From IMG/VR virus record IMGVR_UViG_3300046167_000092, positions 1 through 55,743 of that record: a stretch of DNA of 55,743 nucleotides. The stretch is one strand, 5' to 3'. The DNA is from a virus. The notes under the pieces are model-generated. The model searched no databases. It had not been told where the DNA came from and saw only the letters and a program-made list of their open reading frames with translations. Below, in pieces: positions 1 to 55,743 of this stretch (position 1 is its first letter; every line of letters starts with the position of its first letter). A program made the position numbers and the translations under genes.

Positions 1-12
1 ATAGTTCTTCAA

Positions 13-276
13 TCAATTTAATCCCTCCACTTTATGCCAGTACTCATCAAGGATAAGTACTTCTTCAAAGTTATGTTTATAATCTATATTTAAGTCTTCC
101 CATTGTTCATAAACCTTTTGAGTTCCGTCTTTAAAAGTTATGTGTAGGTCTGCTCTTAACAAGTCCCAATCTTCTACCTTATCCCAATCAATACCTAGTT
201 CTTCTAAGTCCCAACTAAGATATGCACTGTACCTAGCTTCTATATACTTTGGTTTATCACTATCAACATTCATCAT
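13..276 (-). CDS. Conserved small acidic protein (left copy)
   Basis: An 87-residue acidic protein of unknown function. It has no signal peptide or membrane segment. The core, around residues 13-85, is rich in Trp, Asp and Glu (for example SWDLEELGIDWDKVEDWDLL). It is closely matched by the 89-residue product at 50244-50513, which has a different N-terminus (MMSDWIEG versus MMNVDSD). Conservation of the reading frame between two diverged copies supports a real gene. Its start overlaps the end of the small gene at 263-406, so the two are probably co-translated. No function can be assigned. Confidence 0.8.
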   Translation of the reverse strand: MMNVDSDKPKYIEARYSAYLSWDLEELGIDWDKVEDWDLLRADLHITFKDGTQKVYEQWEDLNIDYKHNFEEVLILDEYWHKVEGLN

Positions 277-406
277 TAACCTCCTCGCCTAACCATAGCT
301 TAGTTTCTATAGTATCTCCTATAAACTCCCAAACATAATCCCAATTAGTACTGTAATATTTGTTTAGTAATTCTACTAATTCTTTTTCAAATTCTTTACT
401 CATCAT
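263..406 (-). CDS. Small hypothetical protein, left copy only
   Basis: A 47-codon reading frame beginning with a double Met (MMSKEFEKELVELLNKYY) and ending GEEVNDEC. It has a good ribosome binding site (AGGAGGT-like on the minus strand, just upstream of 406). It overlaps the start of the next gene by 14 bases, as is usual here. The equivalent place in the right copy instead holds two other small genes (50503-50670 and 50667-50822), so this slot is variable. Function unknown. Confidence 0.55.
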   Translation of the reverse strand: MMSKEFEKELVELLNKYYSTNWDYVWEFIGDTIETKLWLGEEVNDEC

Positions 407-413
407 CTACCTC

Positions 414-1126
414 CTATGCTGTTTGTATTACAAAGCCACTCGTATCTTTACTTGGCTTTACCCTTTGCTTTTAGACCAACAATCACATTGCTCTTATCTA
501 AAAATCTTAAGTCTGTTTCATCACCATTGACTACCTCTCTACCCTTGAAATGTATAGGCATCTCACCATTGAATACAACTGCTATGTTGTAAGCAATCTT
601 GTCGAACAGATTGGCGTACTTCATATTAGCTTCTGAGTAACTCCATGTCAAGTGATAGTTTTTATGTTGCTTTACTTTTCTTGTAGGTATCTTGGTGTAG
701 TCATAGAACTGAACAGTCGGAAAGATATCAAAGATATTTTGTCCATCTATCTTGATTGTCTCCCATTGTATGTCACTAGTACCATTCAGTCTTATGCAAG
801 GAAGCTTATCTTTCTTTTCACAGTATCTTACAAACTTCATGATGTCTGTAATCAGGTAAGTCATGAAGGTATTCTTAGTCCTCCAAATACAAATTAGTCT
901 TACGCTTTCTAGCTTCTTGTATGACATTAGTGGTTTCACCCTTCTTTATAATGCCACCTCTACCTGCTGTATTTAGACAGGCTTCCTTGCACCCTGCAAT
1001 GTCTTGATAAGGACATATCTTAGTGTTGATTGGACTCAAATGCATGATAGCAGTTAAGTAATTACTTAGCTTATCACCCTTCATAACTTTAGGGTTTCCA
1101 CTAACGGTTAATAGTTTATAGCTCAT
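414..1126 (-). pseudogene. Broken left copy of the Cys-motif phage protein at 50830-51657
   Basis: The intact right copy is a 275-residue protein. Here an extra base near 876-884 puts a stop straight after NLYLED. A block of about 40 codons present on the right (between ...IQWETI and the FPDVQFYD-like segment) is missing. A second extra base near 455 shifts the last ten codons. The fragments still align well: MSYKLL..., CPYQDIAGCKEACLNTAGRG, then TYLITDIMKFVRYCEKK... and QFYDYTKIPTRK. It may be real decay, or consensus errors on top of a natural deletion variant. The missing block cannot be a simple sequencing error. Confidence 0.8.
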
Positions 1127-1401
1127 ATTTTATCTCCATTAAGTTAAAATTAAAAGGTAGTTTTTCAGTCCCGAAGATTACTACCAACTTCTCCAACAGC
1201 AACTTGAACTATAGGTTTTTATAGTGCCTGTCAACACTCGCAAATTGTGGCTTTGTTGTTTAGAGTCTGTACAAACCTCCACGCAAATGTGGGAAAATCA
1301 GACTTTTAGTGTGTTGGAAAACGGTTTCTAGCACTTACTCCAACTCTCAACCCATGACCACGTTTAAGGATTTTATGATAGGCTCGTTTAACACTAAACT
1401 T
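1127..1401. other. Intergenic region with a possible minus-strand promoter
   Basis: I see no convincing gene here. On the minus strand TTGACA (1229-1234) is followed after 15 bases by TATAGT, a plausible but short-spaced sigma70 promoter for the broken gene at 414-1126. The part nearest 1401 (about 1300-1401) is nearly identical to 52094-52195. The rest differs from the right copy, which carries two small genes (51659-51871 and 51868-52047) in this place. Confidence 0.4.
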
Positions 1402-1806
1402 TTATGCAAACAATCTTCTGAATGACATAACTAACCTAGCAAAGAAGCTGTTAGTTGTGTAATATTCATAGTCGTTTATAACCTCTAAAGTATCTTGAAC
1501 ATCAATGTTTGAAGCTACTTCAAGTATTTGCATACCTTTGTTATCCTTACCAAGAGGTGTTCGCCTTACAAAATGTAAAGGTCTACTTGGTTTAGGTTTC
1601 TGATTATATATAGATACTTTACCTGAATGATAACCCTCAAAAGTATCTCCTGTAGTAATCTCATGCCTTTCTTTACTAGCTCTAACTCTAGCAATATTTA
1701 CACCTAAAATATTTAGTTCATTCCAAAGTGTTTGAATACTTTGTGGTGCTTTTTCGATTGATACAACAGTTTTTGTATCTCTTTTTCCATAGACGATTTT
1801 CGCCAT
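1402..1806 (-). CDS. Conserved hypothetical protein (left copy)
   Basis: A 134-residue basic protein of unknown function, starting MAKIVYGKRDTK, with an SD-like GGAGATATATT before the ATG. It has no signal peptide. The C-terminus (about residues 120-134) is a short basic amphipathic stretch rich in Phe and Arg. The right copy at 52196-52600 differs at only a few residues (I/V, V/G and L/M near the C-terminus), showing selection on the frame. It is flanked on both sides by untranslated stretches of about 270-310 bases, unlike most genes here. Confidence 0.75.
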   Translation of the reverse strand: MAKIVYGKRDTKTVVSIEKAPQSIQTLWNELNILGVNIARVRASKERHEITTGDTFEGYHSGKVSIYNQKPKPSRPLHFVRRTPLGKDNKGMQILEVASNIDVQDTLEVINDYEYYTTNSFFARLVMSFRRLFA

Positions 1807-2115
1807 AATATATCTCCATATTTTTAGTTAAAATTAAGGTGCTAGTTGGTTTATTTACTACTCAAACTAGCAGAAAGAGTATTTCAGGACTGTTGCTCGG
1901 TTTATATTTGTTCTAGTTTATCCTGATTGCACAGTTTAATTTTACGATTTAACAGTAATCCCTAGAGACCAAGCGATATTATTATTGTGCTTAAAGTTAA
2001 AACAGTAATTCAGTTTTACTTTGCTACACCTTGTGCTTGATGTCCTATAGTTTACATCTTCAAGAAAGCATTTTTTAATTAAATAATTTATGCCTTACAT
2101 CTTCTCGGATTCGGT
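1807..2115. other. Intergenic region, partly conserved between copies
   Basis: No reading frame or clear RNA is seen. The part adjoining 1806 and the part from about 1945 to 2115 are close to identical with 52601-52883. The middle (about 1880-1944) differs in sequence and length. The conserved part is AT-rich with short inverted segments. It could be a leader for the gene at 1402-1806. Confidence 0.35.
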
Positions 2116-2322
2116 TTAGTAAATTTCTTTTGAATATACTAGTTTAGAAGCAGTAGCATCTTTTAAAAACAAATCTAATCTTGTTTCTTCGATAACTTCT
2201 TTTTCTAATTCCCAGTCATATCTTGTGCTATGAATAACTAAATCTCTACATACAAAACAATTTCCTTTGTTTATTGCTTTTACTTCAATTTTAGTTACAT
2301 CTGATATTCTAATCGTTGCCAT
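2116..2322 (-). CDS. Small hypothetical protein, strongly allelic (left copy)
   Basis: A 68-residue protein (MATIRISDVTKIEVKAINKG...) ending SKLVYSKEIY. The right copy (52884-53090) has the same length and the same ends but differs at roughly a third of residues, while the flanking DNA is almost identical. It lies downstream of a minus-strand promoter at 2368-2407. The two Cys of the left form (CFVC) are reduced to one in the right form (YLC). Function unknown. Confidence 0.7.
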   Translation of the reverse strand: MATIRISDVTKIEVKAINKGNCFVCRDLVIHSTRYDWELEKEVIEETRLDLFLKDATASKLVYSKEIY

Positions 2323-2367
2323 AGTTATTTCCTTTTAGTTGTTTAGTCTTAGTAGACCTGTTAGTTA

Positions 2368-2407
2368 ATTGCCCCACTACAATAGCAAATCCAATCGGAG
2401 TTGTCAA
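2368..2407 (-). promoter_or_regulatory. Sigma70-type promoter with shared downstream GGGCAAT element
   Basis: On the minus strand TTGACA (2402-2407) is followed after 17 bases by TATTGT. GGGCAAT (2368-2374) lies where transcription should start. The same arrangement occurs before 3227 and 3705. It should drive the gene at 2116-2322. Confidence 0.65.
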
Positions 2408-2429
2408 GAGGAATAGGGCATATAAGTAT

Positions 2430-2717
2430 TTAATGTACGATTTTTAAATGACTTTTATTATGTAATTTACTTTCTTCTTTATAAGCAAGTTTATCTTCTT
2501 CAGAAACATTATCCCAATCATTATATGATAAATAAGGATTTTCAATGATATCAAAAGAAACTTTAGCTTTAGCTACTATGCTTGTAAATTCTGTAATTAA
2601 TTCTAATAAATCTTCTTTATCTAAATTAAATAAAAGATTTTCATAAGCTTCAAAGCCTTCCATGTCTGAAAGTCTTGTAAACTCTTCTATTTTATCGAAA
2701 TATTCTATTGCTTTCAT
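2430..2717 (-). CDS. Small acidic protein, unknown function (left copy)
   Basis: A 95-residue protein, MKAIEYFDKIEEF..., mostly predicted helical and acidic, with no signal or membrane segment. It is identical to the product at 53198-53485. It lies 10 bases downstream of the gene at 2728-3003 and has the SD-like sequence AGGAGTAA. It is probably part of an early operon with the genes at 2728-3227, transcribed from the promoter at 3247-3286. Its size and location in the host-takeover region fit an early modulator, but that is inference from position only. Confidence 0.75.
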   Translation of the reverse strand: MKAIEYFDKIEEFTRLSDMEGFEAYENLLFNLDKEDLLELITEFTSIVAKAKVSFDIIENPYLSYNDWDNVSEEDKLAYKEESKLHNKSHLKIVH

Positions 2718-2727
2718 ATGTTTACTC

Positions 2728-3003
2728 CTATATTTTCTCTATGTTCCAAACAGTTCCCTGCTCCATAGATGTTTTGTTTAAATAATCAAAAGTTGACGTA
2801 ACTTTCACCCAACCAAATCTACCCTGATAAATCATAGACCTATCTTCTTTCATGTTGAAAGCTTGTCTAAACCTGTAACCCTTTGATTTAAGGTAGACTT
2901 TTGCCTTCTCCAAGCTATTAAACCTTACAGGTTTTCTTGTTTGAGAGTCGACAATTGTTGCCATGTTTTGTAATCCATTTGGATTTTCACATTTCTTTTT
3001 CAT
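2728..3003 (-). CDS. Small basic protein, unknown function (left copy)
   Basis: A 91-residue basic protein beginning MKKKCENPNGLQNMATIVDS. An internal Met at residue 14 is an alternative start. The middle (RFNSLEKAKVYLKSKGYRFRQAFNM) looks like a small alpha/beta domain, followed by a Trp/Gly-rich strand region (YQGRFGWVKVTSTFDYL). It is identical to 53496-53771. The SD-like GGAGGT stands before the ATG, two bases after the upstream gene ends. No family recognised. Confidence 0.72.
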   Translation of the reverse strand: MKKKCENPNGLQNMATIVDSQTRKPVRFNSLEKAKVYLKSKGYRFRQAFNMKEDRSMIYQGRFGWVKVTSTFDYLNKTSMEQGTVWNIEKI

Positions 3004-3005
3004 AT

Positions 3006-3227
3006 TTACACCTCCATGTAATTGAATTGGTCATCATCAATGACGCTGTTAGCTTCTAATTCTAAGCAGAACTCCACAGTATCTAAGTAGTCTTGTTCTA
3101 CAAGACTTTCATCAGAGCAGTCTATAAGTTCATCATGTTTTATTTCATCAAACCTAACTTCAAGGCAGTCAAGGTCTGTGTAATATTCAAGTTCATCAGT
3201 TCTTTGTTTTTCGTTGGCTATTGCCAT
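3006..3227 (-). CDS. Small highly acidic protein, unknown function (left copy)
   Basis: A 73-residue, very acidic protein (MAIANEKQRTDELEYYTDLD...). It is rich in Asp and Glu with almost no Lys after residue 30, and has no Arg after residue 25. Such acidic small early proteins can act as DNA mimics or protein inhibitors, but nothing in the sequence proves that. It is identical to 53774-53995. It is the first gene after the promoter at 3247-3286, with the SD-like GGAGA before the ATG. Confidence 0.72.
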   Translation of the reverse strand: MAIANEKQRTDELEYYTDLDCLEVRFDEIKHDELIDCSDESLVEQDYLDTVEFCLELEANSVIDDDQFNYMEV

Positions 3228-3246
3228 AATCGTTCTCCATTGGTTG

Positions 3247-3286
3247 ATTGCCCTATCACATTAATCGATTGGACAAGAGTTGTCAA
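3247..3286 (-). promoter_or_regulatory. Sigma70-type promoter with GGGCAAT element
   Basis: On the minus strand TTGACA (3281-3286) and ACTC are followed after 17 bases by TAATGT, a weak -10. GGGCAAT (3247-3253) lies 27 bases below the -35. It is likely the promoter of the small gene set 3227-2430. Confidence 0.6.
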
Positions 3287-3295
3287 GTGAAAGTA

Positions 3296-3332
3296 CACAT
3301 GTAAAGCATAAACATAAAATACTTTACATGTG
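3296..3332. repeat. Inverted repeat of the ACATGTAAAG motif
   Basis: CACATGTAAAG (3296-3306) and its exact reverse complement CTTTACATGTG (3322-3332) flank a 15-base AT-rich spacer. It sits between the end of the gene at 3349-3705 and the promoter at 3247-3286. There is no T-run, so an operator is more likely than a terminator. It is repeated identically near 54064-54100. Confidence 0.7.
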
Positions 3333-3348
3333 ATGTATAAATAAATAT

Positions 3349-3705
3349 TTACCAAGACAGTCTGCTTGGCTCATAGTTGAAATCTTTAGGGTTACTTGTA
3401 AAACCATAATCTTTCCACCATGCTCTAGGTCTTGAATACTTACCTGTTTCATTATAAACTTTGCAGGAAGCATCAGTCATTGAGTCTCTACGCCATTGAA
3501 GAAACGCATGAACTTTGAATTTTTGTAAAGACATTCTCACTTTGTGAGCATTTGACCTCATTGTCACCCATTTTCTGCCTACTTTTATTTCATAACCACG
3601 ATAACCATACTTTCCATGAAAGTTTGTGTAGAAATGGTCAGACATTTGAGGGTTTAAAAGCCTTTCCATACGAGTTTCGCTAATTGCATTTACTAGATTT
3701 TCCAT
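3349..3705 (-). CDS. Basic hypothetical protein (left copy)
   Basis: A 118-residue basic protein rich in Arg, Lys, Trp and Tyr, with clusters such as KYGYRGYEIKVGRKW and the C-terminal PRAWWKDYGF. The composition would suit nucleic-acid binding, but no named fold is recognised. The right copy (54117-54473) differs in scattered residues in the first half (Q/K, H/V, A/V, S/P, Q/A) and is identical in the second. It is the first leftward gene after the promoter at 3757-3797. Confidence 0.75.
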   Translation of the reverse strand: MENLVNAISETRMERLLNPQMSDHFYTNFHGKYGYRGYEIKVGRKWVTMRSNAHKVRMSLQKFKVHAFLQWRRDSMTDASCKVYNETGKYSRPRAWWKDYGFTSNPKDFNYEPSRLSW

Positions 3706-4082
3706 ATATTTCCTGTGAACTCAATAGTTCGGTTGAAGCAGTCAGCGACATTGCTGATTGCCCCAATAAGCTTAGAGCCTGTTTTTGGAGTTGTCAAGAA
3801 GGAAAGCACAGGTAAACATGTTCTAACAGGCATACATGTAAATACAAACTTTATGTGATTTCTAATGTAAATTATTTACATGTTTATGCGTAAAGTTTCG
3901 CCCTGCCATCAAGGGTCAGATGTAAAGATTTTACACACACAGCACATGTAAAGCTTACGTGTAGGCGATTTGGAACTGCTGGTCTACTTTTTTGAGGTCA
4001 GATTTAGGGCAAAATAAATTATCACGCCTGTTGTCGCAGGAAGAATATTATTCTACGCAGGACAATCGCACATGTAATTAAT
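3706..4082. promoter_or_regulatory. Regulatory region with repeated ACATGTAAA motifs
   Basis: No gene is seen in this 377-base stretch. The motif ACATGTAAA, its reverse TTTACATGT, or close variants occur repeatedly, near 3813, 3832, 3863-3880, 3920 and 3947, with a further variant near 4071. Related copies form the inverted repeat at 3296-3332. GATGTAAAG-AT-TTTACAC and ATGTAAATTATTTACAT are local palindromes built from it. Iterons, or operators for an early regulator, are the likeliest reading. The region is largely conserved at 54474-54850. Confidence 0.6.
3757..3797 (-). promoter_or_regulatory. Sigma70-type promoter with GGGCAAT element
   Basis: TTGACA (3792-3797 on the minus strand) is followed after 17 bases by a weak TAAGCT, and GGGCAAT (3757-3763) lies downstream, 28 bases below the -35. 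It should drive the gene at 3349-3705. The -10 is poor, so an activator may be needed. Confidence 0.55.
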
Positions 4083-4112
4083 TTGCAATTTTCGGAAAAC
4101 TGTGAGTACAAT
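4083..4112 (+). promoter_or_regulatory. Probable sigma70 promoter for the short rightward transcript
   Basis: TTGCAA (4083-4088) and TACAAT (4107-4112) are separated by 18 bases. Both boxes are unchanged in the right copy (54852-54881). Transcription would start near 4119 and end at the terminator 4470-4493, giving an RNA of about 370 bases. Confidence 0.6.
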
Positions 4113-4232
4113 GTTTCGGCAAATCAATGTCGGTTTGCACAAATAGTCCCTTGGACTAAGGATGTTTTTATCAAAAATTCAACTCAAACTACGTTTACTC
4201 CTACTAACCCTAAAGCTAAAGCTTCCTACGGA

Positions 4233-4448
4233 ATGGTCAGAAAGATTGCTTCGCAGTTCAGCAAAGCTGAGAAGTGTCCAAAGGACATCAAATGGGGAAC
4301 TATTCATGGTCATTTCTTACAGAAATTAAATGACACAAAGTCTCCATTGACCCAAGGTCAAGTAGTTAAAATCTTAGCTATGAAGTCCTTGCCTTCGGCA
4401 GACTTGAAGGCTATGCGTTCTTACAAGAAACTTGTAAGTCTTGCATAG
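4233..4448 (+). CDS. Small basic protein of unknown function (left copy), start uncertain
   Basis: From this Met the frame encodes 71 residues (MVRKIASQFSKAEKCPKDIK...), basic and probably helical. The frame is open further upstream in this copy to a TTG at 4083. That TTG lies inside the -35 box, and the right copy has an in-frame stop (TAA at 54909-54911) after ...CRFA, so the long form is not conserved. No strong SD precedes 4233. Nucleotide identity between the copies is nearly complete, so an RNA function is also possible. It could be a small regulator transcribed from 4083-4112. No family recognised. Confidence 0.5.
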   Translation: MVRKIASQFSKAEKCPKDIKWGTIHGHFLQKLNDTKSPLTQGQVVKILAMKSLPSADLKAMRSYKKLVSLA

Positions 4449-4469
4449 TAGCTAAAGCTACTCACTAAG

Positions 4470-4493
4470 AAGACCCTTCGGGGTCTTTTTTTT
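4470..4493 (+). terminator. Rho-independent terminator
   Basis: AAGACCC, a TTCG tetraloop and GGGTCTT form a 7-bp stem followed by eight T's. It ends the rightward transcript carrying the gene at 4233-4448. The same element stands at 55239-55262. Confidence 0.92.
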
Positions 4494-4957
4494 GGCCTAA
4501 AATAACCTAAAGTCTTTAAAAGACTTCAACACATACAGAGACTTTGAAAGTCTCCCTAATAGGCCGTCAATTGTTTTCAGCACCCAAATCATAGATTTGT
4601 CCTACGGAAACACACATACACCCTACACAGCATAACAAGTTCACAGGAAGCTTTATAAGCTTTCCTAGGCTCTTGTTTACATGAGGTGAAGGTTATCATC
4701 AACCATAGGTTGAAAAGCTTTGTAATGGCTTTAGAATGCTGTATAGCTTGGTAAACTCTGTAGAGTTTGTAGAGTTATAGAATAGACGTATATTTTCTAT
4801 GAAAATCTTGGAAACTTCAGAGAACTCTTAAGCCTTTGGCTTAGACTTGGTAGATTTTGGTAAGTTCTGTAGAGTCTTTAAAGTCTAGTAAGACTTTAAG
4901 TTGGGAATAATTTCATTAGCTTGGTAAACTCTATAGAGTTTAGTAGGGGAGGCAAGA

Positions 4958-4984
4958 CCCACCCACCCCCACCCATATATATAT
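4958..4984 (-). other. G-quadruplex motif next to an AT run
   Basis: On the minus strand the bases 4974-4958 read GGGTGGGGGTGGGTGGG, four G-tracts with single-base loops, a pattern known to form very stable parallel quadruplexes. It is followed on the plus strand by alternating AT (4975-4984). The right end of the contig (55743) stops exactly at the last base of this motif. It lies downstream of the leftward promoter at 5148-5176, so the RNA from there would carry the G-rich strand. Confidence 0.75.
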
Positions 4985-5060
4985 ACTAATGCTTATACAT
5001 TTTTAGGGAATTTGAGTTGGAAACTTCACAGAGCTTTTCTCTCTTTATAGAGAGCTAATT

Positions 5061-5098
5061 GTTTGTTCGGGTTCGGTAGGTTTGTTCGGGTTCAATAG
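5061..5098 (+). repeat. 19-bp tandem direct repeat, two copies
   Basis: GTTTGTTCGGGTTCGGTAG (5061-5079) is repeated directly as GTTTGTTCGGGTTCAATAG (5080-5098), differing at two bases. It lies in the non-coding hub just downstream of the leftward promoter. It may be a protein binding site. Confidence 0.75.
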
Positions 5099-5147
5099 GT
5101 CTAGAATGACCATGAGGATATGTTTCAACCCCGGCACACTTAATGTT

Positions 5148-5176
5148 ATTATATAGTTCAGAATCACTTTTGTCAA
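5148..5176 (-). promoter_or_regulatory. Perfect consensus sigma70 promoter, leftward
   Basis: On the minus strand TTGACA (5171-5176), 17 bases and TATAAT (5148-5153) match consensus exactly. The transcript would start near 5141 and run through the 19-bp repeat, the quadruplex and the hairpin array, antisense to 4233-4448. The first leftward gene lies more than 1.4 kb away. It may make a long structured RNA. Confidence 0.8.
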
Positions 5177-5202
5177 GTCTTTCGTAAAATATTTCTAAAA
5201 GC

Positions 5203-5231
5203 TTGACAAACTCTATATAAACCTCTATAAT
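5203..5231 (+). promoter_or_regulatory. Perfect consensus sigma70 promoter for the packaging and late operon
   Basis: TTGACA (5203-5208), a 17-base spacer and TATAAT (5226-5231) match consensus exactly. The expected first base of the RNA, seven bases on, is the A of the ATG at 5238, so the message is probably leaderless. Its -35 box lies 26 bases from that of the opposite promoter. Confidence 0.85.
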
Positions 5232-5237
5232 ATCCGT

Positions 5238-5660
5238 ATGTCTTTACCATCAACAACTAAAAGAAAACTGACAGAAAAACAAGAGAACTTCCTTAATAAT
5301 CTCATAGAGACTAAAGGAAACCTCAAACTTTCAGCCGAACTTGCAGGGTATTCAGGCAATCACTACCAAGTTATACAATCACTTAAACAGGAAATAGTAG
5401 ATTTAGCCAGTGACGTACTTGCAAGGGAAGCCCCTTTAGCTGCCTTTAAACTTGTTGAGGTCTTACAGAGTGACAAAGCATTGCCACAAGCAAATGTAAA
5501 GTTACAAGCTGCACAGACCATTCTAGATAGAGTTGGTTTAGGTAAGAAAGAAAGATTAGATGTGAATCATAATGTTAGTGGTGGTATTTTTATACTACCT
5601 GAAAAACAAACAATTGATGTTGAAGCAGAGGATGCTAGTTATGAAACTTTGGATAACTGA
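5238..5660 (+). CDS. terS: Terminase small subunit
   Basis: A 140-residue protein with an N-terminal helix-turn-helix-like region typical of phage small terminases: LTEKQENFLNNLIETKGNLK then SAELAGYS (residues 11-40). A helical oligomerisation part (about 55-105) and an acidic tail follow. It should bind the packaging site and hand DNA to the large subunit at 6801-8594. It starts at the predicted transcription start, so the mRNA is probably leaderless; no SD stands before the ATG. Its 3' end overlaps the next gene by 20 bases. Assignment rests on the motif pattern plus its position upstream of terL. Confidence 0.8.
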   Translation: MSLPSTTKRKLTEKQENFLNNLIETKGNLKLSAELAGYSGNHYQVIQSLKQEIVDLASDVLAREAPLAAFKLVEVLQSDKALPQANVKLQAAQTILDRVGLGKKERLDVNHNVSGGIFILPEKQTIDVEAEDASYETLDN

Positions 5661-5817
5661 GCATGTAGATGAAGATGGAGCTGCAATAGGTCCATACATC
5701 AAAGCAGAAAACGTAGCACAAGCTAATAGAATAGCAATACAATATGGATTATTAGTTTTAGGAGAGATACAAGAACTACAACACGATAGTCTAAATAAAG
5801 AAAGGATAGTACACTAA
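5641..5817 (+). CDS. Small hypothetical protein between the terminase genes
   Basis: A 58-residue protein, MKLWITEHVDEDGAAIGPYI..., with an alternating strand-helix pattern and no signal or membrane segment. The start at 5641 is chosen because AGAGG lies upstream and because an overlap with terS would couple translation; the longer upstream frame is the shadow of terS. Its stop shares bases with the next ATG (TAATG). Function unknown. Confidence 0.65.
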   Translation: MKLWITEHVDEDGAAIGPYIKAENVAQANRIAIQYGLLVLGEIQELQHDSLNKERIVH

Positions 5818-6107
5818 TGCCAAAAGAAAAGGATAGTAGATTAAAAAGAGCAGGAGTATCAGGGTATAACAAACCTAAGAGAACTCCAAATCACCCTAAG
5901 AAGTCACACATTGTTGTGGCTAAAGAAGGTGATAAAATTAAGACCATACGTTTTGGTGAGAAAGGTGCTAAGACTGCTGGTAAGCCTAAAGCAGGTGAAT
6001 CAGCTAAAATGAAAGCTAAGAGAAAGTCTTTTAAAGCAAGACACGGTAAAAACATTGCTAAAGGCAAAATGTCTGCAGCCTACTGGGCTGATAGGGAGAA
6101 ATGGTAA
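5817..6107 (+). CDS. Conserved basic phage protein
   Basis: A 96-residue, strongly basic protein: MPKEKDSRLKRAGVSGYNKP... with SHIVVAKEGDKIKTIRFGEK in the middle and KMSAAYWADREKW at the end. I know this layout as a conserved protein of unknown function in marine phages and plasmid-like elements, usually near terminase genes. The Lys/Arg content suggests nucleic-acid contact. It is translated in an overlap with its upstream neighbour and is followed by three more small basic proteins. Confidence 0.75.
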   Translation: MPKEKDSRLKRAGVSGYNKPKRTPNHPKKSHIVVAKEGDKIKTIRFGEKGAKTAGKPKAGESAKMKAKRKSFKARHGKNIAKGKMSAAYWADREKW

Positions 6108-6108
6108 G

Positions 6109-6306
6109 ATGCCTCAACTAGGAAGCAACGAAAAGCCTGTCCTTATGTCTAGTAAGAAGAATAAGGGTAGAGTCTATGGACCTTCATGGCATGGAGGCAA
6201 AGGAGCAGCTCCAAGAGTCAACATACATTCTAAACAGTATGCTGATAACTGGGATGCAATATTTGGAAAGAAAGGAGAAAAGGATGCCAACAAAGAAGAA
6301 GAGTAA
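6109..6306 (+). CDS. Small hypothetical basic protein
   Basis: A 65-residue protein, MPQLGSNEKPVLMSSKKNKG..., with a Gly/Trp-rich centre (RVYGPSWHGGKGAAPRVN) and an acidic end (KKGEKDANKEEE). Its start is one base after the upstream stop, with AGGGAGAA as SD. It overlaps the next gene by 23 bases. No family recognised. Confidence 0.6.
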   Translation: MPQLGSNEKPVLMSSKKNKGRVYGPSWHGGKGAAPRVNIHSKQYADNWDAIFGKKGEKDANKEEE

Positions 6307-6472
6307 GTCAACCGTGAACAAAGCTGGTAATTATACCAAGCCCACTATGCGTAAGAGACTTTTCGAGAGGATTAAAGCCGGTACTAAAGGTGGTAAAGCC
6401 GGACAATGGTCAGCTCGAAAAGCCCAGCTCTTAGCTAAAGAATACAAAGCCAAAGGGGGAGGCTATAAATAA
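6284..6472 (+). CDS. Conserved small basic phage protein
   Basis: A 62-residue basic protein, MPTKKKSKSTVNKAGNYTKP then KRLFERIKAG and a C-terminal KGGKAGQWSARKAQLLAKEY segment. The Gly-Gly-Lys-x-Gly-Gln-Trp-Ser-Ala-Arg-Lys-Ala-Gln pattern recurs in small proteins of unknown function from marine phages and giant viruses. The start at 6284 has GGAGAAAAGG just upstream. Role unknown; possibly DNA- or capsid-associated. Confidence 0.7.
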   Translation: MPTKKKSKSTVNKAGNYTKPTMRKRLFERIKAGTKGGKAGQWSARKAQLLAKEYKAKGGGYK

Positions 6473-6473
6473 G

Positions 6474-6593
6474 ATGAAGGAATTTATGATAAAGATGATG
6501 GATAGACTAAACAAAGTCTACGCAAAACTATTTAAGAAATGTTTAACAACAAAAACAAATGCCAAAAGCAAAAAGTCAAAAAAGTCTAGATAG
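6474..6593 (+). CDS. Very small possible protein
   Basis: A 39-codon frame, MKEFMIKMMDRLNKVYAKLF..., that would form one amphipathic helix ending in a Lys-rich tail. GGGGAGG lies about 12 bases upstream. It starts one base after the previous gene ends and overlaps the next by 35 bases. It may encode a peptide, or act only to couple translation of the next gene, which lacks an SD. Confidence 0.4.
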   Translation: MKEFMIKMMDRLNKVYAKLFKKCLTTKTNAKSKKSKKSR

Positions 6594-6801
6594 ATGGTCT
6601 AAACAGAAGTGGAGGACTGCCAGTGGCAAAAAGTCTTCTAAAACTGGAGAAGTCTACGCACCTGCTAAAACAATAGCAAAGCTTAAGTCTACTGCTGCTG
6701 GTAGAAAAAAACTTGCAGCAGCTAATGCTAAAAAGAAAGCAGCTACTAAAAAAGGTAAACAACACGCAAAGCACGGATTACATAAAGGCAAGAAAAGGTA
6801 G
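6559..6801 (+). CDS. Conserved small Lys-rich phage protein
   Basis: An 80-residue protein, MPKAKSQKSLDRWSKQKWRT then ASGKKSSKTGEVYAPAKTI and a Lys/Ala-rich tail. The pattern KSLxxWxxQxWxTxSGKxSxxTGExYxP is a recurrent conserved phage motif of unknown function. The net charge is very positive. Its stop overlaps the GTG of the large terminase by one base. Confidence 0.72.
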   Translation: MPKAKSQKSLDRWSKQKWRTASGKKSSKTGEVYAPAKTIAKLKSTAAGRKKLAAANAKKKAATKKGKQHAKHGLHKGKKR

Positions 6802-8594
6802 TGAAAGAAGGCTACATAAAGAAAAAGAGTGTAACCATTCCTTTTGGTTACAAACTAAGCGAAGTAGAAGGATACTTAGCTCCCATACAAGAAGAACTAG
6901 ATGTTCTTAATAAGTATATAGAGTCTGTAGTAAACGAGGAGTATTCACTCCGTAAAGCAGCAGAACTCATTAAAGAAGAAACAGGTAGAAGTATAACACA
7001 TGTAGGACTATCTAAAATAATAAAGAATACGTATATTCCTGAAAGTGGTAAATATCAATACTCTAAAGAGACTAAAAGAAAACAAAAACTAGCTAGAGAT
7101 AAAAAAGAACTAATCAAAGCTAAAAAGAAAATAGCCTACAAAGAATCTAAACTTAAAACAGAACAAGAGGTTATTAAAAAAGCAACAGAAAAAACTACAG
7201 ATAAGGTAGTTACTACCGACCAATTAGAACAAGTAGCACCAAGCATACAAGAAGTACTTAGAGATTCTAAGGTTGTTTTCCATGCCAATGAAGGACCACA
7301 GACAGACTTTTTAGCTGCTAGTGAGAAAGATGTTCTTTATGGTGGAGCTGCTGGTGGAGGAAAATCCTATGCCATGCTTGTTGACCCATTAAGGTATGCA
7401 CACAAAAAAGCTCATCGTGCATTAATTCTAAGGCGTTCTATGCCGGAACTACGAGAAATGATTGACAAGTCTAGAGAGTTATATCCTCAAGCATTTCCCG
7501 GAGCTAAGTTTAAAGAAGTTGAAAAGCTTTGGAACTTTCCTAGTGGTGCTAAAGTAGAGTTTGGTTTCCTTGAAAGAGATGCAGATGTATACAGATATCA
7601 AGGACAAGCATATAGTTGGATAGGCTTTGATGAGATAACTCACTTACCTACAGAGTTTAGTTGGAACTATCTTGCTTCAAGACTACGTACTACTGACCCT
7701 GAAATACAAACATACCTTAGATGTACTGCTAACCCCGGAGGGGTTGGGTCTCATTGGGTAAAACAAAGATACATAGAACCTAACGAAAACAATAAAAGTT
7801 TTAAAGGTACTGACGGTTTAACACGTAAGTTTATTCCTGCTAAGTTAGCTGATAACCCTTACTTAGATGCTGATGGTGTTTATGAGCAAATGCTTAAGTC
7901 ACTACCTGCTACGCAAAGACAGCAACTCTTAGAAGGTAACTGGGATGTTGCTGAAGGTGCAGCTTTTACAGAGTTTGACCCATTAGCTCATGTTATTACT
8001 CCATTTGCTCTTCCTGTACACTGGGAAAGAGTCAAGGGTATTGACTATGGTTATGCATCAGAATCTTGTTGTTTATGGGGAATAATGGACATAAATGATA
8101 ATACTTTAATAATATATAGAGAATTATACAAAAAAGGCTTGACAGGTGAGGAATTAGCCTCTATAATAACAGATATGGAAACAGAAGACCCTTTCTCAGT
8201 GAGTGGGGTTTTAGATACAGCAGCATGGGCAAATACAGGAACTACTGGTCCTACTGTTGGAGAAAGTTTAGTTAGAGCTGGTCATAAGTTAAGACGAGCT
8301 GATAAGAATAGAATACAAGGTAAAATACAAATACACGAGTATTTAAAGATTAGAGAGAACGGTAGACCTAAGTTACAGATATTTAATACATGTCCTAACT
8401 TAATAAGAGAATTACAGTCAATACCATTATCTAAAACTAATCCTGAAGATGTAGATACACATGCTTCTGACCACGCATATGATGCATTGCGTTATATGAT
8501 AATGAGTAGACCAAGAATGGTAAGCCCGTTAGAACGTATAAGAGGTCTAAAGAGAGAAATGTATAGACCAGTAGACTCAACATTTGGTTATTAA
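6801..8594 (+). CDS. terL: Terminase large subunit
   Basis: A 597-residue DNA-packaging motor. It combines an ATPase that pumps DNA into the procapsid with a nuclease that cuts concatemers. Walker A is GGAAGGGKS at 181-189, Walker B SWIGFDE ends at Asp277-Glu278, and TANPGG (coupling motif) follows. Nuclease acidic residues include Asp416 (KGIDYGY), Asp472 (GVLDTAAW) and the DHAYDALRY segment. Before the ATPase lie about 130 residues with a helix-turn-helix-like part (about 37-75, ending HVGLSKIIKNTY) and a Lys-rich coiled coil (about 90-125), which T4 and lambda enzymes lack. The start is GTG, overlapping the upstream stop. Confidence 0.95.
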   Translation: MKEGYIKKKSVTIPFGYKLSEVEGYLAPIQEELDVLNKYIESVVNEEYSLRKAAELIKEETGRSITHVGLSKIIKNTYIPESGKYQYSKETKRKQKLARDKKELIKAKKKIAYKESKLKTEQEVIKKATEKTTDKVVTTDQLEQVAPSIQEVLRDSKVVFHANEGPQTDFLAASEKDVLYGGAAGGGKSYAMLVDPLRYAHKKAHRALILRRSMPELREMIDKSRELYPQAFPGAKFKEVEKLWNFPSGAKVEFGFLERDADVYRYQGQAYSWIGFDEITHLPTEFSWNYLASRLRTTDPEIQTYLRCTANPGGVGSHWVKQRYIEPNENNKSFKGTDGLTRKFIPAKLADNPYLDADGVYEQMLKSLPATQRQQLLEGNWDVAEGAAFTEFDPLAHVITPFALPVHWERVKGIDYGYASESCCLWGIMDINDNTLIIYRELYKKGLTGEELASIITDMETEDPFSVSGVLDTAAWANTGTTGPTVGESLVRAGHKLRRADKNRIQGKIQIHEYLKIRENGRPKLQIFNTCPNLIRELQSIPLSKTNPEDVDTHASDHAYDALRYMIMSRPRMVSPLERIRGLKREMYRPVDSTFGY

Positions 8595-8599
8595 AAAAT

Positions 8600-10777
8600 A
8601 TGGCAGAAGATAAAAATACATTTTTAAACGCTGATAGTATCTACGAAGAAGTTGAAGGAGAGTCTGGAGTTCAATTAACTTTAGAAGAAGACCAACAAAG
8701 AAATCTTATTGGTATTATTAAAGGTCGTTATGCCCAAGCTGAAGAAGCTAGACAAACTGACGAGACTCGTTGGTTAAAAGCTTATGAAAACTACAGAGGT
8801 CTTTATGCTAAAGGCGTTAAGTTTAGAGAATCAGAAAAGTCTAGAGTATTTGTAAAAGTTACTAAAACTAAAGTACTAGCAGCTTTTGGACAACTTGTTG
8901 ATGTTATCTTTGGTACAGGTAAATTCCCTATAGGAATTGCTGAAACTAAAATACCTGAAGGCGAAACAGACTTTGCACATCTTGATACAGCAAATCCTAC
9001 ACCCGGAATAGAAACTACAACAGGCGAAATACCTGATGACATTGGAAATAGAGAACTAGAAAATCCTTATGATGTTGGTTACGAGGGAGATGGTAGAACT
9101 TTAAAACCAGGAGCTACATACTATAATGGTATGTTTGAAGATAGTCTTGAAGACCAAGCAAAAGAAGCTGGTATTCTTAAAGATGGTACAAGTCCTGACC
9201 CACAAAAGATTGAAGTTTCTCCTGCACAAAGAGCTGCAAGAAGAATGGAAAAGCTTATCCACGACCAAATAGAAGAGTCAAACGGAAACGCTGAAATAAG
9301 AAATGCTCTTTTAGAATCTGCTTTACTTGGTACAGGGATTGTAAAAGGACCATTTAACTTTAACAAAAAACTACACAAGTGGGACACAGATGAAGAAGGT
9401 AACAGAACCTATAACCCATTAGAAGTTAGAGTACCTAGAATAGAGTTTGTTAGTTGTTGGGATTTTTATCCTGACCCTAATGCTACTAACATGGATGAAT
9501 GTGAATACATTATTCATAGACACAAAATGAATAGAAGTCAGTTAAGGCAGTTACGTAATATGCCTTACTTTAATGATGACTCAATACGTAGTGCAATACA
9601 AATGGGTGCTAACTACGTAGAGAAAGATTTTGAAAGCCAGTTAAAAGACGATGCTAGAAGTGACGAAGAGATGAACAATAGTTTTGAAGTCTTAGAATAC
9701 TGGGGAATGATGGATGCAGAGTATGCACGAGAAGTAGGTATCGACTTACCCGACAGCGTTGATGACCTAGATGAAGTACAAGTAAATATATGGACATGTG
9801 GTACTTACTTATTAAGAGCTGTACTCAATCCGTTTACTCCATATAGACTACCATACAATGCTTTCCCATATGAAAGAAACCCATATAACTTCTTTGGTAT
9901 TGGCGTAGCAGAGAATATGGATGACTCACAACAAATTATGAATGGTCATGCAAGAATGGCTATAGATAACTTAGCAATGTCAGGTTCTCTAGTGTTTGAT
10001 GTAGATGAGTCTGCTTTAGTTGGTGGACAATCAATGGAAATATATCCGGGTAAAGTCTTTAGAAGACAAGCTGGAATGCCGGGACAAGCTATACATGGTT
10101 TAAAGTTTCCTAATACATCACAAGAAAACTTAATGATGTTTGATAAGTTTAGACAACTTGCAGATGAACAAACAGGTATACCTAGTTATTCACACGGACA
10201 AACAGGTGTTCAAAGTATGACAAGAACTGCTTCAGGTATGTCTATGTTAATGGGAGCATCAAGTTTAAATATTAAAACAGTCATAAAAAACCTTGATGAC
10301 TTTTTATTAAAGCCACTAGGAGAGTCTTACTTCCAGTGGAACATGCAATTCTTAGAGGATGATTTGGATGTCAAAGGTGATTTAGAAGTTAAAGCTACTG
10401 GAACAAATAGCTTGATGCAAAAAGAAGTTAGGAGTCAAAGACTTACTATGTTCTTACAAACTGCACAAAGTCCTGCTATTGCTCCGTTTGTTAAGATTTC
10501 TAAACTCGTAAGTGAACTTGCCTACAGCTTAGACTTAGACCCTGATGAAATACTCAATGACCCTGAAGAAGCAGCTATCATGGCACAAATAATAGGAATG
10601 CAGAATGCTGGACAAACAAATGGCGAGGAATCTCAACCCACTGGTCAACAGCCCCCAATGGGAGGACCTGAAGGAACACCTCAAGAACCTCAAGAGCTTG
10701 GAGCTACAGGCACTGGTGGTGGCAACATCGGAACAGGAAATGTACCGGTTGCAGGGGAAGCTGAATTTACTGGGTAA
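8600..10777 (+). CDS. Portal protein
   Basis: A 725-residue protein, directly after terL, of the size and type of podovirus portal proteins, which form the dodecameric DNA gate and nucleate capsid assembly. An early helical region contains EETRWLKAYENYRG-like residues and a FIFVKVTKTKV-like core (about 60-85). The middle (about 225-560) carries the conserved DFYPDP and NPFTPYRLPYNAFPYERNPY segments. The C-terminus is Gln/Gly/Pro-rich and ends VAGEAEFTG. No signal peptide is present. The assignment comes from family resemblance and gene order. Confidence 0.88.
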   Translation: MAEDKNTFLNADSIYEEVEGESGVQLTLEEDQQRNLIGIIKGRYAQAEEARQTDETRWLKAYENYRGLYAKGVKFRESEKSRVFVKVTKTKVLAAFGQLVDVIFGTGKFPIGIAETKIPEGETDFAHLDTANPTPGIETTTGEIPDDIGNRELENPYDVGYEGDGRTLKPGATYYNGMFEDSLEDQAKEAGILKDGTSPDPQKIEVSPAQRAARRMEKLIHDQIEESNGNAEIRNALLESALLGTGIVKGPFNFNKKLHKWDTDEEGNRTYNPLEVRVPRIEFVSCWDFYPDPNATNMDECEYIIHRHKMNRSQLRQLRNMPYFNDDSIRSAIQMGANYVEKDFESQLKDDARSDEEMNNSFEVLEYWGMMDAEYAREVGIDLPDSVDDLDEVQVNIWTCGTYLLRAVLNPFTPYRLPYNAFPYERNPYNFFGIGVAENMDDSQQIMNGHARMAIDNLAMSGSLVFDVDESALVGGQSMEIYPGKVFRRQAGMPGQAIHGLKFPNTSQENLMMFDKFRQLADEQTGIPSYSHGQTGVQSMTRTASGMSMLMGASSLNIKTVIKNLDDFLLKPLGESYFQWNMQFLEDDLDVKGDLEVKATGTNSLMQKEVRSQRLTMFLQTAQSPAIAPFVKISKLVSELAYSLDLDPDEILNDPEEAAIMAQIIGMQNAGQTNGEESQPTGQQPPMGGPEGTPQEPQELGATGTGGGNIGTGNVPVAGEAEFTG

Positions 10778-10835
10778 GTTAGAACAGTTAGACTTACAAG
10801 TTAAAGAAGCAATTAACAGACATAAAGAGGATTAA
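10740..10835 (+). CDS. Tiny helical protein overlapping the portal gene end
   Basis: A 31-codon frame, MYRLQGKLNLLGKLEQLDLQ..., that would form a single Leu-rich amphipathic helix. It overlaps the last 38 bases of the portal gene in another frame, ends just before the gene at 10841 and has no strong SD. A small protein after the portal is common in this phage type, but the evidence here is only an open, coding-like frame. Confidence 0.45.
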   Translation: MYRLQGKLNLLGKLEQLDLQVKEAINRHKED

Positions 10836-10840
10836 ATAAT

Positions 10841-11008
10841 ATGTTACAGTTTATAAATGAATTTATAGCACTAATACCTACAATAGTTATGTGTGCATCT
10901 TTAATATGTGCAGCAACGCCTACACCTAAAGATGATGCAGCGTTAGCTAAAGTATACAAATTTTTAGACTGGTGTGCATTAAACATCGGCAAAGCAAAGG
11001 AGAAGTAG
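10841..11008 (+). CDS. Small membrane protein
   Basis: A 55-residue protein starting MLQFINEFIALIPTIVMCAS, with one membrane helix (about 7-25). A conserved-looking TPTPKDDAALAKVYKFLDWC and a basic end follow. The SD is AAGAGG, 8 bases before ATG. Similar tiny proteins with a membrane helix followed by TPTPKDD stand after the portal in marine phages; their role is unknown. It could be a holin-like or virion-associated peptide. Confidence 0.72.
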   Translation: MLQFINEFIALIPTIVMCASLICAATPTPKDDAALAKVYKFLDWCALNIGKAKEK

Positions 11009-11009
11009 A

Positions 11010-12527
11010 ATGCCATACGGAACAGGAACATACGGAAGTAAAGTAGGTAGACCTAAGAAAAAGTCTATGTTATCAGATGACAGAGATTCTTATAGTGCTG
11101 GTGCAATAGTTAAAAAAGGAATTCAAGCTGTTAAAAGAAAGTCAGACATGAAAAATCTTAAAAAAGATATTGCTGAAGGATTAAAACTTGATGATAGTTA
11201 TAACACTCAATTAAAAGAATTAAAAAGTAAAAATGCTTCAGATGCTAAAATTAAAAAAGTAAGAGAAGACATGATATCTAATATAGAAGACGTAGCTCTT
11301 ATGCAAGATATGTTAAAACAATTAGATGAAGGAGTTTCTTCAAAAGGAACTTCAGGTAAGTCTAAGTTTGGTTTAGATGAAGATAGGTCTGAGTTTGCTG
11401 CTGGTGGTATAATAACAAAATTATTTAAACTAGCTAAAAAAGAAAAACCTAAAAAAGTTAAAGAACAAGACATAGATAGAATACTTGATAACTTGTCAGA
11501 CGAACAAATGGAAAAACTATCTCCAATAGAAATAGAGCAATTACTTGATATGGACTTAGCAAAGTCAGGTGTAGATAATATACCTACTAAGTCTACTAAA
11601 AAAGACATTGATAAAATACTGGGTGGTTTAACTGATAAAGAAATGGAAAACTTATCAGACATTGAAATAGAACAACTACTTGATATGGACTTAGAAAAGT
11701 ACGGTAGAAAAGGTAAAATGAAAGGTGGTATTCTTGATGATGAAAGACAAACCTATGGTGCTGGTGCAATAGTTAAAAAACTACTTAAAAGAAAACCTAG
11801 TAAACAAGTTGAAGATATTAAATTTGCAGAAAAAGAATTAGATGGATTAATTGATTTAAGAAATAAACGTAATGCTCAACTTGAAAAAGATTTAAAAGAT
11901 GCTGACCCTAAAAGTCAAATGGGTTTATTAGAAGAGTATAATGATGATTATGATTTAGTTACTCAAAGAATTAATAAATATGTTGATGAACTAGAAGAGT
12001 TAGGCGTAAAACCTTCAAAAAGAAACATACAAGAAAAATCTAGAGTTTCTAAAGCTGACGGTGGTATGCTTCCTGATAATGACATGGAAGAAAACTACAC
12101 AAGATTTATAATGGATGAAGCATTAAGTGAAGAAGAAGAAGATATGCTTGTAACCAAACTAGAACAAGATAAAGAACTACAGATGTTATTTGATAAAGTA
12201 ATAGATGTAGCACAAGAATTTGCTGGGAACGGACCTGTTGAAGGACCGGGAACAGGAGTCTCTGATGACATACCTGCAAGGTTGTCTGATGGGGAATTTG
12301 TTTTCACTGCGAAAGCTGTAGAAGAAATCGGAGAAGACAATTTAATGTCTATGATGAAAGAAGCTGAAGCTGCTGCAGATGGAAGACAAGGTTTTGCTGA
12401 AGGTATGATGGTAAAAGAAAAACCTCAATCAATGTTATCTCAAACTGGTATCGTCCAAGAGGATGAAGCTGATAAAGGAATAACAGAAGACATGAGAAAA
12501 GAAGTTACTAAAAATATCTACAGCTAA
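11010..12527 (+). CDS. Virion-associated repeat protein, function unknown
   Basis: A 505-residue, highly charged protein. It has three copies of a segment like LDDERQTYGAGAIVKKLLKR (about residues 21-40, 124-145 and 245-265), and a 38-residue helical module (DIDRILDNLSDEQMEKLSPI... and DIDKILGGLTDKEMENLSDI...) repeated about residues 150-230. Near the end lies GPGTGVSDDIPARLSDGEFV, a motif seen in several phage structural proteins. Position between portal and scaffold fits a procapsid or head-completion role. It has no signal peptide or catalytic motif. It may be injected or internal; that is inference. Confidence 0.7.
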   Translation: MPYGTGTYGSKVGRPKKKSMLSDDRDSYSAGAIVKKGIQAVKRKSDMKNLKKDIAEGLKLDDSYNTQLKELKSKNASDAKIKKVREDMISNIEDVALMQDMLKQLDEGVSSKGTSGKSKFGLDEDRSEFAAGGIITKLFKLAKKEKPKKVKEQDIDRILDNLSDEQMEKLSPIEIEQLLDMDLAKSGVDNIPTKSTKKDIDKILGGLTDKEMENLSDIEIEQLLDMDLEKYGRKGKMKGGILDDERQTYGAGAIVKKLLKRKPSKQVEDIKFAEKELDGLIDLRNKRNAQLEKDLKDADPKSQMGLLEEYNDDYDLVTQRINKYVDELEELGVKPSKRNIQEKSRVSKADGGMLPDNDMEENYTRFIMDEALSEEEEDMLVTKLEQDKELQMLFDKVIDVAQEFAGNGPVEGPGTGVSDDIPARLSDGEFVFTAKAVEEIGEDNLMSMMKEAEAAADGRQGFAEGMMVKEKPQSMLSQTGIVQEDEADKGITEDMRKEVTKNIYS

Positions 12528-12543
12528 ACAAACTAACGATAAA

Positions 12544-12649
12544 GCTACCTGAAATAATTAATCAGCCCTTTATCATTTTAATAACCGAAAGGCTACCTTT
12601 ACAAACAAGCCCTCTAGTCGACATAGAGCTACCTTGTGAAACAAGCCCT
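12544..12649 (+). repeat. Three degenerate repeats GCTACCT-N-AGCCCT before the scaffold gene
   Basis: GCTACCT followed by AGCCCT occurs three times: 12544-12569 (13-base gap), 12592-12613 and 12628-12649 (9-base gaps; the last two share AAACAAGCCCT). They occupy most of the 139-base gap between 12527 and 12667, upstream of scaffold and capsid. A repeated RNA element controlling these highly expressed genes is plausible. A sigma70 promoter is not obvious. Confidence 0.75.
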
Positions 12650-12666
12650 GAGTAGGAGAATAGAAA

Positions 12667-13539
12667 ATGACTAATACAGTCCAACAGGAAGAACAAGCGA
12701 ATCCTTATAACGCAAAAAAAGAATATCATGTAGAAGATAAACCTTTTACCCCTGCTAATCAATTATATTTTGAAGAGCCTTCTGAAAAGAATAAACTCTT
12801 CGATAGTAATGACATAACTGAAGTTACATCTACAGCCAATGTTAATACTGAAGAACTGGATACTCCTTATAAGAAACCAGACTATAAAAAAAGATATGAT
12901 GATTTAAAAAGGCATTATGATAGTAAACTTAACGAGTTTAAATCTAGAGAACAAGAGTTAATAGAAGAGGCTACTAGTAATAGAACCGAATATAAAGCTC
13001 CTAAATCTGAAGAAGAACTAGAAGAGTTTAAGAATAACTATCCTGATGTTTACGAAGTTGTAGAAACAGTTGCTCATTTACAATCTGAGACTAAAGCAAA
13101 AGTTCTAGAAGAACGCCTTAGTAAACTCCAAGAACGTGAAAACCAACTAGTACGACAAGATGCAGAAAAAAGATTAATGGAAAGACATGCTGATTTTGAA
13201 GATATCAGAAACAGTGATGACTTTCATGAATGGGCAAAGGAACAACATTCATCTATCCAAGCTTGGGTATATGATAATAATGACGATGCTGATTTAGCTT
13301 CACGTGCTTTAGATTTGTTTAAAAGGGATTTTGGAATTGACCTTCCAAAGGCTAAGTCAAATTCTAGACAGACTAGAAAATCTGCTGCTGATATGGTTTC
13401 TACTAAAACAAAAAGTATAGAACCTAATCAACAAAAGGTTTGGTCTGAAAAGGAGATTGCTGCAATGAGTGTTGCTGAATTTGATAAATTTGAAAAAGAA
13501 ATATCAGACGCAATGCAAGAAGGCAGAATCGTAAAATAA
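12667..13539 (+). CDS. Capsid scaffolding protein
   Basis: A 290-residue, highly charged, Glu/Lys-rich protein immediately upstream of the capsid gene. Disorder-prone residues (1-70) lead into a long coiled coil (about 75-180: KKRYDDLKRHYDSKLNEFKS..., ERLSKLQERENQLVRQDAEK). A small domain around HADFEDIRNSDDFHEWAKEQ (about 178-215) and a basic C-terminal region follow. Scaffolds of T7-like phages share this layout and guide coat assembly before leaving the head. An SD, AGGAGAA, stands 8 bases before the ATG. Confidence 0.8.
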   Translation: MTNTVQQEEQANPYNAKKEYHVEDKPFTPANQLYFEEPSEKNKLFDSNDITEVTSTANVNTEELDTPYKKPDYKKRYDDLKRHYDSKLNEFKSREQELIEEATSNRTEYKAPKSEEELEEFKNNYPDVYEVVETVAHLQSETKAKVLEERLSKLQERENQLVRQDAEKRLMERHADFEDIRNSDDFHEWAKEQHSSIQAWVYDNNDDADLASRALDLFKRDFGIDLPKAKSNSRQTRKSAADMVSTKTKSIEPNQQKVWSEKEIAAMSVAEFDKFEKEISDAMQEGRIVK

Positions 13540-13565
13540 CTATTATAACTTAAAGGAAAAATATC

Positions 13566-14540
13566 ATGGCTCAATTTTTTGAACCCTCAACTGATACTAA
13601 TGCAAACTTTGCAAACTCCGTAAGTGGACAAACTAATAGTTTCTTCCTACCTTCCATATACTCTAAGAAAGTTTTAAACTTCTTTAGAAAGGCAAGTGTA
13701 GTTGAAGCTATTACTAACACCGACTATGCCGGTGAGATATCTGCTTTTGGAGACTCTGTAAAAATCATTGGTGAACCAGTAATCTCTGTATCTGACTATA
13801 CAAGAGGTTCTGACACAACTGCAACTAAACTAACTGATGCTGAAACAACTCTTGTTGTTGATAGTGCTAAAGCTTTTAAATTCATCGTAGATGATATTGA
13901 AACTAAAATGTCACATGTCAACTTCAAAGAAGTAGCTTCATCATCTGCTGCGTATGCTCTTAAAGATGCTTATGACGCTGCTGTTCTAGCAACTATGTTT
14001 GCTGGATGTTCAGCTTCATCACCTGACCACATTATTGGTTCAGACAGTGCAACTGCTGATGCAACTTTATCACACGCAACTAACTCTGTAGACCTATTAG
14101 GTTCAGACGGAACTGGTGTAGATGCAATTGACCTTATGGCAAGATTTGCTAAACTATTAGACGAACAGAATGTACCTGAAGAAGGTAGATGGTTCGTAGC
14201 TCCTCCTTCATTCTATGAAGAATTAGCTAAAGCTGACTCTAAGTTAATGTCTGTTGACTTTAACGCTGGACAAGGCTCTATCAGAAATGGTTTAGTATCA
14301 AGTGGTAAACTAAGAGGATTTGACATGTACAAATCTAACAATGTTGCTGCTACATCTAATGCTACTGGTAAATGTATGGCTGGTCACATTTCATCAACTG
14401 CTACTGCTAATACTATTCTTTCAACTGAAGTGTTGAGAGACCCATCATCATTTGGTGATATAGTAAGAGGCTTACATGTCTATGGTGCGAAAGTACTTAG
14501 AGATGACGCTTTATGTAGTGCATTCTATGTAATTGACTAA
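13566..14540 (+). CDS. Major capsid protein
   Basis: A 324-residue protein of the HK97-fold coat type expected from its place after the scaffold. It begins MAQFFEPSTDTNANFANSVS and includes SVVEAITNTDYAGEISAFGD, the conserved IDD-like VDDIETKMSHVNF (about 117-130) and a C-terminal HVYGAKVLRDDALCSAFYVI. Its own strong SD (AAGGA) precedes it, and a strong terminator stands directly after (14550-14579), as expected for the most abundant protein. Codon composition is balanced compared with the AT-rich neighbours. Confidence 0.9.
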   Translation: MAQFFEPSTDTNANFANSVSGQTNSFFLPSIYSKKVLNFFRKASVVEAITNTDYAGEISAFGDSVKIIGEPVISVSDYTRGSDTTATKLTDAETTLVVDSAKAFKFIVDDIETKMSHVNFKEVASSSAAYALKDAYDAAVLATMFAGCSASSPDHIIGSDSATADATLSHATNSVDLLGSDGTGVDAIDLMARFAKLLDEQNVPEEGRWFVAPPSFYEELAKADSKLMSVDFNAGQGSIRNGLVSSGKLRGFDMYKSNNVAATSNATGKCMAGHISSTATANTILSTEVLRDPSSFGDIVRGLHVYGAKVLRDDALCSAFYVID

Positions 14541-14549
14541 TTGTCACTT

Positions 14550-14579
14550 GGGGGAGGCTTCGGTCTCCTCCTTTTTTTT
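14550..14579 (+). terminator. Terminator after the capsid gene
   Basis: A 9-bp G-rich stem (14550-14558 with 14563-14571, two G-T pairs), a TTCG tetraloop and a run of eight T's. It begins 10 bases after the capsid stop. It would lower expression of tail genes relative to capsid. Confidence 0.92.
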
Positions 14580-14588
14580 AGGAATACT

Positions 14589-14735
14589 ATGAAAATTAAA
14601 GCACCAAAAGGACACCATTGGATGAAACAAAAAAATGGTACGTTTAAATTAATGAAACACACAGGTAAGTTTGTAAAACACAAAGGTGCAAGTTTAGAAG
14701 CAAACTTTCCAATTCAAAAGGTTCATAAAAAATAA
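14589..14735 (+). CDS. Small basic protein after the capsid
   Basis: A 48-residue, His/Lys-rich protein, MKIKAPKGHHWMKQKNGTFK..., ending in KVHKK. The start at 14589 is chosen because the longer frame would run through the terminator stem. TAGGA lies 9 bases upstream. The stop shares a base with the next gene's ATG. Function unknown; its place suggests a minor head protein. Confidence 0.65.
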   Translation: MKIKAPKGHHWMKQKNGTFKLMKHTGKFVKHKGASLEANFPIQKVHKK

Positions 14736-15502
14736 TGGCTACAACATATCTTGACATAACTAATGAAGTATTAAGAGAACTCAATGAAGTTCCATTGACT
14801 GCTGCAAACTTTACAAACGCTACAGGTATTCAGAAGTTTGTTAAAGATAGTATCAATAAATCTATATTTGATATAGCTAACGAAGAACCACAATTACCTT
14901 TCTTTTCTGCAGGAGTAAGTGGAGGCACAGACCCTTTTTATGGTAACGTAACAGTTGCTACCGTTGCAGGACAAAGATGGTACACATTAAAGTCTGATAG
15001 TTCTAGTATTACTACAGACTACTCATCAATAGATTGGGATGACTTTTATGTTACAACAATCAACGTAAGTGGAGAAACAACACCTTATGTCTCTAAAGGT
15101 TTAAAGTTTCTTACGAATACAGACTGGACAAGATACTACAGAGACAGTGAGAATGCAGATGATGCAGATACTCAAAACCACGGAGAGCCTAGATTTGTTA
15201 TCAAGTCTCCTGACAATAGAAAGTTTGGATTAAGTCCAATACCTGATAAGGTTTATAATATACACTTTTATGCTTTTGTAAGACCGACTGCGTTATCAGC
15301 ATATGATGACACAATCACTTTACCAGAGCAGTACAGTAATATAATAACAGCTAGAAGTCGTTATTACATTTGGCAGTTTAAAGAAAGCCCACAACAAGCA
15401 GCTTTCGCATTGGATGATTATAAAAAAGGTATGAAGTATATGAAATCAAACCTAATGAATCCAGCTCCAAAGTATATGACAGACGATAGAACTTACTTTT
15501 AA
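14735..15502 (+). CDS. Tail adaptor (tail tubular A-like) protein
   Basis: A 255-residue protein. It starts MATTYLDITNEVLRELNEVP, the usual opening of podovirus adaptor proteins that form the ring between portal and tail nozzle (T7 gp11 group). The C-terminal helix region (about 200-240, ITARSRYYIWQFKESPQQAA) is also typical. It is followed three bases later by the nozzle gene, as in T7-like gene order. No membrane segment or signal is present. Confidence 0.8.
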   Translation: MATTYLDITNEVLRELNEVPLTAANFTNATGIQKFVKDSINKSIFDIANEEPQLPFFSAGVSGGTDPFYGNVTVATVAGQRWYTLKSDSSSITTDYSSIDWDDFYVTTINVSGETTPYVSKGLKFLTNTDWTRYYRDSENADDADTQNHGEPRFVIKSPDNRKFGLSPIPDKVYNIHFYAFVRPTALSAYDDTITLPEQYSNIITARSRYYIWQFKESPQQAAFALDDYKKGMKYMKSNLMNPAPKYMTDDRTYF

Positions 15503-15505
15503 AAT

Positions 15506-17107
15506 ATGGCACGTTCACAACCTTTTACCGTAGCATGTGCAGGTGGCTTAGTAACATCAGCTAACTCAATAGACTTGTTACGTACACCCGGAGTTGCTAC
15601 AGTTTTACAAAACTTTGAAGTATCTATTGAAGGTGGATACAGACGTATTAATGGGTTTAGTAAGTTTGGTGCAGGAGATGCAGTTCAACCTACAGGAAGC
15701 ACAACAACTATATTAGGTACTCAACCTTATGCAGATGGTGTTGTAGTTGCTGCAGGTACTAATATATACTTTACACAAGACGGTATTACTTGGCTAACAA
15801 TAAATAGATTATCTGCAGGTAGTGGAGATAACTATTCAACCTTTACAGGTAAAAGTATTACAGCAAGAACTTTACAAGGACAATGTCAGTTTGCAATGTT
15901 TGAAGGTGCTGGACAAGATTATGGAAGTATTATAATAGCTGACGGAGTTAATGAGCCTTTTAGTTTTAGAATGGAAGGTACAGGAGCTTTAAGCACAAGA
16001 ACATACTTTACAGAAGAAATAACAGTTACAGGTACTAAAGGCGTACAGTTTATTACAGCTCATGACCATCATTTAATAGCTGCTGGTGTAACTGATAATG
16101 AAAATACAGTTTACTATAGTGTTAATAATGACCCTACATCTTTTAGTGGTACTGGTGCAGGTGCAGTAACTATATCAGATAAGATAGTAGGCATTAAAGG
16201 TTTCCGTACAGATTTATTTATATTTTGTGAAAACAGTATTCATAAACTTATAAACATTAATAACTCAAGCACAGTAGCAGTAATACCTGTTGCTGAAAGT
16301 GTAGGATGTTTAAGTGGCTACAGTATTCAAGAAATTGGTGGCGATTTAATATTTTTAGCACCTGATGGATTAAGAACAGTTGCTGGTACATCAAGAATTG
16401 GTGACGTTGAATTAGGTACAGTTAGTAAATCAATACAACCTATTATAACAGAACTAGCACAGAATGTCAATAACTATATAATAAGCAGTGTAGTATTAAG
16501 AGAAAAATCACAGTATAGATTATTTTATAGTAATGAAGGCTTGACAAATGCTTCACAAAGAGGTATAATAGGTACACTAAGACCAAATGGTTTTGAATGG
16601 TCTGAAATACTAGGTATGGAAGTTACAGCTATAGGTTCAGGATTTGATACTAACGGTATTGAACAATACTATCACGGAGATACAGACGGTTATGTTTATT
16701 TACATAACTCAGGCGATAACTTTGATGGTAGTGCAATAGATGCAAGATATCAAACACCCGATTACGATTATGGAGACTTTGGAACTTTAAAAACTTTACA
16801 CTATGTTAAACTTTCAATAGGTCCTGAAAATGAAGTACAACCTTCAGTAAGAGTTAGATTTGATTATGACAGTAACGAAACACCACAACCCGAAGATTAT
16901 TTATTAGAAAGCGTACCAGCTCCATCAATATTTGGTACAGCTTTGTTTGGAACAGCAAAGTTTGGAGCATCTGAACAACCTTTAGTTAGGTTAGCATTAC
17001 AAGGTAGTGGTTACTCTAATAGCTTTAGAATATTAACAAACGATACAAACGCACCATACACAATAAACGGACTATACATAGATTACATTCCATCAGGTAG
17101 GAGATAA
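15506..17107 (+). CDS. Tail nozzle (tail tubular B-like) protein
   Basis: A 533-residue beta-rich protein. Its N-terminus (FTVACAGGLVTSANSIDLLR, then TPGVATVLQNFEVSIEGGYR) is characteristic of the propeller-like nozzle and DNA-stabilising tail proteins of podoviruses. Short repeated Gly/Thr strands follow through the middle, including SVGCLSGYSIQEIGGDLIFL (about 262-285), with YTINGLYIDYIPSGRR at the end. It should form the distal tail tube that the fibres attach to. Confidence 0.8.
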   Translation: MARSQPFTVACAGGLVTSANSIDLLRTPGVATVLQNFEVSIEGGYRRINGFSKFGAGDAVQPTGSTTTILGTQPYADGVVVAAGTNIYFTQDGITWLTINRLSAGSGDNYSTFTGKSITARTLQGQCQFAMFEGAGQDYGSIIIADGVNEPFSFRMEGTGALSTRTYFTEEITVTGTKGVQFITAHDHHLIAAGVTDNENTVYYSVNNDPTSFSGTGAGAVTISDKIVGIKGFRTDLFIFCENSIHKLININNSSTVAVIPVAESVGCLSGYSIQEIGGDLIFLAPDGLRTVAGTSRIGDVELGTVSKSIQPIITELAQNVNNYIISSVVLREKSQYRLFYSNEGLTNASQRGIIGTLRPNGFEWSEILGMEVTAIGSGFDTNGIEQYYHGDTDGYVYLHNSGDNFDGSAIDARYQTPDYDYGDFGTLKTLHYVKLSIGPENEVQPSVRVRFDYDSNETPQPEDYLLESVPAPSIFGTALFGTAKFGASEQPLVRLALQGSGYSNSFRILTNDTNAPYTINGLYIDYIPSGRR

Positions 17108-17112
17108 ACACA

Positions 17113-20100
17113 ATGGCAGGTTACACAAGACAAAGTACATTCGCAGACGGAGATACAATCACTGCTGCATTATTTAATAATGAGTACAACCAACTTTTAA
17201 ATGCTTTTAGTAATACAGGTGGTCACAAACATGATGGCACTGCTGCACGAAGGACCAGTTATAGGTCTTAATTGGTGATGCAGGAGAAACTTCTCCAAAT
17301 AATAAAGTCTTAATAGATACAACAAACAATTACATTGAATTTTATGTTGAAGTATCTTCAGCATCTGTACAACAACTATACATAGCTGATGGAGCTATTA
17401 TACCTGTTACAGATAGTGATATAGATTTAGGTACAACAAGTTTAAGATTTAAAGATACATATACAGATACAATTACAACTACAGGTAATGTAGCAGTAGG
17501 TGGTAATCTAACAGTCACAGGTACTACAACTTTTAACGGTGGTACAATCACTATGGGTGATGCAGCTACTGATAACGTAGTCTTTGGTGCTGATGTAGAT
17601 TCTAACATTATCCCTGACGATGATGACAGTTATGACTTAGGTAGTTCTTCACAAGAGTGGAGAAACCTTTACATAGATGGAACTGCAAACATTGATAGTC
17701 TTGTAGCTGATACAGCAGATATTAATGGTGGTACTATTGATGGTGCTGTTATTGGTGGTTCTACTCCTGCAGCTATTACAGGTACAGCCATTACTGGTAC
17801 AAGCTTTGTAATTGGTAGTGCTACTATAACTGAAGCAGAACTAGAAATACTAGATGGTGCTACAGTAACTACAGACGAACTAAACATCCTAGATGGCGTT
17901 ACAGCTAGTGCAGCAGATATTAATCTTATAGATGGTATAACTAACGGAACTGTTATAGCAAGTAAAGCAATTATTACAGATGCTAATAAAGACATTACAG
18001 GTGGTAGAAACATTACTATCTCCGGAGAACTTGATGCAGGTTCACTTGACGTATCAGGTAATGTAGATGTAGACGGTACACTTGAAACAGATGCACTATC
18101 TATAAATGGTACAACAGTTACAAGTACAGCCGCAGAGTTAAACATACTTGACGGTAAAGCTTTCCTTGATGAAGATGACATGTCTTCAAACAGTGCTACA
18201 GGTATTGCTTCTCAACAATCTATTAAAGCTTATGTAGATACACAAATTACTGCAGAAGACTTAGACATTACTACAGATAGTGGAACTATTGCAATAGACT
18301 TAGATAGTGAAACATTAACTGTATCAGGTGGTACAGGTCTTGATAGTTCTGCAACAGGTAATGCAGTTACTCTAGCAATTGATAGTACAGTAGCAACTCT
18401 TACAGGTTCACAGACTTTAACAAACAAATCACTAACTGCTCCTACGCTTACAGGTACTGCTGTAGTAGCTTCACTAGACATCTCAGGCGATATAGACGTA
18501 GACGGAACTACTAACCTAGACGTAGTAGATATAGATGGTGCTGTAGATATGGCAAGTACTCTTAATGTTTCAGGTGCTATAACAGCAACAGATTTATTAA
18601 TAGATACTGATGTTATTGTTACAGATTCCACAAATGACCGAGTTGGTATTAATAAAACTTCTCCAGCTACTACTTTAGATGTTGGTGGTAATATTTATTT
18701 TTCAGGTATAGTGCGAGGAACTTCAGATGGTTCTGAGTCTGCTCCTTCTATTCAGCCCGGTAATGATGGTGATACTGGTCTCTTTAGACCAACAGCTAAC
18801 ACAATAGGTTTTAGTACTGGTGGTACAGAACGCATGAGAATTATCTCAACAGGCATAGACGTAACAGGTGCAGTTAATTTAAGTGATACTTATGGTCTTC
18901 AGTGGGGAACTGGTAACGAACGTATAACAGGAGTAAACACTGGTAACTCACTTAGGTTCATAACCAACAATCAAGAACGCATGAGAGTAACTACAACAGG
19001 CATAGATGTAACAGGCACAGCAGTAACAGATGGTCTTACAGTAGCAGGTAATGTCTCAGTAGACGGTGGAACAATTAAACTTGATGGTAATTATCCAACT
19101 GGTACTGATAATGTAGCTTTAGGACAAAACGCTTTAACTAATGTTACAACTGGTCAAAAAAATACTGCTATAGGTGATGATGCTATGTTTACCACTACAG
19201 AAGGTAATTACAATGTAGCTGTAGGTGAGGGTGTATTAGAAGATAATACAACAGGAGGTTTTAATGTAGCTATAGGCAGACAAGCTCTTAATAGTAATAC
19301 AACAGCTTCAAATAATACTGGTGTTGGTTATTTTGCTTTACAAGCAAACACTACAGGTGCAGGAAACGTAGCAGTTGGAAAAAATGCTCTTGATACTAAT
19401 ACCACAGGACAAGTTAATGTTGCTGTAGGGCAAGGTGCATTAAGTGCTAATACTACAGCAAATTACAACGTAGGTATTGGAGTAGATGCTTTAGGTTCTA
19501 ACACTACAGGTACTGAAAATACAACAGTAGGTAGTTTAACTTTAGACGCTAATATCACTGGTTCAAATAATGAAGCATTTGGATATGCAGCGTTATCAGG
19601 CAATACAACAGGTAATAGTAATGTTGCTATAGGTACTGTAGCATTATTAAATAACACTACAGCATCTAACAACACAGCAGTAGGTAGAAGTGCTTTAACA
19701 GCAAACACTACAGGTAATACTCTTGTTGCTATAGGATATAATGCACTTGGGTCAAATACAACAGCTAATAATAATGTTGCAATAGGAGCTGAAGCCTTAG
19801 AAGCTAATACCACTGGTGCAGATAATGTAGCTATGGGTAAAGCAGCTTTAGCAGATAATACCACAGGTAACTACAATACTGGAGTAGGTACTTTAGCATT
19901 ATTAGATAATACAACAGGTAGTAACAATACATCTTTTGGTTATTTTTCTTTAGTAAACAATACTACAGCTAATAACAATACAGCTATTGGTTACTTAGCT
20001 ATGGAACAAAACACTACAGGTACTGTAAACACAGCAGTTGGAGCAGAAGCACTTGATGCTAATACAACTGGTAGTGATAATAATGCTTTTGGGTATCATT

Positions 20101-21950
20101 CTTTAAGTAGTAATACAACTGGTGGTGCAAATATTGGTATAGGTAGAGGAGCTTTATTTTCAAATACTACTGCAAATAACAATACAGCAGTTGGTTATTT
20201 ATCTATGGCATCAAACACTACAGGTACAGGTAATACTGCTGTAGGTTATTCATCTTTAGATGCAACAAATGCAAGTTACAGTACAGCAGTTGGGTATGCT
20301 TCTTTAGGTTCTAATACTACAGGTGCAGACAGTACAGCAGTAGGTGCTTTATCTTTAGATGCTAATACTACTGGTAATCAAAATGTTGGAATAGGAGTAC
20401 ATGCTTTAGGTTCTAATACTACAGCTAATAATAACACTGCTGTAGGTTATAGTGCTTTATCAGCAAACACTACAGCATCAGGTAATGTTGCTGTTGGGTA
20501 TTCAGCAATGCAAGATGGAACAACAGGAGCTAACTCTACAGCAATAGGTTATGAAGCATTAGCAAATGTAACAACTGTTAATGGAAATCACGCTTTTGGT
20601 TTTAGAGCATTAAAGGCTAATACTTCAGGTACAGGTAATACAGCAGTTGGTGGCGGTTCTTTACAAGCAAACACTACAGGTCCTTATAATACTGCTATAG
20701 GTGCTAATACTTTAGATGTTAATACAACTGGTGGTCAAAATACTGGCGTAGGTTATGGTGCTTTATCAGGTAATACAACTGCATCTAATAACACTGCTGT
20801 TGGATTTGAGTCTTTGATTACAAACACTACAGGTGGAGAAAATACAGCAGTAGGTAGAGATTCTTTAAAACTAAACACTACAGCAAGTAGTAATTCAGCT
20901 TTTGGTTATGCTGCTTTACGAAATAATACTACAGGTACTCAAAATACAGGCTTGGGCGAATCTGCACTTAGGGCAAACACAACAGCCAGTAACAATACTG
21001 CAGTTGGTTTTTCAGCTCTTACAGCAAACACTACAGGTTATTCAAATGTTGCAATAGGACAATTTTCATTAGATGCAAATACAACAGGATTAGCAAATAC
21101 TGCTCTAGGTCACAATGCATTAACAGGAAATACAACAGCAAATAATAACGTAGCAGTTGGTTATAATTCTTTAGAAGTAAACACTACAGGAACTCAAAAT
21201 ACTGCCCTTGGTTCTTCTTCTTTAGAATCACAAACAACAGCATCAAGTAATGTAGCCGTTGGGTATGATGCAGGAGCTAAAGTAACTACTGGAGGAGCTA
21301 ATACTCTTATAGGTACTTTTGCAGGAGATAACTTAACTACAGCTTCTGGAAATACTTTAGTAGGCTACAATTCAGGTACTTATCAAACACCTGATTTAAC
21401 TACTGGTATAGCTAATACTATGTTTGGTGCTTACAACACAGGAACTAGTGCTACTGCTAATGACCAACATGGTTTCGGATATAATTTAGATTGTGCTGCA
21501 AACTTTACAACTCTTGGAGGAGGTTCTACTGATAGTAGATTGGCTTTTGGTGGCACATCTTGGGCAGCAGTTTCTGACATAAGAGTTAAAAAAGATATAA
21601 AAGATGCTGAAGCAGGATTAAGTTTCATAAACGATTTAAGACCAGTAACTTTTAATTACAAAACTAAAGGCGAAATACCTGATAATTTTAAAGGTTATGA
21701 AGAAGGCTCTACAGAAGCATATAAAAATGAAAAAACTCAACATGGTTTTATAGCTCAAGAAGTTAAAGAGGTTATTGATAATCATGATGAAATTACTAAT
21801 GGTTTTAAAATGTGGCATGAGTTAGACCATACAGGACAACAAGAAATTGCTGAAGGTTATTTAATACCAATTTTAACTAAAGCAGTACAAGAACTGTCTA
21901 CGCAAGTAGATGAATTAAAAGCCGAAATACAAACTTTAAAAGGAGAATAA
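17113..21950 (+). CDS. Tail fibre with repeats and S74 chaperone, frame broken twice near its start
   Basis: The start at 17113 (MAGYTRQSTFADGDTITAAL) reads into GGHKHDGTAA, then an extra C at 17248 and an extra A at about 17269-17272 shift the frame. Removing both gives a continuous protein of about 1610 residues (GTAAEGPVIGLIGDAGETSP follows). The unbroken part begins by 17553. Order: trimer-type fibre shaft with ILDGxTxTxxELNxLDG motifs, about 43 copies of a 17-residue repeat (19107-21330), then a Peptidase S74 self-cleaving chaperone (about 21560-21950, SDIRVKKDI with the nucleophile Ser). It binds the host surface. Consensus errors are likely, because the resulting junction matches the usual fibre text. 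Confidence 0.88.
19107..21330 (+). repeat. 51-bp tandem protein repeats in the tail fibre
   Basis: About 43 degenerate units of 17 codons follow the pattern ALxxNTTGxxNxAVGxx (for example ALQANTTGAGNVAVGKN). The regular Asn/Thr/Gly spacing resembles left-handed beta-roll repeats of trimeric adhesins. The copy number could vary by recombination and would be hard to assemble. Confidence 0.88.
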
Positions 21951-21951
21951 T

Positions 21952-22227
21952 ATGGCACAAACAGTAAGCGAAGTCTTAACAGCAGCAACAGATAGCGTAA
22001 CACTTATCAACGGTGTAAACGGTGGAACTTGGGATGTTGAAGGCATGGAGCAATCTGACATTAACGATATGGTACAAAGGAACGTAGACCACATAGAACT
22101 AGTATTAGCCTATGAACCTGTTGATTCAGATGACGATACTCCAGACGTAGCTGGTAGTTCAGATGATAAAACATCTTATACTACAGCAGTTGCAACTGGT
22201 AAGACATACATAACTGATAACAGTTAA
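21952..22227 (+). CDS. Small tail-region protein, unknown function
   Basis: A 91-residue acidic protein, MAQTVSEVLTAATDSVTLIN..., with NGGTWDVEGMEQSDINDMVQ in the middle and an Asp/Thr-rich tail. It begins two bases after the fibre gene, with AAAGGAGAA as SD. No signal or membrane segment. It may be a fibre accessory or assembly protein; nothing in the sequence proves this. Confidence 0.68.
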   Translation: MAQTVSEVLTAATDSVTLINGVNGGTWDVEGMEQSDINDMVQRNVDHIELVLAYEPVDSDDDTPDVAGSSDDKTSYTTAVATGKTYITDNS

Positions 22228-22232
22228 GTACA

Positions 22233-22475
22233 ATGGAATTAACACCATATTTATTTTGGAATATCTTTATAACTTTGGTGTTAGCTCCAGTGCTTTACAG
22301 CATCAGACAAAACACTGAAGAGTCTAAACGACTCGACATTCTCTTGAATAAAACACGTGAAGAGATTGCAAAAGACTACGTAACTAAAAATGAAGTTAGA
22401 GATGACATGGGAATCCTCATGGATAGAATAGATAAAATCGGAGAAAAGCTTGACAAACTCTTTGAAGTCAAGTAA
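22233..22475 (+). CDS. Small membrane-anchored coiled-coil protein
   Basis: An 80-residue protein with an N-terminal membrane helix (about 6-22, YLFWNIFITLVLAPVLYSI), then a charged coiled coil. This N-in anchor plus helix fits an inner-membrane spanin-like or holin-associated component, but no partner lipoprotein is evident nearby. It ends within the promoter boxes at 22450-22478. Confidence 0.65.
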   Translation: MELTPYLFWNIFITLVLAPVLYSIRQNTEESKRLDILLNKTREEIAKDYVTKNEVRDDMGILMDRIDKIGEKLDKLFEVK

Positions 22476-22478
22476 AAT
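22450..22478 (+). promoter_or_regulatory. Probable sigma70 promoter inside the late region
   Basis: TTGACA (22450-22455), a 17-base spacer and TAAAAT (22473-22478). The spacing is perfect and the -10 has one mismatch. The first 13 bases (CTTGACAAACTCT) are the same as at the promoter at 5202. CTTGAC/GTCAAG (22449-22454 with 22467-22472) forms an inverted repeat around the spacer. It overlaps the 3' end of the gene at 22233-22475. Confidence 0.65.
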
Positions 22479-22498
22479 AGGTATAAAGGGATTTATAA

Positions 22499-23273
22499 GT
22501 GGATAGAAGAAGTAACAATATATTAAAGAAGTATAAAAGCAGTGCTAAATCAGCAACGTCTTCTAAAAAAAAGTCAGTAAAGACACCACCAAAGAAAACA
22601 GTACCACCTAGGAAAGAAACAGTAAAGACACCACCAAAGAAAACAGTACCACCTAGGAAAGAAACAGCAAAGACACCACCAAAGAAAACAGTACCACCAA
22701 AGAAACCTGCTCCGACTCCTGCTCCTACCCCAGCACCGACTCCAGCCCCAACAGCAGCACCGACACCTGCTCCAAACATAACTCCAGTAAAGGAATTAAA
22801 TATGAAACAAAAAAAAACAAAAAAAACCAGTAAAAAAACCAGTAAAAGCACCTGAAGAAAGAAGAGACCCACCAATGTCTATAGGTGGCGTAGGTGGTGG
22901 ACAAGGTGGTCCGGGAGAAAATGAACCAACACCTGCACCAACAGCAGCTCCAACAGCAGCTCCAACAGCAGCACCAACAGCAGCCCCTACTCCTGCACCA
23001 ACTACAGCTCCTTCTACAAACCTTGAAATAGAAAGAAAAACAGAAACTCCTGTACAAGAAGATGGAACAGTTTTTAGTACTTATCAAAAAGACGCTGCAT
23101 TAGAAGCTGCAAGAAAAGAAAGAATTAGAGAAACAGGATTACAAACTGAAGCTGCTGCAAGAGGAGAAGTTCCTGAAGGTGCTAAACTTAAAGATGCTGA
23201 ACAAGTAGGAGGAATAGACCCTGAAACTGGAGAGCCTATAGTACGAGACCAAGTTACTACTGAAAATGGCTGA
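22499..23273 (+). CDS. Pro/Ala/Lys-rich virion-type protein, frame shifted in A-runs
   Basis: The first part (22499-22855, GTG start) has a 15-residue Lys/Pro repeat and a Pro-Ala-Thr linker, then stops. The second part opens before 22875: reading from about 22820 gives KPVKKPVKAPEERRDPP, then MSIGGVGGG and a second Pro-Ala-Thr linker. One extra base within A9 (22809-22817) or A8 (22819-22826) splits what should be a single protein of about 258 residues. This may be a consensus error, or polymerase slippage on A9. The second half ends in a helical, charged region and overlaps the next gene by 8 bases. Confidence 0.72.
22576..22698 (+). repeat. 45-bp tandem repeat, nearly three copies
   Basis: The unit coding for VKTPPKKTVPPRKET (22576-22620) is repeated at 22621-22665 and partly from 22666. 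The first two differ very little. It extends a Lys/Pro linker in the protein at 22499-23273. Confidence 0.85.
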
Positions 23274-25686
23274 TACTACAAAAGTAACTACAGAAGGTGC
23301 TAAAGCAGTTAAGGATGAAACAGTTTCAACTGGTGCTGTAACAGAAGGTACAGTTGCAGAACAAGTACAAGCAGATACTTATGAGGCTACAATAGTAGAC
23401 CAAAGTCCTGAAGTTAAAGCTGCTTTAGGTGAGTTATCTGAAGGAGCAAAAGCTAAAGTTACTGAAATAAGGAATTTAACAACCCCTGCAACTTTTGCAA
23501 GTATTTCACAAAAGGTCGCAGAAGGTGCTAAAGCAAAAGATATTGAAGGTGTTTTATCTTCAGGAGCTTTTGTCACAGAAGGAGGCGTTAGAGCTTCTGA
23601 TGTTAATGTATCAGAAACTCCTGATGCAGAGAAAAAGGAACGTGAGGCTATTACAGGTATTCCTGCTACAGACGGAAAAGCTGCTGAAATTTTAGGAGTA
23701 GTTAGTTATGATGCTGTTAAACAAAGAGCAGTAACAGGACAAGCTGCAAAAGGTGCTGCTGCAGAAATGATTGCAGAGGTTGGTAATATGCCACCTGACA
23801 TTGCTGCTGCTATTGTAGAAGACCCTGCAACTGTAGAAGCTCAAGTAGATACAAATCCTGTAGAAGTTAATGCTGCTATTGCTGCGTTACCTACAGAAGC
23901 TTTAGTATCTTCACAGATGGAAACTTTATTAGGAGGCATGGAAGACGGTAAGATTCCAATGTGGGCTAAACCTGCTGTAGATGCAATGAATGCTCAAATG
24001 GCTCAAAGAGGCTTAAGTGTTTCTACTGTAGGTAGAGATGCTTTGTTTAACTCTATTATTCAAAGTGCTATGCCAATGGCACAAAGCAATGCACAAGCTT
24101 TACAAACTAGAGCAGCCCAAAACTTAAGTAACCAACAACAGGCAAACTTACAACAAGCTACTCAAGAACAACAATTAAGAATGCAGAACTTGGCAAACCG
24201 TCAAGATGCTGCAAGTCAAACTGCACAGATGTCTCAGCAAATGAGAACAATGCAAAGTCAGTTTAACCAACAAGCTGTAATGACTACTGCTGACCAACAG
24301 CAACAAATGAGAATGCAAAACCTGCAGAATAGACAACAAGCTGCAGTAACTAATGTTCAAAACCAACAGCAGATGAACATGCAAAATCTTGGCAATGAGC
24401 AACAGCTAAACATGGCAGAGCTTCAGATAGATGCTGCTAGAGCTGGAGCAGACCAGTCTGCAGAGAATCAAAGTCGTATGGCAGAGATGCAAGTAGCTGC
24501 TGATTTCTTAGCTAAGAATGCTGGTTTTAAACAACAAATGGAATTAGCTAATTTATCTAATGACCAACAAATGAGACTTGCAAACTTATCAGCTCTTAAT
24601 CAAGCTAGTTCAGAAAATCTTAGTGCTGAACAACAAACAGAACTTGCAAATCTTAATAAGAACATGCAGACTAATCTTTTACAAGCTAACATTGCTAAAG
24701 ATATGGGACTTGCACAGCTTAATGTTGACCAACAAACTGCTATATATAATGCTACAACAACTGCTGGTATGGATATGGCAAACTTTAATGCTGACCAACA
24801 AAGAGTATTAGCTAATAGTAAGTTTATGCAAACAGTAGCTATTACAAACATGAATGCTGAACAACAATCTATTATGCAAAATGCTACAGCTATGGCATCT
24901 TTAGATTTAGCTACAGTAGACCAAAGAACTAAGTTAGCAGTTAGTAATGCTCAAAACTTTTTACAAATGGATATGGCTAATCTTTCTAATCAACAGCAAT
25001 CTAATATGATGAAGGCTCAACAAGAACAACAAAGATTATTGTCTAATCAGTCTGCTGAAAATGCATCAAAACAATTTAATTCTTCAAGTGAAAATCAAAC
25101 TAATCAGTTTATGGCTAATCTTAATGCACAAATGAGTCAGTACAATGCTTCACAAAACAATGCAATGGAGCAGTTTAATGCTTCTCAAAACAATGCTGCA
25201 GAAGCTAGAAGAGCTGGAAGAGATGCTGATTTAAGTAAGTTTGATGCACAGCTTACAGCTCAAGTAGACCAGTTTAATTCTCAACAGGACTTTGCAAGAG
25301 CTAGCTGGAATGCACAGAACTCTGCTGCTGTTGAGGCTTCTAATGTTGCTTGGAGAAGACAGGCAAATACAATTAATACTGCTGCACAGAATCAAATAAA
25401 TGCACAAAACGCACAGAATGCTTTTGGTATGTCTATGCAATCTCAGTCATTTTTATGGCAGGAACTTAGAGACCAAGCAGACTTTGATTTTAGAGCAGGT
25501 GAAAACGAATTAAATAGACAGGCTCAAATACTTTCAACAGCTATTGCAAATGAAGGTAAAGCTGGTGAAAAGTATGATGATTATTTATCAAGTTTAATAA
25601 ATACATTGGGTGGTTCATATAGAAGTGGATTGACTGGTGGTTATAGTGGTGGCTCATCTAATCAAGGTGGAACTAGAGCAAAGTAA
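23266..25686 (+). CDS. Large Gln/Asn-rich helical virion protein (candidate ejection protein)
   Basis: An 806-residue protein. The N-terminal third is Ala/Glu/Thr-rich (about 1-240). A Gln/Asn-rich helical region (about 270-730) is built of imperfect 11- to 15-residue units such as LSNQQQANLQQATQEQQLRM and MQNLxNxQQ. A short Gly/Ser C-terminus follows. Such long polar helices occur in inner core or ejection proteins of podoviruses, and its place before other ejection-type genes supports that. No catalytic motif, signal or membrane segment is seen. The function is inferred from position and composition. Confidence 0.65.
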   Translation: MADTTKVTTEGAKAVKDETVSTGAVTEGTVAEQVQADTYEATIVDQSPEVKAALGELSEGAKAKVTEIRNLTTPATFASISQKVAEGAKAKDIEGVLSSGAFVTEGGVRASDVNVSETPDAEKKEREAITGIPATDGKAAEILGVVSYDAVKQRAVTGQAAKGAAAEMIAEVGNMPPDIAAAIVEDPATVEAQVDTNPVEVNAAIAALPTEALVSSQMETLLGGMEDGKIPMWAKPAVDAMNAQMAQRGLSVSTVGRDALFNSIIQSAMPMAQSNAQALQTRAAQNLSNQQQANLQQATQEQQLRMQNLANRQDAASQTAQMSQQMRTMQSQFNQQAVMTTADQQQQMRMQNLQNRQQAAVTNVQNQQQMNMQNLGNEQQLNMAELQIDAARAGADQSAENQSRMAEMQVAADFLAKNAGFKQQMELANLSNDQQMRLANLSALNQASSENLSAEQQTELANLNKNMQTNLLQANIAKDMGLAQLNVDQQTAIYNATTTAGMDMANFNADQQRVLANSKFMQTVAITNMNAEQQSIMQNATAMASLDLATVDQRTKLAVSNAQNFLQMDMANLSNQQQSNMMKAQQEQQRLLSNQSAENASKQFNSSSENQTNQFMANLNAQMSQYNASQNNAMEQFNASQNNAAEARRAGRDADLSKFDAQLTAQVDQFNSQQDFARASWNAQNSAAVEASNVAWRRQANTINTAAQNQINAQNAQNAFGMSMQSQSFLWQELRDQADFDFRAGENELNRQAQILSTAIANEGKAGEKYDDYLSSLINTLGGSYRSGLTGGYSGGSSNQGGTRAK

Positions 25687-25697
25687 AAGGAAACAAT

Positions 25698-26738
25698 ATG
25701 GGATTTTTAAGAAAAGTAGGTAGGAAAGTAAAAAAGAAACTAAACAAAGTGTTTGGTCAAAAAGTAGGAGGCATACTAGGAATGGTAGGTTTATACTTTG
25801 CTATGGGTGCTGTTGCTAAAGGACTTAGTGGGTGGGCTAAAAGTACGTTTGGTGCTGGTAAAAGTACTGCAGATGTTGCCAACGTAGCACAACAAGCTTC
25901 AGAAGTTTCAAAGACTGCTGCAGATGTTAAAAGTGCAACAGATAGCACTGCTGTTATTACTGAAGCTGCTAAAAAAGGAGTTGATGCAACTGTAACCTCT
26001 ACCGGAGCTAGTGTAGAAACTTTAATAGCTGAGTCTACAACTAATGCTGAAAGGTTTAATAACTGGGTAGGAGGACAAGAAAGTCTTCTTAATCAAGGTA
26101 AACTTCCTGTAGAAGTTAATCCTAGCCTTACAGATACTGTAGTTAATAGTATTTCTAATGAAGAAGTCTATAAACAAACAACAGGAGAAGTTTTTAAATA
26201 TTTAGAACAACCTGCTTTAGACGTAAATAAAATAGCTGAAAGTGTTAAAACAGCCGAACAAGCTGCTACTGCATCTCAAACAGAAATGGCTCGTCAAGGA
26301 ATAGACTTTACTAAAGAATTTATTTCGCCTAAATCAAGTGTAGAAGGAACTAAATTAGCACAAGAAAGTGCTACAGGATTTCAAAAGTTTGCAGCAGACC
26401 CTGTAGGCTCTACTGTAGATTATGTAGGAACTAAAGCAAAAGAAGCAGGAGACTATATTAAAGGAGACTTTGTACCTGACTTAGCACAAGGAGCTTTAAC
26501 TGGTGTTGTAAATAGAAGTCTTATGGAAGACGAAGAAGTAATGGGTTTAGGTAGAGGAGCTCAAGGACAACCAATGATGACTGCAGCTCAAGGCAATCAT
26601 CTAGCTGCTGTACAAGCACAGCCGGGTTATGCAAACTTAACTAACATGAGAAGCTTTACAGACCTAGCAAATCAAACACTATACGGAACAGGTTCACCAT
26701 CATACTTACAAAACGTATATCAACCAATTAAAATATAG
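25698..26738 (+). CDS. Candidate ejection protein with membrane-type N-terminal segment
   Basis: A 346-residue protein. A basic start (MGFLRKVGRKVKKKLNKVFG) is followed by a hydrophobic glycine-rich helix (about 22-45, VGGILGMVGLYFAMGAVAKG). A long Ala/Thr/Val-rich helical part with many short repeats follows. The layout of a positive helix then a membrane-prone helix fits a protein inserted into the host envelope during DNA ejection. It begins after AAGGAAAC as SD. No enzyme motif. The assignment is inferred. Confidence 0.6.
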   Translation: MGFLRKVGRKVKKKLNKVFGQKVGGILGMVGLYFAMGAVAKGLSGWAKSTFGAGKSTADVANVAQQASEVSKTAADVKSATDSTAVITEAAKKGVDATVTSTGASVETLIAESTTNAERFNNWVGGQESLLNQGKLPVEVNPSLTDTVVNSISNEEVYKQTTGEVFKYLEQPALDVNKIAESVKTAEQAATASQTEMARQGIDFTKEFISPKSSVEGTKLAQESATGFQKFAADPVGSTVDYVGTKAKEAGDYIKGDFVPDLAQGALTGVVNRSLMEDEEVMGLGRGAQGQPMMTAAQGNHLAAVQAQPGYANLTNMRSFTDLANQTLYGTGSPSYLQNVYQPIKI

Positions 26739-26747
26739 GAAATCATT

Positions 26748-27344
26748 ATGGCAATGACAGAAAAAGCAGCACAGTTTGTGCAAGGAAACATGGAAAGAGG
26801 AAGACCTATTCCGGGTCAAAGCCTTACAAACGACCCTAGTCAACCTTATAACTGGGAAAAAGCTCCTGAGTTTACTAACTCTAAAGAAGCTATGTTGTAC
26901 GTTTTTGAAAATCTAACAGTCCCTGAAACTACTGCTAATATTTTATTATCTTTAAGTAAAGGTATTGGTGTTATTGACATTGCATCTATAACTTTGTATA
27001 CTGGTTTTACTGAAGGTAAATGGAATCCTGATTTAATGATGTTATTAATGGAGCCAACTATGTATATGGTAATGGCTTTAGCAGAAAAAGCAGAGTTAGA
27101 CTTTGTTATGGATTCTGCAGAAGAAGTAGGCGAAGAAGAAATACTAGGAGACAAAGCTATACAGCAAATAGAAGAAGGCATAGGTTCATTAGATGCTATG
27201 AGAAAACAAGCTGCTCAAAGAGTAAGCCCACAGTCAGTCCCACAGGAAGTTAGAGAAGTAATAGAAGAAACAAAAATAGAACCTAGTATCTTAGAAAAAG
27301 TAGAAGAAGTAAAAAGTAATAGCTTATTAGCAAGAGAGGAATAA
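26748..27344 (+). CDS. Virion-type protein of unknown function
   Basis: A 198-residue protein. After a soluble N-terminal part (PIPGQSLTNDPSQPYNWEKA, about 20-40) come two moderately hydrophobic helices (about 75-125). A very acidic C-terminal half (AEEVGEEEILGDKAIQQIEE) completes it. It is encoded between two ejection-type genes, two bases before the next. No known family recognised. Confidence 0.6.
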   Translation: MAMTEKAAQFVQGNMERGRPIPGQSLTNDPSQPYNWEKAPEFTNSKEAMLYVFENLTVPETTANILLSLSKGIGVIDIASITLYTGFTEGKWNPDLMMLLMEPTMYMVMALAEKAELDFVMDSAEEVGEEEILGDKAIQQIEEGIGSLDAMRKQAAQRVSPQSVPQEVREVIEETKIEPSILEKVEEVKSNSLLAREE

Positions 27345-27345
27345 G

Positions 27346-28776
27346 ATGGCCGGAAAAGAAATATTAAGTGGATTATTAACTAGACAAAATCAAGGAAGTA
27401 CTGGTGGTACTTTTAAAGATATAGCTGCTGATTTTTTTAGTGGTTCATCTAACGATAGCAAAAGACGTAGAAATGTATTGATAGGAACTGCATTATGGAA
27501 TGCAAAAGAATCTTCTATGCAAAATAATGTTTTAAAAAATTTACAAGAAAATGAAACTCAACGTACTTTTGAACTAGCAGGACTAACTCAAAAGTGGGAC
27601 AAATATAATAAATTAATGACAGAAGACGAAGCTTATAAAGCTGACCCATTTTACTTTAGACAACAAGCTGAATCAGAGTTTAATAAAAAGAATTCTAATT
27701 ACTTTGAAACTTATGGAGTTACAGAAGATTCAAGAGCTAAAAAGAAATTAGAAATTGATGAGTATGAAGCAGCGTTAAAAAAATTACACGAGACAAAATT
27801 AAAAAGTGGTAATATAAATGAAAGAATGACTAAAGAACAATTCTTTAAACCTTTTGAAGACTACTATGCTAATCAACAAGAAAATATAGCAGCTCCTAAA
27901 AACATTAGTTTAATACATAATGCATGGAGTAAAATTACAGGAAAAGGAAAAGAAACTTTAACTCCTAAACAACAAGCAGCAGCTAAAAGCATGGCAACTA
28001 GAAGTGTTTATGATTATTTATTAACACCTGATGCTCTTACATCTGATGAACAAATAGAGATGTATAGAGACCCTAAAGCATTTACATATAATAAAGACGA
28101 AGCTTTAGTATTTTTATCTGAAACTGTTAATCCTAATGACCCAGCTAGAAGAAGTGTAATATCTTCTTTAGACACTAGTAAAAAAACTAACTGGACTAAA
28201 TCTGAACTACAAACACATATAGTAAATTCTCAAGTAGACTTTAATCCTATAGTAGAAAAAAATAAAGTAGTTAGTCGTGCTTTTGATGAAGAGTGGTCTA
28301 ACAGAACTACAGATGGTACATCTAGAAAGATACCTGAAGTAGGGACTCCTCAATATATGAATTATTATCTTGAAAAAGCAAATGCTATAGATGAAGCAAA
28401 TGGAACAGGAGATGCAAAAGTACGTCAATTACGTAGAAATATATTTGAACTTGCAGATTTAGATAAAATAATAACTGAGTCAGGTAAAGGAAAAGAACAT
28501 CCTATGCATAAAGTTAAAGTAAAATTAGAAAACGATGTTAGAAATGCAGGTATAGACTCGGTTAAGTTTGAAATGTACAAAATGGTAACTGCTAGATTTG
28601 ATGACTATGAAGTAGAACAAAGAATTAAAAGTAATATTGCTGAATTTGCAGACTCATCAGACATAAAAAAAGGTAAAGTTTTTGAATATAAAGATATGGG
28701 AGACTATTATACTTCAGCAATTAATCAATTAATGTCTAATTTTAATGTTGTTTTTAAAGAAGAAGAAAGCGAATAA
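27346..28776 (+). CDS. Internal virion-type protein
   Basis: A 476-residue, highly charged helical protein. It starts MAGKEILSGLLTRQNQGSTG and is rich in Lys, Glu, Asn and Tyr throughout. It has no signal peptide, no membrane helix, and no catalytic motif I can identify. Its stop is directly followed by the ATG of the 1641-residue gene, consistent with coordinated production of ejection proteins. Confidence 0.6.
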   Translation: MAGKEILSGLLTRQNQGSTGGTFKDIAADFFSGSSNDSKRRRNVLIGTALWNAKESSMQNNVLKNLQENETQRTFELAGLTQKWDKYNKLMTEDEAYKADPFYFRQQAESEFNKKNSNYFETYGVTEDSRAKKKLEIDEYEAALKKLHETKLKSGNINERMTKEQFFKPFEDYYANQQENIAAPKNISLIHNAWSKITGKGKETLTPKQQAAAKSMATRSVYDYLLTPDALTSDEQIEMYRDPKAFTYNKDEALVFLSETVNPNDPARRSVISSLDTSKKTNWTKSELQTHIVNSQVDFNPIVEKNKVVSRAFDEEWSNRTTDGTSRKIPEVGTPQYMNYYLEKANAIDEANGTGDAKVRQLRRNIFELADLDKIITESGKGKEHPMHKVKVKLENDVRNAGIDSVKFEMYKMVTARFDDYEVEQRIKSNIAEFADSSDIKKGKVFEYKDMGDYYTSAINQLMSNFNVVFKEEESE

Positions 28777-31700
28777 ATGTATAAAGTTGACGCAGAAGGC
28801 AATCTTGTTGAAGTTAAAGAAGGAGAAGAATTAACTCAAGAAGAACAAAAAATGAATACTACAAAGCTTTCTAACTTTGGTAGAACTGTAGTAGGCGTAG
28901 GAGCAGACCTTGTTACTGAAACTGTAGACTTAGGAAGGCTTTTAGTTGATACTAAACTAAAATATTCTGCATTAGGTAAAACTAAAACTGCACAAGAGTT
29001 TAAAGAAAAAGTATATACAAAACAAGATGAAGCTTTAAAGACTGTATTTGAAACAGTTACTGGTAAAGACAATGTTGAAATGGTACAACGAGGAGAAAGG
29101 TTTGTACCAGCTATTAAACAACCTGAATCAATGAAAGGAGAGATAGTTAGAGATATTGTTGGATTAGGTACTGCTATTATTGGAGCTGGTAAAGTTAAAT
29201 GGGTTGCAGATGCACCTAAAAAAATAAAAGAAGGAACTAGTAAATTTAAAAAGTTTATTACTCCTAGTCAACGAACAAAACAAGCTGTTGTTGCTGGAGA
29301 AGTAGGAACACAAGTAGGTTTTAATCCTTATGAAGAAGGTTTAATACCCGAAGCCATAGGAAGTCTTATATCTGATGACAGTGAAATGTTAGCAGACGTA
29401 AAACAATATTTGCTTCAAGACAGACAAGAAAATTCTAATTTAAAAAATAGAATGTTAATGTTAGGAGATGGTTTAGCTTTTGTAGGAGCTATTGGAGCTG
29501 GTGGAAAAATAGCTGGAAAAAGCAAAACAATTCAAAAAGGTAAAGACTACACACTAGCTAAGTTAGCTAAAGGTAAAGAGTCTTTTGTAACTATGCTTGA
29601 TGATGTTAAAGCATCAGGAAAAGAAACAGTAGATAAATTTATATATCAATTAGAAAAAAATATAGAACTAAACAAGTATCAAACAGAAGCGTTAATAAAA
29701 GATAGAAATAAAGATATAGCAGATGGAGTAGTAAAGGCTACATCTACAGCAGATATAGACGCATTAAAGCCCGGATTTATTAGTAAATATGTTAGTGATA
29801 CTAACTTAATGTTTACTGCTAATCCTATATTACGTAATTTTGAAATTTATAGAAGAAAAGCTTTTACTACTCAAGGTAATAAAACTTTACAGCTACATGA
29901 AAAGTATTTAAAAAACGAAAACTTAAAAGAAAAATGGAATGATACTATTACTAATGTAGCTTATAATTTAGACACTGCTATAGAAAGTGTTCTTGAAACA
30001 AGTAATAAATTTAAAAACAAAGAAGAACTAAACGACAAAATAAGTGATGTTTTATTTACAGACTTTAGAAGCCCAACATTAGTTACAAGTAAAGGGGGAA
30101 TTAGTGTTGGTAAAAGACAACAACCAACATTTGAAAAAGAATTAAAATCTTTTCCTAAAGAACTACAAGACCCTTTAAGAAAAGCTAGAAATCTTCAAGA
30201 TAATTTAACTAAACAAATGATAGATACTGGTACTCTTAACGAGGCACAGAAAAAGATTTATCAAGACCAAATGGGTTTTTATGTTAGAAGGTCTTATCAA
30301 TTATTTGAAGACCCTAACTACACACCTAAAACAAGTGTTCTTAGAGAAGCTGAAGATTTTTTAACAAGTAAAATAGAACTTGAAAATCCCGGAATGCTTC
30401 CTGCAGATGTTAAATCAAAAGTTGACACAGAAATAGCAGATATATTAGACGTAAAAAAAGGAACAGATTTTACTAGAAGCACTGATAAGTTTGGTAAGAT
30501 TAGAAAAGAAATACTTAATGGTAAAGAAAATATTCCTTCTCCGTTAAGAAAATTAATGGGAGAAATAGATGACCCAACTAAAAGTCTTATACAGTCTACT
30601 ATTAAACTTGGTAACTATGTAGAAAATGTAAAGTTTTATGATGATGCTTTTGAAGGTGGTGCTGGTATTTATTTTAAAACAGATAGGACTTCTTTATATT
30701 CAGAAGTTATTCCTGAAGGTTATGGTAAGCTAAGTGGAAGAGCAACGACACCTGAGTTGTTTAAATACTTTAGTAATCACAAAACAGTATCAGACAGTTT
30801 ATTAAATTTTTCTTTATACAGAAACTTAGCTCTTTTAAAAGGAGTATCACAGGCTGCTAAAACTGTATGGTCACATACTACTCATGTTAAGAATGTAGCT
30901 GGTGGTGTTCAAATGTCATTAGCAAACGGAGTAAATGTTTTTGATATTAAACAAACAAAAGAAATTGTAGGTATTTTAAGAGCTAGAACAAAAAACAATG
31001 TAGAGCTACAAAAACTACATGAAGAATTAAGTGGTTTAGGTCTGTTAAATAAAGGTGTTGTAGCTAGAGATTTAAAAGGATTAGCATCAGATTTACAAGG
31101 AATAAAATCTAAAAGTGTATTAGATGTTCCTGCTAATTTAGCAAAAGGATTTTTAAATAAAACAGGAATAAGTAAACACGCTGAGAAGTGGCAAAATGCT
31201 TATATAGCTGAAGATGATTTCTTTAAAGTAAATATGTATTTTAGAGAAAAGAAAAACTTAGAAAAGATTAATAACATGTACTCTAAAGAGTCAGGACTTA
31301 AACTTAGCGAACAACAACTAAAAGAAGAAGCAGCTAAAATGGTTAGAGATGTTTTACCTAACTATGATTTAGTTCCTGAACTTTTAAAAGAATTAAGAAG
31401 TACTCCTTTCTTTGGTCGTTTCTTTTCATTTATGGCAGAGTCTACAAGGATATCAGCTAACTCTATTACTAACGGTATTAAAGAAGTAAGTAAAGGTAAG
31501 GCATTAATAAAACAAGGTGAACAAAAAGCAGGTCAAGAGTTTATAAAAAGAGGAACACTTCGTTTAGGAGCTTTTACTGCAATGGCAGGAGCAGGTGCTA
31601 AAGGAGCTGAAACAGTAAGTAAAGCTACTACAGGTATAGCTACAGACACTTTAGACGCTATTAAAGACTTAGTATTACCTGACTATATGCAAAACTCTAA

Positions 31701-33702
31701 TGTTATTCTTTCAGTAGCTCCTGATGGTTCTCCAGTAGTTTCTAACCTTAGTAGCTGGGATGCTTTTGACTTTCCTAAAAAACCTTTTCAAGTTATAATA
31801 AATAAGTACATGGCTGAAGATAGTCTTGATGAAGAAGGTTTACTTAAAGACATATTAACTACAACTATATCAGAAACAGTTTCTCCGTTTTTAGGAGAAT
31901 CTATTATACAAGAACAAATTAGTAATTATGTTTTAAGAGGTGGTAGAACTTTAGACGGTAACTTAATGAGAAATCCATTTAATAGATTATCTAAGTTTAA
32001 TGATAGTGGAAACTATGCAGATAACTTACTAGATGGAGAAAATATTACTATTTTAATGGCTAATCTTTTAGAAAGTATAACTCCGGGTTCTATTACTAGG
32101 GGTCAAGATTTACATAAAACATTAACAAATAAACAGGGTAAAACTCCATATGACCAAGATGAATATGAAGCACAAGCATTCTTAAAGTTTGTTACAGGCT
32201 GGGGAATGCAACCTATTAATCCTGAGTATGCTGCAAAAATGTATGAGTTTAAAGCTAATGATTATTTAAAAAGTAAAAGAAAAGCACAGTCTTCTATTAC
32301 TAGTGCCATAGGACAAGAACTAGACCGTGATACTTTTGTTGGTGAGTACTTAAAAAGAAGTAATGAACATTACGAAAGTTATATTAAGTTTCATAAAAAT
32401 ACTAAGTCATTAGAAAAACTTGACATAGATGTTTACTCTACTATTAGAAATACAAATGTATCTAAAAAAGATAGAGTAGCTGTGATGTACGGTTCAAACT
32501 ATGAACCTATAGGTCTTAGTGATAGTTTACGTGCAAAGATGTTAGATGCTGCACCTGACTTTGATACTTATGAAGAAATATACAAAGACATAATGGCTAT
32601 TGATAGAGAGATGAGTCGTATACCTGTACAAATAAGTCCTTTATATTATAAAAAACAAAAACAACAAATAAAAGATATTAAAAAAGATTTAAGAGAAAAT
32701 TATAAAACAGGTGGTAAAGTTCCTAATGTACAAGAAGACCCTGCAGATAGAAAAAATCCTGTGATGCAAGAAAGCTATAGTCAAACATCAAAAGGTTTGA
32801 CTGGATTGCAAAAGGCTTTACAAGAAGCAACAAAAATGTTACAGCCTAAAGAACAAATGGAAAGACTAGGGTTTAGTAAAGGTGGTAGTACTTTAAAAAA
32901 AGACGAAGCTATGTATCTTAAATTTTATAAATTAGCTAAAGAAGCTGGTAATGATTTTCCTGAAGCAGTAGCTGCTCAAGCTAGTTTAGAATCAGGACAT
33001 GGTGAGTCAGAGCTTACAACAAAATATAAAAACCCATTAGGTATAAAAGTTAATAGAGCTAGTGAAAGAAAAGCAGGACAAAAATCAGTTAAAATGTCTA
33101 CACAAGAGTTTGTAGAAGGATTAGAAGGAACGTATAAAGAACCTTTTAGAGTGTATGATAATTTAGCAGAATCTTTTGTAGGTTATAAAGAAAAAGTGTT
33201 AGCTCCAAGATATGACAGTATAAGACAAGCAAAAAATTCTGATGAGTACTTGACAGCTATATCTACTTCAGGATATGCTACTGACCCTAAGTATGCAGAA
33301 AAAACAATTAATATAAAAAATAGATACGCACATCTAATACCACAAGAAAATAAAAGAAAACAAAAAAGTGCAGGAGGAATACTTAAAAAAGTAATTAAAT
33401 CTTCTAAAGATAAAAATACTATAGTATTACCTTATAAATTAGCTCAAAAACAAACTTTTAAAAAAATTGAAACTATAGGAAATAATTTTAATAATAAATT
33501 TGTAGATATTTATAATAAAAAAGATTTTCTTTTAAGTAAAAACAAAAAAGTAACAGACTATTTAAAAAAATTATCAGATGAAGAAATTTTTTATTTAAAC
33601 CATTATGTATCTAACGATGAACCTTTAAAGTATTTACCTAAAAATGATATATATTATACAAAGTTATTAGATAGTTTAACTCCTAAAGACTGGAAAAATT
33701 AA
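28777..33702 (+). CDS. Giant ejection protein with C-terminal GH73 glucosaminidase-like domain
   Basis: A 1641-residue protein, the largest here. It is mostly helical. Small-residue-rich, membrane-prone stretches occur around 125-140, 230-250 and 945-965. Near the C-terminus (about 1375-1530) is a glucosaminidase-type domain with AVAAQASLESGHGESELTTK (catalytic-type Glu near 1403), NPLGIK and YATDPKYAEKT, as in FlgJ/GH73 cell-wall enzymes. About 110 Lys-rich residues follow. It is probably an internal core protein that opens peptidoglycan during DNA ejection, like T7 gp16 but with the cell-wall enzyme at the other end. The enzyme call is from motifs only. Confidence 0.78.
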   Translation: MYKVDAEGNLVEVKEGEELTQEEQKMNTTKLSNFGRTVVGVGADLVTETVDLGRLLVDTKLKYSALGKTKTAQEFKEKVYTKQDEALKTVFETVTGKDNVEMVQRGERFVPAIKQPESMKGEIVRDIVGLGTAIIGAGKVKWVADAPKKIKEGTSKFKKFITPSQRTKQAVVAGEVGTQVGFNPYEEGLIPEAIGSLISDDSEMLADVKQYLLQDRQENSNLKNRMLMLGDGLAFVGAIGAGGKIAGKSKTIQKGKDYTLAKLAKGKESFVTMLDDVKASGKETVDKFIYQLEKNIELNKYQTEALIKDRNKDIADGVVKATSTADIDALKPGFISKYVSDTNLMFTANPILRNFEIYRRKAFTTQGNKTLQLHEKYLKNENLKEKWNDTITNVAYNLDTAIESVLETSNKFKNKEELNDKISDVLFTDFRSPTLVTSKGGISVGKRQQPTFEKELKSFPKELQDPLRKARNLQDNLTKQMIDTGTLNEAQKKIYQDQMGFYVRRSYQLFEDPNYTPKTSVLREAEDFLTSKIELENPGMLPADVKSKVDTEIADILDVKKGTDFTRSTDKFGKIRKEILNGKENIPSPLRKLMGEIDDPTKSLIQSTIKLGNYVENVKFYDDAFEGGAGIYFKTDRTSLYSEVIPEGYGKLSGRATTPELFKYFSNHKTVSDSLLNFSLYRNLALLKGVSQAAKTVWSHTTHVKNVAGGVQMSLANGVNVFDIKQTKEIVGILRARTKNNVELQKLHEELSGLGLLNKGVVARDLKGLASDLQGIKSKSVLDVPANLAKGFLNKTGISKHAEKWQNAYIAEDDFFKVNMYFREKKNLEKINNMYSKESGLKLSEQQLKEEAAKMVRDVLPNYDLVPELLKELRSTPFFGRFFSFMAESTRISANSITNGIKEVSKGKALIKQGEQKAGQEFIKRGTLRLGAFTAMAGAGAKGAETVSKATTGIATDTLDAIKDLVLPDYMQNSNVILSVAPDGSPVVSNLSSWDAFDFPKKPFQVIINKYMAEDSLDEEGLLKDILTTTISETVSPFLGESIIQEQISNYVLRGGRTLDGNLMRNPFNRLSKFNDSGNYADNLLDGENITILMANLLESITPGSITRGQDLHKTLTNKQGKTPYDQDEYEAQAFLKFVTGWGMQPINPEYAAKMYEFKANDYLKSKRKAQSSITSAIGQELDRDTFVGEYLKRSNEHYESYIKFHKNTKSLEKLDIDVYSTIRNTNVSKKDRVAVMYGSNYEPIGLSDSLRAKMLDAAPDFDTYEEIYKDIMAIDREMSRIPVQISPLYYKKQKQQIKDIKKDLRENYKTGGKVPNVQEDPADRKNPVMQESYSQTSKGLTGLQKALQEATKMLQPKEQMERLGFSKGGSTLKKDEAMYLKFYKLAKEAGNDFPEAVAAQASLESGHGESELTTKYKNPLGIKVNRASERKAGQKSVKMSTQEFVEGLEGTYKEPFRVYDNLAESFVGYKEKVLAPRYDSIRQAKNSDEYLTAISTSGYATDPKYAEKTINIKNRYAHLIPQENKRKQKSAGGILKKVIKSSKDKNTIVLPYKLAQKQTFKKIETIGNNFNNKFVDIYNKKDFLLSKNKKVTDYLKKLSDEEIFYLNHYVSNDEPLKYLPKNDIYYTKLLDSLTPKDWKN

Positions 33703-34136
33703 TGGGTTTTCCCTTTGAGATAATAACTATGTTAGGCTCTACTGTACTTGGTGGGGTTATGAGTGTATGGGCAGAGAGTCGTAAGGCTAAACAAGACCAT
33801 CAAAAACTTCTTATAACACGTGGCGAGTTTGAAATGAAAGCTCGTAAAGCTGCAAGAGATGTTAAAGATAAAGGATTTCAGTGGACAAGAAGAATAATAG
33901 CATTGACATCAGTGTTTGCTATTGTTGTTTTACCTAAACTTGTAGCTGTTTATTATCCTGCTGTAGATGTTACCGTAGGTTATACAAACTTTCAACCGGG
34001 ATTTTGGTTTTTTAAAGAAGGAAGAGATGTTTTTGAATGGATTACATTTCAAGGCCTTGTAATTACACAATTAGACACCAACTTAGTATCAGCTATTATA
34101 GGTATGTACTTTGGTGGTAGTTTAGTTAAGAAGTAA
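33702..34136 (+). CDS. Membrane protein, holin candidate
   Basis: A 144-residue protein. MGFPFEIITMLGSTVLGGVM and the following residues may form a first helix. A charged stretch (about 25-65) leads to TRRIIALTSVFAIVVLPKLV (about 61-82), a clear membrane helix, and a last hydrophobic segment (about 122-140). I recall this protein type downstream of ejection genes in marine phages; its role has not been shown. Holin or superinfection factor are possible. It starts by overlapping the preceding stop (TAATG). Confidence 0.6.
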   Translation: MGFPFEIITMLGSTVLGGVMSVWAESRKAKQDHQKLLITRGEFEMKARKAARDVKDKGFQWTRRIIALTSVFAIVVLPKLVAVYYPAVDVTVGYTNFQPGFWFFKEGRDVFEWITFQGLVITQLDTNLVSAIIGMYFGGSLVKK

Positions 34137-34137
34137 T

Positions 34138-34419
34138 ATGAACGATTGGGTACAAGCAATAGAAACCATAGGTATACCAGCAGCAGGAGCAGCAGGGTTA
34201 GGTTATCTTGTATGGGTACTCTTTAAATCTTTGATAGCAGACATACATAAGAAGTTAGATACGCAACATGGTATGATAGTTGCATTAATAGATAGAATAA
34301 GACAGATGGATAACGACATGATTAGAATAGACGCTATGTGTCGTGCAGCAATGGGTTTGAAACCCGATATAGATAGGATAGCGAGAGCAGATGGAAAGAA
34401 AGACCAGCGAAAAGACTAA
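34138..34419 (+). CDS. Small membrane protein, lysis candidate
   Basis: A 93-residue protein with an N-terminal membrane helix (about 12-30, GIPAAGAAGLGYLVWVLFKS) and a charged helical tail with DTQHGMIVALIDRIRQMDND. It could be a spanin or holin-type component. It follows the previous gene by one base and overlaps the next by 29 bases, suggesting a small lysis cassette at 33702-34582. Confidence 0.6.
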   Translation: MNDWVQAIETIGIPAAGAAGLGYLVWVLFKSLIADIHKKLDTQHGMIVALIDRIRQMDNDMIRIDAMCRAAMGLKPDIDRIARADGKKDQRKD

Positions 34420-34582
34420 TAAAAAAATACTACAAATAGTTAATCTTTCTCCGAGTGAAGCTTGGATAGAAAAGGTTGTAGATGTACACCCTATGAAACA
34501 AATTACTATAGCCTCTATCGTACAAGTAGTAGTATTTGGCTTTATGCTAGGTGCTTTTTGGATAAACTCACAAATATTTTAA
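34391..34582 (+). CDS. Small membrane protein
   Basis: A 63-residue protein with one membrane helix close to the C-terminus (about 37-60, ITIASIVQVVVFGFMLGAFW). Its start lies inside the preceding gene, and it ends five bases before the CsgF-like gene. No family recognised. It may belong to the lysis cassette or be the first member of the secretion operon. Confidence 0.55.
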   Translation: MERKTSEKTNKKILQIVNLSPSEAWIEKVVDVHPMKQITIASIVQVVVFGFMLGAFWINSQIF

Positions 34583-34587
34583 AGATT

Positions 34588-35082
34588 ATGAAACTAAAAC
34601 CAACATTTAAAAGCAATAAAACTATAAGGAACTGTAAGTTCTGTATGTTTTTTTGGACCATGTTAATTATGTTTTGGTCTGTAGGAAGTATTGCAGATGA
34701 GATGGTACATAAGTTTAAGAGTCCTAGTTTTAGTGGTGTGAACACTAGCTCACATTATCTTACAATTCAAAACCAAGAGTTCAATAGGAAACAAGCCTTG
34801 GCTGCAGAGATAAAAGCTTTACAAGACCAAATAAAAAGAGACAAAGAGAATACAACACTTGCAAGATTTATAAGAAACTTAGAGTCTAGGATATACTCAC
34901 AGTTATCAAGACAGTTAGTAGAAAACTTGTTTGGAGAAGTTCCTTCTGATAGTGGTACATTGACTTTAGAAGGCAATACAATTGTTTACAATGTAGAAGA
35001 CGGAATAATAACTTTAACTATAACGGACAGTGATGGCAATACAACGACTATATCTTTGCCTGTTGGTAACTTTACTTTCTAG
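34588..35082 (+). CDS. csgF: CsgF-like curli assembly factor
   Basis: A 164-residue exported protein. A long basic start and a hydrophobic helix (about 19-36) end in GSIADEM, a likely signal cleavage. Residues from about 40 match CsgF: FKSPSFSGVNTSSHYL (compare the FRNPNFGG of E. coli), a helical middle (ARFIRNLESRIYSQLSRQLV) and a beta C-terminus (LTLTITDSDGNTTTISLPVG). Known CsgF sits in the mouth of the CsgG channel and couples secretion to fibre nucleation. The start at 34588 is chosen because the upstream frame is the shadow of the gene at 34391. Its end overlaps csgG by 50 bases. Confidence 0.85.
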   Translation: MKLKPTFKSNKTIRNCKFCMFFWTMLIMFWSVGSIADEMVHKFKSPSFSGVNTSSHYLTIQNQEFNRKQALAAEIKALQDQIKRDKENTTLARFIRNLESRIYSQLSRQLVENLFGEVPSDSGTLTLEGNTIVYNVEDGIITLTITDSDGNTTTISLPVGNFTF

Positions 35083-35887
35083 TTGTGCAGTAGTACAAGA
35101 GAGTGGAGATTTAGTTTTAACTAAAAAAGTCCAGTCTAGTTCTACATTAGATTTACAATCAGAAGAGTTAAGAAATTTACCACCAGCTAAAATAAGACCA
35201 ACAATAGCTATATACCCTGATAGTTTTAGGGATTTGACAGGACAACGTAGGAGTAATAGTACCTTTGCTTTGTTCAGTACTGCTGTAACACAAGCACCTG
35301 AAGCTTTTCTTATTAGAGCTTTTAAGCATACAGCAGGTGGAAAGTTTTTTAGAGTTGTAGAACGTGTAGGTTTAGATGACCTAACAAAAGAAAGACAACT
35401 CATACGTAGCACACGTAAAGATTTTAAAGAAGATAATAAGATGCAACCTCTGTTATTTGCAGGGTTGTTAGTCCAAGGTGGCGTGATTAGTTATGAAGCT
35501 AATCTAAAATCTGGAGGTTCTGGTGCAAGGTACTTAGGTATCGGAACAAGTAAGCAGTTTAGAGAAGACACAGTTACTATATCTTTAAGGTTAGTATCTG
35601 TATCTACTGGTGAAGTTCTTATGGAAACATTAGTATCCAAAAGCATTTTATCTACAAGTGTTTCTCAAGATGTATTTCGTTTTATTGAGACTGGCACAGA
35701 GCTAGTAGAGATAGAAGGTGGTATATCAGAGAACGAAAGTGTTTCTATAGCATTACAAAAAGCTGTAGAGACTGGAGTGTTGAATATTATAAATATTGGA
35801 ATAGAGAGAGGCTATTGGAAATATGAACAGAATAAAATTATTAAGCCTAGTTGTGATGACAAGTGCATCGCTGCTATACGGGGCTGA
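35033..35887 (+). CDS. csgG: CsgG-like curli secretion channel lipoprotein
   Basis: A 284-residue protein. A signal peptide ends in a lipobox LLSSC (lipidated Cys18), for anchoring in the outer membrane. Then follow the CsgG core: TIAIYPDSFRDLTGQRRSN, STAVTQAPEAFLIRAFKH, RVVERVGLDDLTKERQLIRS, GGVISYEANLKSGGSGARYL and VSTGEVLMETLVSKSIL. In E. coli a nonamer forms the gated channel through which curli subunits leave. ATG 35033 is preferred over the adjoining GTG at 35030. Phage-borne CsgG has been reported in some marine phages; its purpose is unsettled. Confidence 0.93.
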   Translation: MAIQRLYLCLLVTLLSSCAVVQESGDLVLTKKVQSSSTLDLQSEELRNLPPAKIRPTIAIYPDSFRDLTGQRRSNSTFALFSTAVTQAPEAFLIRAFKHTAGGKFFRVVERVGLDDLTKERQLIRSTRKDFKEDNKMQPLLFAGLLVQGGVISYEANLKSGGSGARYLGIGTSKQFREDTVTISLRLVSVSTGEVLMETLVSKSILSTSVSQDVFRFIETGTELVEIEGGISENESVSIALQKAVETGVLNIINIGIERGYWKYEQNKIIKPSCDDKCIAAIRG

Positions 35888-36539
35888 CAACGAAATATAC
35901 ATAGACCAATCAGGTGCTACGTTTAACTTAGATGCTGAACAATTAGGTTCAGGTAACATCATAGGTGGAGCAGATGCAATTGCTGGTACTATGACTGCAC
36001 TAGACTTAGATGGTGGTACACAGACTATTGATATTAATCAAATAGGCTCAAACAATAAGTTCTTAGGAGATATTACTGCTGATAACTTTGTAGGTTTTTG
36101 GGAGTTTGATGGTTCTACTAACGTGTTTAATGTACAGATAGACCCTACTAATACCTATGGTGCTGATGGTTCAGATGTTAATGTAGATGTAACAGGTGGC
36201 ACAAACACTTTTACACTTGACTTAGCTACAACATCTTTAGCAAGTAACGCAGATATTGATTGGGTTATAGATGGTAGTGGTAACACATTTGATTTTAATA
36301 TTAATAACGCTGATGCAACCAATGATGTAAATGTAGATGGTAACGATAATACTGTAAACTTTACAGGTCAAGGTTATGCAGGTGGTTACTTTAAGTTAAA
36401 TCAAGTAGGTAACTCTAGAACATTTAACATACAACAACTGAGTACTTTAGACAATGACTGGTTACAAATTACATCTGATGGTTCTAGTGGCACTATTTGC
36501 GTCATTCAAAACGATGGGGGAACAGCAGTCGGTTGCTAA
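35823..36539 (+). CDS. Secreted curlin-like Gly/Asn/Asp-rich protein (candidate CsgG substrate)
   Basis: A 238-residue protein. A clear signal peptide (MNRIKLLSLVVMTSASLLYG, likely cleaved after YGA) is followed by irregular units with Gly-Ser/Asn, Asn-x-Phe and alternating Asp/Thr: EIYIDQSGATFNLDAEQLGS, QTIDINQIGSNNKFLGD, GGTNTFTLDL and GNTFDFNINN. These resemble curlin repeats (IDQxGxxNxxx) but are longer and less regular. Only two Cys occur, both near the C-terminus. Its start overlaps csgG by 65 bases. It is the obvious candidate for export through CsgG/F. Whether it forms amyloid cannot be told from sequence. Confidence 0.72.
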   Translation: MNRIKLLSLVVMTSASLLYGADNEIYIDQSGATFNLDAEQLGSGNIIGGADAIAGTMTALDLDGGTQTIDINQIGSNNKFLGDITADNFVGFWEFDGSTNVFNVQIDPTNTYGADGSDVNVDVTGGTNTFTLDLATTSLASNADIDWVIDGSGNTFDFNINNADATNDVNVDGNDNTVNFTGQGYAGGYFKLNQVGNSRTFNIQQLSTLDNDWLQITSDGSSGTICVIQNDGGTAVGC

Positions 36540-37560
36540 TATAGGCAACATAACTGAACTAAACGGAACAGGTAGAGTTGTAAGAAATGAAACCTTCCAA
36601 GCCTCTATAGACCTAGACATCAACAGCTACGATAATGTCCAAACTTCTAATGGGAGATTGGGCATTACTTTTTTAGATGACAGTCAAGTTAGATTGACAG
36701 AGCATTCTGAATTAATTATAGATGAATTTATCTATGACCCTGACCCTTCTAAGTCTAAGATGTCTTTACAATTTGCAAGTGGTACTGCAAGATTTATCAC
36801 AGGTAAGTTAGCATCTATAGATAAAGAAAACATATCTATACAAACTCCAAGTGCCACGATAGGTATACGTGGTACAGACTTTACTGTGACTGTTGATGAG
36901 TTAGGTAGAAGTCTAATCATATTATTACCTGATGATGACGGTCTTCCAAGTGGAGAGATTGTTGTTGCTACAGCTATGGGACAGGTAGTTCTTAACAAGC
37001 CTTACCAAGCTACTACAGTTTCTATGTTTGAAACTAAACCCACTAATCCCGTTATCCTTGACTTGACTCTTGAGTTAATTGATAACATGTTAATAGTAAA
37101 CCAACCACAGGAAATAAAAGAGAATGAAAGACAAGATGGAGGGAGCAACACTAATCTTCTTGATGTTGACTACCTTGAGTTTGATGATTTAGAAGTAGAT
37201 TACTTAGCAGAAGATGAACTAGAATTTACTGAGCTTGACATTAACTATCTTGATGTAAATTTTCTTGAAGACTTGTTAAACATTATAGAGGATGTAAACG
37301 AGCTAGACCAAACTTCAACACTTTTAAAGTCTGATGTAGACCTGAAAGGTACGCAAATTGGTTACGATAGTGAGACACAGATAAATACTTTTATGACTGA
37401 TAACGTCATAACATTTTACAAATCTTTAGAAGATACTATTAAGTTAGAACTAGACAAATCAAATGCTTACACTATTGTAATGATACAGAACGGTAAGAGT
37501 ACACAGATAGTTGTCAACGGTGGTGGTAACTCTAGTATAACTATAACGCAAGGAGACTAA
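36454..37560 (+). CDS. Exported FecR-domain protein
   Basis: A 368-residue protein. Its signal peptide is LHLMVLVALFASFKTMGE (residues 6-23). A FecR domain (about 30-190) follows with RLGITFLDDSQVRLTEHSEL, MSLQFASGTARFITGKL and the strongly conserved TPSATIGIRGTDF. After it comes an acidic, Leu/Asp-rich repeat (about 225-285, LEFDDLEVDYLAEDELEFTE and kin) and a beta C-terminus. FecR domains usually sense signals in the periplasm. No N-terminal sigma/anti-sigma partner is found. It overlaps the previous gene by 86 bases and ends one base before the cyclase. FecR next to CHASE2-cyclases is an arrangement I recall in bacterial genomes. Confidence 0.88.
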   Translation: MTGYKLHLMVLVALFASFKTMGEQQSVANIGNITELNGTGRVVRNETFQASIDLDINSYDNVQTSNGRLGITFLDDSQVRLTEHSELIIDEFIYDPDPSKSKMSLQFASGTARFITGKLASIDKENISIQTPSATIGIRGTDFTVTVDELGRSLIILLPDDDGLPSGEIVVATAMGQVVLNKPYQATTVSMFETKPTNPVILDLTLELIDNMLIVNQPQEIKENERQDGGSNTNLLDVDYLEFDDLEVDYLAEDELEFTELDINYLDVNFLEDLLNIIEDVNELDQTSTLLKSDVDLKGTQIGYDSETQINTFMTDNVITFYKSLEDTIKLELDKSNAYTIVMIQNGKSTQIVVNGGGNSSITITQGD

Positions 37561-37561
37561 C

Positions 37562-39301
37562 ATGAAGTGGTCAATAGGTTTATTATCTTTACTTACAATT
37601 CCTTTACTTTATAACGCCCTTCCATTAGAAGTCTTGAGATTAAAAACTTTTGATGCTGTTGTAACTACACCAGAGCCTACCAGATATTTTACAATCCTCA
37701 ACATAGACGAACAATTCCTAGATGAACAGGGTGGATATCCTTTGCCTAGAGAAACACTTGCAAAGATTCACAATGATATAATAAACGCTGGTGCTTTAGG
37801 TGTTGGTTGGGTTATGTTATTCCCACATGCAGATAGACTAGGTGGAGATGATGAGTTTTCTAAAGCTTTACAAAGCTCTCCAAGTGTCATAGCCATGCCT
37901 GAAGTAAACAATGGTAACTATCCAAAGACAGTTGGTACAGTTATCAAAGGTCCAATAGTATCTTTACCAAAAGCTCAAGGCTTTTTAGAGAACATAGAGC
38001 CTTTAAAACAATCAGCTAATCAAGGTGCTATCTCTGCACCAGTAGACGTAGATAATTTAGTAAGGAGAATACCTCTACTACAGCAAACTAATAATGGGTG
38101 GGTCGCTTCGTTTGGAACGGAAGTTTTAAAAATACTAGGAGGTGGTCGAACTTATCAGATTGTCACAAATCTGAATGGAATAGAACAGGTTAGAGTGAGA
38201 GGCATTCCACCCATTGCCACAGATAGTCTTGGTCGTAAATGGATTAGTTGGGTTGATACACCACAGACTACACTAGAAGAATTAGATGTAGCTAATAAGT
38301 TTGTGTTCGTAGGATTCACAGCTAAAGGAATATCTCCACAACTCGCAACACCCGTAGGTTTACTAGAGCCACATAAAATACAAGCAGCTTTATCAGAAAG
38401 TATGTTAATGGATACTCCTTACATACCTGACTATAGATTGTTTGTTGAGCTATTACTATTATGCCTCTCAGGCTTACTGACAGCTCTTCTAATAGCACGT
38501 TTAGGTATTACATGGGGAATCGTATCAGTTATAATTTTAATGTCTTCTGTGGCTTATGTTGGATACAATGTCATACAAAAGAACATACTCATAGATGTTA
38601 CATGGTCTTTAATAAGTATGACACTTATTGCTACCCTACAATTCTATTTAAACTTTAGAACACAATTCAAGCTAAGACAACTTATCAAGAAACAATTTGA
38701 GCATTACCTTGACCCAAGGCAAGTAAAACAACTACAAGATAATCCTGAACTCCTGAAGTTAGGAGGAGAACGAAGACGTTGTACGTTTTTATTTACAGAT
38801 GTGCGTGGGTTTACAAGCTTGTCAGAGACTCTTGAACCCGAACAAGTTACAGAAATAATGAATAAGGCTCTAACTATACAAGCTAATGCAGTTAAAGAGT
38901 ATGGTGGTATGGTAGATAAGTATATAGGAGATGCAATGATGGCTATCTTTAATGCACCTATAGATTTAGAACAACACGAAACCAAAGCAATTCAAACAGC
39001 CTTGAAAATAAAACAAGATATGGCTGAAGCCGATTTAGGAATAGACATAGGTATAGGGATAAACACAGGAGAAGCTGTAATAGGTAATATGGGAAGTGAT
39101 TCACGATTTGATTACTCTGCAATTGGGGATGCTGTTAATCTTGCAGCTAGATTAGAAAGCTCTACTAAAGAATTAGGAGAGGATATAGTAATAGGATATA
39201 ACACTGCAATTGAGAGTGCTATATCCTTAAAACTTTTAAAGTCTATACATGTAAAGGGTAAAGAGAACAAGGTTCAAACATTTACTATTTCTCAGTCATA
39301 A
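37562..39301 (+). CDS. Membrane CHASE2-domain class III adenylate cyclase
   Basis: A 579-residue protein that should make cAMP. A first membrane helix (about 4-20), a periplasmic CHASE2 sensor (about 25-290), three membrane helices (about 293-364), a linker helix, then a cyclase domain (about 400-579). Metal Asp413 (FTDVRGF) and Asp457 (YIGDAMMAIF), adenine-contact Lys453, and transition-state Asn526/Arg530 (GDAVNLAARLE) are all kept. Ser519 stands where bacterial adenylate cyclases have Thr/Ser and guanylate cyclases do not, so ATP is the likely substrate. It is an intact enzyme by inspection. Class III cyclases are unusual in phages. It is the last gene of the operon and its end overlaps that of an opposite-strand gene. 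Confidence 0.93.
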   Translation: MKWSIGLLSLLTIPLLYNALPLEVLRLKTFDAVVTTPEPTRYFTILNIDEQFLDEQGGYPLPRETLAKIHNDIINAGALGVGWVMLFPHADRLGGDDEFSKALQSSPSVIAMPEVNNGNYPKTVGTVIKGPIVSLPKAQGFLENIEPLKQSANQGAISAPVDVDNLVRRIPLLQQTNNGWVASFGTEVLKILGGGRTYQIVTNLNGIEQVRVRGIPPIATDSLGRKWISWVDTPQTTLEELDVANKFVFVGFTAKGISPQLATPVGLLEPHKIQAALSESMLMDTPYIPDYRLFVELLLLCLSGLLTALLIARLGITWGIVSVIILMSSVAYVGYNVIQKNILIDVTWSLISMTLIATLQFYLNFRTQFKLRQLIKKQFEHYLDPRQVKQLQDNPELLKLGGERRRCTFLFTDVRGFTSLSETLEPEQVTEIMNKALTIQANAVKEYGGMVDKYIGDAMMAIFNAPIDLEQHETKAIQTALKIKQDMAEADLGIDIGIGINTGEAVIGNMGSDSRFDYSAIGDAVNLAARLESSTKELGEDIVIGYNTAIESAISLKLLKSIHVKGKENKVQTFTISQS

Positions 39302-39518
39302 CTCTTGCACTTAAATAGTTTTCCAAGTATGCGTGTACTCCGTCTAGTTTAAGAGTAGCTTCTCTTAAAACTGTATCTAAAGTATGAAACTCTTCTTTAG
39401 TTAAGTAATTTTTAAGACTTGAAATATCAGTTGATGTTCTTTCTGATACTAATTTACCTGACCTATCGTAAAGTAATTTGTAACCTAAGACCAATGCTTC
39501 TTTTCTTTTAGTCCTCAT
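39285..39518 (-). CDS. Small basic protein after nrdB
   Basis: A 77-residue protein, MRTKRKEALVLGYKLLYDRS..., helical, with TKEEFHTLDTVLREATLKLD in the middle. It overlaps the end of nrdB by four bases (ATGA), so it is translated with it, and overlaps the 3' end of the cyclase on the other strand by 17 bases. Function unknown. No terminator is visible between the convergent operons. Confidence 0.65.
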   Translation of the reverse strand: MRTKRKEALVLGYKLLYDRSGKLVSERTSTDISSLKNYLTKEEFHTLDTVLREATLKLDGVHAYLENYLSARVMTEK

Positions 39519-40489
39519 TTCTCTATTCCCGTAAAAGTAATAGAGTCTTGCTTACCACGTAGACCTGCTTTCATATATGTTGTAGCTCTACCTTCAAAGA
39601 AGTTCTGATGCTCAACACCCATGACTTCATCAATCCAACCCAACGGGTTTTCTTTTTGGTCATAGTTAGTCTTTAGTCCTAGCTGAAGTAATCTTCTGTC
39701 AGCTATGTATCTATTGTAAGCATACATATCTTTCTTGGTTAGTCCTTGAAGGTCTCCCATTTCAAACACTAAGTCTAAAAACTTGTCTTCTAATTCTACC
39801 ATGTCTCTACAGATTTGATAAAGCTCTGCTTTGAAATCATCTGTCCATATCTCTATGTTCTCTTGGATAAATTCTCTGAACAGTTTAGTCATGGCTTCAA
39901 CGTGCATTGACTCATCACGAATAGAGTAGGTAACTATCTGTCCCATACCTTTCATCTTACCGAACCTTGGGAAGTTTAAGAGGATTGCAAAACTAGAGAA
40001 CAATTGCAACCCTTCTGTGAAGGCTGAATAAACAGCTAGTGTTTTAGCTATAGTTCTTTTATCAGATTTTAAAGGCTTAAACTCCCCAACGTAATCGTGT
40101 TTGTCAGACATTTCTTCGTACTCAGCAAAAGCTTTGTACTCTATTTCAGGCATACCTACAGTGTCTAACAATAAACTGTAAGCATCTTGGTGTATTGATT
40201 CCATGTTTGCAAAGGATGACATCATCATTCTTGCTTCAGGTTTCTTAAAGATAGGCATATACTTGTCAACATATCCTGCACCTACATCTACATCAGACTG
40301 TGTGAACAATCTAAATATTTGTGTAAGTAAATGTTTTTCTTCAGGAGTAACATCCTGCCAATCTTTTACATCAGTATGCAACGGAACTGATTCAGGCATC
40401 CAATGCATTTGATTTTGAAGTTTGTAATACTCATACATCCATGGGTATTCAAACGGTTTATAATAATCTCTAGTTGTTAATAGACTCAT
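39515..40489 (-). CDS. nrdB: Ribonucleotide reductase small subunit, class Ia
   Basis: A 324-residue R2 protein that builds the tyrosyl radical used by NrdA to turn ribonucleotides into deoxyribonucleotides. Iron ligands are visible: Asp66, Glu97, His100, Glu159, Glu193 and His196 (MESIHQDAY and RDESMHVEAM). Tyr104 stands seven residues after Glu97, the place of the radical Tyr. Length is slightly below E. coli NrdB (376). It lies 9 bases after nrdA with AAGGAAAA as SD. Confidence 0.95.
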   Translation of the reverse strand: MSLLTTRDYYKPFEYPWMYEYYKLQNQMHWMPESVPLHTDVKDWQDVTPEEKHLLTQIFRLFTQSDVDVGAGYVDKYMPIFKKPEARMMMSSFANMESIHQDAYSLLLDTVGMPEIEYKAFAEYEEMSDKHDYVGEFKPLKSDKRTIAKTLAVYSAFTEGLQLFSSFAILLNFPRFGKMKGMGQIVTYSIRDESMHVEAMTKLFREFIQENIEIWTDDFKAELYQICRDMVELEDKFLDLVFEMGDLQGLTKKDMYAYNRYIADRRLLQLGLKTNYDQKENPLGWIDEVMGVEHQNFFEGRATTYMKAGLRGKQDSITFTGIEK

Positions 40490-40498
40490 AATTTTTCC

Positions 40499-42394
40499 TT
40501 ACCCTTCACAGGCGATACATTCCACATCGTCTAATCTTATACGTGGAACTTTAGTGTTTACATTTTCTACATTACGTGCTGCATTAGTTCTAAAGTAATA
40601 CAACGATTTTAGTTTATTCATACCATACCAATGTACATCATTCACATACTGCATGTATTCATCATGCACTTCTTGTGGCTCTGTACTCTTGGGTAAAGTA
40701 AAGAATAGGTTGACAGACTGTGCTTGACACACAAACTCCTGTCGTTTGGCAGCATGTTCAACAATCCATATTTGGTTTATCTCATTTGCTGTTTTAAATA
40801 TTTCTTTCTCTTCATCAGAAAGTATATCTAAGTGTTGGACAGAACCCTCATTGGCTGAGATATCTTTCCAAACTTCATCTAACTCTTTACCTTTTAACCC
40901 TTTAGTCTTGAGAACCTTTTCAAGGTATTTATTCTTAACTTGGTAAGAGCCGGATAAGGTCTTGTGAGTATAGCAATTAGCCCTATAAGGCTCGATACTA
41001 GGGGAAGTGCCACTACATATAATACCACTACTAGCGTTAGGAGCAATAGCCATGAGGTTAGCGTTACGCTTACCTGACCCATGTATGTCAGGAGCTTCTC
41101 CCCTTTGTATAGCCAGTTCTTTAGTGGCTTCATTTGCTCTAGTGTTAATATAAAGAAATGCTTTATAGTTGAAGCCAGTCGCAAAAATTCCTTCAAAAGG
41201 AATGTTCCTCCCCTGTAGATAAGCATGAAAGCCCATTGCACCGAGGCCGAGACTTCTCTCTCGGTATGCCGAATACGCAGACTTAGTAAATCCTTCCTTA
41301 CCTTCTCTAACGTACTTCTGAAATCTTTTAAAGTTTGCACTGTATTCTCCTAACTGTGTTGTGTCTATTGCATTGTCAATGTAGTGCTGTAAAACATTGT
41401 CAAGCATGGTTATTAAATCTTGTATAAAGTTATCATCCTTTGACCAAGCATCAAAGTGTTCTAAGTTTACGGATGATAAACAACATACTGCTGTTCGTTC
41501 TTCGTCTGTTGGTAAAGTAATCTCTGAACACAGGTTACTTTGTCTAATCTTAAGACCTAAATCTTTCTGTGCTTTAGGTAGATATTTATTACAGGTATCT
41601 ATGTTGACCATGTAAGGCTCACCTGTCTCTGCCCTAGCATGAATAATTTGCCACCATAAATCTCTAGCGTTTATTATCTTAACAGCTTCGTTACTCTTAG
41701 GGTCAATCAATCTCCAGTCTTCATCCTTTTCTACTGCTTCAAGGAATGAGTCAGTAATGTTGACACCATTATGTATATTGAGATTCTTTCTGTTGATGTC
41801 TCCACCTGATTCTTTTCTCATGTTTATAAACTCTTCAATCTCAGGATGGCTTATATCCATGTAAGCTGCATAGCTTCCACGTCTTGTTGTGCCTTGGTTA
41901 AAGGCTAACATCTGTGAATCAACTACATGCATGAAAGGAATTGAACCAGTAGAACGACTGCCATGAGTAGTAGAAATACCGTTACTCCTAATATCGCCCC
42001 AATATCCACCAATGCCTCCACCTGAACTTGCCAACCATATGTTCTCGTCATAGTGAGCAGATAAACCACCCCTACTGTCAGGAACATAATTAAGGAAACA
42101 ACTGATAGGAAGCCCACGACTTGTTCCCCCGTTACTAAGTATAGGAGTGCTAAACATGAACCACCTAGAGGAACTGTAGTTGTAAAGTCTTTGAGCCAAC
42201 TCAAAATCTGTCTCACCTTTGAAGGTTGCTCCGAAGACGGAGGCTCTTGCGAATGCTTCTTGTGCATGTGTTTCATTCTCCCAAAGATATCTATCTTTCA
42301 ATGTATCAAGACTAAACTTATCAAATGTTTTTTCTCTGTCGTAGTCTATTTCAATTCCTAAGTAAGGCTTAGTTCCTATTTTGTCTTCAATCAT
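40499..42394 (-). CDS. nrdA: Ribonucleotide reductase large subunit, class I
   Basis: A 631-residue catalytic subunit. Key residues: Cys99 (GLPISCF), Asn287-Cys289-Glu291 (SNLCSE, thiyl radical centre), Cys304/305 (AVCCLSSVNL), the Tyr pair in LKSLYYFR (about 608) and the C-terminal redox pair CIACEG (626 and 629). It lacks the N-terminal ATP-cone of the bacterial enzyme (761 residues in E. coli), so dATP inhibition is probably absent, as in many phages. It follows its own promoter (42421-42449). Confidence 0.95.
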   Translation of the reverse strand: MIEDKIGTKPYLGIEIDYDREKTFDKFSLDTLKDRYLWENETHAQEAFARASVFGATFKGETDFELAQRLYNYSSSRWFMFSTPILSNGGTSRGLPISCFLNYVPDSRGGLSAHYDENIWLASSGGGIGGYWGDIRSNGISTTHGSRSTGSIPFMHVVDSQMLAFNQGTTRRGSYAAYMDISHPEIEEFINMRKESGGDINRKNLNIHNGVNITDSFLEAVEKDEDWRLIDPKSNEAVKIINARDLWWQIIHARAETGEPYMVNIDTCNKYLPKAQKDLGLKIRQSNLCSEITLPTDEERTAVCCLSSVNLEHFDAWSKDDNFIQDLITMLDNVLQHYIDNAIDTTQLGEYSANFKRFQKYVREGKEGFTKSAYSAYRERSLGLGAMGFHAYLQGRNIPFEGIFATGFNYKAFLYINTRANEATKELAIQRGEAPDIHGSGKRNANLMAIAPNASSGIICSGTSPSIEPYRANCYTHKTLSGSYQVKNKYLEKVLKTKGLKGKELDEVWKDISANEGSVQHLDILSDEEKEIFKTANEINQIWIVEHAAKRQEFVCQAQSVNLFFTLPKSTEPQEVHDEYMQYVNDVHWYGMNKLKSLYYFRTNAARNVENVNTKVPRIRLDDVECIACEG

Positions 42395-42653
42395 TTTCTT
42401 TGTCCTGTAAATGTATAGCTATTATAGCATAGTGTACTATCTTTAGCAAGTCCATTTTATTCTTACCACCCTTCTGTCCATATCGCATAGCATACTTCAT
42501 GATGTTGCCCATGGCAAAACCTTCTCCATGTCCTGCATCTATTATCATATCAGTTGCTTGATACTTTCCATTAGCATAATGTTGGTCATACGTGTTACCT
42601 ATATATGCTTTTATTTCATTTAATATTTTATCTTCTTTAAATTTATAGTTCAT
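42387..42653 (-). CDS. DUF3310-type small phage protein
   Basis: An 88-residue protein, MNYKFKEDKILNEIKAYIGN..., with TDMIIDAGHGEGFAMGNIMK then YAMRYGQKGGKNKMDLLKIV. This Gly-x-Gly-Phe-x-Gly-Asn-x-x-Lys-Tyr pattern is found in the DUF3310 proteins common in phages and often called nucleotide kinases, without proof. A longer frame starts upstream but overlaps endonuclease I; the start at 42653 gives an 11-base overlap, usual here. Confidence 0.78.
   Translation of the reverse strand: MNYKFKEDKILNEIKAYIGNTYDQHYANGKYQATDMIIDAGHGEGFAMGNIMKYAMRYGQKGGKNKMDLLKIVHYAIIAIHLQDKEND
42421..42449 (-). promoter_or_regulatory. Promoter for nrdAB
   Basis: On the minus strand TTGCTA (42444-42449), a 17-base spacer and TATAAT (42421-42426) with a preceding TGC (extended -10). 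The RNA would begin near 42414, about 20 bases before the nrdA ATG, with AGGACA as SD. It lies within the end of the upstream gene. Confidence 0.7.
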
Positions 42654-43083
42654 CTTTTCTCCAGTTGTTAGGTAAAGTATCTTCACTATACCATATAAAT
42701 TTATTTTTTTCAGCCCATTCTGCATGTGTTCTTTTAGTACCATCCTTTCTTTTCTTAGCCTGTGGCATAGGAGCATAAGGACTCAAGAATAAAAACACTA
42801 ACTCTTGATTTGGTTTAAGTGCTTTACGCACCCACACATACTTATTATATTCTTGATAGTCCCAAAATCTACCCTTTGCTTCCAAAAGATATTCTTTGTT
42901 TCCTATCTTCTTTACAAAGTCAGGCTCATAATTATGCTCAACAATGTAAGGAACTTTATTCGTGTGGTGTTCCCACTCTTGTAAGATAGTACTGTGTAAG
43001 GTATGTTCCCACTTGGAATCATAACCCTTGGGTATATCTTTTTCTTTTGGTCTAACCTTTCGAGGTTTTCTAAAGCCGACCAC
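42643..43083 (-). CDS. Endonuclease I (Holliday junction resolvase), T7 gp3-like
   Basis: A 146-residue protein matching T7 endonuclease I in layout. Active-site residues Glu26, Asp55 (EPDF), Glu68 and Lys70 (LLEAKGRFW) correspond to the four catalytic ones of T7. A helical KYVWVRKALKPNQELVFLFL region follows. It resolves branched replication intermediates before packaging and may degrade host DNA. It lies among nucleases and polymerase, its start touching the stop of the upstream gene. Confidence 0.88.
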   Translation of the reverse strand: MVGFRKPRKVRPKEKDIPKGYDSKWEHTLHSTILQEWEHHTNKVPYIVEHNYEPDFVKKIGNKEYLLEAKGRFWDYQEYNKYVWVRKALKPNQELVFLFLSPYAPMPQAKKRKDGTKRTHAEWAEKNKFIWYSEDTLPNNWRKDEL

Positions 43084-43343
43084 TAGATAACATCCGAATA
43101 AGTAATGTCATCTATGTGTTTAGTTCTTAAAACTTTTTTGATTCTCTGAGAAAACCACCTCGGTGTGTATGCAGAAACCATTAGTTTATTGTTAGCGTAG
43201 AAATGTTTTTCTTCAGGTAAATACTTTTCATAATTATCTACGCTTACTTTCTTTTGTTCTTCTTCAGTAAGCATACTCTTCAACCACTCTACTACAAACT
43301 GTTTAGATAGCTTACGTACTTGTTTAGTTTTTATTTCTCTCAT
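43083..43343 (-). CDS. Small basic protein in the nuclease cluster
   Basis: An 86-residue basic protein, MREIKTKQVRKLSKQFVVEW..., predicted mostly helical, with the C-terminal HIDDITYSDVI. It is wedged between endonuclease I and the PD-(D/E)XK nuclease with overlaps on both sides, so it is part of the replication operon. No family recognised. A DNA-binding or nuclease-helper role is possible. Confidence 0.65.
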   Translation of the reverse strand: MREIKTKQVRKLSKQFVVEWLKSMLTEEEQKKVSVDNYEKYLPEEKHFYANNKLMVSAYTPRWFSQRIKKVLRTKHIDDITYSDVI

Positions 43344-44209
43344 AGTTTTATTTCCTCAACCTTTGGTTCTTTAACAACCGTTGTAAAATATACAGGGCCT
43401 TTAGCGTAATTAAAAGCTCTAAGTCCTTTACCTTCATTAGAATCTTTATGGCATTCTACTTTATGAGGACACCACCCACAGTTCTTAGCTAACTTCATGT
43501 TACCTGAAAGACCTTCAGCTACAGGAGTATAACAAAACTCAGGTGGCGTGTCTTTAACTATAAGTTCTTTTACATTATCTATCTTAGAAACTATATTAGG
43601 TTTCTCCATATCATCAGGTATGTAAGTACACAGTTCTCCTGTTTCTTTATTCATAACTAAGAAGCCACCTTTACTTGTACCTTCTGCTTCTTCATACCCT
43701 GCAAGTTGTGATAGATATCCGAATGCATCGTCTTCACTAAGAGTGCCTTCTTTAAACTTCTTAAAGGCATACCCTGATGCAGTCTTTACATCTACCACTT
43801 CTCCGTCTATCTTACAGTCCATGTGACCCTTGATTCCGTTCACAGTAATTTCTTTCTGCATATCTGTAAGCTTATGTCCGGAAAGTTTAACAAAGAATAA
43901 AACTAAAACCTCAAGTAAATGTCCGTACAAGAATTTAATCTGTACGTTAGGCTGTAACTTTTCTGTTGTATCCGATTGAGTATGAGCATCATACCACAAA
44001 CGTCTTTCAGGTTTGCCTATGTTAGACATCCTAAGTGTTTCCTTGGATGTTCTATCTTGAGGGGTAGCCCAATGTCTAAGAGCATCTGCCATTTCTTTAC
44101 CGAACTCTTCATAAGTTTCTTCTGAAATGTTTAGCTCATTGCCTTCTGTCAGAGAATCTAACAGGGCATAGATATCAGGTACTAAATTACTTAGTTTTTT
44201 CTTTGGCAT
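43340..44209 (-). CDS. PD-(D/E)XK exonuclease, Cas4/RecB-like
   Basis: A 289-residue nuclease. The core reads GHMDCKIDGEVVDVKTAS: His129, Asp131, Asp140 and Lys142 fit the PD-(D/E)XK site. Four Cys (225, 243, 246 and 252; CGWCPHKVEC) toward the C-terminus resemble the iron-sulphur binding Cys of Cas4 and AddB relatives. It likely replaces the T7 gp6 5'-exonuclease in recombination and host DNA breakdown. Its N-terminal region (about 1-110) is not recognised. Confidence 0.82.
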   Translation of the reverse strand: MPKKKLSNLVPDIYALLDSLTEGNELNISEETYEEFGKEMADALRHWATPQDRTSKETLRMSNIGKPERRLWYDAHTQSDTTEKLQPNVQIKFLYGHLLEVLVLFFVKLSGHKLTDMQKEITVNGIKGHMDCKIDGEVVDVKTASGYAFKKFKEGTLSEDDAFGYLSQLAGYEEAEGTSKGGFLVMNKETGELCTYIPDDMEKPNIVSKIDNVKELIVKDTPPEFCYTPVAEGLSGNMKLAKNCGWCPHKVECHKDSNEGKGLRAFNYAKGPVYFTTVVKEPKVEEIKL

Positions 44210-44615
44210 TTTCTGCTTCCTTGAATGCTTTAATTACATCCGATGAGAATAGTTTTTGTAGATTAACAAGAAACATTCTACTTGCTTTATGGTCTCCACC
44301 ACATACAGTTTTAAACGTATCCAGTTTATCTACTATTGTTTTAAGTACATCTGTTTTAAATACCAATGTGCAGAACTCGTTGTCACCTACACATAAATTA
44401 TGAAACCAATAATCAGATTCAGTAGCTCTTATTCCTGAAGGCTTACCCCATGATTCATATTCTATACAAATGTTTCCAGACTTTTGCCATAAATCTTTTT
44501 CAGATTTAACTTCTATTTTTTTATTGGTCATCATGTCTGCTATTTTTTCTTCTCTTATTGTACCATAAGCTAAGTCAATGTCAAATTTCTTTCTGTTTTC
44601 TTTAGTGGGTTTCAT
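44187..44615 (-). CDS. Possible second PD-(D/E)XK-type nuclease
   Basis: A 142-residue protein. DIDLAYGTIREEKIADMMTN leads to KIEVKSEKDLW (Glu and Lys of a possible E-x-K site) and ICIEYESWGKPSGIRATESD. This order (Asp...Glu-Val-Lys...Glu-Tyr-x-Ser) is like small phage endonucleases of the restriction-enzyme fold. It sits between polymerase and the Cas4-like nuclease with overlaps on both sides. Motif-level evidence only. Confidence 0.62.
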   Translation of the reverse strand: MKPTKENRKKFDIDLAYGTIREEKIADMMTNKKIEVKSEKDLWQKSGNICIEYESWGKPSGIRATESDYWFHNLCVGDNEFCTLVFKTDVLKTIVDKLDTFKTVCGGDHKASRMFLVNLQKLFSSDVIKAFKEAENAKEKTK

Positions 44616-46339
44616 ACCAGCTGTCTCCTATTTTATATTCGCCTGTTAAAGGACAACGCATATTGTAATGTTGTCCCGCTTTTTCTATTGCTTCTACACC
44701 TAACCTACCTACAAAGTCTGCTTGTTTTTCAAGCACTTGTATCTGCCACTCATCATGAATGTTAGCTACAAACTTTGCATCTAAGCCGTTAAGTCTTATA
44801 TTATCTTCAAGGATAACCAATGCTTTCTTCATTGCTATTGCACCACCACCCTGTAATAAAGTGTTTAATGCTGCATGTTTATGTCGTAGTAGAATCTTAC
44901 GACCATCTAAGCCCTTTGAGGTAGCTCTTCTCCGAAGCTCTGTCAACTCGTTCCTTAAGAGTTCTAAGTGTTGGTAGACCAGTAAGAAAGCGTTCTCGCA
45001 ATCGCTTACCGTCTGCTCTATTTCCTTTAATGATGCTTCCAATTTTTTCATCTCCTGCCCCGTAAATGAGTGCATAGATGAAAGTTTTTGCCTCATCTCT
45101 TGATTTAAGTCCAGCAAACTGTTGGTTAGCTGTGTGAATGTCTCCGTTGATAATTTCATTTATGTAATCCTCGTCAGCCATATAGTGTGCTAACAGTCTA
45201 AGTTCTAATCCACTTGCATCTATACCTACAAGTTTGTAACCTTTTGGTACAACCCAACAAGACCTACACTCTTTTCCATAAGGACTGTAAACAGCAGGTA
45301 CTTGTGCCATGTTAGGACTTCTGTGTGCCATTCGACCTGTGATAGCACCAGTACAAATGACTGACCCATGCACTCTACCATCGTCTTCATGCACTGCATC
45401 TATCCAAGAATGTACTTGGGCTAATCGTTTCTGATACAGTAAGAAGTCTGCTATAAGTTGTGCTTCTTTTATATGAGTAATCTTTTTAAGAGTATTCTCA
45501 TCGACAATAGCTTGACCTGTAGGTGTAAATTTATTAGGCTTCCAACCAAGTTCTTGTAGTCTTTGTCCTATTTGTTTCCTAGAACCTAGGTTAAATTCTT
45601 GAAGTGTCTTTCTCATGAAAGGTTTTTGTTCAAGCGTACCATCTATTATATCAGAGTACTCCTGTTCTGTCAATCCCTGTTTAGAAAGTTTACCATCTTT
45701 TTTTAGTTTAGGTTTTACTATTTTGTCATCAATCCATATTGGCTTGAATGTTTCGTGTACTTTATCTTCTGTTTCTTTTAGCTTACAACTTAACTCTGAA
45801 GCTAAAAACATTGCTTGTTCATCATTAAAAAGAAACCCATTTTGTTTTTGTTCTTCAAGAATATGTGTAACTTTATGTTCTAACTCTATACATTCTTTTG
45901 AAAAACCTAAAGATTCTTTTTTCAAATAATTAAATAATTTATAATTTATATCTACATCTCTTTCACAATAAGATAACATCTCTTCTGTAAAGGCAGACCA
46001 CTCAGGAGAATCTTTCTTAGGTAATCCTAGTTTGTAACCCCACTTAGCTATGCTGTGTCCACCTTCTCTTGTAGGGTTTAGTAGCCTAGATAATACAAGG
46101 GTGTCTATAACTTTATCTGAATTGTATAAGTCTACACCAGTAAGCTTTTTAATTACAGGTATATCATAACCTAAGATGTTATGTCCTATAAGCCTGTCTG
46201 CTTTTTGTAAGAACTTTATGCCCTCGTCAAGGGTGTCTTCGTAGAAGTGATAGAACTTACCGTGTTCATCTTGTGCTACGAGACACCATATAACTGAAGG
46301 ATTTAGTCCGTCTGTTTCTATGTCAAATACTAATTGCAT
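44602..46339 (-). CDS. DNA polymerase, family A (T7-like), split by a frameshift
   Basis: It copies phage DNA. The first frame (46339 to 44897) holds the proofreading site (FDIETDGLN, Asp5/Glu7), palm motif A (GIDASGLELRLLAHYM) and motif B (AKTFIYALIYGAG), ending SYLKGLRWS. The second, entered around 44910, carries GLDGRKILLRHKHAALNTL and palm motif C (IHDEWQ). T7 reads straight through YIKGLDGR-like residues there, so one extra base in the AAAGGG run splits the gene. Either the consensus is wrong or a +1 or -2 shift is needed, because motif C is essential. Joined length would be about 578 residues. Confidence 0.92.
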
Positions 46340-46351
46340 ATTTGTCTCCTA

Positions 46352-48019
46352 TTAAAATGGTATGATATCTTCTTCTTTAGAGTTGAGCATTTCTAAATCC
46401 TCATACTCTGATAACCTACCTGTTTCTTTATCGTACACTAGAGAACAAGCCATGCCTACATCTCCTGTGTATCTTGATTTAAGTATACGAAGTTTAGTTG
46501 TTCTTGATTCTAAATCATCGTCTGACTGTTGATTTCTTTCTAGTGCTACAACACAGTCGGATAGTTGAGCAATACTGTTTGAACCACGAAGATGAGATAA
46601 GCTTACACTGATGCCATTCTCATGACCTTTGTTACCTTCGATTCTACGTAAGTGAGATACAAGAATAATACCTGCACCTGTTTCTTCAACCATGCTACGA
46701 AGTCTGTGCATGATACTGTCAATAGCTTTACGTTCATCTCCATCAAGCATAGAACTTACTAGCATATGTAAGTGGTCTACTACAACCCATTTACAATCAC
46801 AACCTACGATAAGATATCTAAGCTTTGCAAAGATAGCATCAATGTCGTTAGCACCAAAGTGAGCATGGATAAATACTCTATCATTGCTGAATACTTTATC
46901 AAACATGCTAGTAAGTTTAGCTTCTCCGTAATCATCACGAACACTGTCAATAAATAGTTTGTCACTAGCTTCGATAGAAAGTATACCGTCTACAGTACGC
47001 TTCCAGTCTTCTTCAAGTGCAATGATACCTACGTTGTCATCTGTCTGATTGATAAGCCAATGCTCAAGCTCTCTTGTAATACTAGACTTACCGAGACCAG
47101 TACCACCTGTAAGAGTTACAAGCTCACCTGCTCTAAGACCTAATAGCTTTTTGTTAAGACCTTCCCAAGGATAAGGCACACTCTGTTTACGTTCTCTGTT
47201 TAAGAAATCGTTTTGTTTCTCTGATACCCTGATGATACCACTTGGTGTGTAGACTTGTGCATCCCACCATGCTCTTGTAAAGTCTTGGTGTTTACCTTTG
47301 TTGAGCATATCGTTAGGGTCTTTGTAGCCATTAGGAAGCGTAACTATCTTTGCTTTTCCGGGCTTGATAATACTAGCTACCTTTTGTGAAGCTTCCATAC
47401 CTGCTTTGTCTTTGTCAAAACATATGACAACATTGTCAAAACTTTCTACGTACTCAAGGCTTTCTTTGATGTCTTTGACAGCCGAAGCTGCACCACGTTT
47501 GATAGACACTACTGCCCACTTACTACCAAGTAATTCGTAGGTAGCCATAGCATCACATTCTCCCTCAACAATCGTAAGATATTTACCACCTTCTTTGAAA
47601 AGGTTCTGACCAAACAATCCTGAGTCTTGTATAGTACCGTCAAACGAAAAGCGTTTGTCTCGTACATATCTAATCTTTGTAGCACACTGCTCGTGATTAA
47701 TGTAAAAGGGATAAAGGTGCTGTGCTAGTTGACCGTTTGCATCATACACAACCTTAACACCATACTTTTCTGCTGTCTCTTTAGATATATTTCTATCTGT
47801 AAGCTTTGCAAAGATACCACCATGTGCATTTACATTAGGCTTGGGTGTCGGTTGTTTGATATAGTTTGTCATTGGCGTTACGTTTCCCTCGTAGTTTGAA
47901 TAAAATTTGTCACAACTAAAACATTTTGCAGACCCGTCAGCGTTGACAGACACTGCATCTTTGCTACCACATTCGTGACACGGAACATGATACTTAATAA
48001 ATTTACTTTGTTCTTGCAT
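46352..48019 (-). CDS. Primase-helicase, T7 gp4-like
   Basis: A 555-residue bifunctional enzyme for leading-strand unwinding and lagging-strand priming. A zinc finger with Cys14, Cys17, Cys33 and Cys36 is followed by a TOPRIM fold (TIVEGECDA near 150; FDKDKAG near 203) and a DnaB-type helicase. Walker A is GGTGLGKS at 305-312, Walker B VVVDHLHML, and the LSHLRGSNSIAQLSD arginine/Gln motif lies near 480. It loads at primase sites and works with the family A polymerase. Its start is 20 bases after the terminator at 48040. Confidence 0.93.
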   Translation of the reverse strand: MQEQSKFIKYHVPCHECGSKDAVSVNADGSAKCFSCDKFYSNYEGNVTPMTNYIKQPTPKPNVNAHGGIFAKLTDRNISKETAEKYGVKVVYDANGQLAQHLYPFYINHEQCATKIRYVRDKRFSFDGTIQDSGLFGQNLFKEGGKYLTIVEGECDAMATYELLGSKWAVVSIKRGAASAVKDIKESLEYVESFDNVVICFDKDKAGMEASQKVASIIKPGKAKIVTLPNGYKDPNDMLNKGKHQDFTRAWWDAQVYTPSGIIRVSEKQNDFLNRERKQSVPYPWEGLNKKLLGLRAGELVTLTGGTGLGKSSITRELEHWLINQTDDNVGIIALEEDWKRTVDGILSIEASDKLFIDSVRDDYGEAKLTSMFDKVFSNDRVFIHAHFGANDIDAIFAKLRYLIVGCDCKWVVVDHLHMLVSSMLDGDERKAIDSIMHRLRSMVEETGAGIILVSHLRRIEGNKGHENGISVSLSHLRGSNSIAQLSDCVVALERNQQSDDDLESRTTKLRILKSRYTGDVGMACSLVYDKETGRLSEYEDLEMLNSKEEDIIPF

Positions 48020-48039
48020 AATTACCCTCGTTGTTAAAT

Positions 48040-48069
48040 AAAAAAGCCACCCTGTTTTACGAGAGTGGC
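48040..48069 (-). terminator. Terminator between the SSB operon and primase
   Basis: On the minus strand GCCACTC (48069-48063), a 10-base loop and GGGTGGC (48052-48046) form a 7-bp stem with one G-T pair. TTTTTT (48045-48040) follows. It ends the ssb operon. Primase is then downstream of a terminator, so partial readthrough or an unseen promoter is needed. Confidence 0.8.
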
Positions 48070-48094
48070 TTCGATTGGAGATATGAAAAGTTAA

Positions 48095-48349
48095 TTAGTC
48101 TTCTTCGCTAGAAGCTTCCTCATCAACTGTTTCTTCTTCAGACTCTACCACTGCTTCAGGAGTATCCTTTAAGAGGGTTTCAAGATTACCCCTATGTGCA
48201 GTACTCGCAAAGTTTAAAGCTTCTAAGATAACATCTAATGTGCCTACTTTACTGATAGTAACACGAGCATTATTCTTTATCTGTTCATCTTCGATTTGGT
48301 TCACATCATAAGACGTGACACCTTCATCATTTTGTATAGTAATAATCAT
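48095..48349 (-). CDS. Small acidic protein co-transcribed with SSB
   Basis: An 84-residue protein starting MIITIQNDEGVTSYDVNQIE with a helical middle and a very acidic end (ESEEETVDEEASSEED). The start at 48349 is one base after the ssb stop. An earlier Met is possible but would overlap ssb. The acidic tail is like that of SSB-type proteins and may bind the same partners. Not identified. Confidence 0.65.
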   Translation of the reverse strand: MIITIQNDEGVTSYDVNQIEDEQIKNNARVTISKVGTLDVILEALNFASTAHRGNLETLLKDTPEAVVESEEETVDEEASSEED

Positions 48350-48350
48350 A

Positions 48351-48803
48351 CTAAAATTCCTCCCCATCTCCAAATGGGTTTAGCTCAGCACCGTCCTGAG
48401 TTTTCAAAGCTACTAAGTCAATGACTTGCATAGCTTGAAAGTCCAAGCCTTTGAACTGACCATACTTGTTGTCGGTTTCCCACTCGTTGTATTGAACTTT
48501 GACATGAGAACCATTGCCCACTACGTCATCCATAGCGTTCTTCTCTTTATCAAAAAGCTTAGGTGCATTTCTTACCATACCATTTGGCCCGTTTACTTTT
48601 CTCTTTATTGTCAAGGCTCTACCCACAGGTGTTTGCCCACCATTCTCATCCTTAATGGATAAGTCTTTTATCTTGAAGCCACGAGCTTCAAAACTATTTG
48701 CAACCTCATTGTCTACAACTAAGTCAACTGTATACACAGGCTCAAATGTAGTGTTTGGGGTTGTTACTGAAGCCCAATAGGCTTTTCCTTCTAATACTGC
48801 CAT
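48351..48803 (-). CDS. Single-stranded DNA-binding protein, T7 gp2.5-like
   Basis: A 150-residue protein. MAVLEGKAYWASVTTPNTTF and YTVDLVVDNEVANSFEARGF form the OB-fold start. Next come GRALTIKRKVNGPNGMVRNA and YNEWETDNKYGQFKGLDFQA. The C-terminus NPFGDGEEF is the short acidic Phe-ended tail by which gp2.5 contacts polymerase and helicase. It coats single-stranded DNA at the fork. Its own consensus promoter (48838-48866) stands before it, with AAAGGAGAAA as SD. Confidence 0.88.
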   Translation of the reverse strand: MAVLEGKAYWASVTTPNTTFEPVYTVDLVVDNEVANSFEARGFKIKDLSIKDENGGQTPVGRALTIKRKVNGPNGMVRNAPKLFDKEKNAMDDVVGNGSHVKVQYNEWETDNKYGQFKGLDFQAMQVIDLVALKTQDGAELNPFGDGEEF

Positions 48804-48825
48804 ATAATTTCTCCTTTGTTGGCGT

Positions 48826-49044
48826 TTAATTGGGGTTATTATACCCTACTTCTTGTTGAATGTCAAGCATTATATCATCCATTGTATAACTACTTTCGTC
48901 ACAAAGTTTAACATAAAAGTCCTTGTCTTTCCAACGAACTTCGTATGCTATTTTGTTTTCGTATAGTTCTTTAAGGTGTTTGCTCAGCCACTCCTCAAAA
49001 TATCTAAATTGATTTCTATTTAGTTTTGTAAAACCTTCTTCCAT
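48826..49044 (-). CDS. Small hypothetical protein
   Basis: A 72-residue protein, MEEGFTKLNRNQFRYFEEWL..., helical at the start, then a VRWKDKDFYVKLCDE strand part and an acidic end. It ends within the ssb promoter region and shares a base with the gene upstream. Unknown function. Confidence 0.6.
   Translation of the reverse strand: MEEGFTKLNRNQFRYFEEWLSKHLKELYENKIAYEVRWKDKDFYVKLCDESSYTMDDIMLDIQQEVGYNNPN
48838..48866 (-). promoter_or_regulatory. Perfect consensus sigma70 promoter for ssb
   Basis: On the minus strand TTGACA (48861-48866), 17 bases and TATAAT (48838-48843). The RNA should start near 48831, 28 bases before the ATG. The promoter lies inside the 3' end of the gene at 48826-49044. 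Confidence 0.85.
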
Positions 49045-49340
49045 TATTCCTCCTCAGGTAATATGTTTCCTGTCAATACACCTACACCACCTGTAGCTGA
49101 TTGTTCTTGTGTATTAATAGAAGTTCTTAAAGCTTTATGAGTCATTTTTAATAGTTCAATATCTCTTTCAAGTTTTATAGAAGCTTCTTCTAAAGAAGTT
49201 ATCTTCCTATTAATAGTATCAATATCATTACTGTTGTTTAGTATATCATCATTGAGTACAATAACACTAGCATACATTGTTATGCCTACTACTATAACTA
49301 GTACTAGTTTAATTAAAAATAAGTTTATTTTATTTACCAT
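49044..49340 (-). CDS. Membrane-anchored coiled-coil protein
   Basis: A 98-residue protein. A membrane helix (about 7-28, LFLIKLVLVIVVGITMYASV) is followed by a coiled coil (about 35-70, DIDTINRKITSLEEASIKLE) and a Gly/Val-rich end. This type-II layout resembles i-spanins, but it lies among early genes, so a membrane-bound host-takeover protein is equally possible. Confidence 0.6.
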   Translation of the reverse strand: MVNKINLFLIKLVLVIVVGITMYASVIVLNDDILNNSNDIDTINRKITSLEEASIKLERDIELLKMTHKALRTSINTQEQSATGGVGVLTGNILPEEE

Positions 49341-49525
49341 TCTGTTACATCCTTTTTTCTTTTATCATTATATTTTACAACACGTCTACCACTTGCATAT
49401 CCTGTGATTTCACGTTCCCATTTAGAATCTTTAAAAGTTACTTCAATAAAACTAATATCTTTATCAAGCTGTTCTTCTTTTAGTTTTTCTTTTTGTTCTT
49501 CTACTATATCTTTGTACTGTGTCAT
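49334..49525 (-). CDS. Small charged hypothetical protein
   Basis: A 63-residue, Lys/Glu-rich protein, MTQYKDIVEEQKEKLKEEQL..., helical first half, then a basic strand part (WEREITGYASGRRVVKYNDK). It overlaps both neighbours by a few bases. Unknown function. Confidence 0.58.
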   Translation of the reverse strand: MTQYKDIVEEQKEKLKEEQLDKDISFIEVTFKDSKWEREITGYASGRRVVKYNDKRKKDVTEW

Positions 49526-49866
49526 AGTGTTATGAACTCCATATAAGGTTCTTCTTTATGTCCTTCAGGCAACCATTCTACCATATCTTGAACCATTTGT
49601 AAATCTAAATTTGTACCTATTGTTTCTCCTTCATCATCATGAGAAAGTAACAAACCTTTACCTGCATACACTCTGTCATTCATAGTAAAGTACATTTGAT
49701 TATTCTTAAGTAATCCTTCATCATCTATATACATATCTTGTGTTTCATAGATACGAACACAGTCAAAAGTTGTACAGCCTGTAAGGGCATATATTTCTTT
49801 GTAGTTTCCTGTATAATCTACTTCAGTAATTGTTGTATCAAATGGGTTTATTAGTATTCCTTTCAT
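49522..49866 (-). CDS. DUF3846-like early protein
   Basis: A 114-residue acidic protein. MKGILINPFDTTITEVDYTG, ALTGCTTFDCVRIYETQDMY and YIDDEGLLKN follow the layout of the phage and plasmid proteins called DUF3846 (a small beta-rich domain of unknown role). It lies in a chain of overlapping small genes, between 49334 and 50066. No catalytic motif. Confidence 0.62.
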   Translation of the reverse strand: MKGILINPFDTTITEVDYTGNYKEIYALTGCTTFDCVRIYETQDMYIDDEGLLKNNQMYFTMNDRVYAGKGLLLSHDDEGETIGTNLDLQMVQDMVEWLPEGHKEEPYMEFITL

Positions 49867-50066
49867 TTTGCTACCTCCATGGTATGTTGGTTATAATAAA
49901 TACTTTCAGCTATGAAGCTTAGTATTTCTTCTCTATCATCATCTGCATGTAGTTCATACAGATAACAAATCTCATCTATCTCATCTGTTAATAACAGTTT
50001 AGCATCATCTTCTAAGACCTGCTCATATATTTGTTCTAATGTTCTTTCGTTGTGTATGTTACTCAT
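49863..50066 (-). CDS. Small acidic hypothetical protein
   Basis: A protein of 67 residues from MSNIHNERTLEQIYEQVLED, helical and acidic. The start at 50066 is chosen because the neighbour's stop lies inside it (ATGAGTAA) and GGAGGGAAGAT precedes it. A longer form would begin at 50093. Unknown function. Confidence 0.6.
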   Translation of the reverse strand: MSNIHNERTLEQIYEQVLEDDAKLLLTDEIDEICYLYELHADDDREEILSFIAESIYYNQHTMEVAK

Positions 50067-50244
50067 TATCTTCCCTCCACGTTTCTTGTTCAATAAATTC
50101 TACCACACTGTCTCTAAGATTGCAAATAGTTGCAAACTGTTGGTGTTCAATGTCAATACTAGACACTCCATACTTTTCTAAAAGATTATAAAAATCATCT
50201 TGAAAGTTTATAAAATCATTATCTGTCATTTCTTTAGCTGTCAT
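50059..50244 (-). CDS. Small acidic hypothetical protein
   Basis: A 61-residue protein from MTAKEMTDNDFINFQDDFYN. Its start overlaps the stop of the gene at 50244-50513 by one base (TGATG). Acidic, Asp/Glu/Gln-rich, helical. No equivalent lies within the window at the left end, because the copy starts at about this point. Unknown function. Confidence 0.58.
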   Translation of the reverse strand: MTAKEMTDNDFINFQDDFYNLLEKYGVSSIDIEHQQFATICNLRDSVVEFIEQETWREDNE

Positions 50245-50513
50245 CAGTTCAATCCCTCCACTTTGTGCCAATCCTCATCAAGGATAAGTACTTCTTCAAA
50301 GTTATGTTTATAATCTATGTCTAAGTCTTGCCAGTTTTCATACACCTTTTGAGTTCCGTCTTTAAAAGTTATGTGTAGGTCTGCTCTTAACAAGTCCCAA
50401 TCTTCTATATCGTCCCAGTCAATACCTAGTTCATCTAAATCCCAACTAAGATATGCACTGTATCTAGCTTCTATCTTCTTAGGTTTAGTTCCTTCTATCC
50501 AATCACTCATCAT
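50244..50513 (-). CDS. Conserved small acidic protein (right copy)
   Basis: 89 residues, the counterpart of the gene at 13-276. The body from IEARYSAYLSWDLDELGIDW onward is nearly identical, while the first dozen residues (MMSDWIEGTKPKK) are new. Acidic and Trp-rich, no known family. Its first codons overlap the end of the small gene at 50503-50670. Confidence 0.8.
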   Translation of the reverse strand: MMSDWIEGTKPKKIEARYSAYLSWDLDELGIDWDDIEDWDLLRADLHITFKDGTQKVYENWQDLDIDYKHNFEEVLILDEDWHKVEGLN

Positions 50514-50670
50514 CTTCCTCCCATGTTTTTACTTCTGTTATTTCTAAAGTGTCTTTATATACACCCCACCTATCCCACATAATATCTATAGCATGTTCTT
50601 TGCTTTCAGCATAGTCATCTAAAGAATCTATCTGAACAGTTGTGCTTACTGTTATCTCATATACTTTCAT
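50503..50670 (-). CDS. Small hypothetical protein, right copy only
   Basis: A 55-residue protein, MKVYEITVSTTVQIDSLDDY..., with a beta-beta-alpha-like pattern, ending KTWEEDDE. This N-terminal strand followed by AESKEHAIDIM is like the small domain of several phage early proteins. It overlaps its neighbours at both ends. The left copy has a different gene here (263-406). Confidence 0.6.
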   Translation of the reverse strand: MKVYEITVSTTVQIDSLDDYAESKEHAIDIMWDRWGVYKDTLEITEVKTWEEDDE

Positions 50671-50822
50671 GTTATCTCCTGTGTTGTGTCTATCTCATCT
50701 ACCATATCCCATACATCATCAAAGGCTTCTTCTACTTTGACATCACATATCTTACTTTCTACTTCAATATGTAAGATGTTTAAAAGTTCTCTGAAGTCAC
50801 ACCATTGTTTATATGTCATCAT
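50667..50822 (-). CDS. Small acidic hypothetical protein, right copy only
   Basis: A 51-residue protein, MMTYKQWCDFRELLNILHIE..., helical, with an acidic Asp/Glu/Val-rich end. A strong SD, AGGAGGT, lies just upstream, after the end of the Cys-motif gene. ATGA overlap with the next gene. Unknown function; no equivalent on the left. Confidence 0.58.
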   Translation of the reverse strand: MMTYKQWCDFRELLNILHIEVESKICDVKVEEAFDDVWDMVDEIDTTQEIT

Positions 50823-50829
50823 CTACCTC

Positions 50830-51657
50830 CTATGCTGTTTGTATTACAAAGCCACTAGTATCTTTACGTGCTTTGCCCTTTGCTTTCAGACCAACAATCA
50901 CATTGCTCTTATCTAAAAATCTTAAATCACTTTCATCACCATTGACTACCTCTCTACCTTTGAAATAGATAGGCATATCACCATTGAATACAACTGCTAT
51001 GTTGTAAGCAATCTTGTCGAACAGATTGGCGTACTTCATATTAGCTTCTGAGTAGCTCCATGTCAAGTGATAGTTTTTATGTTGCTCTACTTTTCTTGTA
51101 GGTATCTTGGTGTAATCATAGAACTGTACATCAGGAAATAACTCAAAGATATTTTTAGCTTCTCGCCAACCTAAGTCTACAAGTTCTTTACACGGTTTCC
51201 ATTCAGGGTGTCCATAGCCTTCAAAGTATTCTGCATATTCTTGAAGTAAATACATTTGTGAAATACCATAGTGAGTATTCTTTGTAGGTATAGTTTCCCA
51301 TTGTATGTCACTAGTACCATTCAATCTTATGCAAGGAAGCTTATCTTTCTTTTCACAGTATCTTACAAACTTCATGATGTCTGTAATCAGGTAAGACATG
51401 AAGGTTTCTTTGTCCTCCAAATACAAATTAGTCTTACGCTTTCTAGCTTCTTGTATGACATTAGTGGTTTCACCCTTCTTTATAATGCCACCTCTACCTG
51501 CTGTATTTAGACAGGCTTCCTTGCACCCTGCAATATCCTGATAAGGACATATCTTGGTATTGATTGGACTCAAATGCATGATAGCAGTCAAGTAATTACT
51601 TATCTTCTCACCCTTTAAAACTTTAGGGTTGTTAAAACTCAATAGTTTGTAACTCAT
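50830..51657 (-). CDS. Cys-motif phage protein (GP88-like), intact right copy
   Basis: A 275-residue protein. A distinctive N-terminal part has a likely metal-binding cluster ICPYQDIAGCKEACLNTAGR (Cys at about 38, 45 and 49), then RARKRKTNLYLED-like basic residues and RLNGTSDIQWE. The C-terminal half (about 165-275) contains DYTKIPTRK and TWSYSEAN. This resembles mycobacteriophage gp88-type proteins of unknown role, whose Cys cluster suggests an iron-sulphur or zinc site. That link is from memory of the pattern. The left copy (414-1126) is broken. Confidence 0.7.
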   Translation of the reverse strand: MSYKLLSFNNPKVLKGEKISNYLTAIMHLSPINTKICPYQDIAGCKEACLNTAGRGGIIKKGETTNVIQEARKRKTNLYLEDKETFMSYLITDIMKFVRYCEKKDKLPCIRLNGTSDIQWETIPTKNTHYGISQMYLLQEYAEYFEGYGHPEWKPCKELVDLGWREAKNIFELFPDVQFYDYTKIPTRKVEQHKNYHLTWSYSEANMKYANLFDKIAYNIAVVFNGDMPIYFKGREVVNGDESDLRFLDKSNVIVGLKAKGKARKDTSGFVIQTA

Positions 51658-51658
51658 A

Positions 51659-51871
51659 TTATTCCTCCTCTATGCTTTTAAATCTTACAACTTCTGATGA
51701 ATGTAAATATTCTTGAAAGTTGTAAAAGTAATCTTCATTTCTATTAGCTATATGTTGGTTCTCATCACTACCTGCATACCTTATAGCTTGTGCTTCATTC
51801 TCTGCGTCAACTTCTATAGTTGCTACATAATGTCTTTCTACTTCTATTAAGTAAGTTCCTTCTTTTGTCAT
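51659..51871 (-). CDS. Small hypothetical protein, right copy only
   Basis: A 70-residue protein from MTKEGTYLIEVERHYVATIE, with a beta-rich first half, AENEAQAIRYAGSDENQHIA, and an acidic end. The start at 51871 overlaps the stop of the zinc-ribbon gene (ATGA); a longer frame from 51928 would cover that gene. There is no left counterpart. Unknown function. Confidence 0.62.
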   Translation of the reverse strand: MTKEGTYLIEVERHYVATIEVDAENEAQAIRYAGSDENQHIANRNEDYFYNFQEYLHSSEVVRFKSIEEE

Positions 51872-52047
51872 ACTAATTGCTCCATTCTTGTAGGTAAAAC
51901 AAATACTGAATGACAGTGAGAACAACATCTACCTTTTGCATAAGGCTCTGCGTTGTCTCCCTGATTCCAATATACTTTACCTTCAGGTGTTTTCTTTTGT
52001 TCTATATCACCTTCACAGATGACACATTCTAATACTTCATCAAACAT
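51868..52047 (-). CDS. Small zinc-ribbon-like protein, right copy only
   Basis: A 59-residue protein, MFDEVLECVICEGDIEQKKT..., with CVIC near the start and CCSHCHS near the middle: two Cys-pair knuckles about 30 residues apart, a zinc-ribbon pattern. It could bind nucleic acid or a host protein. GGAGATAAAAT precedes the start. It is missing from the left copy. Confidence 0.62.
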   Translation of the reverse strand: MFDEVLECVICEGDIEQKKTPEGKVYWNQGDNAEPYAKGRCCSHCHSVFVLPTRMEQLV

Positions 52048-52195
52048 ATTTTATCTCCGTTAAGTTAAAAGAGGCACTTTAAAGTGATACCTAGCACTTT
52101 TAGTGTGTTGGAAAACGGTTTCTAGCACTTACTCCAACTCTCAACCTATGACCACGTTTAAGGATTTTATAATAGGCTCGTTCAACACTAAACTT
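52048..52195. other. Short intergenic region before the early gene cluster
   Basis: Only 148 bases. From about 52094 it matches 1300-1401 with a few changes. It holds GTGTTGGAAAACGG and CTCCAACTC segments of unknown role. No gene or promoter stands out. Confidence 0.35.
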
Positions 52196-52600
52196 TTATG
52201 CAAACATTCTTCTGAATGACATACCTAACCTAGCAAAGAAGCTGTTAGTTGTGTAATATTCATAGTCGTTTACAACTTCTAAAGTATCTTGAACATCAAT
52301 GTTTGAAGCTACTTCAAGTATTTGCATACCTTTGTTATCCTTACCAAGAGGTGTTCGCCTTACAAAATGTAAAGGTCTACTTGGTTTAGGTTTCTGATTA
52401 TATATAGATACTTTACCTGAATGATAACCCTCAAAAGTATCTCCTGTAGTAATCTCATGCCTTTCTTTACTAGCTCTAACTCTAGCAATGTTTACACCTA
52501 GAATATTTAGTTCATTCCAAAGTGTTTGAATACTTTGTGGTGCTTTTTCGATTGATACAACAGTTTTTGTATCTCTTTTTCCATAGACGATTTTCGCCAT
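52196..52600 (-). CDS. Conserved hypothetical protein (right copy)
   Basis: 134 residues, the counterpart of 1402-1806, nearly identical (I/V, V/G and L/M near the C-terminus). The GGAGATATATT before its ATG is conserved too. Basic, no family recognised. Confidence 0.75.
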   Translation of the reverse strand: MAKIVYGKRDTKTVVSIEKAPQSIQTLWNELNILGVNIARVRASKERHEITTGDTFEGYHSGKVSIYNQKPKPSRPLHFVRRTPLGKDNKGMQILEVASNIDVQDTLEVVNDYEYYTTNSFFARLGMSFRRMFA

Positions 52601-52883
52601 AATATATCTCCATATTTTTAGTTAAAATTAAGGTGCTAGTTGGTTTATTTACTACTCAAACTAGCAGAAAGAGTATTTCAGGACTGTTTCCTAGACTTCT
52701 TTTGTATTTCATCTGTATAACAGTAATCCCTAGAGACCAAGCGATATTATTATTGTGCTTAAAGTTAAAACAGTAATTCAGTTTTACTTTGCTACACCTT
52801 GTGCTTGATGTCCTATAGTTTACATCTTCAAGAAAGCATTTTTTAATTAAATAATTTATGCCTTACATCTTTTCGGATTCGGT
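52601..52883. other. Intergenic region matching 1807-2115
   Basis: No gene is seen. About 26 bases shorter than the left version; its start and end are close to identical, and the middle (about 52685-52712) differs. The conserved flanks around a variable centre suggest recombination within it. Confidence 0.35.
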
Positions 52884-53090
52884 TTAGTATACTTCTTTAG
52901 AATATACTAGCTTAGAAGCAGAAGCATTATCTAAAAACAAATCTAATTTTGTTTCTTCTGTAATGTAGTCATTCAATTCAAAGTCATATTTTTTACTATG
53001 TATGACTATATCTCTACAAAGATATGAATCTCCTTTGTTTACTTTTTTCACTTCAATTTTAGTTACTCTATGTATTCTTATTTCTGCCAT
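52884..53090 (-). CDS. Small hypothetical protein, strongly allelic (right copy)
   Basis: 68 residues, MAEIRIHRVTKIEVKKVNKG..., the diverged allele of the gene at 2116-2322. Same length, same C-terminal SKLVYSKE-Tyr. The changes are spread over the whole gene, mostly charged and surface-type residues, as if under diversifying selection. It follows the promoter at 53136-53175. Confidence 0.7.
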   Translation of the reverse strand: MAEIRIHRVTKIEVKKVNKGDSYLCRDIVIHSKKYDFELNDYITEETKLDLFLDNASASKLVYSKEVY

Positions 53091-53135
53091 GTTTATTTCC
53101 TTTTAGTTGTTTAGTCTTAGTAGACCTGTTAGTTA

Positions 53136-53175
53136 ATTGCCCCACTACAATAGCAAATCCAATCGGAGTTGTCAA
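53136..53175 (-). promoter_or_regulatory. Promoter with GGGCAAT element (right copy)
   Basis: TTGACA (53170-53175 on the minus strand), 17 bases and TATTGT, then GGGCAAT. Same as at 2368-2407. Likely promoter of the gene at 52884-53090. Confidence 0.62.
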
Positions 53176-53197
53176 GAGGAATAGGGCATATAAGTAT

Positions 53198-53485
53198 TTA
53201 ATGTACGATTTTTAAATGACTTTTATTATGTAATTTACTTTCTTCTTTATAAGCAAGTTTATCTTCTTCAGAAACATTATCCCAATCATTATATGATAAA
53301 TAAGGATTTTCAATGATATCAAAAGAAACTTTAGCTTTAGCTACTATGCTTGTAAATTCTGTAATTAATTCTAATAAATCTTCTTTATCTAAATTAAATA
53401 AAAGATTTTCATAAGCTTCAAAGCCTTCCATGTCTGAAAGTCTTGTAAACTCTTCTATTTTATCGAAATATTCTATTGCTTTCAT
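53198..53485 (-). CDS. Small acidic protein, unknown function (right copy)
   Basis: 95 residues, identical to the product of 2430-2717. Kept unchanged even though nearby genes diverge, so it is either recently exchanged or strongly constrained. Confidence 0.75.
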   Translation of the reverse strand: MKAIEYFDKIEEFTRLSDMEGFEAYENLLFNLDKEDLLELITEFTSIVAKAKVSFDIIENPYLSYNDWDNVSEEDKLAYKEESKLHNKSHLKIVH

Positions 53486-53495
53486 ATGTTTACTC

Positions 53496-53771
53496 CTATA
53501 TTTTCTCTATGTTCCAAACAGTTCCCTGCTCCATAGATGTTTTGTTTAAATAATCAAAAGTTGACGTAACTTTCACCCAACCAAATCTACCCTGATAAAT
53601 CATAGACCTATCTTCTTTCATGTTGAAAGCTTGTCTAAACCTGTAACCCTTTGATTTAAGGTAGACTTTTGCCTTCTCCAAGCTATTAAACCTTACAGGT
53701 TTTCTTGTTTGAGAGTCGACAATTGTTGCCATGTTTTGTAATCCATTTGGATTTTCACATTTCTTTTTCAT
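53496..53771 (-). CDS. Small basic protein, unknown function (right copy)
   Basis: 91 residues, identical to the product of 2728-3003, with the same GGAGGT-type SD and the same spacing to its neighbours. Confidence 0.72.
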   Translation of the reverse strand: MKKKCENPNGLQNMATIVDSQTRKPVRFNSLEKAKVYLKSKGYRFRQAFNMKEDRSMIYQGRFGWVKVTSTFDYLNKTSMEQGTVWNIEKI

Positions 53772-53773
53772 AT

Positions 53774-53995
53774 TTACACCTCCATGTAATTGAATTGGTC
53801 ATCATCAATGACGCTGTTAGCTTCTAATTCTAAGCAGAACTCCACAGTATCTAAGTAGTCTTGTTCTACAAGACTTTCATCAGAGCAGTCTATAAGTTCA
53901 TCATGTTTTATTTCATCAAACCTAACTTCAAGGCAGTCAAGGTCTGTGTAATATTCAAGTTCATCAGTTCTTTGTTTTTCGTTGGCTATTGCCAT
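53774..53995 (-). CDS. Small highly acidic protein (right copy)
   Basis: 73 residues, identical to the product of 3006-3227. First gene after the promoter near 54015-54054. Confidence 0.72.
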   Translation of the reverse strand: MAIANEKQRTDELEYYTDLDCLEVRFDEIKHDELIDCSDESLVEQDYLDTVEFCLELEANSVIDDDQFNYMEV

Positions 53996-54014
53996 AATCG
54001 TTCTCCATTGGTTG

Positions 54015-54054
54015 ATTGCCCTATCACATTAATCGATTGGACAAGAGTTGTCAA
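54015..54054 (-). promoter_or_regulatory. Promoter with GGGCAAT element (right copy)
   Basis: TTGACA (54049-54054 on the minus strand), 17 bases and TAATGT, then GGGCAAT. Same as at 3247-3286. Confidence 0.58.
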
Positions 54055-54063
54055 GTGAAAGTA

Positions 54064-54100
54064 CACATGTAAAGCATAAACATAAAATACTTTACATGTG
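54064..54100. repeat. Inverted repeat CACATGTAAAG (right copy)
   Basis: Same 11-base arms and 15-base spacer as at 3296-3332, unchanged between copies, which supports a function as a binding site. Confidence 0.68.
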
Positions 54101-54116
54101 ATGTATAAATAAATAT

Positions 54117-54473
54117 TTACCAAGACAGTCTGCTTGGCTCATAGTTGAAATCTTTAGGGTTACTTGTAAAACCATAATCTTTCCACCATGCTCTAGGTCT
54201 TGAATACTTACCTGTTTCATTATAAACTTTGCAGGAAGCGTCAGTCATTGAGTCTCTACGCCATTGAAGAAACGCATGAACTTTAAATTTTGCCAAAGGC
54301 ATTCTTACTTTGTGAACATTTGACCTCATAGTTACCCATTTTCTACCCACTTTTATTTCATAACCACGATAGCCATATTTACCAACAAAGTTGGTATAGA
54401 AGTGGTCAGACATCTTAGGATTTAAAAGCCTTTCCATACGAGTTTCGCTAATTGCATTTACTAGATTTTCCAT
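54117..54473 (-). CDS. Basic hypothetical protein (right copy)
   Basis: 118 residues, counterpart of 3349-3705. The N-terminal half has changes (Q20K, H30V and others) and the C-terminal half is the same. Rich in Arg, Trp and Tyr. No family recognised. Confidence 0.75.
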   Translation of the reverse strand: MENLVNAISETRMERLLNPKMSDHFYTNFVGKYGYRGYEIKVGRKWVTMRSNVHKVRMPLAKFKVHAFLQWRRDSMTDASCKVYNETGKYSRPRAWWKDYGFTSNPKDFNYEPSRLSW

Positions 54474-54850
54474 ATATTTCCTGTGAACTCAATAGTTCGG
54501 TTGAAGCAGTCAGCGACATTGCTGATTTGCCCAACTAGTTTAGAGCCTGTTTTTGAAGTTGTCAAGGAGGAACTGTGTGCGTAAACATGTTCTAACAGGC
54601 ACATGTATAAATACAAACTTTATGTGATTTCTGATGTAAATTATTTACATGTTTATGCGTAAAGTTTCGCCCTGCCATCAAGGGTCAGATGTAAAGATTT
54701 TACACACACAGCACATGTAAAGCTTACGTGTAGGCGATTTGGAACTGCTGGTCTACTTTTTTGAGGTCAGATTTAGGGCAAAATAAATTATCACGCCTGT
54801 TGTCGCAGGAAGAATATTATTCTACGCAGGACAATCGCACATGTAATTAA
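54474..54850. promoter_or_regulatory. Regulatory region with ACATGTAAA motifs (right copy)
   Basis: Counterpart of 3706-4082, with no gene. TTGACA at 54560-54565 (minus) and the GGGCAAAT variant recall the promoter at 3757-3797. The motifs near 54600, 54633-54650, 54688 and 54714 are kept. The part nearest the gene (54520-54610) has several changes and the rest very few. Confidence 0.55.
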
Positions 54851-54851
54851 T

Positions 54852-54881
54852 TTGCAATTTTCGGAAAACTGTGAGTACAAT
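54852..54881 (+). promoter_or_regulatory. Probable sigma70 promoter (right copy)
   Basis: TTGCAA, 18 bases and TACAAT, identical to 4083-4112. Confidence 0.58.
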
Positions 54882-55001
54882 GTTTCGGCAAATCAATGTC
54901 GGTTTGCATAAATAGTCCCTTGGACTAAGGATGTTTTTATCAAAAATTCAACTCAAACTACGTTTACTCCTACTAACCCTAAAGCTAAAGCTTCCTACGG
55001 A

Positions 55002-55217
55002 ATGGTCAGAAAGATTGCTTCGCAGTTCAGCAAAGCTGAGAAGTGTCCAAAGGACATCAAATGGGGAACAATTCATGGTCATTTCTTACAGAAATTAAAT
55101 GACACAAAGTCTCCATTGACCCAAGGTCAAGTAGTTAAAATCTTAGCTATGAAGTCCTTGCCTTCGGCAGACTTGAAGGCTATGCGTTCTTACAAGAAAC
55201 TTGTAAGTCTTGCATAG
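55002..55217 (+). CDS. Small basic protein (right copy), start uncertain
   Basis: 71 residues from MVRKIASQFSKAEKCPKDIK, with the same protein as 4233-4448. A single base change (C to T at 54909) makes an in-frame stop upstream, so any start must lie after it. No strong SD is seen before the Met. Confidence 0.5.
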   Translation: MVRKIASQFSKAEKCPKDIKWGTIHGHFLQKLNDTKSPLTQGQVVKILAMKSLPSADLKAMRSYKKLVSLA

Positions 55218-55238
55218 TAGCTAAAGCTACTCACTAAG

Positions 55239-55262
55239 AAGACCCTTCGGGGTCTTTTTTTT
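55239..55262 (+). terminator. Rho-independent terminator (right copy)
   Basis: Same stem, TTCG loop and T-run as at 4470-4493. Confidence 0.92.
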
Positions 55263-55743
55263 GGCCTAAAATAACCTAAAGTCTTTAAAAGACTTCAACA
55301 CATACAGAGACTTTGAAAGTCTCCCTAATAGGCCGTCAATTGTTTTCAGCACCCAAATCATAGATTTGTCCTACGGAAACACACATACACCCTACACAGC
55401 ATAACAAGTTCACAGGAAGCTTTATAAGCTTTCCTAGGCTCTTGTTTACATGAGGTGAAGGTTATCATCAACCATAGGTTGAAAAGCTTTGTAATGGCTT
55501 TAGAATGCTGTATAGCTTGGTAAACTCTTTAGAGTTTGTAGAGTTATAGAATAGACGTATATTTTCTATGAAAATCTTGGAAACTTCAGAGAACTCTTAA
55601 GCCTTTGGCTTAGACTTGGTAGATTTTGGTAAGTTCTGTAGAGTCTTTAAAGTCTAGTAAGACTTTAAGTTGGGAATAATTTCATTAGCTTGGTAAACTC
55701 TATAGAGTTTAGTAGGGGAGGCAAGACCCACCCACCCCCACCC
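55263..55743. other. Hairpin array (right copy) to contig end
   Basis: No gene. It repeats the left array from 4494 to 4974 with very few changes; one, a T for G at 55529 in the loop of the hairpin matching 4753-4768, leaves the stem intact. It ends in the C-rich quadruplex motif at the last base of the window. Confidence 0.7.

Follow-up and report, generated by a model that had tools for sequence, protein, structure and literature searches.

A chain of perfect hairpins in a phage control region

What does a chain of short, perfect inverted repeats do between the early and late operons of a phage? The question is raised by an IMG/VR virus contig (IMGVR_UViG_3300046167_000092), whose 55,743 bases were analysed whole and are called the window here, and in which the initial annotation had pointed to a run of small hairpins at 4420-5054. 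The contig encodes TerL, an SU10-like portal, a coat protein, a family A DNA polymerase, a primase-helicase and a ribonucleotide reductase; by TerL, the isolates nearest to it are the Pelagibacter phages HTVC115P, 103P and 104P (64–66%). Judged from this protein content and these nearest isolates, it belongs to the HMO-2011-type podophages, a group reported to dominate and to be widespread in the ocean (PMC9038755). The window also encodes a 579-aa protein that combines a CHASE2 domain with one of the adenylate/guanylate cyclase type (37562-39301, plus strand), a phage-borne signalling cyclase present in most of the related phage genomes tested (58–70%, with 88% in one near relative). Two overlapping minus-strand ORFs (44602-45159 and 44897-46339) both match family A DNA polymerase, with the C-terminal part separate, through a split gene, a frameshift or a sequencing error. 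A repeat of about 5 kb is shared by the two ends of the contig (12-4974 and 50243-55743, identity climbing from 91% to 100%) and suggests a circular or redundant genome whose assembly drew on two strains.

Counting perfect, non-overlapping hairpins with arms of at least 6 bp and loops of 3–8 nt, we found 14 in 4420-5054, compared with 1.33 ± 1.08 in dinucleotide shuffles (maximum 4 among 500). This is the densest stretch and the sole peak of its kind in the genome, which averages 1.7 hairpins per 635 nt and reaches 5 per 635 nt at its next-highest peak outside the array. The region also folded far below shuffled sequences, both as RNA (z = -5.9 for the minus strand and -4.8 for the plus strand) and as DNA (z = -3.6). 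The chain is therefore confirmed as real: all the hairpins named in the initial annotation lie where it had placed them, and its claim of a density far beyond chance withstood the comparisons with shuffled sequence that it had proposed, of hairpin number as well as of folding on both strands. Its argument that most hairpins are preserved in a right-hand copy adds nothing, because that copy (54769-55743) is 100% identical to 4000-4974 over the hairpin stretch and looks like the assembly overlap of a genome of about 50.8 kb; it is no second witness.

As we delimit it, the array spans 4312-5054, with arms of 6–9 bp and loops of 3–4 nt, and its perfect hairpins start at 4312, 4347, 4420, 4447, 4470, 4510, 4538, 4585, 4648, 4699, 4753, 4792, 4829, 4878, 4925 and 5039. 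The initial description of this DNA as non-coding holds for part of it only, since the array runs leftward through a small plus-strand gene, ORF4083 (mechanical ORF 4083-4448 with a TTG start; conserved part 4149-4448, encoding a protein of about 95 aa). In the window, the hairpins at 4312, 4347 and 4420 fall within this gene, the last in its 3' end, and relatives have up to seven inside it; a further hairpin lies near its start (4144-4158). At about 4167 on the plus strand, the window and one relative (L019) read ATC-AAA-AAT, where most relatives have an ATG that starts ORF4083 (ATG-ACT-AAC or similar); the start codon of the window's copy may be a rare one or be located elsewhere. No Pfam or PHROG family matched the ORF4083 protein, and its AlphaFold model (pLDDT 81) had no fold match in the PDB or in a viral library. 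Weak tblastn matches to pelagiphage genes annotated as ArdA (E 0.4) were judged to be due to chance.

The hairpin at 4470-4487, followed by eight T, is an ordinary plus-strand intrinsic terminator of ORF4083 (4470-4496; AAGACCC-TTCG-GGGTCTT and a T run), whose stems in relatives differ in sequence yet are perfect. A clear U-run after the stem, looked for throughout as the sign of an array of intrinsic terminators, was found at this terminator only.

On its right, the array is bordered by a tract that is C-rich on the plus strand (4958-4974) and carries the G-quadruplex-capable GGGTGGGGGTGGGTGGG on the minus strand; ATATATATATA (4975-4985) adjoins it in the window and in nearly all array-bearing relatives. 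Across relatives, the C-rich tract with TATATATA lies at -216 to -370 of terS, and it also occurs in some relatives that have no array. Its polarity is reversed in HMO-2011 and in four contigs (L037, L068, L072 and L079). Further right, a leftward sigma-70 promoter (5148-5176, minus strand), described as consensus in the initial annotation, indeed matches it at 12 of 12 positions (TTGACA-17-TATAAT), and a rightward promoter of perfect sigma-70 consensus (5203-5231, plus strand) serves the late (terminase) operon, whose first gene is probably the terminase small subunit gene terS (5238-5660, plus strand). On the left, iteron-like repeats of the ACATGTAAA / TTTACGCATAAA family occupy 3800-4080, between the leftward early operon and ORF4083. 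Several ACATGTAAA-like copies are found at 3820-4075 of the window and TTTACGCATAAA-like repeats at the same place in relatives, which also share a conserved promoter-like block, TTGACA...TACTATGTAATGGC, in this region; these repeats are possible iterons or operator sites. The order of ORF4083, array, C-rich tract (followed by TATATA in nearly all), leftward promoter and terS promoter is constant in array-bearing loci.

The array is a lineage-stable trait that does not depend on the gene it overlaps

A TerL search yielded 80 related contigs. Hairpin density upstream of terS was high in nearly all of those with an ORF4083 homologue and mostly close to background in those without one, and among the window's genes only ORF4083 tracked the presence of the array in 11 genomes. 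A search with the ORF4083 alignment retrieved 52 viral contigs, 45 with the array and seven without. ORF4083 was accordingly rejected both as the gene that tracks the array and as its cause, since these seven relatives keep the gene without hairpins and the array of HMO-2011 runs through an unrelated gene. A single branch of the ORF4083 tree has all seven array-less homologues on one of its sides, which makes the array a lineage-stable trait. These sister phages keep the promoters, and some of them the C-tract, in the absence of hairpins; the array is thus dispensable for the phage group.

In 29 non-redundant array-bearing loci, the hairpin excess over shuffles was 6.0-fold in the 300 nt before ORF4083, 13.7-fold within ORF4083, 15.8-fold from there to the C-rich tract, and 2.2-fold from the tract to terS. 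The leftward promoter was kept in all 29 (the window included) with at most one mismatch, and the sequence at the presumed 5' end of the leftward RNA was conserved. In one subclade, the array also encloses a second small gene on the plus strand (at about 5668-5943 of L061), which itself contains a hairpin every 33 nt or so.

An array is also present in the cultured SAR116 phage HMO-2011, where about 25 hairpins lie between the late operon and the early one and run through the unrelated gene gp74; several HMO-2011-related contigs have arrays as well. An assembly artefact can thus be dismissed, as can a tie between the array and the ORF4083 protein. In the HMO-2011 genome (NC_021864), an AGTCCG/CGGACT stem occurs at three places of the array (53877, 54807 and 60). 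Near terS or the record end, no array was found in the cultured pelagiphages and roseophages HTVC103P, 104P, 115P, 033P, CRP-3, 207, 345, 603 and 738, and hairpins were weakly above chance in CRP-1 and CRP-9.

Stems are conserved in structure, and loops follow rules

The initial annotation had proposed to look in related phages for covariation and for loss of stems. The stems are kept there, and they covary by double Watson-Crick changes. In an alignment of 12 relatives, both sides were changed in 19 of 74 stem pairs; there were 42 cells with changes on both sides compared with 15.1 after shuffling, and the covariation score (0.156 vs 0.093 shuffled) was reached by none of 500 shuffles, slid controls also being lower. 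The covariation term of RNAalifold, computed over the whole alignment, was near zero. In pairwise comparisons, stems were mostly slower to change than linkers, in many cases by a factor of about two. Single stem changes dominated in close pairs, and Watson-Crick doubles accumulated with divergence. Single changes produced G-T in 76 cases, A-C in 72 and other pairs in 81, counts in which contig pairs share history, so that the events are not independent.

Unique perfect 7-bp stems numbered 115 in the window's clade against 6.5 expected (18-fold). Stems of the same length with one internal non-Watson-Crick pair stayed near expectation, whether G-T (10 vs 8.7), A-C (10 vs 9.1) or other (44 vs 35), and on neither strand does this clade accept G-U-like pairs more readily than mismatches. 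In the arrays of the HMO-2011 clade, a small sample of about 10 kb, G-T exceeded A-C by 9 to 1 and purine triloops lay on the early-gene coding strand in 21 cases vs 8; a strand-specific (plus-strand) role, RNA included, may apply in that clade.

Stem sequences differ within and between arrays, which share loop size and closing pair only. The length of the central gap peaks at 3 nt (26-fold excess), followed by 2 nt, mostly T..A and hence tetraloops, and 4 nt; the excess is only 3.5-fold at 0–1 nt and nil at 6–8 nt. Because the excess sits at gaps of 2–4 nt, this is a rule for hairpins and not for dyads. The closing pair is 5'C-G3' in 120 cases (30 expected) and 5'A-T3' in 14 (89 expected). 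GNA or ANA triloops on one strand or the other make up 77% (30% expected), with C-G/GNA strongly enriched across the array set without being universal, and in the window's clade they show no strand preference, being even on both strands. Loops of the GNRA or UUCG type are rare outside the terminator.

DNA hairpins, RNA or a by-product of mutation?

We propose, with a probability of roughly 40%, that the array is a set of selected short DNA hairpins in the control region from which the early and late operons of HMO-2011-type phages diverge, and that it is likely linked to replication. The element would be an inverted repeat with a Watson-Crick stem of 6–9 bp and a loop of 3–4 nt, whose sequence drifts without loss of either arm or of a stable loop, and its working form would most likely be DNA. 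Negative supercoiling is expected between diverging transcription units (twin-domain model). Under such supercoiling, or when single-stranded at a replication start, the repeats could extrude as hairpins or small cruciforms, which would hold the region open or give structural docking sites, most plausibly for the initiation or priming of replication at a nearby candidate origin, marked to the left by the iteron-like repeats and to the right by the promoter together with the G-rich/TATATA tract. We infer extrusion from the position of the array, which lies between diverging transcription units and adjoins both this tract and these repeats. A model based on an R-loop with fixed G-strand polarity was rejected, since the C/G tract is flipped in HMO-2011 and some relatives, the G-rich strand being the opposite one with respect to the late genes in HMO-2011 and in some relatives that have no array.

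Among the four readings offered by the initial annotation, the best fit is a replication origin, or more broadly a structure formed at the DNA level within the divergent control region. Stems made of Watson-Crick pairs alone and the loop rules point to DNA hairpins or cruciforms over one structured leftward RNA, because an RNA made from one strand would tolerate G-U on that strand and the window's clade shows otherwise. As a full explanation, a single new structured leftward RNA is also disfavoured by the lack of an Rfam match and by hairpins inside plus-strand coding sequence; RNase III sites meet the same objection, and sequence-specific protein sites are at odds with stems that share no common sequence. 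The preference for DNA has its counterpoints, as a need for RNA folding on both strands would likewise exclude G-U on either, and RNA folds of both strands were also significant. We infer all three elements of the proposal: that folding is of DNA rather than RNA, that the region is an origin, and that the hairpins have a binding partner.

A role of the hairpins as RNA is less likely. The RNA transcribed leftward from 5148-5176 and that made rightward over ORF4083 would be hairpin-studded leaders or antisense RNAs, whose stems block nucleases, pause the polymerase or bind a protein, and the need for stems on both strands would explain the missing G-U. The leftward promoter present at every array-bearing locus, the conserved 5' end of its presumed RNA, the folding of both strands far below shuffles and the strand biases of the HMO-2011 clade all speak for it. 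G-U pairs are ordinarily common in RNA helices, however, and the window's clade has no excess of G-T or A-C; triloops dominate at the expense of GNRA and UUCG, and neither Rfam 15 nor the covariation term of RNAalifold lends it support. Still less probable is an origin by mutation, in which fold-back template switching in an often single-stranded region perfects imperfect palindromes and leaves hairpins as a by-product with little function. This would yield perfect Watson-Crick arms, small loops and a lower net change of stems, would account for the coverage of coding and non-coding DNA and for the lack of a shared stem sequence, and would itself flag a region prone to be single-stranded, such as an origin. 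Yet near relatives differ mainly by single changes and doubles build up gradually with divergence, the array has sharp borders and occurs as one such peak per genome, and a sister group with the same gene and layout lacks it entirely.

Two further explanations appear very improbable. Double-stranded palindromic operator sites bound by a regulator of phage or host origin would suit a place between divergent promoters, and some stems are repeated, AAACTC-TTTA-GAGTTT occurring four times in L008 and L010; against them, no stem sequence is common to one array (L061), and the excess needs a gap of 2–4 nt and not dyad symmetry as such, as its low value at gaps of 0–1 nt indicates. Other phages are known to form hairpin intermediates at their genome ends, and the array lies directly upstream of terS, so a packaging or concatemer-junction signal in which hairpins are used to form genome ends is conceivable on similarly long odds; the HMO-2011 array, however, is flanked by the late and early operons and lies some 8–9 kb from the large terminase gene, no sign of a physical end was seen at the array, and array-less relatives package without it.

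Returning to DNA hairpins, we advance more tentatively a wider claim, that these sequence-divergent, structure-conserved arrays of 12–25 hairpins form a previously undescribed class of cis-element acting collectively as extruded DNA at the early/late control and replication-start region, with the codon choice of the overlapped coding sequence bent to keep the hairpins. As part of this claim, the extruded arrays may be a torsion sensor, an opener or a docking platform. The open-licence papers searched described no such phage array and nothing on non-coding elements at this junction. If the claim is true, a signal is encoded in structure instead of sequence through coding and non-coding DNA alike, which would be unusual, and since HMO-2011 has a named cultured host, Puniceispirillum marinum IMCC1322, the idea is testable at the bench.

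Comparison with known systems

Known families of hairpin or repeat elements each share part of these properties, and none matches the array in all of its defining features. Structured RNAs of the Rfam type resemble it in that their stems covary and lie in non-coding DNA downstream of a strong promoter, and the covariation across relatives described above is what such an RNA would show. They differ in that G-U is unfavoured on either strand in the window's clade and that the hairpins continue into a coding gene; searched with Rfam 15, the whole window gave no match at the gathering score. The ESAS elements of Cluster K mycobacteriophages are likewise inverted repeats repeated within one phage group, but they are imperfect 17-bp repeats with a consensus and variable spacers, placed before start codons (PMC3203893), whereas the array has no consensus and its loops are tiny.

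The early promoters of phage N4 offer short DNA hairpins in the early region of a podovirus, where extrusion at physiological supercoiling requires a C-G closing pair and, in a GNA triloop, both the G and the A (PMC4496689), a closure and loop that are enriched in the array. N4 has few promoters, with conserved hairpin sequences and a giant virion RNA polymerase, unlike the 12–25 divergent hairpins of the array, whose stems differ within and between loci. No RNA polymerase gene of the N4 type was found among the proteins tested, the large ORFs matching virion structural, tail-spike or endolysin families or nothing. In Streptomyces telomeres, several adjacent short palindromes fold as DNA hairpins, and in palindromes II and III a sheared G:A pair closes a GCA loop (PMC4513846); these palindromes belong to the 3' overhang at the end of a linear replicon with a terminal protein, whereas the array is internal, in a phage with a family A polymerase and a primase-helicase. 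The N4 promoter hairpins and the Streptomyces telomere palindromes are nonetheless the closest in working principle, and the array is set apart from both by the number of its hairpins, their spread through coding sequence and the freedom of their stems from any consensus.

Follow-up and report, generated by a model that had tools for sequence, protein, structure and literature searches.

The G-quadruplex (G4) motif on which a viral contig ends is a local form of a single-copy, non-coding cis element that is common to phages of the HMO-2011 type, is apparently undescribed so far, and most likely marks the start of genome packaging (or copying). The contig, hereafter the window, is an IMG/VR virus record of 55,743 bases. 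It belongs to the HMO-2011-type phage group by its terminase large subunit (TerL), which shares 65.7% amino acid identity with the TerL of Pelagibacter phage HTVC115P (over 89%) and 46.3% with that of HMO-2011 (over 77%). A published abstract calls such phages dominant and widely distributed in the ocean.

The motif and the conserved element around it

The sequence CCCACCCACCCCCACCC occupies positions 4958-4974, with its C-runs on the plus strand, and its second copy at 55727-55743 constitutes the last 17 bases of the window. The initial annotation had described a minus-strand motif of four G-tracts with one-base loops beside an alternating AT run, and had placed the end of its right copy on the window's last base; both descriptions are accurate, the run ATATATATATA following the left copy directly. 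Apart from these two copies, neither strand of the whole window holds a G4 motif of the form G3+N1-7. Dinucleotide shuffles of bases 1-50768 yielded any G4 in 4 of 400 cases and one with three one-base loops in none of the 400; the minus-strand motif is beyond chance in the window's genome.

Alignment of the region upstream of the terS-like gene from 31 relatives and the window showed that the motif sits within a shared block of some 70 bases, and a profile HMM of this block was run against 245 sequences. With two window-derived loci, the window's own cut right copy and matches above an E value of 0.02 left out, 117 sequences were kept, of which 85 were distinct; several of the loci share a contig with another. 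Of 80 related loci with a terS-like gene, 74 have an HMM match upstream of that gene, once in each and never in antisense, at a distance of 166-429 bases (median 206). Two of the six loci that lacked a match are cut by contig ends, and inspection by eye revealed a G-run form in three others and a C-run form in the last. Within the window, the sole full-length match reported by nhmmer spans 4946-5003, with no second full copy. The element comprises a GC-run, a GGCARGA box, further GC-runs, TATATATA and TACATTTT, and is read toward the terS/terL operon. Across the 85 sequences there is hardly any variation in the ATATAT core, in ACATTT or in the GGC with which the GGCARGA box begins, least of all in the last two bases of this GGC (Table 1).

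Table 1. Positions of the element, its parts and neighbouring features in the window
Feature	Position	Strand	Remarks
Degenerate palindromic repeats around AAACTCTNTAGAGTTT, TTGGTAA spacers, iteron-like	4740..4948		Also in close relatives
Conserved 58-bp element	4946..5003	+	nhmmer
First GC-run, GGGG	4946..4949	+	C-run in some relatives
GGCAAGA box	4951..4957	+	Columns 16, 17 and 20 of the 85-sequence alignment 95-99% one base
GGGTGGGGGTGGGTGGG, G4-capable form of the element's central GC-runs	4958..4974	-	3-tier G4 in 5/71 distinct cores
Alternating ATATATATATA	4975..4985		Alignment columns 45-50 nearly invariant among 85 sequences
TACATTTT box	4996..5003	+	Columns 63-69: 87-100% one base
Two 19-bp direct repeats GTTTGTTCGGGTTCNNTAG	5061..5098	+	
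Perfect sigma70-type promoter pattern, leftward	5148..5176	-	12/12, spacer 17; aligned in relatives
Perfect sigma70-type promoter pattern, TTGACA-17-TATAAT	5203..5231	+	12/12, spacer 17
terS-like ORF, 140 aa	5238..5660	+	Positional counterpart of HTVC115P 'putative terminase small subunit'
Terminase large subunit, HMO-2011 type	6801..8594	+	65.7% aa identity to HTVC115P TerL region
Diverged second copy of bases 12-4974 (second haplotype)	50243..55743		
Second G4 motif copy, element severed midway by contig end	55727..55743	-	

Two further features of the window were recorded. A short plus-strand ORF at 4083-4448, with related proteins in 27 loci, is followed by a hairpin and a T-run, and several tandem repeats of 12-45 bp lie in and between short late-region ORFs at 22575-23002.

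GC-runs and quadruplex potential among relatives

The GC-runs of the element are kept as runs and not as letters, with G or C on either strand. Every one of the 71 distinct cores contains a run of at least four G or C, and the longest run averages 5.27 bases, compared with 4.46 (sd 0.16, maximum 5.07) in shuffles of the same composition. Classified by the runs of box 1 and of the core, the 85 sequences fall into G/C (64), C/C (14) and G/G (5) types, with box 1 undefined in 2; in the relatives L272 and L274, GGGGG and CCCCC stand at the same position. One contig (3300027413_000125; L239:1-40) begins within the G-run of the element with 12 G, which may reflect a genuinely long run or an artefact of sequencing.

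The quadruplex itself is kept far less consistently. A 3-tier G4 can form in just 5 of the 71 distinct cores, the shuffles giving 1.45 on average and 5 at most, so the element does not belong to a conserved G-quadruplex class, and the G4 is rejected as the conserved unit. Since this potential is so rare and the runs may be either G or C, we consider the G4 incidental; the view of it as a working feature is not borne out among the relatives. A DNA or RNA quadruplex under selection as a barrier, of the kind found at mitochondrial CSB 2, would accord with the excess over chance in the window's genome and with RNA folding, in which the G4 is preferred when quadruplexes are allowed (-27.0 vs -22.2 kcal/mol), but its scarcity among the cores, within the range of the shuffles, makes this explanation very improbable. 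Two other candidates were considered. A hairpin pairing GGGG with CCCC is rejected because box 1 and the central run can be made of the same base (both C in 14/85, both G in 5/85), and for primase sites of the T7 type the alignment holds no constant GTC. The case warns that even a conspicuous G4 may arise in one lineage as a side effect of some other constraint.

The contig end and its two diverged copies

The initial annotation had offered two explanations for the end of the contig at the motif, namely a polymerase or assembler halted by the quadruplex, or a real DNA end or packaging cut at that point. Bases 1302-4974 are 96.2% identical to 52096-55743, with indels, and three further blocks on the left (12-256, 400-740 and 755-1137) are 91-93.5% identical to the right copy, with different spacing. 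The differences cluster at 1800-2400 and 3400-4000, whereas the approximately 1 kb between them (2400-3400) is identical. This clustering around an identical stretch points to recombining strains, and not to random error or to the terminal repeat of one concatemer; the mosaic divergence looks like recombination between co-occurring strains, and the two end copies are probably two strains joined by assembly. A direct terminal repeat is rejected because the copies are just 96% identical, with indels and clustered differences.

The exact 17-mer also occurs in homologous context in five other contigs (L097, L099, L006, L178/L339 and L069, with duplicate loci), all of which extend beyond it, leftward for 175 bases or more and, going by the longest locus per contig, rightward for 2066 or more. 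As these contigs continue past the 17-mer, there is no support for a fixed end at this base or for a block that would stop polymerases everywhere, and because the left copy within the window is likewise crossed, the G4 is not a general block. The stop at the motif is probably an assembly effect: the assembler may have walked past the circle into the second haplotype and halted at a variant point after the C-run, within the stretch of GC-run and AT-run. Thus, of the initial proposals, an assembly stop is likely to stand, and a general block falls. That the genome physically ends here, in a long terminal repeat cut precisely at the quadruplex, would agree with the window stopping on the last base of the motif; given the mosaic differences and indels between the end copies and the five contigs that cross the motif, it is hardly credible.

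Possible roles in packaging or replication, and comparison with known systems

We tentatively interpret the element as the packaging-initiation (pac) site of HMO-2011-type phages, a function inferred from the conservation and run bias described above and from the following lines of evidence, and held with somewhat less than even confidence. The small terminase would bind the oriented element through its GGCARGA box, GC-runs, TATATATA and TACATTTT, the large terminase would cut concatemeric DNA beside it, and headful packaging would then run toward the late genes. Pac sites typically lie near or within the small-terminase gene; the element lies 166-429 bp before the terS-like gene in 74 of the 80 loci, and kilobases from that gene in HMO-2011 and the CRP phages.

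The distribution of the element among isolated phages was explored with the HMM, a symmetric pattern and a regex. On distant isolates the profile HMM found nothing better than an E value of 2.9 outside the window. A symmetric pattern (pattern 1) had its best match in a non-coding gap of HMO-2011 (score 34), CRP-1 (33), part of MW202701 (34), HTVC115P (32), HTVC103P (31), parts of HTVC104P (30) and HTVC033P (30), and phiM6 (31); as shuffle maxima for these genomes reach 27-30, scores of 30-31 are unconvincing alone. Applied to CRP-3, CRP-235, CRP-9 and CRP-738, pattern 1 picked the expected place as best match in one of the four, with a score of 30 that does not exceed the shuffles (27-31). Because of its failure on the other three, a looser regex was written. 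Out of 13 sequences, partial records among them, 9 had a match where the gap was expected, and CRP-738 had one extra match elsewhere; for these 13 the regex is post hoc. Fixed beforehand and applied to 50-kb stretches of four new genomes, the regex gave a single match each in CRP-207 (53860), CRP-212 (50445) and CRP-13 (54608), each in non-coding DNA and on the late-operon strand; it found no match in the stretch from CRP-345, where a near form with GGG as its first run was seen by eye in the gap. Matches per shuffle averaged 0.03-0.13 for the four new genomes and 0-0.2 in dinucleotide shuffles of 14 genomes.

Isolated HMO-2011-type phages hence carry weaker forms of the element in a non-coding gap, read toward the late operon even with terS kilobases away. 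The element lies near 53.6 kb in HMO-2011, where the ORF in the terS position, annotated as hypothetical, is at 45.2-45.5 kb, and near 53.5 kb in CRP-1, with terS near 48.5-48.8 kb. Since terS, or the ORF in its place, is thus about 5-8 kb off in these two phages, the element goes with its non-coding gap and with the direction in which the late operon is read, rather than with terS; this distance counts against a pac site.

The pac interpretation draws on phiM6, the only phage for which read-based information was found. According to PhageTerm its genome is terminally redundant, and the predicted pac start serves as its position 1 (PMC6256558). The best pattern-1 match of the phiM6 genome has its box at about 56 and the same direction as TerL, so that about 55 bp separate this top-scoring candidate element from the published pac start, a coincidence to be read with the facts that the likeness was seen by eye before pattern 1 was written and that PhageTerm on phiM6 is one prediction. 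The candidate, which both the HMM and the regex missed, is weak. The upstream ends of contigs are over-represented 300-500 bp ahead of terS (9 of 59, vs 1.7 per 200 bp elsewhere), less so in the TerL-anchored set (4 of 63 vs 1.6). Assembly trouble would also explain this enrichment, since contigs can break in a variable AT-rich gap without any packaging cut. The earlier suggestion that the motif lies in a packaging or origin region survives in changed form, by virtue of the conserved single-copy element and the nearby phiM6 pac start, and not on account of the G4.

The main rival is that the element is part of a replication origin, where the AT stretch melts between GC clamps, the adjoining repeats bind an initiator, or the R-loop of a leftward transcript primes synthesis. 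In the window as in HMO-2011, CRP-1, CRP-207 and CRP-13, the element is flanked by divergent arms, which speaks for an origin, as do the adjoining iteron-like repeats and the perfect leftward promoter pattern, from which a transcript would run through the element and carry the G-run as RNA. On the other hand, the element of CRP-3, CRP-235, CRP-738 and CRP-212 sits in a gap inside the minus-strand arm, off the divergent junction, and the varying strand of the run is contrary to an RNA:DNA G4 mechanism. Cumulative GC skew, in 1.5-kb windows, is lowest around 3-5.5 kb, but skew is confounded with gene strand, and because the latter switches at the same place the minimum is not independent evidence. 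We regard an origin as possible though unlikely, and prefer a pac site because the phiM6 pac start and candidate element coincide.

A site of transcription control, for instance a leader or operator serving the divergent early and late operons, appears more doubtful still. The two back-to-back perfect promoter patterns 145-228 bp from the element's end and its constant orientation relative to the late operon fit this role, but the element ends 166-429 bp before terS, away from both promoters, swapping of G and C in its runs would be odd for an operator, and the window has only the one full copy. The ATG of the terS-like gene lies 6 bp past the -10 box of the rightward pattern, which suggests that its late transcript is leaderless or nearly so. 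At the start of the leftward transcript, CAACCCCGGCACACTTAATGTTATTATATAG (5114-5160) is kept in nearly all aligned relatives and may be an operator or a conserved RNA 5' end.

If the element is indeed a pac site, it may represent a type, shared within one of the most abundant phage groups of the ocean, whose essential feature would be homopolymeric G:C runs flanking an AT stretch, read via duplex shape, with each run free to flip strand; this more specific proposal is speculative and rather unlikely to hold in full. In the portions available, PMC9038755 and PMC6918029 offered nothing relevant on ends, permutation or promoters. Within the partly available HMO-2011-type literature that was searched, we found no description of a packaging start, an origin or physical ends, except for phiM6. 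With a conserved marker of the likely start, packaging could be tested directly on public virome reads, and contig breaks at the element would be easier to explain.

Phage T7 has fixed ends with direct repeats. Its left genome end (NC_001604, L358) resembles the element in carrying CCCCCATAGGGGG runs in its first 40 bp, and its CATAGGGGGT is also found in the HTVC103P element; the fixed ends and the different phage group set T7 apart, and no homology is claimed. The G-tract of mitochondrial CSB 2 (PMC5027508) is transcribed, variable in length and tied to replication, traits that the G-tract of the element would share, but there the G4 is the working feature, whereas the element's runs occur on either strand. 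A further comparison is with the pac start of phiM6, a Sinorhizobium phage related to HMO-2011 (PMC6256558): though the similarity is weak and escaped the HMM and the regex, this start is likewise upstream of TerL in a non-coding gap, and the candidate element is situated about 55 bp inside this predicted start, in the same orientation.
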